NCBI GenBank assembly: GCA_003137135.1
Contig: PLFB01000232.1
Span: forward strand, 26,373-62,816
DNA: 36,444 bases
Source of the DNA: Acetobacteraceae bacterium
Lineage (GTDB): Bacteria; Pseudomonadota; Alphaproteobacteria; Acetobacterales; Acetobacteraceae
Direction of reading: 5' to 3'
Shown here: piece by piece, positions 1 to 36,444 of the stretch
Position numbering within the stretch: position 1 is the first letter of the stretch
How the letters are laid out: the number at the start of each line of letters is the position of its first letter
Notes under the pieces: generated by a model
What the model was told of the DNA's origin: nothing
Seen by the model: only the letters and a program-made list of their open reading frames with translations
The model's database searches: none
Program-made: the position numbers and the translations under genes

Positions 1-66
1 CCCCCAGGAGCAAAAGTTTTTGCGCCGCACCCGCGGAGGGGCTTTTTTAAAAAAGCGCTGCTTTCT

Positions 67-600
67 TCAGAGAATAATCGAAACCTTCCCCTGCGGGATC
101 AGTGCCTCGAGATCCAGCGCCACGCGCTTGGAACGAATCAAGAAGCTATCGCCGTCGCGCACCAGCACATAGCGGATGGTGCCTGGATAATGCGAGGTGG
201 TCCGATTTTTGGTGCGGAAGACGAGGCAGTTGGCGGTGGCGACAACCTCTGTGCCGTTGTCGCTGAGGATGCGGACGTTGGTGTAAAGATGCCGCGTGAG
301 GGATTTGGGGTATTCCACATGCGCGGAGGTTTTGTTCAGGCGGATGACGCGCTGCTCCAGCCGTTCCCGGTCATCGGCGATGAGAAACATCGTCGTGTCC
401 GGGTCGAGCGCGAATGGGTTGGCGACGCCGGTGGGGGTGACCTCATAGACGCAATCGGTCGTGAACAGGGTGACCCAGCCGTTGAGGTCCCAGGCGTCGA
501 GATGGGCGGCTTCATCGGCGATGAAATCCTCCACCGCCAGCCTGGTTTCGGTGAAACGGTGGACGGGCGCTTTGGAAGGTTCGGTCATGGCGTTTGTCAT
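67..600 (-). CDS. Aromatic ring-hydroxylating dioxygenase beta (small) subunit, NTF2-like fold
   Basis: ORF 67..645 with start refined to the ATG at 600, 17 nt after the alpha stop. The C-terminus LDLEALIPQGKVSIIL matches the second beta subunit in this window (LDLETLKPQGTVSIIL). Confidence 0.88.
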   Translation of the reverse strand: MTNAMTEPSKAPVHRFTETRLAVEDFIADEAAHLDAWDLNGWVTLFTTDCVYEVTPTGVANPFALDPDTTMFLIADDRERLEQRVIRLNKTSAHVEYPKSLTRHLYTNVRILSDNGTEVVATANCLVFRTKNRTTSHYPGTIRYVLVRDGDSFLIRSKRVALDLEALIPQGKVSIIL

Positions 601-616
601 TTGGTTGGTTCCAGGA

Positions 617-1903
617 TCAGGCGATGGCGGACATGATCTTATCATATTGCGTCCAGTAGGCGCGCATCTGCAGTTCGTTCATCAGCTTGTCCTCGCCGGA
701 CGGGGTTTCCTCGCCGGGCGAAAAGCCTTTGGAGACGTCATTCCATTCGATGCCGCCCATCTCATAGCCGCGCTGGCACAGTTCCAGCATCTCGACGTCA
801 TCGGGCGTGGCGAAGCCGCCTGGCCCGAGGAAGGAAAGCGCGCCCTCGATCCGGATGCGGCGCAATTCCGGCGCTTCGTTCACCGGCCCCAGCGGCCAGG
901 CGCGCACCACCATCTCGTTGACGGAAATCGGAATCATGCTGCGGATGAAGATGGATTGCTGGTCGTTCATCACCGAGTTGGGGAAGATGACCATGTTGCG
1001 GTGAACCTGGGAGATCAGGTGGCCGCGTTCCGGGCCGACGCGTTCGATCAGTTCGGCCTTGGCCTCGTCGATCAGTTCGCGCACCGTCTCGCCCCATACC
1101 GGCAGCCATTGCGCCAGCGGCCGGCCGGCCATGATGTCGATCTCGAAACAGGCATGGCCGTTATCGAGGCCGCGGCCAAAGCCCGTGGCCTTCATCTGCG
1201 TGACGCCGGCGAGGCGGGACATCTGGTAGTCGATATAGCTGCCATGCGTGGCTTCCAGATGGTAGCCGTCATAGCTGTTCTCGCACATCAGCTTGTAGTT
1301 GGCCTTGATGTAGTATTCCTGCATGCCGCCGATCACTTCGAGCCCGGTGCCGGAATGCTGCGCCAGCATGTCGATCCGGTCGCCGGCAGCACCGAGATAG
1401 TCGCTGAGCGGCATGGCGCCGGCGTCGAAATTGACGAAGATGAAGCCGCTGCGGATTTCCAGCCGCGGCACTTCGTGCAGGTTATAGTTGCCGTCGGCGT
1501 TGAAATCCTCCTCGTAGCCGAAGGCGGCGTTCTGCGTCTGCAGTTCGCCGGAGTTTTTGAAGGTCCAGCCGTGATAGGGGCAGGTGAAGGATTTGCGGCT
1601 GCCCACCGGCTCCCGGCAGATGACGGCGCCGCGATGCGGGCAGGTGTTGAAGAAGGCGCGGATTTCGCCGGCGCGATCGCGCGTGAGGATCAGCGTGACG
1701 TCGATCACCTGGCGCGTGATGAAATCATTGAGTTTAGGCACTTCCGAGACATGCGCGAAATACAGCCACGACTTGCGCAGCAGGTGCTTCTTCTCCAGCT
1801 CAAAGAGCTGTGGGTCGGTATAGACCTTGCGGCTGATCTGGAAGCGCCGCTTTTGCGGGTCAACGCGGAGATATTTGGATTCGTAAGGCTCGGACCATTT
1901 CAT
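617..1903 (-). CDS. Rieske non-heme iron oxygenase alpha (large) subunit, system 1
   Basis: Rieske motif CPHRGAVICREPVGSRKSFTCPYHGW and mononuclear-iron motif ENSYDGYHLEATH. Start refined to MKWSEPYESKY with GGGGGAG upstream. Confidence 0.93.
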   Translation of the reverse strand: MKWSEPYESKYLRVDPQKRRFQISRKVYTDPQLFELEKKHLLRKSWLYFAHVSEVPKLNDFITRQVIDVTLILTRDRAGEIRAFFNTCPHRGAVICREPVGSRKSFTCPYHGWTFKNSGELQTQNAAFGYEEDFNADGNYNLHEVPRLEIRSGFIFVNFDAGAMPLSDYLGAAGDRIDMLAQHSGTGLEVIGGMQEYYIKANYKLMCENSYDGYHLEATHGSYIDYQMSRLAGVTQMKATGFGRGLDNGHACFEIDIMAGRPLAQWLPVWGETVRELIDEAKAELIERVGPERGHLISQVHRNMVIFPNSVMNDQQSIFIRSMIPISVNEMVVRAWPLGPVNEAPELRRIRIEGALSFLGPGGFATPDDVEMLELCQRGYEMGGIEWNDVSKGFSPGEETPSGEDKLMNELQMRAYWTQYDKIMSAIA

Positions 1904-1932
1904 CGATGTTCTCCCCCGGGCGGTTTCGCGTT

Positions 1933-1968
1933 GCCGAACCGGCGCATACGGCAAGGCACCGGTTCGGC
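1933..1968 (-). promoter_or_regulatory. Inverted repeat GCCGAACCGG-N16-CCGGTTCGGC in the 5' leader of Rieske operon 1
   Basis: Perfect 10-bp arms at 1933-1942 and 1959-1968, about 30 nt upstream of the alpha-subunit start on the minus strand. Confidence 0.5.
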
Positions 1969-1979
1969 CGGTAATGAGG

Positions 1980-1994
1980 CTTATAATAAGGGTG
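1980..1994. promoter_or_regulatory. Candidate MarR operator, copy 1 (CTTATAATAAGGGTG)
   Basis: Contains palindrome CTTAT-A-ATAAG; matches the motif at 2848 in 12 of 15 positions. Confidence 0.35.
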
Positions 1995-2190
1995 ATAACA
2001 GTCTGCGGGACGGCGTGCAAGCCCCGCCCGCCGCCGGCGTCAGCAAGGCCCTGTTTTTCTCAAGAATAGTAACCGCTTCCTTCCTTTGCTAATGCATCCT
2101 TGCGCGGTTTTTGCCTTGCGAAATATGTTGGATTGGCGCAAAAATTGATCGTCTGCCCGGCTATGCCTTGCCGCTTTCATGGGCTTTTGA

Positions 2191-2775
2191 ATGGTACAAC
2201 CGAGGATGGATGATACAATGTCGGCTAACGTAACGAAATCGGCGCCCAGCAGGAAACTCGCCGTGACGGGGGCGCCCGAGCGCAAGGTGGCGCCCTTGAA
2301 CGCGACGGCGACGCGGGATTTGCGGATCGGCTTTCTGATCCATGACGTCTCCCGGCTGCGGCGCAACATGTTCGATCAGTATATGAAGCCGCTTGGGGTG
2401 ACGCGCTCGCAATGGTGGGTCATCGCGCATCTGGCGCGCAAGGATGGCATGATGCAGACCGAACTCGCCAGCCTGCTGGATGTCGGCAAGGTCACGTTGG
2501 GCGGCCTGGTGGACCGGCTGGAGGCCGGCGGATGGATCAACCGGCGGCCGGCGCCGGGCGACCGGCGCGTGAAAAACGTGTTTCTCACCGAGCAATCGCT
2601 GGGTCTGCTGCAGGAGATGCGCGCGGTCGAAAAAGACCTCAATCAAGGCGTTCTAAAAGGTTTCAACCCGGTGGAGCGCCACCAGTTGGCCGATCTCCTG
2701 ACCCGGCTGCGGGCGAATCTCATCGGCACGCTGGACAAGGCGCGGGTGAGCGATGCCGGGGTGGATGACGACTGA
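2191..2775 (+). CDS. MarR family transcriptional regulator
   Basis: wHTH segment RSQWWVIAHLARKDGMMQTELASLLDVGKVTLGGLVDRLEAGGWINRRPAPGDRRVKNVFLT. Divergent from the Rieske operon. Start could be 2191 or an internal ATG such as 2218. Confidence 0.9.
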   Translation: MVQPRMDDTMSANVTKSAPSRKLAVTGAPERKVAPLNATATRDLRIGFLIHDVSRLRRNMFDQYMKPLGVTRSQWWVIAHLARKDGMMQTELASLLDVGKVTLGGLVDRLEAGGWINRRPAPGDRRVKNVFLTEQSLGLLQEMRAVEKDLNQGVLKGFNPVERHQLADLLTRLRANLIGTLDKARVSDAGVDDD

Positions 2776-2847
2776 AGCGCCGCCGGTCACGCCCGGCATT
2801 TCAGGCCGCCGTTTGCTGATTTGACCGCTGGAATTTTTGATTGCATA

Positions 2848-2873
2848 CTTATTGTAAGGATGTGCACAATAAG
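2848..2873. promoter_or_regulatory. Candidate MarR operator, copy 2 (CTTATTGT-N10-ACAATAAG)
   Basis: Perfect 8-bp inverted repeat with 10-nt spacer upstream of the aldehyde dehydrogenase; its left part CTTATTGTAAGGATG resembles the 1980 motif. Confidence 0.4.
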
Positions 2874-2971
2874 CACGAGGGACGGGTAGATGTCACCGGC
2901 ATGCACGCCGGATCGGCGCCGTGTCGCGGCTTGGCTTGGCGCGTCCGTTTTCTCAAAGCCAGGGAGCCGAA

Positions 2972-4459
2972 ATGGATCAAATAATTGAACGGAGTCTCGG
3001 TGACGTCACCGGCGCCGGGGACCAGTTGATGTGGATCGACGGGGAAGCCGTCGCGGCGCTGGCGGGCGGTACGATCGATATCTTCAACCCGTCGAACGGT
3101 GCGCGCATCGGCACCTCGCCCGCCGGGCTGGCGGCGGATATCGACCGGGCGGTGCAGGCCGCGCGGCGCAGCTTCAAATCGGGTGTCTGGTCGCGCATGC
3201 CGGGTGCTGCGCGGCAGAAAATCCTGTGGCGCGCCGCGGATATGATTGAAGCGCGCGCGGCGGAGATCGCCACCGTGGAAGCGCTGAATGCCGGGCAGCT
3301 CTACCCCTTCGCGCAGGCCATGGTGCATGGCGCGGTCGAGCTGCTGCGCTATTTCGCCGGCTGGGCCACCAAGATTCACGGCCTGACGTCCGAAATCTCC
3401 GGCCCGATGGGGCAGTTCCACGCCTACACGTTGCGCGATCCGATCGGCGTCGCCGGCATGATCGTGCCCTGGAACGTGCCGTTCGGGCTGGTGATGACCA
3501 AGCTCGGCGCCGCCCTGGCGGCCGGCTGTTCGTGCGTCGTCAAACCCTCTGAGGAGACGCCGTATTCGGCGCTGATGCTGGTGCGGATCCTCGAAGAGGC
3601 CGGCGTGCCGAAAGGCGTGGTGAACGTGGTGACCGGGTATGGTCATGAAGCGGGCGCGGCGCTTGCCGAGCATCCCGATGTCGATAAGATTGCCTTCACG
3701 GGCTCGACCGAAATCGGCAAGCGCATCGTGCGCGCGGCGGCGGGCAATCTGAAAAAGGTGACGCTGGAACTGGGCGGCAAGTCGCCCGTCATCATGTTCG
3801 ACGACGCCGACCTCGCCAAGGCGATTCCCAGCACGGCGATGGGGATTTTTCTGCATTCCGGGCAGATCTGCATCGCCGGGTCGCGGCTGTATGTGCAGCG
3901 CAAGATTTTTGATCAGGTGATGGCGGGCCTGGCCGGCGCGGCGGCCAGCCTGAAGATCGGCGACGCCTTCAGTCCGGCGACGCAGATCGGCCCGTTGATT
4001 TCGGCCAGGCAGCGCGAACGCGTGAGCGAACTGGTGGCGAGCGGCGTAGCCGGCGGCGCCACGCTGGTGGCCGGCGGCCAGGTGCATGGCGAGCAGGGCT
4101 TTTATTTTCAGCCGACGGTGCTGGCGCACCCAAAAGCGGATTCGCGCGTTATAAGAGAGGAAATTTTCGGGCCGGTCATTACCGCCAATGTTTTTGATGA
4201 ATTCGACGAGGTGCTGGAAGCGGCGAATGATTCGACGTTCGGTCTGGCTTCCACGGTCTATACCACGGATATCAGCAAGGCGCATCGGGCGGCAAAGGCG
4301 CTGCAGGCCGGCTTTGTCTGGATCAATTGCCACTTCGTGTCCGACCCCTCGCTGCCGGGCGGCGGCTTCAAACAGTCCGGCTGGGGGCGTGAGATGGGCG
4401 CCGAGGGGCTGGATGCGTATCTGCAAACTAAGTCGGTGTTCACGTCTCTGAACGGCTAG
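2972..4459 (+). CDS. NAD(P)-dependent aldehyde dehydrogenase
   Basis: VTLELGGKSPVIMFDDAD, GQICIAGSRLYVQ (catalytic Cys), EEIFGPV motifs. Start refined to ATG 2972 after AGGGAG. Confidence 0.93.
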   Translation: MDQIIERSLGDVTGAGDQLMWIDGEAVAALAGGTIDIFNPSNGARIGTSPAGLAADIDRAVQAARRSFKSGVWSRMPGAARQKILWRAADMIEARAAEIATVEALNAGQLYPFAQAMVHGAVELLRYFAGWATKIHGLTSEISGPMGQFHAYTLRDPIGVAGMIVPWNVPFGLVMTKLGAALAAGCSCVVKPSEETPYSALMLVRILEEAGVPKGVVNVVTGYGHEAGAALAEHPDVDKIAFTGSTEIGKRIVRAAAGNLKKVTLELGGKSPVIMFDDADLAKAIPSTAMGIFLHSGQICIAGSRLYVQRKIFDQVMAGLAGAAASLKIGDAFSPATQIGPLISARQRERVSELVASGVAGGATLVAGGQVHGEQGFYFQPTVLAHPKADSRVIREEIFGPVITANVFDEFDEVLEAANDSTFGLASTVYTTDISKAHRAAKALQAGFVWINCHFVSDPSLPGGGFKQSGWGREMGAEGLDAYLQTKSVFTSLNG

Positions 4460-4481
4460 CAAGGAAGCAAGCAAGAAAGCA

Positions 4482-4505
4482 GTTCTTTTTTTGCAAAAAA
4501 AGAAC
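4482..4505. repeat. Perfect 24-bp A/T palindrome GTTCTTTTTTTGCAAAAAAAGAAC, probable terminator/intergenic repeat
   Basis: Self-complementary; followed by CCAAAAAAAACT, as in the related element at 18229. Confidence 0.65.
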
Positions 4506-4559
4506 CAAAAAAAACTCTTGTTTTATGGGGTCACGGGGGTTGTTAGGCCTCGGTCTGAA

Positions 4560-4614
4560 GGAATCAGAAGTCTTTTTGATTCCCCGGGCGGGGCGCCTTT
4601 TTCTTCAGAAAAAG
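4560..4614. repeat. Two further hairpins in the same intergenic region (GGAATCA-N10-TGATTCC; CTTTTTCT-TC-AGAAAAAG)
   Basis: Arms at 4560-4566/4577-4583 and 4597-4604/4607-4614 read directly. Confidence 0.5.
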
Positions 4615-4658
4615 CAGTGCTTGCTGCCTCCCCGATTGCCTGCTTTGCCGGTATGGTC

Positions 4659-4687
4659 TTGACGTTTAATGTCAGCTAGCTTACTAA
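4659..4687 (+). promoter_or_regulatory. Possible sigma70-type promoter for the CoA operon (TTGACG-N17-TACTAA)
   Basis: Good -35 hexamer, 17-bp spacer, weak -10, about 75 bp upstream of the first operon start. Confidence 0.25.
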
Positions 4688-4763
4688 AATGGCGTTCCGT
4701 GCGGTTCATCACGCGTCGGCTTAACAAGAACTCCGGAATATCGGCCGGAGGATGGGGTTGAGA

Positions 4764-6257
4764 ATGTCTCAAGATGTCGGCATCGTTGCTTATGGCGCCT
4801 ATGTCCCGCAATTGCGGTTGCGCCGCAGCGCCATCGTCGCGGCCAATAGCTGGGTCAATCCCGGCCTGAAGGCGCAGGGCAAGGGCGAGCGCGCGTTTGC
4901 CAGCTGGGATGAGGATGCGGTGACGATGGCGGTGGAAGCCGCGCGCGACGCGCTGGGTGAATTTCCGCGCGGCGGCATCTCCGGCGTGGTGTTTGCCTCG
5001 ACCACCGCGCCGTTCGCGGACCGGCTGAATGCCGGCATCGTGGCGGGCGCGCTGGGGCTGGGCGATGACGTGACGGCGTTCGACGTGAGCGGCAGCATGC
5101 GGGCCGGGACCTCGGCGCTGATCGCGGGGCTGGGCCTGGCGGCGACGAGCGAGGGCGCGGTGGTGGTGGCGGCGGGCGAGCGCCGCCGTTCCAAGCCCGG
5201 CAGCGCGCAGGAGTTGGGCAATGGCGATGCCGGCGCGGCGCTGGTGCTGGGTCGCGAAAATATTTTGGCGCGCGTGGTGGCGCGCTACAGCGTGACGCGG
5301 GATTTTGTGGATCATTTCCGTGCCGCCGGCGAGGCGTATGACTATGGCTGGGAAGAACGCTGGGTGCGCGAGGAAGGGTATCTCAAGCTGGTGCCGGAGG
5401 CGGTGCGCGGCGTGCTGGCCAAGGCGCAATTATCGGCGCGCGACATCAGCACGCTGGTGCTGCCCTCGCCGCTGGCCAAGATCGAGCAGGCGGTGGCGAA
5501 GAAGCTCGGCATCGCGGAATCCGCCATCGTCGATGGCCTCAGCGCGCAGCTTGGCTATAGCGGTGCCGCGCATGGCCTGGTGATGCTGGCCGGCGCGCTG
5601 GAAAAGGCCAGGCCGGGCGAGCGGATCCTGGTGGTGAATTTCGCCAATGGCTGCGACGCGCTGATCCTCGAAGCGACACCTGCGATTGCGGATTTTGCGC
5701 CGCGGCGCGGCCTGTCCGGCTGGCTCGCCGTGGGCAAGCCGGTTGATGATTACATGCGATTTCTGTCCTATAACGGCGAAGTCGGGATGGAATGGGGCGC
5801 GCGAGCCGAATTCGGCAATAAATACGCGCTGACAATGGAATACCGGTTCAGCCGCGACATGCTCGGCTTCATCGGCGGGCGCGACAAGGCGACGCGGGTG
5901 GTGCAGTTTCCAAAAACGCCGCTGGCGGTCGCACCTGGTGCGGCGGCCGACCGGGTCGCGTCCTACGAGGATGTGCCGCTCGCCAATCTGCGGGCCCGGG
6001 TCATCGCCTGCACCGCTGACTGGCTGACCTATCATCCGAGCCCGCCGTTTTATTTCGGTCTCGTGCAGTTCGACAACGGCGCGCGGGTGCAGATGGAATT
6101 TGTCGATGTCGCGGCCGGCAGCGTCGCGATCGGCGCCACGGTCGAGATGCTGTTCCGGATCAAGGAGATCGATAACGTCCGGCACTACCGGCATTATTTC
6201 TGGAAGGCGACGCCGGTTGCCGGCGGCGCGGCGCAACAGCTGGAGGCGGCACAATGA
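4764..6257 (+). CDS. HMG-CoA synthase / KASIII-fold protein with C-terminal OB-fold (DUF35-like) region; catalytic Cys apparently absent
   Basis: Thiolase-like fold: VGIVAYGAYVPQLRLRR, GVVFASTTAPFADR, DVSGSMRAGTSALIAGLGLA; C-terminal VQFPKTPLAV...FYFGLVQFDNGARVQMEFVDV. GGAGG at 4746 favours ATG 4764 over 4752. Confidence 0.82.
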   Translation: MSQDVGIVAYGAYVPQLRLRRSAIVAANSWVNPGLKAQGKGERAFASWDEDAVTMAVEAARDALGEFPRGGISGVVFASTTAPFADRLNAGIVAGALGLGDDVTAFDVSGSMRAGTSALIAGLGLAATSEGAVVVAAGERRRSKPGSAQELGNGDAGAALVLGRENILARVVARYSVTRDFVDHFRAAGEAYDYGWEERWVREEGYLKLVPEAVRGVLAKAQLSARDISTLVLPSPLAKIEQAVAKKLGIAESAIVDGLSAQLGYSGAAHGLVMLAGALEKARPGERILVVNFANGCDALILEATPAIADFAPRRGLSGWLAVGKPVDDYMRFLSYNGEVGMEWGARAEFGNKYALTMEYRFSRDMLGFIGGRDKATRVVQFPKTPLAVAPGAAADRVASYEDVPLANLRARVIACTADWLTYHPSPPFYFGLVQFDNGARVQMEFVDVAAGSVAIGATVEMLFRIKEIDNVRHYRHYFWKATPVAGGAAQQLEAAQ

Positions 6258-7456
6258 GCACGGGCATACGCGATAAGGTCGCCATCATCGGCATGGGCTG
6301 CTCGCAGTTTGGCGAGCGCTGGGATGTCGGGTCCGACGAATTGATGGTGGAGGCATTCGTCGAAGCGCTCGGCGATGCCGGGATCACGCGTGACGAGATC
6401 GACGCCGCCTGGTTCGGCGTCTCCTGCGATCCGATCAATGTCGGCAATTCATCGGTCCCGCTCGCGGTCGCGTTGCGCCTGCCGAACATTCCGGTGACGC
6501 GCGTGGAAAACATGTGCGCGACGGGCACCGAGGCGCTGCGTGGTGCCGCCTATGCCGTGGCATCCGGGGCGTGCGATATCGCGCTGGCGCTGGGTGTGGA
6601 GAAATTGAAGGACACCGGCTATGGCGGGCTGCCGGTGCGCACGAAAGGCTTGTTCAACGATCTTTGGATGCCCTATGGCTCGGCGCCCGGCACGTTCGCG
6701 CAGCTGGCAGGGGCGTACGCGGCGGCGCACGACATGCCGATGGCGGATGTGAAGCGCGCGATGGCGCATGTGTCGTGGAAAAGCCATGAGAACGGCGTGA
6801 AAAGTCCGAAGGCGCATTTGCGCAAGGCGGTCTCGATGGAAACGATTTTGAACGCGCCGATGATCGCCGAGCCGCTCGGGCTGTTCGATTGCTGCGGCGT
6901 GTCGGACGGCGCGGCCTGCGCGATCGTCACCACGCCGGAGATCGCGCGGTCGATGGGCAAGAATTCGCCGGTCACGATCAAATCGCTGCAGATCTCGGTC
7001 TCGAACGGGCAGGAATCGAGCTATAACGAGTGGGATGGCTCCTACGTCGTCAACACGCGCAAAGCATCCGGACGCGCCTACGCCGAGGCCGGCATCAAAG
7101 ATCCGAGGCGGGAGCTGAGCCTGATTGAAGTGCATGATTGTTTCTCCGTGACTGAAATGGTCACGATGGAGGATCTGGGCATTTCGTCGCCGGGTAAGGC
7201 GCCGCGCGATATTCTGGACGGCTTTTATGACGCGGATGGCAAAATCCCTTGCCAGATCGATGGTGGATTGAAATGCTTTGGGCATCCGATCGGCGCCTCC
7301 GGCCTGCGCATGGCCTATGAGATGTATCTGCAATTGCAGGATAGGGCGGGTGAGCGGCAGCGCGCGGACGTGCGTTTTGGACTGACGCATAATCTCGGCG
7401 GCACGCCGATCAACAATGTCGCCTGCGTCGGCATTTTCGGCCGCCTGGGAGACTGA
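6254..7456 (+). CDS. SCP2-type thiolase / acetyl-CoA acetyltransferase
   Basis: VENMCATGTEALRGAAYAVASG (nucleophilic Cys), EVHDCFSVTE, GGLKCFGHPIGASGLRMAYE. Start overlaps the previous stop as ATGA. Confidence 0.92.
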   Translation: MSTGIRDKVAIIGMGCSQFGERWDVGSDELMVEAFVEALGDAGITRDEIDAAWFGVSCDPINVGNSSVPLAVALRLPNIPVTRVENMCATGTEALRGAAYAVASGACDIALALGVEKLKDTGYGGLPVRTKGLFNDLWMPYGSAPGTFAQLAGAYAAAHDMPMADVKRAMAHVSWKSHENGVKSPKAHLRKAVSMETILNAPMIAEPLGLFDCCGVSDGAACAIVTTPEIARSMGKNSPVTIKSLQISVSNGQESSYNEWDGSYVVNTRKASGRAYAEAGIKDPRRELSLIEVHDCFSVTEMVTMEDLGISSPGKAPRDILDGFYDADGKIPCQIDGGLKCFGHPIGASGLRMAYEMYLQLQDRAGERQRADVRFGLTHNLGGTPINNVACVGIFGRLGD

Positions 7457-7461
7457 ACGCC

Positions 7462-7917
7462 ATGGCCGGGCTGTTTTATGAGCAATTCGAGTTGGGCCAG
7501 AAATTCAGCCACGACATCCGCCGCACCGTGACGGAGACGGATAACATTCTGTTCACGACGCTCACGCATAACCCGGCGGCGATTCATCTGGACGCTGAAT
7601 CCGCGAAAAATTCGCCGTATGGGCAGGTTATTATGAACAGCGTGTTTACGCTGGGGCTGATGGTGGGCGTTTCCGTTGGGGACACGACGCTGGGAACCAC
7701 GGTTGCCAATCTTGGCTGGGACGAAGTGCGGTTTCCCAAGCCGGTGTTTGTCGGGGACACGCTGCGCGGCGAGACCGAAGTGATGGAGAAGCGGGAAAGC
7801 AAGTCTCGGCCGGAGACGGGGATCGTCGTGTTCAAGCACACTGCCTATAATCAGCGCGATGAACTGGTGGCGAGCTGCCTGCGGTCGGCGCTGATGTACA
7901 AGGCGCCGGCGGGCTAG
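7462..7917 (+). CDS. MaoC family dehydratase (hot-dog fold)
   Basis: FTTLTHNPAAIHLDAESAKNSPYGQVIMNSVFTLGLMVG motif. Confidence 0.88.
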   Translation: MAGLFYEQFELGQKFSHDIRRTVTETDNILFTTLTHNPAAIHLDAESAKNSPYGQVIMNSVFTLGLMVGVSVGDTTLGTTVANLGWDEVRFPKPVFVGDTLRGETEVMEKRESKSRPETGIVVFKHTAYNQRDELVASCLRSALMYKAPAG

Positions 7918-7922
7918 TCGAG

Positions 7923-8783
7923 ATGTTGCGCTCCTTCCTCTTTGTGCCCGGCGACAGCGAAAAGAAGATTCTGCGCGCAGCGGAATGCGGCGCTGATGCA
8001 TTGATTTTGGATCTTGAGGATTCCGTGGCGCCTGAGCGCAAGCCAGCGGCGCGCGACATGGTGCGCGCGCGGCTAGCGGCGCGGGTGGCGGGCGGGCCGC
8101 AACTCTGGGTGCGCATCAATCCACTGGACGGTCCGGAGGCGCTGCACGATCTCTGCGCGATTGCGAGTGGGCGGCCGGATGTCGTGGTGGTGCCAAAAGT
8201 CAGTCATGCCTCCGAGCTCGGCGTGCTGCACGCCTATCTGGATACGCTGGAGACTCGCGAAGATTTGCCGCGCGGCGCCATCGGCGTGGTCCCGGTTGCG
8301 ACCGAAACCGCCGCCGCACTTTTCAATCTCGGCAGCTACGCGCCGGCGCCGCCCCGCCTGGCCGGGCTGACCTGGGGAGCGGAGGATCTGGCGGCCGCGA
8401 TCGGTGCGGTTTCCAACAGCGATGCACACGGGCTGACGCCGCTCTATCAGCTCGCGCGCGGGCTTTGCCTGGCCGCCGCGGCCAGCGCGGGGGTGCCCGC
8501 GATTGATACCGCCTGCATGACGTTGAACAATGTCGCGGCGCTTGAGGCGGAATGCGCGGCGGCGCGGCGCGATGGGTTTCGCGGCAAGCTCGCGATCCAT
8601 CCCGCGCAGGTCGCGGTCATCAACCAGAAATTCTCGCCGGGCGAGGCGGAGATCGCGCAGGCGCGCGCGATCGTCGCGGCGTTCGAGGCCGATCCGCGGC
8701 TCGGGACATTCCAGCTCGACGGCCGCATGATCGATATTCCCCATCTCAAACAGGCCAGAAAGATTCTGGCGTCGCTCGCTTAA
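7923..8783 (+). CDS. HpcH/HpaI aldolase / citrate lyase beta-like (CitE-like) CoA lyase
   Basis: RSFLFVPGDSEKKILRAAECGADALILDLEDSVAPERKPAAR, GLTWGAEDLAAAIGA, GKLAIHPAQVAVIN. Confidence 0.92.
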   Translation: MLRSFLFVPGDSEKKILRAAECGADALILDLEDSVAPERKPAARDMVRARLAARVAGGPQLWVRINPLDGPEALHDLCAIASGRPDVVVVPKVSHASELGVLHAYLDTLETREDLPRGAIGVVPVATETAAALFNLGSYAPAPPRLAGLTWGAEDLAAAIGAVSNSDAHGLTPLYQLARGLCLAAAASAGVPAIDTACMTLNNVAALEAECAAARRDGFRGKLAIHPAQVAVINQKFSPGEAEIAQARAIVAAFEADPRLGTFQLDGRMIDIPHLKQARKILASLA

Positions 8784-8822
8784 GCGGCCGGACGCAGACC
8801 GGCGGAAACAGGACGGACAAAA

Positions 8823-9989
8823 ATGCAGATCGAGCTTAGCGAAGAGCATCAGGCCATCCAGGAAAGTGTCAAGAAAATCTGCGCGGGTTTTGACGATGCC
8901 TACTGGACCGCGCGGGAAGAGGAAAAAACCTTTCCGTTCGAGTTTCATCGCGCGATGGCGGATGGCGGCTGGCTTGGCATCACGATGCCGCCGGAACTCG
9001 GCGGCGCCGGGCTCGGCGTCACCGAGGCGGCGATCATGATGCATACCGTGACCAGCAGTGCCGGCGGCTATTCCGCGGCCAGCACCATCCATCTCAATCT
9101 CTTCGGTCCGCACGCGGTCGTGGTGTTCGGCAATCCCGAGCAGAAGGAGCGGATGCTGATGCCGCTGATCAAGGGCGAGGATAAGGCGTGTTTTGGCGTC
9201 ACCGAGCCGGATGCCGGCCTCGATACCACCAGCATCACCACGTTCGCCACCAAGGTTACGGGTGGCTACCGGGTGACGGGGCGCAAGATCTGGACATCCT
9301 CCGCCCAGGTGGCGAACAAAATCGTGCTGCTGACCCGCACGACGCCGCGCGAGCAATGCCGTAAACCAACCGACGGACTTACATTATTCTATACCGACCT
9401 TGATCGGACGCAGATCGAGGTCCGCCGGATTCCGAAGATGGGGCGTAATGCGGTGGATTCCAATGCGACCTTCATCGACGATTATTTCATTCCGGATCGC
9501 GACCGGATCGGCGAGGAAGGCAAAGGGTTTCACTACATTCTGCACAGCCTGAATCCGGAGCGGATTCTTGTCGGGATCGAGGCGGTGGGGCTGGGGCAGG
9601 GGGCGCTGGCGCGGGCGGCGAATTATGCCAGGGAACGAAAAGTCTTTGGCCGGATCATTGGCGCCAACCAGGGCATCGCGCACCCTTTGGCGGAAAGCTG
9701 GGCGGCCTTGGAATCGGCGTACTGGATGCTGATGCGCGCCGCGTATTTGTATGATGCCGGCAAATCCTGCGGCGCGGAGGCGAATGCCGGCAAATTTTTG
9801 GGCGCGCGCGCGGCGTTTGATGCGTGCACGCGGGCGGTGATGACGCATGGCGGCATGGGTTATTCGAAAGAATACCAGGTGGAGCGCCTGTTCCGTGAAT
9901 CGATTTTGCTGCGCATCGCGCCGATCACGGAGCAGATGATTTTGAATTTCATCGGCGAGAAAATCCTGGATCTGCCGAGATCGTATTAA
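8823..9989 (+). CDS. Acyl-CoA dehydrogenase
   Basis: GVTEPDAGLDTTSITTFATK, ARERKVFGRIIGANQGIAHPLA, THGGMGYSKEYQVERLFRES motifs. Confidence 0.93.
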   Translation: MQIELSEEHQAIQESVKKICAGFDDAYWTAREEEKTFPFEFHRAMADGGWLGITMPPELGGAGLGVTEAAIMMHTVTSSAGGYSAASTIHLNLFGPHAVVVFGNPEQKERMLMPLIKGEDKACFGVTEPDAGLDTTSITTFATKVTGGYRVTGRKIWTSSAQVANKIVLLTRTTPREQCRKPTDGLTLFYTDLDRTQIEVRRIPKMGRNAVDSNATFIDDYFIPDRDRIGEEGKGFHYILHSLNPERILVGIEAVGLGQGALARAANYARERKVFGRIIGANQGIAHPLAESWAALESAYWMLMRAAYLYDAGKSCGAEANAGKFLGARAAFDACTRAVMTHGGMGYSKEYQVERLFRESILLRIAPITEQMILNFIGEKILDLPRSY

Positions 9990-10016
9990 AATTGAAAAAA
10001 GCTTGAGGATAAGAAA

Positions 10017-10937
10017 ATGACAGGGCTTCTTGAAGGTAAAGTGGTGGTGGTGACCGGCGGGGGCCGGGGAGTCGGCCGGGGCATCGCGCTGGAAATCGCG
10101 AAAGCCGGCGGCAAGGTCGTCGTCAATGATCTCGGCGTCGGCCCGGGGGGCGAGGTGGACGGCAGCCTTGGGCCGGCGCAGGACGTCGTCGATGAAATCA
10201 AGGCGGCGGGCGGCGAGGCGGCTGCCTCCACCGATAGCGTGGCGACCTGGAAGAGCGCGCAGCAGATCGTGGCGGCGGCGCTCGATAATTTCGGCCGGAT
10301 CGACGGGGTTGTGAACAACGCCGGCATTCTGCGGGATACGATCTTTCATAAGCTGGCGCCGGAAGATTTTGAACTGGTGCTGAACGTGAATCTACTGGGA
10401 CCGTTTTATGTCAGCCGCGCGGCGGCGCCGTATTTCAAGGAGCAGGCCTCCGGGTCATTTGTGCATATGACGTCGAGTTCCGCGCTGATCGGCAATTTTG
10501 GCCAGGCGAATTATATCGCCGCCAAAGCCGGCATCGTCGGCCTGTCGCGGTCGATCGCGCTGGACATGCAGCGGTTCAACGTCACCTCCAACTGCATCGC
10601 GCCGTTCGCGTGGACGCGGATGGTGAACACGATACCGACCGACACGCCCGAGCAGCGCGAGCGCGTCGAGGGCTTAAAGAAAATGGTGCCGGAAAAAATC
10701 GCGCCCTTCGTCGTGGCGTTGCTATCGGATGCCGGGCGCGCGCGGGTGAACGGGCAGATTTTTGGCGTGCGCAACAATGAGATCTTCTTCTTCTCGCAGA
10801 ACCGGCCGACGCATATCGCGCATAATGGCGATGGCTGGACGCCGGATACCGTGATCGAACGCGCTTTTCCCATGCTGGAGCCGCACTTCTTTCCGCTGGT
10901 GCGTTCTGGAGAAATCTTTTCCTGGGCGCCGTGCTGA
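10017..10937 (+). CDS. SDR family dehydrogenase, MFE-2/HSD17B4-like 3-hydroxyacyl-CoA dehydrogenase
   Basis: VVVTGGGRGVGRGIALEIAKAGGKVVVNDLG, NNAGILRD, SSSALIGNFGQANYIAAKAG. Confidence 0.9.
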   Translation: MTGLLEGKVVVVTGGGRGVGRGIALEIAKAGGKVVVNDLGVGPGGEVDGSLGPAQDVVDEIKAAGGEAAASTDSVATWKSAQQIVAAALDNFGRIDGVVNNAGILRDTIFHKLAPEDFELVLNVNLLGPFYVSRAAAPYFKEQASGSFVHMTSSSALIGNFGQANYIAAKAGIVGLSRSIALDMQRFNVTSNCIAPFAWTRMVNTIPTDTPEQRERVEGLKKMVPEKIAPFVVALLSDAGRARVNGQIFGVRNNEIFFFSQNRPTHIAHNGDGWTPDTVIERAFPMLEPHFFPLVRSGEIFSWAPC

Positions 10938-10940
10938 GCC

Positions 10941-11810
10941 ATGCCGTTCGATCGCGACTATCTCAAAAGCTACGCCTTCTCGGAGTCCACGCAGGCCTAT
11001 GAGAAGCGCGACACCATGCTCTACGCGCTGGGTCTCGGGCTGGGTGCGGAGCCGACCAATCCCGGCCATCTCAAATTCGTCTATGAGAAATCGCTGTGCG
11101 CCTTGCCCACCATGGGCGTGGTGCTGGCGCATCCGGGTTTTTGGGCGGGGATCGAGGAGCTTTCCATCGACTGGGTCAACATGCTGCATGTCGGCCAGGG
11201 CCTGACCATCCATCGGCCGATCCCGGTGCAGGGCCGCGTCATCGGGCGCTCGCGCGTCGCCGAAGTGTTCGACCGCGGCCCGGGAAAGGGCGCGCTGCTG
11301 CTCTATGAGCGCGACGTTTGTGAAGTCGGCAGCGGCGAGCCGATCGCCACCGTGCGCCAGACGCTGCTATGCCGCGGCAATGGGGGATTCGCGGGGGTGC
11401 CGGCGGAGATCCCGAAACCGCATATCGTGCCGGCGCGCGCGCCGGACCACGTGGTCGAGCAAAAAACCTTGCCGCAGATGGCGCTGATTTATCGGCTTTC
11501 CGGCGACATGAACCCGCTGCACGCCGACCCGGAGGTCGCCGCGCGGGCCGGCTTCGCGCAGCCCATTCTGCACGGGCTGGGCACCTTCGGCATCGCCGGG
11601 TTCGCGCTGCTGCAGGCCGTGCTGGACTATGACCAGACCCGTCTGCGCGCGATGGATGTGCGCTTCACCGCGCCGGTGTTTCCGGGCGAGACGATCCGGA
11701 CCGAATTATGGCTGGACGGCGAAACCGTCTCGGTGCGCTCCACAGCGCTCGAACGCGGCAAGATTGTGCTGGATAACGGGCTATGCTTGATTGCCAAAAA
11801 AACAACATAA
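10941..11810 (+). CDS. MaoC-like enoyl-CoA hydratase 2 (MFE-2 hydratase-like)
   Basis: Hydratase-2 motif YRLSGDMNPLHADPEVAARAGFAQPILHGLGTFG; directly after the HSD17B4-like SDR. Confidence 0.9.
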   Translation: MPFDRDYLKSYAFSESTQAYEKRDTMLYALGLGLGAEPTNPGHLKFVYEKSLCALPTMGVVLAHPGFWAGIEELSIDWVNMLHVGQGLTIHRPIPVQGRVIGRSRVAEVFDRGPGKGALLLYERDVCEVGSGEPIATVRQTLLCRGNGGFAGVPAEIPKPHIVPARAPDHVVEQKTLPQMALIYRLSGDMNPLHADPEVAARAGFAQPILHGLGTFGIAGFALLQAVLDYDQTRLRAMDVRFTAPVFPGETIRTELWLDGETVSVRSTALERGKIVLDNGLCLIAKKTT

Positions 11811-11825
11811 TTGGGGAACCGCCTG

Positions 11826-12758
11826 ATGGCGAATGCGGGCAAAGTGATCATTACATGCGCGGTGACGGGTTCGATCCATACGCCGTCGATGTCGCCGCAT
11901 CTGCCGGTGACGGCGGAAGAAATCGCGCAGGCCGCGATTGACGCGGCGGAGGCCGGTGCCGCGATCGTGCATCTGCACGCGCGCAATCCACAGGATGGCC
12001 GGCCGGACCAGTCACCGGAGGCGTTCGAGCCGTTTCTGAAGGTGATCAAGCAGCGCTCGGGCGTGGTCATCAACCTCACCACCGGCGGCTCGCCCTATAT
12101 GAGCGTCGAGGAACGCATCCGCCCCGCGGCTTTGTACAAACCGGAAATCGCCAGCCTGAACATGGGGTCGATGAATTTTGGCCTGTTTCCGATGCTGAAG
12201 CGCTTTAAGGATTTCAAGCATAGCTGGGAGCGCGAGATGCTGGAGAACAGCAAGGACCTCGTGTTCCGCAATTCCTTCAAGGATATCCGCTACGCGCTGG
12301 AGACGCTGAACGAGACCCAGACGCGCTACGAGTTTGAATGCTACGACACCAGCCATCTGTACAACCTGCATTATTTCTGGACCGAAGGGCTGGTGCAGGC
12401 GCCGTTATTTATTCAGACGGTGTTTGGATTGTTGGGCGGCATCGGGCCGCATCCGGATGATCTGATGCATATGAAGCGGACGGCCGACCGGCTGTTTGGT
12501 GAACATTACCGCTGGTCGGTGCTGGGTGCGGGCAAAGCACAGATGCCGCTGGCCGCCATGGGGGCGGCGATGGGCGGCAATGTGCGGGTGGGGCTGGAGG
12601 ATAGTCTGTGGATCGGCAAGGGCCAGTTGGCGCCGTCCAACGCGGCGCAGGTCCGGCAGGTGCGAAAAATTATCGAGGGCCTGGGGCTGGAAGCCGCGAC
12701 GCCGGATGAGGCGCGCGAGATTCTCGGCCTAAAGGGCGCTGACCGGGTGAATTTTTAG
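11826..12758 (+). CDS. Beta-keto acid cleavage enzyme (BKACE, DUF849 family)
   Basis: VIITCAVTGSIHTPSMSPHLPVTAEEIAQAAIDAAEAGAAIVHLHARNPQDGRP, LNMGSMNF, VRVGLEDSLWIGKGQLAPSNAAQV. Start refined to ATG 11826. Confidence 0.92.
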   Translation: MANAGKVIITCAVTGSIHTPSMSPHLPVTAEEIAQAAIDAAEAGAAIVHLHARNPQDGRPDQSPEAFEPFLKVIKQRSGVVINLTTGGSPYMSVEERIRPAALYKPEIASLNMGSMNFGLFPMLKRFKDFKHSWEREMLENSKDLVFRNSFKDIRYALETLNETQTRYEFECYDTSHLYNLHYFWTEGLVQAPLFIQTVFGLLGGIGPHPDDLMHMKRTADRLFGEHYRWSVLGAGKAQMPLAAMGAAMGGNVRVGLEDSLWIGKGQLAPSNAAQVRQVRKIIEGLGLEAATPDEAREILGLKGADRVNF

Positions 12759-12773
12759 CCGTGAGGCCGCTTT

Positions 12774-14342
12774 ATGCACCCGCGTGAAACGGCACGCCTG
12801 TATCCGGACAAGCCCGCCTGCATCATGGCGGGGTCTGGCGCTATCGTGACTTATGGCGCGCTGGCGAAGCGGGCGAATCAGACCGGGCGGCTGCTGCGGA
12901 GCCTTGGCCTTCTGCGCGGCGACCATGTGGCGGCCTTGATCGAGAATCATCCGGATTATTACGTGCCGGTCTGGGCGGCACTGAACACCGGCCTGTATTT
13001 CACCAGCATCAGCACCTTGTTCACGCCGGGCGAAATCGCCGGCATTCTGAATGATTGCGGCGCCAAAGTGCTGTTCACCAGCGTCGCCATGGCGCACACG
13101 GTCCGGGACGTATTGCCCCTGGTGGGCGGCCTTAAGGCGGTGTTCATGCTGGGCGGCGCGATAACCGGTGCCACGGATTTTGATGCCGCCATCGCCGGCC
13201 TGGATGATTCCCCGCTGCCGGATGAGCGCCAGGGCGCGCTGATGGTGTATTCCTCCGGCACCACCGGCACGCCAAAAGGCATCAAGCCAAATCTGCCGGA
13301 CCTGCCGGTGGACGTGCCGATGGGGCTGGTCGCGGCGCAGTTGAAACTTTTCGAATTTGGCGAGGCGACCGTATATCTCTCGACCGCGCCGCTCTACCAT
13401 ACCGCGCCGCTGAAATGGAATTTGACCGTGCAGGTTTCGGGCGGGACTTCCATCGTCATGGAAAAATTCGACGCCGAGGCGGCGCTGGCGCTGATTGAAA
13501 AATATCGCGTCACGCTGGCGCAGTTCGTGCCGACGATGTTCATCCGCATGCTGGCCTTGCCCGAGACGGTGCGGCAAAAATACGATCTCTCTTCGCTGCG
13601 CCAGGTGGTGCATGCCGCGGCACCCTGCCCGCCGGACATCAAGCGCCGGATGATCGAATGGCTGGGGCCGATCATCGACGAATATTATGCCGGCAGCGAG
13701 AGCAATGGGCTTTGTTTGATCCGCTGTCATGAATGGCTGCTTCGTCCCGGCTCGGTCGGCCGCTCGGTGCGCGGGCCGGTGCATATCATGGCCGAGGATG
13801 GCGAGACCGAACTGGCGCCCGAAAAACCCGGCGTGATCTATTTTGAGGGCGGCACGCCGTTTGAGTATCATAACGATATTGCAAAAACCCGGCGCGCGCA
13901 TAACAGCCGGGGCTGGAGCGCGATCGGCGACATCGGCTATGTCGATGCGGAGGGCTATGTGTTCCTGACCGATCGCGCGCAGGACATGGTGATTTCGGGC
14001 GGCGTGAACATCTACCCGCGCGAGGCGGAGAATGTTCTGGCGGCGCATCCGGCGGTGTACGATGTCGCGGTCATCGGCACGCCCGACGAAGAATTTGGTG
14101 AGGCCTTGCGCGCCGTGGTGCAGCCGGTATCGCTTGCGGCGGATCGGGCGGGACTGGAAGCCGAACTGCGGGCGTTTTGCGCCGCCCGGCTCGCATCCTA
14201 CAAATGCCCGCGGTTTTACGATTTTGTTGATGAATTGCCGCGACTGCCGACCGGCAAATTGCTAAAACGCGCCTTGCGCGAAAAATATTGGGGCGGCCGC
14301 GCGCCGGTTACCGCCATCGCCGCCAATGCCACGAAAGGATGA
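12774..14342 (+). CDS. AMP-dependent acyl-CoA synthetase/ligase
   Basis: P-loop-like MVYSSGTTGTPKGIK; GWSAIGDIGYVDAEGYVFLTDRAQDMVISGGVNIYPREAENVL; C-terminal LPRLPTGKLLKRALRE. Confidence 0.93.
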   Translation: MHPRETARLYPDKPACIMAGSGAIVTYGALAKRANQTGRLLRSLGLLRGDHVAALIENHPDYYVPVWAALNTGLYFTSISTLFTPGEIAGILNDCGAKVLFTSVAMAHTVRDVLPLVGGLKAVFMLGGAITGATDFDAAIAGLDDSPLPDERQGALMVYSSGTTGTPKGIKPNLPDLPVDVPMGLVAAQLKLFEFGEATVYLSTAPLYHTAPLKWNLTVQVSGGTSIVMEKFDAEAALALIEKYRVTLAQFVPTMFIRMLALPETVRQKYDLSSLRQVVHAAAPCPPDIKRRMIEWLGPIIDEYYAGSESNGLCLIRCHEWLLRPGSVGRSVRGPVHIMAEDGETELAPEKPGVIYFEGGTPFEYHNDIAKTRRAHNSRGWSAIGDIGYVDAEGYVFLTDRAQDMVISGGVNIYPREAENVLAAHPAVYDVAVIGTPDEEFGEALRAVVQPVSLAADRAGLEAELRAFCAARLASYKCPRFYDFVDELPRLPTGKLLKRALREKYWGGRAPVTAIAANATKG

Positions 14343-14346
14343 AGCC

Positions 14347-15153
14347 ATGAGTGCTGATCTACTCACCGAGGTGAAGGACGGCATCGCCCGGATGACGATC
14401 AACCGGCCGGACCAGCATAACGCCATGTCAGGCGAAATGTTGCAGGAGATGCTGGAATTCGTGCTGCATGTTGAAACCCTGCCGCAGGTGCGCGCGTTGC
14501 TGATCACCGGCACCGGTCCGCATTTCGCGGCCGGCGGCGACGTCAAAAGCTTTGCCTCGGTGATCGGCAGTTCGCCTGAAATTCTGCGCAAGGATTTCGA
14601 GCGCCGTTCCGAAGCGGCGGCACCGCTTTGGCTGGCGCTGGAACGCTTGCCGCAGCCGGTGGTGTGCGCGGTGCGCGGATTCTCGGCGGGTGCTGCGTTG
14701 AGTTTTGTCGCCGGCGCCGATTATTCCATCGCGTCCGAAAATTCGAAATTTTTGCTGGCGCATGTCGGCATCGGGCTCGTCGCCGATGCCGGCACGACGT
14801 ACCATCTACCGCGCGCGATCGGCATTCGAAAAGCCAAGGAGCTGGCGTTTTTCGGCGACCGGATCGATGCGCAGCAGGCGCTGCAGATCGGCCTCGTCAA
14901 CAAGGTGGTGCCGGATGCGGCGCTGGAGAGCGAGACGGAAACCATCCTCAAGCGTCTCGCGGCAGCACCCGCCGTTTCCATTGCCAATGCCAAGCGTCTG
15001 CTCAATGCCTCGCTCAACAATAGCTTCGACGAACAGCTCGCTCTGGAGACCGCCGCCGTCGGCAATTGCGGGGCGTCGGCGGATCTCAAGGAAGGTGTTC
15101 TGGCGTTTATCGAAAAGCGGCGGCCGGAATTCGGCAAGGCCGTGCTGTCTTAG
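14347..15153 (+). CDS. Enoyl-CoA hydratase/isomerase (crotonase) family
   Basis: MTINRPDQHNAMSGEM, GTGPHFAAGGDVKSFA, GFSAGAALSFVAGADYSIAS. Confidence 0.92.
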   Translation: MSADLLTEVKDGIARMTINRPDQHNAMSGEMLQEMLEFVLHVETLPQVRALLITGTGPHFAAGGDVKSFASVIGSSPEILRKDFERRSEAAAPLWLALERLPQPVVCAVRGFSAGAALSFVAGADYSIASENSKFLLAHVGIGLVADAGTTYHLPRAIGIRKAKELAFFGDRIDAQQALQIGLVNKVVPDAALESETETILKRLAAAPAVSIANAKRLLNASLNNSFDEQLALETAAVGNCGASADLKEGVLAFIEKRRPEFGKAVLS

Positions 15154-15171
15154 ACAACGAAAGGGCCGAAA

Positions 15172-15483
15172 ATGATTCATGTCGATGCAACCGTCGAAAT
15201 TAGTGAGGAGTCGCAGAAAATTCTGCTGCCGGTGATGCGCAAGGCCATGGCGGCCACCGCGCTGGAGGAGGGCTGCCTGGTGTTTCGTTTCACCGCCGAT
15301 CTTTCATCGCCGACGCTGTTTTACATGTCCGAGCTGTGGGCCAGTGAAGCCGCGCTGATGGCGCATATGCAGCGTCCGTCCTTCCAGGACTCGATCGGGA
15401 TCCTGATGGCGCACGCGAAAGTCTTGAACATGGTCACACGCCAAGGCGAGCTGGCGCCATATGAACTGGCCCTTCCCGCATGA
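15172..15483 (+). CDS. Antibiotic biosynthesis monooxygenase (ABM) domain protein
   Basis: ALEEGCLVFRFTADLSSPTLFYMSELWASEAALMAHMQRPSFQ, typical dimeric alpha-beta barrel ABM pattern. Confidence 0.78.
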   Translation: MIHVDATVEISEESQKILLPVMRKAMAATALEEGCLVFRFTADLSSPTLFYMSELWASEAALMAHMQRPSFQDSIGILMAHAKVLNMVTRQGELAPYELALPA

Positions 15484-15519
15484 CGGGCGGAAGTGGGTGG
15501 CGAGGCCGCGGGATCGCAC

Positions 15520-15569
15520 GCTCGGCGCTGATCAGGTCCGGTGCGCCGCACCGGCATGAGCGGCCGAGC
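15520..15569. promoter_or_regulatory. Nested intra-operon hairpin/palindrome
   Basis: Outer arms GCTCGGC (15520-15526)/GCCGAGC (15563-15569), extendable by GCT/AGC with a 1-nt bulge; inner palindrome CCGGTGCG-C-CGCACCGG (15538-15554). Confidence 0.6.
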
Positions 15570-15598
15570 AGGACGGCGGCGAAGCGGCGCCTGGCATC

Positions 15599-16675
15599 AT
15601 GGAATTAGGCTTGTACGGCTTTGGAGAGATGACCGCCGACCCTGTCACGGGCCAGACAATCTCCGCGGTGGAGCGGATGGCCGAGGTCATCGAGGCGGCG
15701 CAGTGCGCTGATGCGGTTGGGCTCGATGTCTATGGGTTCGGCGAGCACCACCGGCGGGATTTCGTTGGCTCGGCGCCGGCTTTGGCATTGGCCGCGATCG
15801 CCGCGACCACGCGGCATATCCGCCTCACCAGCACCGTCAGCGTGCTCGGCACGGAGGATCCCGTGCGGCTGTTTCAACAGTTCGCGACCTTGGATCTGAT
15901 TTCGAACGGGCGCGCTGAAATCATGGTCGGGCGCGGCGTGTTCCCTGAACCGTTTGCGCTGTTTGGCACGGATATTCGTTCATACGATGATATCTTTCAG
16001 GAAAAGCTCGAGCTTTTGCTGCAACTCCGGGCGCAGGAATGCGTCACGTGGTCGGGCCGGCACCGGCCTGCGCTGGTGCGCCAGTACGTCTATCCGCGGC
16101 CGGTGCAGCCGAAGCTGCCGATCTGGGTCGGTGTCGGCGGCACGCCCGGCTCGGCGGTGCGCGCCGGCCGGCTCGGTCTGCCGATGGCCCTCGGTATCAT
16201 CGGCGGCGATCCGGCCAGCTTTTTGCCCCTGGCGTTATCGCATCGCCAGGCCGTTTTGGATGGCGGACGCGATCCGTCCGATGTGCCGGTCAGCCTCAAT
16301 ATGCATGGCTTCGTTGCCGACAGCTTTGCCGAAGCCGCCGACGCGTTTTTTCCGCCTTATGCGGCGTTCATGACCGCCATTGGCCGTGAACGCGGCTGGC
16401 CGCCCGTGGCGCGCGCGCATTTCGACAAGCTGACTGGCCCGAACGGGTCGATGCTGATCGGAAATCCGCAACAGGTCGCCGAGAAGATCATCCGCCATCA
16501 CGGCATGTTCAAGAACAGCCGATGCCTGATTCAGCTCTCCGCCGGAACCATGCCGCATGACAAGGTTCTCAGGGCGATCGAACTGCTGGGGACGAAGGTC
16601 GCGCCCATCGTGCGTGCCGCGCTGGGAACGGGTCAGCGTGATCGCATGGCGGCGGCTTCGGGCCTGGCAAGTTAG
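15599..16675 (+). CDS. LLM class (luciferase-like) flavin-dependent oxidoreductase
   Basis: MELGLYGFGEM..., VYGFGEHHRRDFVGSAPALALAAIAATTRHIRLTSTVSVLGTEDPVRLFQQFATLDLISNGRAEIMVGRGVF. Confidence 0.92.
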   Translation: MELGLYGFGEMTADPVTGQTISAVERMAEVIEAAQCADAVGLDVYGFGEHHRRDFVGSAPALALAAIAATTRHIRLTSTVSVLGTEDPVRLFQQFATLDLISNGRAEIMVGRGVFPEPFALFGTDIRSYDDIFQEKLELLLQLRAQECVTWSGRHRPALVRQYVYPRPVQPKLPIWVGVGGTPGSAVRAGRLGLPMALGIIGGDPASFLPLALSHRQAVLDGGRDPSDVPVSLNMHGFVADSFAEAADAFFPPYAAFMTAIGRERGWPPVARAHFDKLTGPNGSMLIGNPQQVAEKIIRHHGMFKNSRCLIQLSAGTMPHDKVLRAIELLGTKVAPIVRAALGTGQRDRMAAASGLAS

Positions 16676-16729
16676 CAGGACGCGGCGCTTTTTGAATGGA
16701 CCGAACAAAATAGTAAAAAAGGGGAAACC

Positions 16730-17656
16730 ATGAGTCTGAAAGATCAGGTCGTGATCGTAACAGGCGCCGGCGGCGGCATCGGCCGCGCGGCAGCACTGCT
16801 GCTTGGTAGGCTTGGTGCGCGCGTTGTCGTCAATGATTACGGCGGCGATACCGCCGGGCAGGCCGGTGACATCGGCCGCGCGCAGGCTGTCGCCGATGAA
16901 ATCCGCGCGGCGGGCGGCGAGGCGACGGCCAACGGCGAGCCGGTCGGCTCGGTGCGGGCCGCGGAAAAAATCCGCGACGCGGCGCTCGCCGCCTATGGGC
17001 GGATCGACGCGCTGATCAACAATGCCGGGATCATGGCGATCGGCGAAGTGGACGAGATTTCGGATGCGTTGCTCGATCGCGTCATCGAGATAAATTTTCT
17101 CGGCGCCTTTCGGCTGCTGCGTGCCGTCTGGCCGGGAATGAAGGCGCGCGGCTATGGGCGGATCGTCAATGTGTCGTCGAGTTCGCTGCTCGGTTTCGGG
17201 GACCGGGCGCCCTATGGCGCCGCCAAGGCGGCCCTGATCGGGCTGACCGCCGACGCCGCGTTCAACGGCAAGCCGCACGGCATTCTGGTCAACAGCCTGC
17301 TGCCCGCCGCCTTCACGCGCCTGACCAATGGCGAGGCCGGCGGCGCCGACGCCATCGATCCGGCGATGTGGGAGATGCTGCGCGAAAAATTCGCGCCGGA
17401 ATTCGTCGCCTCGACCGCCGCCTTCCTGGTGAGCCCAAAACTTTCCATCACCGGCGAGCATATCGTGTCCGGCGCCAACCGGGTCGCGCGGCTGGCGCAT
17501 TTTGAGACGGCGGGCTGGCGCAAGCCGGGTCTGACAATGGAGGATATAGCTTTGAACATTGCCGAGGTTCGCGATACCAGGCGGGGCGCCTTTGTGGCGT
17601 CGGGGCAGGAAGAACTCGCGCTGTTCATGCCGGCGCCGGAAGCGGTGGTGGTATGA
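16730..17656 (+). CDS. SDR family oxidoreductase (HSD17B4-like)
   Basis: VIVTGAGGGIGRAAALLLGRLGARVVVNDYGG, NNAGIMA, SSSSLLGFGDRAPYGAAKAAL. Confidence 0.9.
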   Translation: MSLKDQVVIVTGAGGGIGRAAALLLGRLGARVVVNDYGGDTAGQAGDIGRAQAVADEIRAAGGEATANGEPVGSVRAAEKIRDAALAAYGRIDALINNAGIMAIGEVDEISDALLDRVIEINFLGAFRLLRAVWPGMKARGYGRIVNVSSSSLLGFGDRAPYGAAKAALIGLTADAAFNGKPHGILVNSLLPAAFTRLTNGEAGGADAIDPAMWEMLREKFAPEFVASTAAFLVSPKLSITGEHIVSGANRVARLAHFETAGWRKPGLTMEDIALNIAEVRDTRRGAFVASGQEELALFMPAPEAVVV

Positions 17657-18195
17657 TGGAAATCCAAGCTCGATTTGCGCAATTCGGCCCGGTGATGCAA
17701 TTGGCGTTCGTGCCGAAGGATATCGGCGCGGCGCTGCGGTTCTGGACGCAGACCATGGGGGTCGGGCCGTTTTTCAAATTTCCGCACGTCGCCTATGAGC
17801 ACTTTGCCTATGAAGGGCAGACGCGGGACGCCGATTTTTCGGTCCTGACCGGCTACTGGGGCGAAATGCAGATCGAACTGATCGAGCAACATAACGCCGC
17901 GCCCTCAACCTATACAAAATGGCTGGCGGCGGACCATGACGGCCTGCACCATGTCTGCATCGCCGTTGACTCGGTGGACGCCGTGCGCGCGCATGCCGCG
18001 CGCGCCGGTGCGAGAATCGTGCAGGACATGCGGATGGGCGGCCTGGAGACGATCTATGTCGATAGCGACGGCGGGCCCGCGCCGTACGTCGAATTTGCCC
18101 AGGTGCCGCCGCAGTTTGCTGGTTTGTTCGACATGATGCGCGGCGCCGCGCTGGGTTGGGATGGCACTGATCCGGTGAGAATGATTGGGGGGTGA
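17653..18195 (+). CDS. VOC (glyoxalase/bleomycin-resistance) superfamily protein
   Basis: VMQLAFVPKDIGAALRFWTQTMGVGPFF, EMQIELIEQ, GLHHVCIAVDSVDA, PYVEFAQ: putative Q/E/H/E metal ligands. Confidence 0.82.
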   Translation: MMEIQARFAQFGPVMQLAFVPKDIGAALRFWTQTMGVGPFFKFPHVAYEHFAYEGQTRDADFSVLTGYWGEMQIELIEQHNAAPSTYTKWLAADHDGLHHVCIAVDSVDAVRAHAARAGARIVQDMRMGGLETIYVDSDGGPAPYVEFAQVPPQFAGLFDMMRGAALGWDGTDPVRMIGG

Positions 18196-18228
18196 GGGTT
18201 TTTTGGACAGGCAGGAAGTAAGAAAGTA

Positions 18229-18252
18229 GTTACTTTTTTGAAAAAAAGTAAC
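18229..18252. terminator. A/T palindrome GTTACTTTTTTGAAAAAAAGTAAC between convergent genes, probable bidirectional terminator
   Basis: Lies between the VOC stop (18195, +) and the NTF2-like stop (18263, -); same family as 4482-4505 and 21987-22012. Confidence 0.7.
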
Positions 18253-18262
18253 CAAAAAACTT

Positions 18263-18634
18263 TTACGATAAACGGCTGGCGTGGTAGGTGCTTTGTTGCC
18301 ATCCTCCTGAGACCTTCAACCAGACTTGCGTTACCACGGCTTGCAACTCCAGGACGGCGCCGCTGTCGCGGATGCGCATGGTCTGATTGAGCTTGCCGGT
18401 GACGACGGCGGTATCGCCAAACAGCCTGATCTGAAGTTCCGGGCGCTCGATCTTCAAAAAATCGAGTTTTTCGCGCACGCTCGCCAGGTAGGATGCCTTG
18501 CTGTCCACCAGCCCGTTGGCGTGAATATGCACGAGATCGTCAGCCAGCAGGCCGGCGAGCTTGTCACAATCTCCGGCTAACAGCGACGCGATGCGCGCGT
18601 CTTCGGCGCCGCGGATTTCGGCTTCTTCATTCAT
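18263..18634 (-). CDS. NTF2-like (DUF4440/SnoaL-like) protein
   Basis: MNEEAEIRGAEDARIASLLAGDCDKLAGLLADDLVHIHANGLVDSKASYLASVREKLDFLKIE... Confidence 0.82.
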   Translation of the reverse strand: MNEEAEIRGAEDARIASLLAGDCDKLAGLLADDLVHIHANGLVDSKASYLASVREKLDFLKIERPELQIRLFGDTAVVTGKLNQTMRIRDSGAVLELQAVVTQVWLKVSGGWQQSTYHASRLS

Positions 18635-18713
18635 GGTGGAATTTCCTCCTGATCTGTTGCAGCTGCGTTCGCGCCAAAAATCTACACGAAACGGAATTTG
18701 AGTACCAGCTTCG

Positions 18714-19637
18714 TTATCTCCCGGCGCCGGTTTTCGCGCGCTCCGCGACGGCTTCCTTGATTTGCGTCCGCAGCCATTTGTGCCTGGCGTCGTCCTGATC
18801 GCGCTCATGCCATAGCTGATAGACGACGAGGTCACTTACGGGAAACGGTAGCGCCATGGTCTTGATTTGCGTCATCGATGCGAAGCGCGCCGCCACGCGG
18901 GCCGGCCCCGTCAGGATCAGGTCGGTATCGCTCAGCATGAACAGGGCGGCGGCCAGACTATGCGTGCGCAGCAGGATGTTGCGCTTGATGCCGATGCGCT
19001 TCAACGCGGCGTCAACCAGAGACGGGTAGGGGGCATCCAGCAGTCTGAGCTGGAGATGCCGCGCCGCGGCATAGGTCTCGAGTGTGAGCTCGCCTCTTGC
19101 AAGCGGGCTGGCCGCGTTCACGACGCAGACGAACTTGTCCGCGTATAGTTTCTGACGGATGTAGGGGCCGCTTGCCGCCGGAATCGGGCCGATGACAAAA
19201 TCGACCGTTTCGTTCTGCAGTTGCGCCACGGATAGGCCGAGAAGTGGGACGGCTTCCAGCCGCAGATGAGGCGCCAGCTGAGCTGTCCGGCGCAACAGGT
19301 TTGGCAACAGCAAAAATTCCTCGGTATCCAGCATCGCCAGACGGATGGCGCCCGACCAGTCTTTTAGTTCCAGGGCCGGCGGGGCCAGTGCCGAGCCGAG
19401 ATTCGAGAGCGCCTCATGCAGGGGTGCCACCAGCGCCGCGGCGCGCGCGGTGGGGCGCAGGCCGCCGGCCGTGTGGACAAATAACGGGTCGTTGAAATAT
19501 GTGCGAAGCCGCCCCAGGGCGCGGCTGATGCCGGGCTGGCTGATGCCGATTTTTTTGGCGGCCCGGGTCGCGTTCAGTTCGGTGCCGAGCGCATCCAGAA
19601 CCATCAGAAGATTCAAGTCGAGCCCTTTCAAATTCAT
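18714..19637 (-). CDS. LysR family transcriptional regulator
   Basis: N-terminal HTH LDLNLLMVLDALGTELNATRAAKKIGISQPGISRALGRLRTYFNDPLFVHTAGGLRPTARA. Start could also be 19646. Confidence 0.92.
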   Translation of the reverse strand: MNLKGLDLNLLMVLDALGTELNATRAAKKIGISQPGISRALGRLRTYFNDPLFVHTAGGLRPTARAAALVAPLHEALSNLGSALAPPALELKDWSGAIRLAMLDTEEFLLLPNLLRRTAQLAPHLRLEAVPLLGLSVAQLQNETVDFVIGPIPAASGPYIRQKLYADKFVCVVNAASPLARGELTLETYAAARHLQLRLLDAPYPSLVDAALKRIGIKRNILLRTHSLAAALFMLSDTDLILTGPARVAARFASMTQIKTMALPFPVSDLVVYQLWHERDQDDARHKWLRTQIKEAVAERAKTGAGR

Positions 19638-19712
19638 CTGACCCATCGCGTTGACCCGTATCCCATCTCGCAATCGCGCGCGGATCGCCATCCCGCGCAA
19701 AAATGCGGAACT

Positions 19713-19729
19713 GATATAAATATTATATC
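19713..19729. promoter_or_regulatory. LysR-type operator candidate GATATAA-ATA-TTATATC
   Basis: 7-3-7 interrupted palindrome fitting T-N11-A, located in the LysR/FAD monooxygenase divergent intergenic region. Confidence 0.55.
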
Positions 19730-19973
19730 CGTTTTGCATTATAGACTGGGGCGCCGCGCTGGTAAATGGTTTTTACAAAAAACCGAGAGACGATGCGCCA
19801 GGAACGCCATGATCATTAAACACCCTTATGTTTCATATGCATATTGTCTGTCCGCCGAATTACGAAATCCGTTTGCCGAATTTTGGGTCGACGGTATTGG
19901 GTTTATGTAGGCCGTGCGTGATGTGATGGCCGGGCAAAAACGATCGATGAAAACAGCCGAAGGATTTGAGTAA

Positions 19974-21608
19974 GTGTCGATCCGAACAGCAGAAATTCTG
20001 ATTATCGGCGCCGGTCCCATTGGGTTGACGCTCGCCCTCGATCTCGGGCTGCGGGGCATCGAGGTCATGCTGGTCGATAGCAAGGCGGACCTCCTGCGGC
20101 TGCCGAAAATGGAGCGGAGCAATCCCCGGACCATGGAGATTTTCCGCCGGCTCGGCATCGCTGACGAGATCCGGGCGGCGGGCTATCCGGCCGATGTGCC
20201 GATGGATGTCTGTATCGTGACGTCGATGGCCGAACCGCCTCTGCTGCACCAAAAATATCCTTCGGTGGCGGAGACGCGCGCCAGAATCGCGGCGTGTCAT
20301 GACGGCACCATGCCGCGGGAGCCGTATCAGCTGATCTCGCAATACACGCTCGAGCCGATCCTGCTGGCGCGCGTCAAAACGCTGCCCAACGTGACCCTGC
20401 GGTTCCAAACGGAATTTGTAAGTCTGACGCAGGATGAGAATCAGGTGACGGTGACGCTCCGCAATCTCGCGGATGATGAACTCGAGGTGATGCGGGTACC
20501 CTACGTGGCGGCGTGCGATGGCGCGTCCAGCCCCGTGCGCAAGGAACTCGGCATCAAAATGGCGGGCGCCGCGCAGCTGGGCGCGGTCACGAACGTGTTC
20601 TTCCGGTGCGAAGATCTGTTTGAAAAGGCAACGGTCCCGCCGGGGCGGCATTATTGCTTCGCCGGTCTGGGCGCCGGCGGTGGCGCCGCGGGGACCTTGA
20701 TCGTGCAGGACGACCGCAAGCATTTTGCCTACCACACCGTGACGCCGCCGACGGGAGATCTGGCGCAGGAAATCCGGCGGCTCACCGGCCTGGATATCCA
20801 GCCGGAAATTTTGCACGCCGGCACCTGGGTGCAGCACATGCTGGTCGCCGAACGCCACAGCTTGGGGCGGGTTTTTCTGGCCGGCGACGCCAATCATATC
20901 TACATTCCCGCCGGCGGGCTGGGGATGAATACCGGCATCGGCGATGCGATCAATCTCGGCTGGAAACTGGCGGCGGTGCTGCGGGGTTCTGGCGGCCCCG
21001 GGTTGCTGGAGAGTTATCATGACGAGCGCGGCGCGGTCGCGCGGCGCAATATCGCGGCGGTGGCCCATGCGGTCGATGGCGTCAGGCAATGGCGCGGGAT
21101 GCCGATCACCAATGAGATCCGCCTCGATACGGAGGCGGGCCGGGCGATGCGGGAATCGTTTACGCGAACAGCCGAGCCTTTGAACCGGCGGGTCTATGAA
21201 ATGCATGGGGCGGATCTTGGTTATCGCTATGTCTCGGCCGTGATCTGCGATGAGCCGGGTGAGCCGCCGGAAGATGACAGCTACCGCTACCAGCCGAGCA
21301 CGTGGCCGGGGGCGCATCTGCCGCATGTCTGGCTAGAGCCGGGTGTTGGTTTATTTGACGTCCTGGGACTGGGTTATACTTTGCTCCGGCTCGGCGATCA
21401 CGCTGCGGACACCGCGCCGCTGGCGGCAGTTTTCGCGGAGCGGGAAATTCCGCTTAAAATTCTTGAAATCGACAGCGCCGAGATTCGGGAAGTTTATCAA
21501 AGAGATCTTGTCCTTGTCCGGCCCGACCTGCATGTTGCCTGGCGGGGCGATGAACTGCCGAGCGATGTCACCGCGCTGGCCGCGCGCGTGACGGGGCATG
21601 TTCCGTAG
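19974..21608 (+). CDS. FAD-dependent monooxygenase (aromatic hydroxylase / PheA-TfdB-like)
   Basis: GTG start; AEILIIGAGPIGLTLALDLGLRGIEVMLVD (Rossmann), VAACDGASSPVR, VFLAGDANHIYIPAGGLGMNTGIGDAINLGWKLAAVLRG. Confidence 0.92.
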   Translation: MSIRTAEILIIGAGPIGLTLALDLGLRGIEVMLVDSKADLLRLPKMERSNPRTMEIFRRLGIADEIRAAGYPADVPMDVCIVTSMAEPPLLHQKYPSVAETRARIAACHDGTMPREPYQLISQYTLEPILLARVKTLPNVTLRFQTEFVSLTQDENQVTVTLRNLADDELEVMRVPYVAACDGASSPVRKELGIKMAGAAQLGAVTNVFFRCEDLFEKATVPPGRHYCFAGLGAGGGAAGTLIVQDDRKHFAYHTVTPPTGDLAQEIRRLTGLDIQPEILHAGTWVQHMLVAERHSLGRVFLAGDANHIYIPAGGLGMNTGIGDAINLGWKLAAVLRGSGGPGLLESYHDERGAVARRNIAAVAHAVDGVRQWRGMPITNEIRLDTEAGRAMRESFTRTAEPLNRRVYEMHGADLGYRYVSAVICDEPGEPPEDDSYRYQPSTWPGAHLPHVWLEPGVGLFDVLGLGYTLLRLGDHAADTAPLAAVFAEREIPLKILEIDSAEIREVYQRDLVLVRPDLHVAWRGDELPSDVTALAARVTGHVP

Positions 21609-21647
21609 AAGGTGCAGCAAAACCCGGCCAAACATCGGAGTCCACCC

Positions 21648-21944
21648 ATGACCGCCCAGGTGATTTTTTTTGTCGAGACTATCATTGACGCTGACCGTTT
21701 GCATGCGTATCAAATAGCCGCGCGTCCGACGCTGGAAGAAGCGGGCGGCCGGGTGAGCGTGGCTTACGGCAAGCAGGAGGTTGTCGAAGGCGCACCGCTC
21801 GCCGGGGTCGTGGTGCTTGAATTTCCAACCTACGAGGCGGCGCACGCCTGGTATCACTCGCCCGGCTATACCAAGGCGGCGGAGATCCGCAAAACCGGTG
21901 GCGCCGTCTGCCACGCCGTGATTGTGCAAGGCAGGGCCGCGTAA
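21648..21944 (+). CDS. DUF1330 family protein
   Basis: MTAQVIFFVETIIDADRLHAYQIAARPTLEEAGGRVSVAYGKQEVVEGAPLAGVVVLEFPTYEAAHAWYHSPGYTKAAEIR. Confidence 0.82.
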   Translation: MTAQVIFFVETIIDADRLHAYQIAARPTLEEAGGRVSVAYGKQEVVEGAPLAGVVVLEFPTYEAAHAWYHSPGYTKAAEIRKTGGAVCHAVIVQGRAA

Positions 21945-21986
21945 GGAGTCCAAGCTTCGTCATGCATCCAAAAGCAGAAGTTTTTT

Positions 21987-22012
21987 GGTTAGTTTTTTTC
22001 AAAAAAGTAACC
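21987..22012. repeat. A/T palindrome GGTTAGTTTTTTTCAAAAAAGTAACC, opposite orientation to the 18229 copy
   Basis: Preceded by AAGTTTTTT, the reverse complement of the AAAAAACTT that follows the 18229 copy. Confidence 0.6.
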
Positions 22013-22053
22013 GCTTAACGGCCTGATCAAACGCCCGGAGGAGGAAGCGCGCC

Positions 22054-23376
22054 ATGCTAGATATGCCCATCGAGAAGGATAGTTTCAGCGAGTATGTCAG
22101 CGTTGACCGCGGCCGGCAGCGCTTCCGGGTGGACCGCACGGCGTATTCCAGCGCCGAGGTTTTTGAGCGCGAGCGCCGCACCGTGTTCGCGCGCTGCTGG
22201 CTTTATCTCGGCCATGGCTCGGAAATTGCCAAGCCCGGCGATTTTGTGGCGCGCGCGGTCGGCGGCCGTGACCTGATTTTTGTGCGCGACCGGGAGGGGC
22301 AGGCGCGGGCTTTGTTCAACGCCTGCACGCATCGCGGCTCGACCTTGTGCCGCGATGCCGCCGGCAGCGCGCGGGTTTTTACCTGCCCGTATCACGGCTG
22401 GGTTTTCGGCCTGGATGGCGCGCTGCGCGACACCGCCTCGAAGGGCGGCTACGGGCCGGCATTCAATGCGGACGGGCTGTACAATCTGGTGCCGGTGCCC
22501 CGGCTGGAAGTGTTTCGCGATTTCTACTTCATCAATTACAATCCGGCGGCGATTCCGCTGGTCGATTATCTGGCCGGCGCCGGCGACTATCTGGCGATGA
22601 TCGCCGACCAGTCGGCGGTGGGGCTCGAGGTGATCGCGGGCGCGCAATCCTTCAGTTGCTACGGCAACTGGAAGCTGCTGATCGAGAACAGTTATGACGC
22701 CTATCATGGCCCCTCGCTGCACCAGAGCTATTTTGAATTTTTGGATAACCGCACCGCCTCGACCAATTCGGCCGCCACGCAATCGGGCTTTGGCCGCGGG
22801 CTTGGCAATGGCCATGGCGTGTTCGAGATCAGGCTGAATTCCGGCCGCCCGGTGGCGCAATGGATCCCGGCCTTCGGCGAGGCGGCCAAGCCCTTGATCG
22901 AGGCGGTGAACGCCGAACTGACCGGCCGGCTGGGGGCGGAGCGGGCCGAGCGCGTCGGCCAGCGCCAGCGCAATACCATCATCTTTCCCAACCTGGTGAT
23001 GAACGACAACCTCGCGGTCTCGATCCGCTCGGTCTATCCGCAGAGCCCGACGCGCATGGATGTGAAAGTGTGGGCGGTGGGCCCGGCCGATGAGGATCCG
23101 CACATCCGCAAGATCCGTCTGGATAATTATCTGACCTTCGTGGGCCCGGCTGGGTTTGCCACACCCGACGATATCGAGGCGTTCGAATTGTGCCAGCGCG
23201 GCAATGACCATGGCGCGCCCGGGCGCTGGAGTGATCTGTCCAAGGGCATGACCGCTGATGAAGAGTTTTTGCACGCGCAAGGGGATTTTATGGACGAGGC
23301 GCAGATGCGCTCCTGGTGGGCGCAGTGGGATCGTCTGATCGCCGGCAAGGACCGGCTCAGCATGGGGGAGAGTTGA
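22054..23376 (+). CDS. Rieske non-heme iron oxygenase alpha subunit, system 2
   Basis: CTHRGSTLCRDAAGSARVFTCPYHGW and ENSYDAYHGPSLHQSY; RBS GGAGGAGG. Confidence 0.93.
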   Translation: MLDMPIEKDSFSEYVSVDRGRQRFRVDRTAYSSAEVFERERRTVFARCWLYLGHGSEIAKPGDFVARAVGGRDLIFVRDREGQARALFNACTHRGSTLCRDAAGSARVFTCPYHGWVFGLDGALRDTASKGGYGPAFNADGLYNLVPVPRLEVFRDFYFINYNPAAIPLVDYLAGAGDYLAMIADQSAVGLEVIAGAQSFSCYGNWKLLIENSYDAYHGPSLHQSYFEFLDNRTASTNSAATQSGFGRGLGNGHGVFEIRLNSGRPVAQWIPAFGEAAKPLIEAVNAELTGRLGAERAERVGQRQRNTIIFPNLVMNDNLAVSIRSVYPQSPTRMDVKVWAVGPADEDPHIRKIRLDNYLTFVGPAGFATPDDIEAFELCQRGNDHGAPGRWSDLSKGMTADEEFLHAQGDFMDEAQMRSWWAQWDRLIAGKDRLSMGES

Positions 23377-23377
23377 G

Positions 23378-23902
23378 ATGAGCGCCGCGCTGAATCACGA
23401 CGAGGCCCGCGCCGTCAGCCTGGCCGAGCGCGCCGAGATCGAGGATTTTCTCTACCATGAGGCAGCACTGCTGGACCGCTGGGACCTGGCGGGCTGGGAC
23501 GCGCTGTTCAGCGAGGACGGGCGCTATGAAATCGCGCCGATCAGTCTGGGCGCGCAGGACCAGCTCGACCCGGCCAAAGTGCTGTTTCTGGTCGCCGACG
23601 AGCGCGGCCGCATCACGCAGCGGACCATCCGGCTGATGAAAAAGAGCGCGCATGCGGAATATCCGCATTCGCGCACACGCCACCTGGTCAGCAACGTCCG
23701 CAGCCGCGCCGAGGGCGAGCTGTTTCTCGTCAACTCGACCTTCGTGGTGTACCGCATCCGGCGCGAGGAACTGATGACCTATATGGGCGAGAATTTTCAC
23801 ACGCTGCGCCGCGTCGGGGGGGCGCTGCGCATCGTCTCCAAGCGCGCTTGTCTCGACCTGGAAACATTGAAGCCGCAGGGGACCGTCTCGATCATCCTGT
23901 AA
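23378..23902 (+). CDS. Aromatic ring-hydroxylating dioxygenase beta subunit, system 2
   Basis: EIEDFLYHEAALLDRWDLAGWDALFSEDGRYEI...LDLETLKPQGTVSIIL; starts 1 nt after the alpha ORF. Confidence 0.9.
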   Translation: MSAALNHDEARAVSLAERAEIEDFLYHEAALLDRWDLAGWDALFSEDGRYEIAPISLGAQDQLDPAKVLFLVADERGRITQRTIRLMKKSAHAEYPHSRTRHLVSNVRSRAEGELFLVNSTFVVYRIRREELMTYMGENFHTLRRVGGALRIVSKRACLDLETLKPQGTVSIIL

Positions 23903-23938
23903 CAGCATGCGCGCGACAACAAGGAATGGGTAAACCAG

Positions 23939-25177
23939 ATGCTGCAAAGCCAACGTCCAGAGACCGATATCGACTTCACCAAGGTGGCGGAATTCGGCAA
24001 CGATCTGCTGCCGATGCTCAACGATTTGCGCGAGCAGGCGCCGGTGATCTGGAGCAACGCGCTGCAGGCCTGGATGGTGAACCGGCATGAAGATGTAATG
24101 GCGGGGTTCGACAACAAGGTGCCGCTCTCCAACGAGCGTTTCCCGGAGGATTTTTTCGACTGCATTCCCCCGGCCGAACAGGCCGAGCGGATACCGCTGC
24201 TGCGCACCACCGGCGACTGGATCATCGGGATCGACCCGCCGCGGCATACCCATGTCCGCACCCTGGCGCGCAAGGCGTTCAGCAAGAAGGTCGTCGATGA
24301 GATCCGGCCGTATGCGGAGAGCGTGATCGACCGCGTTCTGACCGAGGCGGGCGAACGCGAACAAGTGGATTTTGTCGAGGAGGTCGCGGTGGCGATCACC
24401 GGGCGGGTGATGGCGCGGCTGCTCGGCGTGCCGGAGCGTTATATCAGCCATCTGCGCAGCTGGTCCTGGAATTTGAATGTAGCACTCGGCCCGGCCCGCA
24501 CGCCGGCGGTGCTGGATGCCGCCGAGCAGAGCCTGCGGGAGATGAAGCAAATTCTGCAGGAGGAGATCGCCGAACGCCGGCGCGCGCCGCGCGAGGATTT
24601 TTTGAGTCAGCTGGTGACGGCGCGCGATTCCGGCACCGGCCTGACGGATGAGGAACTGCTCGGCGTTTGCTACGTCACGCTGGTGGCCGGCCATGACACC
24701 ACCGCGCATTCGATGACGCTGGGTTTCAAGGCGGTGGTCGAGCATCCCGAGGCGCGCCGGTACCTGCTGGAGCATCCCGAGCGCATCAACGACTCGGTCG
24801 GCGAGGTGATGCGCTACGTCGCGATGGCGACCATGCAGCCGAAGGTGGCGGCGCAGGATTTTGAGTGGCATGGCCAGCGCATCGCCAAGGGTGAGTACGT
24901 GTTCCTGATGATCGCGGGGGCAAACCGCGATGGCAGCGTGTTCCCGAATCCCGAAGTGTTGGACCTGACCCGTTCGACCGACCGTTCGATGGTGTTCGGC
25001 AGCGGCATCCATCACTGCATCGGCCATTTGCTGGCGAAAATGCAACTCGGCAGCTTTTTCCCGGAGGCGTTTTCGCGCTATCCGGAGCCGAGGATTCTTG
25101 AAACGAAGTTGCGATGGCAGCCTTCGCTCGCCTTCCGCGGGCTCGAGCATCTGGCGGTATGTTTCAAACCCTCCTGA
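23939..25177 (+). CDS. Cytochrome P450
   Basis: I-helix VAGHDTTAHS and heme-binding FGSGIHHCIGHLLAKMQ. Confidence 0.95.
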   Translation: MLQSQRPETDIDFTKVAEFGNDLLPMLNDLREQAPVIWSNALQAWMVNRHEDVMAGFDNKVPLSNERFPEDFFDCIPPAEQAERIPLLRTTGDWIIGIDPPRHTHVRTLARKAFSKKVVDEIRPYAESVIDRVLTEAGEREQVDFVEEVAVAITGRVMARLLGVPERYISHLRSWSWNLNVALGPARTPAVLDAAEQSLREMKQILQEEIAERRRAPREDFLSQLVTARDSGTGLTDEELLGVCYVTLVAGHDTTAHSMTLGFKAVVEHPEARRYLLEHPERINDSVGEVMRYVAMATMQPKVAAQDFEWHGQRIAKGEYVFLMIAGANRDGSVFPNPEVLDLTRSTDRSMVFGSGIHHCIGHLLAKMQLGSFFPEAFSRYPEPRILETKLRWQPSLAFRGLEHLAVCFKPS

Positions 25178-25737
25178 ATCCCGTGCGGCAAATATTCGCC
25201 TTGAGCTTTGGTCTGATCGGCGTGCTGGCGGCCGGCGGCAGCAGCGCCGCGGCGGCCGGCGATGGCGCGGCCGGCGATGGCGCGGCCGGCAATGGCGCGG
25301 CCGGCGATGGCAAGGCGCAAATTTTGCGCATTGAAAAGATCCTGGCGGCAGCACAGAACGCGGCTCAAGTAACGCCCTATCTGGACCCGCATTTCGTCTG
25401 GGATGACGTGGTACCCGGAGAATGGCAGGGCCTGCCGGCCGCGAAAGCCCACCTCGCGGCGGAATACGGCGCGGTCAAGGACCTGCACACGCGGATCGTC
25501 AAAATCGCGGTCGATGCGGATGGCGAGCTGGGCTTTGCCTACAGCATCCAGCGGATCAGCTGGACCGCCGCGGCAACCGGACAGAATGTGGAGTTCATCA
25601 CCCGGCAGACCGATTGCTATCATCGGGTCGGCGCGCGCTGGCTGATCGTTTACCAGCACGTCTCGTTTCCGGTCGATCTGGCCTCCGGCAAGGCCGTCCT
25701 GAACGAGTCGCTCAGCCCGCAATCGGCCGGCTTCTAG
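25159..25737 (+). CDS. Putatively exported NTF2-like (SnoaL/DUF4440) protein with Gly/Ala/Asp tandem-repeat linker
   Basis: Hydrophobic N-terminus MFQTLLNPVRQIFALSFGLIGVLAAGG, repeat GDGAAGDGAAGNGAAGDG, then NTF2-like body. Start overlaps the P450 end by 19 nt. Confidence 0.75.
   Translation: MFQTLLNPVRQIFALSFGLIGVLAAGGSSAAAAGDGAAGDGAAGNGAAGDGKAQILRIEKILAAAQNAAQVTPYLDPHFVWDDVVPGEWQGLPAAKAHLAAEYGAVKDLHTRIVKIAVDADGELGFAYSIQRISWTAAATGQNVEFITRQTDCYHRVGARWLIVYQHVSFPVDLASGKAVLNESLSPQSAGF
25252..25314 (+). repeat. 15-bp in-frame tandem repeat (GATGGCGCGGCCGGC)
   Basis: Units at 25261, 25276 and 25291 (one substitution, AATGGC), with partial units on each side. Confidence 0.85.
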
Positions 25738-25801
25738 TGCTCGCATCGTTAAAAAAATTGCGAAGCGCGCTAACCGAATTTTAGAACCACGGGGGGAAAA
25801 A

Positions 25802-26566
25802 ATGGACTTGCGGCTGCGCGGCAAAAAAGCCCTGGTCACCGGTGGAACCCGCGGCATCGGCCGCGGCATCGCCGATTGCCTGGCGGGCGAGGGCTGTGAC
25901 GTCGCGCTCTGCGCGCGCCACGAAGACGACGTTGTGAGCGCGGTCGCGGCGTTGCGCACCAAGGGCGTGCGGGCCTTTGGCGGCGCCGCCGATGTCAGCG
26001 ACGCCGGCAGCCTGACGGCGTGGATCGATACCTCGATCGCGCAACTGGGCGGCATCGACATTCTGGTGCTCAATGTCAGCGCGCAGTCTCTGGCGCGCGA
26101 CGCGGCGTCCTGGCGCGTGAGTTTCGAGACCGATCTGATGAGCGCGGTGCACGCCATCGAGGCGGCGCTGCCGGCGCTGCGGCGGTCGGACGCCGGGTCG
26201 ATCCTGTTCATCAACAGCATCATGGGCAGCGAGCACCAGGTGATGACCGGCGGCGCCTATAGCGGCATGAAGGCCGCACTGCACAGCTACGCGAAGGGGC
26301 TCGCGATCGACCTGGCGGCGCAGGGCATCCGGGTCAATACGCTGACACCCGGTGCGATCGATTTCGAAGGCAGCACCTGGCATCGCGCGCGCGGCGCCGG
26401 CGTCGGCCTGGTTGACCAGGTGATGGCCCAGCAGCCGATGGGACGCATGGGCACACCCGAGGAGATCGGCTGCGCCGCCGCGTTTCTCGTCAGCCCGGTC
26501 GCGAGTTTTATCTGCGGCGCCAACCTCGTGGTCGATGGCGCCAGCACGCGCCGCGTGCAGTTCTAG
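25802..26566 (+). CDS. SDR family oxidoreductase
   Basis: ALVTGGTRGIGRGIADCLAGEG, NSIMGSEHQVMTGGAYSGMKAAL, GTPEEIGCAAAFLVSPVASFICGANLVVDGA. Confidence 0.92.
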   Translation: MDLRLRGKKALVTGGTRGIGRGIADCLAGEGCDVALCARHEDDVVSAVAALRTKGVRAFGGAADVSDAGSLTAWIDTSIAQLGGIDILVLNVSAQSLARDAASWRVSFETDLMSAVHAIEAALPALRRSDAGSILFINSIMGSEHQVMTGGAYSGMKAALHSYAKGLAIDLAAQGIRVNTLTPGAIDFEGSTWHRARGAGVGLVDQVMAQQPMGRMGTPEEIGCAAAFLVSPVASFICGANLVVDGASTRRVQF

Positions 26567-26575
26567 CGGGCGCGC

Positions 26576-26621
26576 GATTTTCAACCATCCGGCTCGATCA
26601 TGGGCGATTTTGTCAACCATC
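26576..26621. repeat. Direct repeat GATTTT(GT)CAACCATC x2
   Basis: 26576-26589 and 26606-26621, in the 467-bp gap before the DUF1302 gene. Confidence 0.6.
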
Positions 26622-26720
26622 ATGACGTATGCTGCGATGCGGCGTGAACCGGGGGACGGGGCGAATCCCGGAGATCGTTCGAGATACGGATAGTCAATAT
26701 AGCATATAATAGGGCTAGCG

Positions 26721-26768
26721 TACTTTATGTGTGCTTTTCGCTTGACGGGCCTTGCCGGCTACTTTATG
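26721..26768. repeat. Direct repeat TACTTTATG x2, next to a TATAAT sequence
   Basis: 26721-26729 and 26760-26768; TATAAT within catataataggg at about 26705-26710. Confidence 0.5.
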
Positions 26769-27033
26769 AAAACGAAAAAGCCGGAGGATGTCCAAAGATC
26801 ATCGGAACAATCAAGAGTCGCGATGTCGCAAATAAGTTGATGACTGCAAGTTTCTATCGTGGGTGTGGGTAATCTCTTTCATGCCTTGGGTTAAGCCGTT
26901 AGCGCGGCGGCGATGGCTGCGGTTTGCCGTGGCTGGGTCCGCTGGTCAGGTCCCGAATGGGACGACGAAGGCCCGCGCTGGATGGTCTCGTACGCGTATC
27001 GATATGGCTCATTCATAAGAATAACGGGAGTTA

Positions 27034-28743
27034 GTGGGGATGGTTCAAGTGGAGAAAATCAAGACCGACCTGGCGGCGAAGGACCTGGCGCGACCTCGGG
27101 AAAACCGGCGGCCGCGCGGATTGCACCTGGCGCTGCTGGCCGGCACCGCCGTTGGCATGGTCGTATGCCTCGGTTCGCGCCCGGCGCGGGCCTTTAATCT
27201 CTATACCGGCACATACAGCGATCAGTCTCTGACGATCAATCTCGAGACCGAAATCGAATATTCGACGATCTACCGCGTCAACGATCCCTCCGCGATTCTC
27301 GCCGGCCCGCAGGACGCCAATCAGAATGACGGCGATGTGGATTTCCGCCATGGTTTTGTGGATAATTCGTTCACGGTCACGCCGGTCTTCGACGTGAAAT
27401 ATGGCAATTACGGTGTGCATGTCAGCGGGGACGCGTATCTCGACACGTCCTATCTTGACAAAAGCCAGAACAACGATGCCGCGACCTACAACCCTTATTC
27501 GACGGCGTCGAACCGGGATTTCACCAGCGCCACGCGCAACATCAACGGCGAGAACGCGCAACTGCTCGACGCCTTTGTCTATGGCACGGAGGAATTCGGC
27601 GCCAATGACGAGCAGTCGATCGAAGTCAAATTCGGCCGCCAGACCTTGCTGTGGGGCCAGAGCTTCTTCTTCCCCACCACCGGCATCGCCGGCGGCCAGG
27701 CGCCGATCAACATTATTACCGCGCAGAGCCTGCCCAATCCGCAGGCGCAGCAACTGTTCCAGCCGGTCGGCCAGGGTGTCGTCACCTATCAGCCGAACGA
27801 GGTTCTGACCTTTCAGGGCTACTACCAGTTTGAATGGGAGCCCGATACGTTCCAGGGCGTGGGCGCGTATTTCAGCAGCGCCGACTTCTTCGACAAAGGC
27901 GGCCAGCGCCTCATCCTCGGGCCGGGTATCGATGCCTATCGCGGCAAGGATCTGCGGCCGGGACATAACGGCCAGTTCGGCGCCTCCGTGCAGGCGACGC
28001 TCGGCAATTACGACCTTGGCCTGTATTACGAACGTTTCGACGCGAAGGCGCCGGAAATCTATCTCGGGCTGCCCACGGCGGGTGAGCCGGCGGGTTCCGC
28101 GGGCACCTACTACCTGGTCTATCCCCGCGATATCAGCCTGTATGGCGCCTCGGTCTCCACCACGGTGGGACCCGCCAATGTCGCGGCGGAAATTTCTGGA
28201 CGCACCAATCAGCCGCTCGATAGCGGGTTCGGGCTGCTGTATAATCCGCTCACTTTCGCGCCGGTCGCGGGCAACGCCAATTCGCATCCGCTCTACGCGG
28301 TCGGTGATACGGTCGATGCGCAGGCCTCGATGTTCTACATCTCGCCCGGGTTCATCGGCGATCCCGGCGGCGCCACGGTGATCGGCGAAATTCAGGGCAA
28401 CAAGCTCGTGTCGGTCACCGCCAATCAACAGGCTTTGGTACAGGGCCGCGATCCGACCGCGGTGGCGTTCGACGTCGAGGTCGAGCCGACCTATTACAAC
28501 GTCCTGCCTAATCTCGAGATCCAGTTCCCGATCAGCGTCAACTACACGCTGCTCGGCCGTTCGCAGATCGCCGCCAACGTCAACCATGGCACCGGCACGA
28601 TCGATGTCGGGATTGCCGGGACCTATCAGACCACCTGGATCGGCACGCTGAGCTACCAGGACTATCTCGGCGCGGCCAACCCGTCATTCAACGGCGACGC
28701 CGATCGCGGCTATGTTTCGTTCAATTTGCAACACACGTTCTGA
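27034..28743 (+). CDS. DUF1302 family protein, putative outer-membrane beta-barrel
   Basis: Signal-like N-terminus LHLALLAGTAVGMVVCLGSRPARAFN, FGRQTLLWGQSFFFPTTGIAGGQAPINI, alternating beta-strand composition, C-terminal Phe (VSFNLQHTF). Start may be 27040. Confidence 0.82.
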   Translation: MGMVQVEKIKTDLAAKDLARPRENRRPRGLHLALLAGTAVGMVVCLGSRPARAFNLYTGTYSDQSLTINLETEIEYSTIYRVNDPSAILAGPQDANQNDGDVDFRHGFVDNSFTVTPVFDVKYGNYGVHVSGDAYLDTSYLDKSQNNDAATYNPYSTASNRDFTSATRNINGENAQLLDAFVYGTEEFGANDEQSIEVKFGRQTLLWGQSFFFPTTGIAGGQAPINIITAQSLPNPQAQQLFQPVGQGVVTYQPNEVLTFQGYYQFEWEPDTFQGVGAYFSSADFFDKGGQRLILGPGIDAYRGKDLRPGHNGQFGASVQATLGNYDLGLYYERFDAKAPEIYLGLPTAGEPAGSAGTYYLVYPRDISLYGASVSTTVGPANVAAEISGRTNQPLDSGFGLLYNPLTFAPVAGNANSHPLYAVGDTVDAQASMFYISPGFIGDPGGATVIGEIQGNKLVSVTANQQALVQGRDPTAVAFDVEVEPTYYNVLPNLEIQFPISVNYTLLGRSQIAANVNHGTGTIDVGIAGTYQTTWIGTLSYQDYLGAANPSFNGDADRGYVSFNLQHTF

Positions 28744-28764
28744 GACCTCAGGAGCGCCAGAAAA

Positions 28765-30156
28765 ATGAAAAGACGCACATTCGGAATCATGGCCGGCGGC
28801 ACCGCGGCGGCGCTCGCCGCCGGTCTGCCCAAGCCGGCGCGCGCGACGGTGACGGCCGACCAGGCCGCGACGTTGAAAACGACCTTGACGCCGTTCGGCG
28901 CCGAGAAGGCCGGCAATGCCGATGGCTCGATCCCGGCATGGACCGGCGGCCTGACGGAGACCGCGCCGGGTTGGACGGAAGGTACGCAACAGCCGGATTA
29001 TTTTGCGTCGGACGCGCCTTTGCTGACCATCAATGCCGGCAATGTCGCACAATATGCCGATATGCTGCCGGTCGGCGTCGTCAACATGATCAACAAGCAT
29101 TCAGACTTCTATGTGCGGGTTTACCCGACGCACCGCACCGCGGCGGCGCCGCAATGGGTCTATGACAACACCTATCAGAACGCGACCTCCGCGCAGTTGG
29201 ACCCGCGCGGCGGCAGGTTCGGCTTTCACGGCGCCTATGGCGGCATCGCGTTCCCGATCCTGGACCCCGATCCGGCCATCGCCGGACCGCAGGCGATCTG
29301 GAACCATCTCACCCGCTGGGACGGCGCCAATTATAAATTTGTCGTCTCGGCCTACATCATCTCCGGCGGGAATATTTCGCTCGGTGGCCTGTACTGGCTG
29401 AAATATCATTATCCCTACTACGATCAGAGCGGCTCGCTGGCGAATTTCAACGGCTGGTATGAATATATCCATCTCGATTACATCGCCCCGCCGGTGCTGG
29501 TCGGGCAGGTTCTGATGGAGTGGTCGCCGACCAACGCGCTCGATTCACCTTCGCAGGCCTGGGAACTGCTGAATGGCCAAGGCCGCGTGCGCAAGGCGCC
29601 GGAACTGACCTACGACACGCCGACCGCGACCGGTGGCGGCATCACCAATTATGACGAGTCGTACGGATTTTATGGCTCGCCGGACCGCTATAATTGGACC
29701 TATGTCGGCAAAAAAGAAATGTATATTCCCTATAACAACAATGCGCTGGCCAATTCCGATCCGAACAAGGTGATCGGTCCGGAATTTATCGATTCATCGG
29801 TCTGCCGCTTTGAAAAACACCGTGTCCATATTGTGGACGCCGTGCTGGCGCCTGGTGAACGCCACACGATTCCGCACCGCCGCGTCTATATCGATGAGGA
29901 TAACTGGCATATCGCGGCGGTCGATGAGTATGACGCCAACGGCAACTATGTAAAACTCTGCCTGGAGTTCAATACCAATGCTCCAAATCTGCCGGGAACC
30001 GTGTTTCTGAATTCGGTGGTCTATAATCTGCAGACCAATCAATACACGGTCGGCACCGGCGCGTTTTTCAACCCGCAATATCCCGGCATCGAATTCGGTC
30101 CGCAGGATCCAAAACTGTTCAATCCGCAGGATATCGCGGCGCAGGGCCAGTACTAG
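28765..30156 (+). CDS. DUF1329 family periplasmic/outer-membrane-associated protein
   Basis: Signal MKRRTFGIMAGGTAAALAAGLPKPARA; LTPFGAEKAGNADGSIPAWTGGL is typical of DUF1329. Confidence 0.87.
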   Translation: MKRRTFGIMAGGTAAALAAGLPKPARATVTADQAATLKTTLTPFGAEKAGNADGSIPAWTGGLTETAPGWTEGTQQPDYFASDAPLLTINAGNVAQYADMLPVGVVNMINKHSDFYVRVYPTHRTAAAPQWVYDNTYQNATSAQLDPRGGRFGFHGAYGGIAFPILDPDPAIAGPQAIWNHLTRWDGANYKFVVSAYIISGGNISLGGLYWLKYHYPYYDQSGSLANFNGWYEYIHLDYIAPPVLVGQVLMEWSPTNALDSPSQAWELLNGQGRVRKAPELTYDTPTATGGGITNYDESYGFYGSPDRYNWTYVGKKEMYIPYNNNALANSDPNKVIGPEFIDSSVCRFEKHRVHIVDAVLAPGERHTIPHRRVYIDEDNWHIAAVDEYDANGNYVKLCLEFNTNAPNLPGTVFLNSVVYNLQTNQYTVGTGAFFNPQYPGIEFGPQDPKLFNPQDIAAQGQY

Positions 30157-30218
30157 GGTTATCGCCGTGCTCTCACCCGGCGAGCGCGCGGCGTCCGTCT
30201 GAGGCCGGGTGAAGAGGC

Positions 30219-31358
30219 ATGTCATTGAGCAAGGTTGCGCGTCTGACGAGGAGGTGGCGGCTGGGCCTGCTGGTCTTGCCGAGGGCTCTGATCGCCATGG
30301 CGCTGTTCTGCGTGGCCTTCGGCGGCCCTGCGGTGGCCGCGGAGACGGGTATACGCGCCCTCGATGAAGCCGCGATCCAGATCAAGGCGCCGGACAAAGT
30401 CTTTCTCGATGCGATCACCACCGCCGGCAGCCGGCTGGTGGCCGGCGGCGAACACGGTGTGATCATCATTTCGGACGATAATGGTCTCACCTGGCGGCAG
30501 GCGGCGGTACCGGTGAATGTCGAGATCACCGCCATCAGCTTTGCTACGCCGAGCCAGGGCTGGGCGGTGGGCCATTACGGGATCATCCTGCACACGCAGG
30601 ACGCGGGTGCCACCTGGCAGGTGCAGTTGAACGGCCTGCAGGCCAACCAATTGACCTTGGCGGCCGCCCAGGCGGCGGTTGCGGCCAATGATCCGTCGCC
30701 CGGCACGCCGCTCGCGCTCAAACGCGCGGCCCATTTCGTCAGCGGCGGCGCCGACAAGCCGCTGCTCACCATCTGGGCGGCAAGTCCGCAAGACGCCATC
30801 GTGTTCGGCGCCTATCGCCTGGCCTTGAAAACCACGGATGGCGGCAAAAGCTGGACCGATTGGAGCCTGCATGTCGGCGACGCCTACAGCCATAATCTCT
30901 ATGACGTGACCGCGGTGGGCGGCCAGGTTTATATCGCGGCCGAAACCGGCATCATTTTCCGCTCCAGCGATGGCGGCGGGACATTTCAGAACATCGCCAC
31001 GCCCGGCACCGCCACGCTGTTTGGCGTGCACGACGCCGGCGATGGCGGCGTAGTGGTGTTTGGCGTCGCCGGGCAGATTTTTCTCAGCGACGATCAGGGA
31101 AAATCCTGGAAGGCCGCCAGCATCGGCACTTCGGACAATTTGACCGCCGCCGTGACGCTGCGGGACGGCAGCCTTGTTCTTGCCTGCGAGAACGGCACGC
31201 TCTATAGAAGCACGGATCACGGCCAAAGTTTTTCGCCGTTGCCGCTCGCAATCCCGATGGCCATATTCGACCTGGTGCAGGCGCCCGACGGCGCGCTGGT
31301 GTTGGCCGGGAATGCCGGAAGTCTTCGTATTCCATTACAAGACTTAAGAACGAACTAA
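30219..31358 (+). CDS. YCF48/BNR-repeat beta-propeller-like exported protein
   Basis: Repeated Asp-box-like blocks: DDNGLTWRQAAVP, DAGATWQVQLNG, DGGKSWTDWS, DGGGTFQNIA, DQGKSWKAAS, DHGQSFSPLP. Confidence 0.85.
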   Translation: MSLSKVARLTRRWRLGLLVLPRALIAMALFCVAFGGPAVAAETGIRALDEAAIQIKAPDKVFLDAITTAGSRLVAGGEHGVIIISDDNGLTWRQAAVPVNVEITAISFATPSQGWAVGHYGIILHTQDAGATWQVQLNGLQANQLTLAAAQAAVAANDPSPGTPLALKRAAHFVSGGADKPLLTIWAASPQDAIVFGAYRLALKTTDGGKSWTDWSLHVGDAYSHNLYDVTAVGGQVYIAAETGIIFRSSDGGGTFQNIATPGTATLFGVHDAGDGGVVVFGVAGQIFLSDDQGKSWKAASIGTSDNLTAAVTLRDGSLVLACENGTLYRSTDHGQSFSPLPLAIPMAIFDLVQAPDGALVLAGNAGSLRIPLQDLRTN

Positions 31359-31359
31359 C

Positions 31360-31392
31360 ACGGAGATGGATGCCCTAGAACGGAGATGGATG
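31360..31392 (+). repeat. Duplicated SD-like direct repeat ACGGAGATGGATG
   Basis: 31360-31372 and 31380-31392; period 20 bp; immediately before the TTG start at 31394. Confidence 0.8.
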
Positions 31393-31393
31393 T

Positions 31394-33856
31394 TTGGCTA
31401 ACCATGGTGCAACGCCGTCCCCGGTCATCGCCGAGATTGCGGATTTCGACCGCAATTCCGGCTCGCGCGCCGAACGGCTATTGTTCAACAATCGCCTCGT
31501 CATTCTGCTTGGCTGCCTTTTTCTGACGCTGTTTCTGGGATTCCAGGCGACGAAGACGACGTTGAATGCCAGCTACGACAGCATGCTGCCGATCCATCAT
31601 CCGTTCATCGTGAACTATTTCAAGCACTACGATGATCTGCAGTCGCAGGAGAACGCGATCCGTATTGCCGTGTCGGCCGATCATGGCACGATCATCGACG
31701 CGCATTATCTTTCCGTGCTGCAGCGTATCAGCGATGAGGTCTATCTGCTGCCCGGCGTCAATCGCCCTTACATGACTTCGCTCTGGACTTCGAACACGCG
31801 CTGGGTCGCGGTGACGCCGGATGGTCTGAGTTCCGGCCCGGTGATTTTTGACCAGTTCAGCGGCAGCAAATCCGACCTGGCGCTCGTGCAAAAGAATATC
31901 GGAGAGACCGGGCAAATCGGCCAGCTCGTCAGTCCGGATTTCACCTCGAGCATGATCTATGTGCCGCTGCTGGAACACAACAATCTCACCGGCAAGCCGC
32001 TGGACTACGGCGATCTGGCGCGCCGGCTGAATGCGATCCGTGACAAGTATGCGAGCCAGGGTGTCACGCTGCATATTGTCGGTTTCGCGATGATCGTCGG
32101 CGACATGATCAACGGTCTCGACAGAATCCTATTTTTCTTCGGGGTTTCCATCCTGCTCGCGACGGCGGTGCTGTATTGGTACACGCGCTGCATCCGCTCC
32201 ACGGCGCTGGTGGTCACCGCCTCGCTCGTCGCCGTGGTTTGGCAGCTTGGTCTGCTGCCGATGCTGGGCTTCGATCTGACGCCGTATTCCATTCTGGTGC
32301 CGTTCCTGATTTTCGCGATCGGCATGAGCCACGGCGCGCAGAAGATGAACGGCGTGATGCAGGATATCGGCCGCGGCACGCATCCGCTGATTTCCGCCCG
32401 GTACACGTTCCGGCGGCTGTTCGTGGCCGGTTTTGCGGCGCTGACCTGCGATGCGGTGAGTTTCGCGGTGCTGCTGACCATCAAGATCAACGCGATTCAG
32501 GAACTGGCCCTGATCGCGAGCATGGGTGTGGCGATTCTGATTTTCACCAACCTGATCATGCTGCCGATGCTGCTGAGCTATACCGGGGTCAGCAAGGCCG
32601 CCGCGGTGCGCAGCCTGCGCCACGAGGCCGCGGCGGGCGACGATCGCGTGTCGCATCCGCTGTGGAATTTCCTCGATCTTTTCACGCAGCGCCGGTATGC
32701 CGCCATCGCCATCCTGGGCGCCGTGGTGTTGGGCGGCGCCGGCTGGGTGGTGGGGCAGCGCGTGCAGGTGGGCGACCTGGCACCCGGCGCCCCGGAACTG
32801 CGGCAGAATTCGCAGTATAATCGCGACAACGGCTACATCCTGAAGAACTACGCGATTGGTAACGACTCGTTCATCGTCTTGGTCGATACGCCAGCGAATC
32901 ACTGTTACGACATCTCGACGCTGCTGACGCTGGATGACCTCGACTGGCAACTGGACCAGTTGCCGGGCGTCGAGAACGCGTCGTCGATCGCCTCGTTCGG
33001 CGAAAATGCGACGATGCTGATGACGGAGAACTCACCGAAGTGGTTCGCCAACGTCAATAGCGACGCCACCGTGCAGGACTACGCGCAGACCGTTCCGGCC
33101 TCGCTGGCGAATTTTTCCTGCAACTTTGACCCGATCTATGTTTCGCTGCTGGACCACAAGGCCACGACGCTGAATGCGGTCGTGAAAACCGTGCAGGATT
33201 TCGCGGCGCTGCCGCAAAATCAGAGCACCGACTTCAAGATTTCACTGGCGGGCGGCAATGCGGGCGTGGCGGCGGCGACGAATATCGTGGTCGCGCAGGC
33301 CAATGAGAGCATGCTGGCGCTGGTCTATGCCTCGGTGATCCTTTTTTGCTTCATCACGTTTCGGTCATGGCGCGCCGTGGTCTGCGCCGTTCTGCCGCTC
33401 GTGCTCACCTCCATTCTGGCGCAGGCGCTGATGGTGCTGCTGCATGTCGGCATCAAGGTGGCGACACTGCCCGTCATCGCGCTCGGTGTCGGCATCGGCG
33501 TGGACTATGCGCTCTACGTGCTAAGCATTCTGCTGCGGCAGTTGCGCCAGGGGGCGAGCCTGTCGGAGGCCTATCATCGGACCTTGCTGTTCACCGGCAA
33601 GGTGGTGGTGCTGACCGGCTTCACGCTTGCCGCGGGTGTGGTGACCTGGGCATTCGCGCCGATAAAATTCCAGGCGGATATGGGTCTGCTTCTCGCCTTC
33701 ATGTTCTTGTTGAACATGCTGGGCGCGCTGATTCTGCTGCCGTCGTTGTGTTATTTTCTGCTGCCGGCGCGCCTGTTCCGCCAGGAACCGGTCAGCGCCA
33801 TCGCCGTGCGGCCCATAACCCAGGCGGCGGCGGCCAAGAAGACATTCGTCAGTTAG
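31394..33856 (+). CDS. RND/MMPL family transporter
   Basis: 820 aa, two multi-TM blocks (LLFNNRLVILLGCLFLTLFLGFQ; IALGVGIGVDYALYVLSILLRQL; FTLAAGVVTWAFAPIKFQADMGLLLAFMFLLNMLGALILLPSL). TTG start. Confidence 0.92.
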   Translation: MANHGATPSPVIAEIADFDRNSGSRAERLLFNNRLVILLGCLFLTLFLGFQATKTTLNASYDSMLPIHHPFIVNYFKHYDDLQSQENAIRIAVSADHGTIIDAHYLSVLQRISDEVYLLPGVNRPYMTSLWTSNTRWVAVTPDGLSSGPVIFDQFSGSKSDLALVQKNIGETGQIGQLVSPDFTSSMIYVPLLEHNNLTGKPLDYGDLARRLNAIRDKYASQGVTLHIVGFAMIVGDMINGLDRILFFFGVSILLATAVLYWYTRCIRSTALVVTASLVAVVWQLGLLPMLGFDLTPYSILVPFLIFAIGMSHGAQKMNGVMQDIGRGTHPLISARYTFRRLFVAGFAALTCDAVSFAVLLTIKINAIQELALIASMGVAILIFTNLIMLPMLLSYTGVSKAAAVRSLRHEAAAGDDRVSHPLWNFLDLFTQRRYAAIAILGAVVLGGAGWVVGQRVQVGDLAPGAPELRQNSQYNRDNGYILKNYAIGNDSFIVLVDTPANHCYDISTLLTLDDLDWQLDQLPGVENASSIASFGENATMLMTENSPKWFANVNSDATVQDYAQTVPASLANFSCNFDPIYVSLLDHKATTLNAVVKTVQDFAALPQNQSTDFKISLAGGNAGVAAATNIVVAQANESMLALVYASVILFCFITFRSWRAVVCAVLPLVLTSILAQALMVLLHVGIKVATLPVIALGVGIGVDYALYVLSILLRQLRQGASLSEAYHRTLLFTGKVVVLTGFTLAAGVVTWAFAPIKFQADMGLLLAFMFLLNMLGALILLPSLCYFLLPARLFRQEPVSAIAVRPITQAAAAKKTFVS

Positions 33857-33895
33857 TTTTGCTTGCTTGAGTGATCATAACCGGAGGCAGTCGAC

Positions 33896-34297
33896 ATGGC
33901 CGATCTCGAAAAAAACAAAGCCGTGTGCCGAGAATTTTTGGGTCATCTGGCGAAGTTGGACATTCCCGCCGCACTGGCCTGCGTGACCGATGACGTGGTC
34001 TGGTGGGTCCAGGGCGACTGGCCGAACGGCAATGAGCATCATGGCAAAGCCGGCATTGCACAGCTTTTTGGCAATGTATCGGATATCCTGATCGGGGACT
34101 TAAATTTTGAGTTCGGCGCGCTCACCGCCGAGGACGATCGCGTCGCGGTGGAAATGCGCTCCCTTGCCGAATTCCGGAATGGCAAAACCTATAACAACAC
34201 CTATCACTATCTTTTCACCATAAGGGACGGAAAGATCGCGAAGGGCAAGGAGTATCTCGATACCAAGCATCTCGTCGAGACGGTGTTTTCCTCATGA
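33896..34297 (+). CDS. SnoaL-like / ketosteroid-isomerase-related NTF2-fold protein
   Basis: NKAVCREFLGHLAKLDIPAALACVTDDVVWWVQG...YNNTYHYLFTIRDGKIAKGKEYLDT. Confidence 0.83.
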   Translation: MADLEKNKAVCREFLGHLAKLDIPAALACVTDDVVWWVQGDWPNGNEHHGKAGIAQLFGNVSDILIGDLNFEFGALTAEDDRVAVEMRSLAEFRNGKTYNNTYHYLFTIRDGKIAKGKEYLDTKHLVETVFSS

Positions 34298-34749
34298 TCG
34301 CGGGGGAAACCAGCTTGCAGATCATGGCCGATGAGTGGGCGTTGCTGCGCCTCTCATGGCTCTACGCGCGCGCCATGGATCGTAACGAGCCGGACACTCT
34401 GGCGGCGATTTTTACCGCGGACGCCAAACTGGAGGGGGATTGGTTCAAAGTGGAGGGCATCGAACAGATCAAGCAACTGCCGACGGGTTTGAGCAAGCGC
34501 TATGCCGGGATGATGCACACCGTGCATAATCAAACGGTGGACATCGCCGATGACCGCGCGGCAGGCGAGACCTATTGCCTCGCGCACCACCTGATCGAGG
34601 GCGAAGGCCGCGGCGGACCGACGATTTTCGACATGGGCATCCGCTATTGGAGCCGCTGGGTCCGTATCGATGGAGCCTGGCGTTTCGCGCACCGCCAGGT
34701 CACGCTGGACTGGACCGAAATCAGGCCGGCCCGGCGCACTCTGGCCTGA
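34294..34749 (+). CDS. SnoaL-like (SnoaL_4) NTF2-fold protein
   Basis: LRLSWLYARAMDRNEPDTLAAIFTADAKLEGDWFK...MMHTVHNQTVDI; ATGA overlap with the previous gene (ATG 34324 also possible). Confidence 0.8.
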   Translation: MIAGETSLQIMADEWALLRLSWLYARAMDRNEPDTLAAIFTADAKLEGDWFKVEGIEQIKQLPTGLSKRYAGMMHTVHNQTVDIADDRAAGETYCLAHHLIEGEGRGGPTIFDMGIRYWSRWVRIDGAWRFAHRQVTLDWTEIRPARRTLA

Positions 34750-34773
34750 AGCCGTTTATCATAGGGGATTGCC

Positions 34774-35547
34774 GTGGATCAGTTGTTTGACATTTCGGGC
34801 GGGACGGCACTCATCACCGGCGGCACCGGGGATATCGGCCGCGCCATCGCGGATTTTTTTGTCCGGCGCGGCGTAAAAACCTATATCTGCGCCCGCAACG
34901 CGCAAAGCTGCGCGGACACGGCGGCTGAATTGTCGCGGCACGGCGAATGCCATGGCGTGCAGGCCGATCTTGGCAGCCTCGCCGGCATGCAGCGTCTTGC
35001 CGCCGAAATTTCGGGCCGCGAGGATCGCGTGGATATTCTGGTGAACAATGCCGGCGCTGTGCATTATGCCGGGATCGATGTGTTTCCGGAAAGCGCCTGG
35101 GATGAGGTGTTCGACCTCAATCTGAAGGCGCCGTTCTTTCTCGCCCAGGCGTTTCTGCCCCTGCTGCGCAAGGCTGGCACCAGCGCCCGTCCGGCGCGGA
35201 TCATCAATATTGGGTCATCCGCCGGCAGCCAGGTCTCCGCCAACGAAGCCTACGCCTATTCGACGTCGAAATCCGCCCTGAATTACCTGACGCGCAAGAT
35301 CGCGCGCCGGCTGTCCAAAGAAAACATTACCGTCAACATGGTCGCACCCGGGCCGGTGGATGCAGGACTGATGAGCAAAATGGATGAAGCTTTCAGAAAA
35401 TCGGTGCGGGATGACATTCCGCTGGGGCGGATGGCGACGCCCGACGAGGTCGCCGCCGCGGTGGTTTTTCTGGCATCGCCGGCCGCCGCCTATCTGACGG
35501 GCGTGATTCTTCCCGTCGATGGCGGGGTGACGGGCTGCATGCGTTAG
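34774..35547 (+). CDS. SDR family oxidoreductase
   Basis: GTG start; ALITGGTGDIGRAIADFFVRRGVKTYICARN, NNAGAVHYAG, AYSTSKSALNYLTRKIA. Confidence 0.91.
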   Translation: MDQLFDISGGTALITGGTGDIGRAIADFFVRRGVKTYICARNAQSCADTAAELSRHGECHGVQADLGSLAGMQRLAAEISGREDRVDILVNNAGAVHYAGIDVFPESAWDEVFDLNLKAPFFLAQAFLPLLRKAGTSARPARIINIGSSAGSQVSANEAYAYSTSKSALNYLTRKIARRLSKENITVNMVAPGPVDAGLMSKMDEAFRKSVRDDIPLGRMATPDEVAAAVVFLASPAAAYLTGVILPVDGGVTGCMR

Positions 35548-35578
35548 CGAAACTTTCTCTAATCAGTGTCTGGCCGAA

Positions 35579-36040
35579 ATGGAGACGATGATGAGCCTCA
35601 CGACGAAAAGCGAGACCGGCGCGATCGGGCTGCGCGCCTTGCAATGTCTCTCGGCGCGCGACATGGCGGGGCTTCGCGCGCTGCTCGCGGATGACACCGT
35701 CGTCGAATGGCCGTTTGCCGGACGCAAGATCGCGACATTCCACGGCGGCGATACCGCGATCAAAATGTTCAGCCCGATTCAGGTATTTGCGAGCTTTGAG
35801 CTGAACATCACGGATATCCATGAACTGCCGGAGGCAGGGACCGTCGTGCTGGAGGGGCATTCTCACGGGAGCTTCGGGGACGGACGGCCGGATTATGTCA
35901 ATCGCTACGTTTTTATTCTGCGCATCGCCGGCGGAAAGGTTACGCGCTGGCGCGAGTATTTCAATCCGATCGAAGGCGGCAAGGCTTTTGGCCGGCCCGA
36001 TGAACGCGGCGTCACGCCGGTCGCGGTTTTGCCGGCGTGA
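35579..36040 (+). CDS. NTF2-like (SnoaL / limonene-epoxide-hydrolase-like) protein
   Basis: LRALQCLSARDMAGLRALLADDTVVEWPFAGRK...YVNRYVFILRIAGGKVTRWREYFNPIEG. Confidence 0.82.
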   Translation: METMMSLTTKSETGAIGLRALQCLSARDMAGLRALLADDTVVEWPFAGRKIATFHGGDTAIKMFSPIQVFASFELNITDIHELPEAGTVVLEGHSHGSFGDGRPDYVNRYVFILRIAGGKVTRWREYFNPIEGGKAFGRPDERGVTPVAVLPA

Positions 36041-36067
36041 AACCGCCGTGCATGAAAAAGCTTTGAC

Positions 36068-36444
36068 GTGGCCCGCGGGGAGGTTACGGGAAAGCAACAA
36101 AAACCGGCGGCCGGCCGGCGCGTGGCGAGGCTGGATGCGGACGTCAATCCGCCCGGTTTACCGGAAACCGGCGCGGCGCGGGATTTGAGGATTGGGTTTT
36201 TGATCCACGACGCCTCGCGGATGCGGCGCAACGCATTCGACCATTTCATGAAGCCGATGGGCATTACGCGTTCGCAATGGTGGGTCATCGCGCATCTCTC
36301 GCGCAAGGACGGCATGGTCCAGACCGAGCTTGCGGGCCTGCTGGATATCGGCAAGGTCACGCTGGGCGGGCTGGTGGACCGGCTCGGACAGGGCGGCTGG
36401 GTTGAGCGCCGGCAGGATGCCGATGACCGCCGCGCAAGGCGGGT
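36068..36444 (+). CDS. MarR family transcriptional regulator, 3'-truncated by the window edge; paralog of 2191..2775
   Basis: Manual translation from GTG 36068: VAREVTGKQQKPAAGRRVARLDADVNPPGLPETGAARDLRIGFLIHDASRMRRNAFDHFMKPMGITRSQWWVIAHLSRKDGMVQTELAGLLDIGKVTLGGLVDRLGQGGWVERRQDADDRRARR. Absent from the ORF track because no stop falls in the window. Confidence 0.85.
   Translation, partial: MARGEVTGKQQKPAAGRRVARLDADVNPPGLPETGAARDLRIGFLIHDASRMRRNAFDHFMKPMGITRSQWWVIAHLSRKDGMVQTELAGLLDIGKVTLGGLVDRLGQGGWVERRQDADDRRARR

Follow-up and report, generated by a model that had tools for sequence, protein, structure and literature searches.

An HMG-CoA synthase-fold/DUF35 fusion protein without the catalytic triad is encoded next to an intact thiolase in a catabolic gene cluster of an Acetobacteraceae bacterium

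Introduction

What is left to do for an HMG-CoA synthase (HMGS)-fold protein that has lost its catalytic cysteine? This question is raised by the forward-strand open reading frame at positions 4764-6257 of a 36,444-nucleotide stretch of DNA from an Acetobacteraceae bacterium (GenBank assembly GCA_003137135.1, contig PLFB01000232.1), which is referred to as the window throughout. A preliminary description of the letters had seen in its product a non-canonical partner, scaffold or retro-aldol subunit rather than a true HMGS.

Several multi-component systems are available for comparison. In archaeal HMGS, Glu82 and Cys114 are the key residues, and in the acyltransferase PhlABC the subunit PhlA lacks both Cys and Glu, while the DUF35 protein PhlB bridges the PhlA and PhlC dimers; acyl transfer is carried out by residues of PhlC alone, yet all three subunits are required (PMC6392133). 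PhlA was described in 2010 as an inactive member of the thiolase superfamily paired with an active thiolase, and fusions of DUF35 to members of this superfamily were noted (PMC2954200). SCP2-type thiolases carry an HDCF motif in addition to the nucleophilic Cys, and the aldolases Sal (YDCY, Gly instead of that Cys) and Ltp2 (YDHF) deviate at these positions (PMC12329534).

Materials and Methods

Relatives were collected in a scan of GTDB genomes, which returned 306 stretches encoding relatives, 80 of which were kept as loci (cited by L numbers). A search of the query's own genome and 60 relatives added a few more fusion loci. The HMGS family model was also run against a separate sample of 398 genomes from the phylum, which served as an independent check.

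Results

The query is an intact fusion of an HMGS-fold domain and a DUF35 OB-fold domain

The open reading frame encodes an intact protein of 497 amino acids. ATG 4764 was preferred as start over the in-frame ATG 4752, because a GGAGG motif is located at ~4747-4752. Residues 4-340 match archaeal-type HMGS models of NCBIfam under the curated cut-offs (PRK04262, 197 bits versus 244; TIGR00748, 150 versus 353), and the score against the HMGS model TIGR01835 is also too low (43 versus 360). The fusion to an OB-like domain, proposed earlier from the letters, is borne out by Pfam, as PF01796 matches residues 424-465 above its cut-off (29.5 versus 27.1 bits). With respect to DUF35 membership the OB domain is therefore present, and the Cys4 (or Cys3His1) zinc ribbon is absent. 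The features of the locus are collected in Table 1.

Table 1. Features of the fusion gene and its neighbours, in window coordinates
Position	Strand	Feature	Basis
4764..5783	+	HMG-CoA-synthase-fold domain, catalytically degenerate (~residues 1-340)	NCBIfam, PDB matches, AF2, Foldseek
5004..5006	+	Thr81 codon at HMGS catalytic-Glu position (Glu82 of 6esq_I)	Alignment
5097..5099	+	Met112 codon (ATG) at HMGS catalytic-Cys position	Alignment of 88 family members and references; extended sets
5295..5387	+	Family-specific conserved loop DFVDHFR...DYGWEERW(V/I)R(E/D)EG (residues 178-208), candidate partner/ligand interface	Residue conservation
5463..5465	+	Pro234 codon at HMGS catalytic-His position	Alignment
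5874..5945	+	Degenerate zinc ribbon, four Cys replaced (Asp374, Thr, Ala, Ala)	Alignment; PF12172 absent
5964..6218	+	OB-fold domain of DUF35 (OB_ChsH2_C; residues ~401-485)	Pfam PF01796 above cut-off
6254..7456	+	Partner thiolase, catalytic residues intact (Cys88, HDCF 294-297, His344 of GHPIGASG)	PRK06157; residue conservation
7462..7917	+	MaoC-type enoyl-CoA hydratase (RipB/mesaconyl-CoA hydratase-like), conserved module member	Domain/family matches, synteny
7923..8783	+	CitE/HpcH-type CoA-ester lyase (RipC-like), conserved module member	Domain/family matches, synteny
8823..9989	+	Acyl-CoA dehydrogenase, conserved module member	Pfam, synteny
10017-10937	+	SDR dehydrogenase, module member in some relatives	Pfam, synteny
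10941-11810	+	MFE2-type hydratase, module member in some relatives	Pfam, synteny
11811-12758	+	Beta-keto-acid cleavage enzyme (BKACE), same catabolic cluster	Family matches
12774-14342	+	AMP-dependent acyl-CoA ligase, same catabolic cluster	Family matches
14326-15153	+	PaaG-like enoyl-CoA hydratase, same catabolic cluster	Family matches

By sequence, the best PDB matches of the query are PhlA (E 4e-35), CsATase PhlA and the Methanothermococcus HMGS 6esq_I (E 6.5e-32). The AlphaFold2 model, built from an alignment of 24 sequences, has a mean pLDDT of 87 and a pTM of 0.90, and its best Foldseek match is again 6esq_I (TM 0.88 by target, 28% identity). The HMGS subunit of 6ESQ, PhlA, CsATase PhlA and MucABC head the structural matches; the first ten all come from multi-component complexes (HMGS, PhlA and MucABC subunits), and classical HMGS and KASIII rank after them. 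A pseudogene or decaying copy was rejected in view of the open frame, the high confidence of the model and the purifying selection in sister genes (see below). At the start of the window, a 543-aa open reading frame (461-2092) has no NCBIfam or Pfam match.

The catalytic triad is lost throughout the family

Met112, which lies in DVSGSMRAGTSAL, occupies the column of the HMGS catalytic Cys. It is aligned with the Cys of two HMGS, namely Cys114 in 6esq_I from Methanothermococcus (EFACKAGT) and that of the S. aureus enzyme, and with a Gly of PhlA (QFAGKSGT). The replacement of the catalytic Cys by Met, as read from the letters in the preliminary description, was thus confirmed against HMGS references, and the Glu and His are gone as well. 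In the 88 aligned full-length fusions, the query included, the Cys column is occupied by Gln (60), Leu (24), Met (3) or Arg (1) and in no case by Cys. The Glu column is Thr in all 88, and the His column is Pro in 86 and Ala in the other 2. Since the loss of the Cys is family-wide, the Met itself is not special; a particular role of Met112 was rejected given the varying filler, and its reading as a peculiarity of a single protein did not hold.

More distant fusions extend this picture. Ala, Pro, Gly and Thr are also found at the Cys column, and another 15 fusions (Proteobacteria, Actinobacteria, haloarchaea) were all without Cys there. Neither Cys nor Glu occupies the HMGS columns in those of Rhodococcus, Mycobacterium, Streptomyces, haloarchaea and more proteobacterial plasmids. 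One of them, L094, has a His at the catalytic-His column. In the independent sample of 398 genomes, Cys is absent from the catalytic column in 9 fusions and the Glu/Cys/His triad is found in 0 of the 10 fusion-carrying genomes, the window's own genome being one of the ten. Three MvaS-type HMGS of this sample keep Glu, Cys and His in the same alignment, which therefore would have revealed a Cys in the fusions.

The Cys of the NGCDAL motif (Cys297), which falls in the segment aligned with the HMGS GSGAGSD motif, had been named as the residue that might take the place of the nucleophile. Its column is Cys in 38, Val in 37 and Ala in 13 of the 88 members, a variation that rules it out as a conserved substitute for the nucleophile.

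Two loops of the HMGS-fold domain are conserved anew

The loop around the former Glu (residues 77-90, STTxPFxDRxN) and the loop at residues 178-208 show about twice the conservation density of the remainder of the domain, and the segments of the former Cys and His contain fewer near-invariant positions than the domain average. In loop 178-208, 55% of the positions are at least 90% conserved, compared to 29% for the domain. In the monomer model, residues 181-200 of this loop have low confidence (pLDDT ~60), which would be in keeping with an interface. The conservation of STTxPFxDR and DFVDHFR...DYGWEERW exceeds the need of a passive scaffold and is the main reason to consider that the HMGS-fold half may act on a ligand, by binding or by processing it.

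The zinc ribbon is lost in the query and partly eroded elsewhere

Between the two domains, the query stretch GGRDKATRVVQFPKTPLAVAPGAA aligns column by column with the C4 zinc ribbon of the relatives (GGKCTVCGTVQFPRTHYCVNPNCQA) and keeps 0 of the 4 Cys. The zinc-ribbon model PF12172 matches several relatives (23-30 bits) and does not match the query, and a majority of the relatives retain all four ribbon Cys. None is left in the query, in L094 (Sphingopyxis) and in L104 (Novosphingobium SA1), and only the first Cys is retained in the Parvibaculum and Caulobacter relatives and in L014/L090. The absence of Cys from the linker to the OB-fold region, pointed out before, was therefore confirmed at all four columns; however, the missing zinc ligands are not peculiar to one protein, as their loss recurs partly or fully in several relatives. 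With its metal ligands gone, the ribbon of the query branch presumably folds without zinc.

Partial erosion with three Cys replaced (e.g., CTSN) is seen in L053, L055, L057, L078, L119, L121, L127, L014 and L090, and is spread over more than one part of the tree (Parvibaculum, Caulobacter and others). A clade of the three zinc-less proteins had a support of 92 in a quick tree and was not established in a careful tree (53/83). The three may nevertheless go back to a common ancestor.

The fusion is accompanied by a catalytically intact thiolase

The gene directly downstream encodes a thiolase of 400 amino acids whose start overlaps the stop codon of the fusion gene by ATGA. It scores 664 bits against the acetyl-CoA acetyltransferase model PRK06157 (NCBIfam cut-off 403), and its PDB matches are 7yvy (E 2e-54), 6esq_A (E 8.5e-51) and, far behind, PhlC (E 3e-15); the window thiolase (P0002) also matches BbsB (7pxp_C, E 5e-38). 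In a strict search of the loci around the 88 fusions, a thiolase orthologue was found beside the fusion in 81, a near-constant adjacency, and among the loci without a match several are short contigs ending nearby. Wherever the column is covered in the up to 80 orthologues, the catalytic residues are invariant (Cys88 in 80/80, HDCF in 75/75, His344 in 74/74). Thus, the neighbouring thiolase with its Cys and the ATGA overlap stood as described. The retro-aldol subunit considered as an option in the preliminary description found no support, as Cys88, HDCF and GHPIGASG are kept in every relative covering those columns.

No separate DUF35 subunit is encoded in the cluster, and the sole other DUF35 match in the genome adjoins another thiolase on contig C247. 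This second, separate pair of thiolase and DUF35 protein (C247:5054-6582; L106, L107) shows 26% identity to the window thiolase.

The pair belongs to a beta-oxidation-type gene cluster

The thiolase gene is followed by a row of genes for CoA-ester metabolism (Table 1). The order fusion, thiolase, MaoC hydratase and CitE-like lyase is kept in six loci of other genomes, namely three of the same genus, Sphingosinicella terrae, Novosphingobium SA1 and Sphingopyxis macrogoltabida 203N; the order of the acyl-CoA dehydrogenase, SDR and hydratase is common to the latter two. The acyl-CoA dehydrogenase is 83-84% identical in the same-genus loci and L020. The BKACE scores above the NCBIfam cut-off for 3,5-dioxohexanoate:acetyl-CoA acetone transferase and is 82% identical to one near the module on a Sphingopyxis plasmid (L114). 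A literature search on the substrate of the cluster gave no match, and the substrate of the BKACE could identify the pathway.

Dxr is present in the genome and no match to HMG-CoA reductase was found, an absence that is not absolute at a genome completeness of 84%. Hence nothing points to a mevalonate pathway in which an HMGS would be needed, and a true HMGS of this pathway was rejected on these grounds.

Beside the catabolic genes, at 27034-33856, the window encodes a DUF1302 protein (27034-28743), a DUF1329 protein (28765-30156), a Ycf48/BNR-repeat protein and an HAE3-type RND transporter. DUF1302 or DUF1329 proteins are also encoded near the fusion in L093 and L097, both plasmid loci, and the set may therefore be an uptake or export system that accompanies pathways of this kind.

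The fusion is widespread and under purifying selection in sister loci

The fusion was detected in 10 of the 398 sampled genomes (~2.5%), counting the window's own. One was found in Thauera terpenica, and a distant fusion sits on a plasmid of Novosphingobium sp. ES2-1, an estrogen degrader. Fusions of HMGS fold and DUF35 without the HMGS triad are also encoded in haloarchaea (L100, 4995-6431; L101, 4992-6413), beside a thiolase and beta-oxidation genes. The architecture is therefore shared by Bacteria and Archaea.

Compared with the thiolase, the fusion evolves faster. The mean identity of the query to its relatives is 47% for the fusion versus 69% for the thiolase, and other pairs at similar thiolase identity show on average 51% versus 70%. 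In the sister loci, where some dS values are near saturation, the dN/dS of the fusion is 0.13-0.19 (same genus) and 0.05-0.08 (Parvibaculum), and that of the thiolase 0.02-0.08, so that the constraint on the fusion is ~2-3 times looser. Nevertheless, these values indicate purifying selection, and therefore that the gene is maintained.

Discussion

The closest parallels to the query are complexes of three modules. The Methanothermococcus complex 6ESQ, its best structural match, combines the same thiolase, HMGS and DUF35 modules; however, its HMGS is active (Glu82, Cys114, His), the subunits are separate and it belongs to the mevalonate pathway. PhlABC (P. protegens ATase, 5M3K/5MG5) and its homologue CsATase (9SKH) share with the query an HMGS-fold subunit without Cys and Glu (in PhlA these positions are Gly115 and Cys83), a DUF35 component and an active thiolase-fold subunit. 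The query has the degenerate HMGS fold, the adjacent intact thiolase and a fused OB fold; the ribbon Cys are absent from it and present in most relatives. In contrast, PhlA and PhlB are separate proteins, PhlB has a C4 zinc site, and the reaction is a CoA-independent C-acyl transfer in antibiotic synthesis, whereas the context of the query is catabolic. MucABC of Streptococcus macacae (9VBO/9VBT) likewise pairs an HMGS-fold subunit (MucA, Glu at the Cys column) with a thiolase-like partner, but its subunits are separate, the identity is 21-22%, and the PDB titles speak of a multi-component acyltransferase. Catabolic parallels are provided by the benzoylsuccinyl-CoA thiolase BbsAB (7PXP), which works with a DUF35 subunit that has a C4 zinc site and lacks any HMGS-fold subunit, and by the steroid aldolases Ltp2-ChsH2 and Sal-Shy. 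In the latter the thiolase fold is docked on a DUF35 domain which is fused to a hydratase and not to an HMGS fold, and the active sites carry the aldolase residues YDHF or YDCY, with Gly at the nucleophile of Sal.

We consider it likely that the query is a non-catalytic HMGS-fold subunit fused to a DUF35 docking domain, and that it forms a complex with the thiolase of its catabolic, beta-oxidation-type operon. The earlier view that it is a partner or scaffold rather than a true HMGS is supported by the family-wide loss of the triad, the structural matches and the missing sign of a mevalonate pathway. By analogy with 6ESQ and PhlABC, the DUF35 domain would bridge an HMGS-fold dimer and a thiolase dimer, and the HMGS-fold half would form part of the wall of a shared acyl-CoA cavity and stabilise the thiolase. 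All chemistry would be done by the thiolase (Cys88, His294/Cys296, His344), in a thiolytic cleavage of a beta-ketoacyl-CoA. As the context comprises a CoA ligase, an acyl-CoA dehydrogenase, hydratases, an SDR, a CitE-like lyase and a beta-keto-acid cleavage enzyme, this would be a step in a beta-oxidation-type pathway for a growth substrate, probably cyclic or branched. The thiolase may release a dicarboxylic or branched acyl-CoA, whose breakdown the dehydrogenase, MaoC and CitE-like enzymes would finish.

Other readings have to be weighed against this one. The match of residues 4-340 to HMGS models and the position of Cys297 in the GSGAGSD-aligned segment could speak for a true HMGS or condensing enzyme with another nucleophile, which is extremely improbable considering that Glu, Cys and His are all lost across the family, that Cys297 is kept by fewer than half of the members, that the scores stay below every HMGS cut-off and that Dxr, but no HMG-CoA reductase, was found in the 84% complete genome. 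A retro-aldolase like Ltp2-ChsH2 or Sal-Shy is suggested by the pairing of a thiolase fold with DUF35 and by the neighbouring MaoC hydratase. We regard it as highly unlikely, as all thiolase orthologues retain the nucleophilic Cys and HDCF where both aldolases deviate, the partner falls in the PRK06157 model, and the aldolase complexes described have no HMGS-fold subunit. It is also very unlikely that the complex transfers the acyl group onto a small molecule as a CoA-independent C- or N-acyltransferase instead of performing thiolysis. PhlABC, CsATase and MucABC are the closest solved structures after the archaeal complex and have the dead HMGS-fold subunit in common with the query, but the neighbours are beta-oxidation-like catabolic genes and form no biosynthetic cluster, and the thiolase is far closer to acetyl-CoA acetyltransferases (7yvy, 6esq_A) than to PhlC.

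A further alternative starts from the conserved loops. In the KSQ domains of polyketide loading modules the Cys is replaced by Gln and the domain acts as a decarboxylase. With Gln as the commonest filler of the Cys position and loops 77-90 and 178-208 hyper-conserved and partly family-specific, the HMGS-fold domain might have a second, cysteine-independent activity of this kind based on the re-conserved loops. This seems unlikely, because the filler varies freely down to the Met of the query, none of the 88 fusions has kept the catalytic His (Pro or Ala instead), and PhlA, the characterised analogue, plays no part in the acyl-transfer step. A somewhat broader idea, that the HMGS-fold half is a second, cysteine-free ligand-binding or catalytic site which channels acyl-CoA to or from the thiolase, with a zinc-free DUF35 bridge in the query branch, is speculative and is given here tentatively. 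The non-catalytic partner of a thiolase stays the preferred reading.

The principle of a dead subunit is already known from PhlA. Its fused, catabolic and widespread version appears undescribed in the literature searched, where no paper describing an HMGS-DUF35 fusion was found. Distinctive here are the fusion, the re-conserved pocket and loop, and the complete loss of the zinc ribbon in the query branch.

Members of this family are found in catabolic clusters of several degraders, and the names given to them by annotation pipelines are OB-fold protein, 3-oxoacyl-ACP synthase III C-terminal protein or HMG-CoA synthase. As the fusion looks like an obligate partner of the thiolase, the pair should be co-expressed, and no mevalonate step should be inferred from such a gene. 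In addition, the members in which evolution has removed the zinc site in part or altogether offer a way to ask what the zinc ribbon of DUF35 proteins is for.
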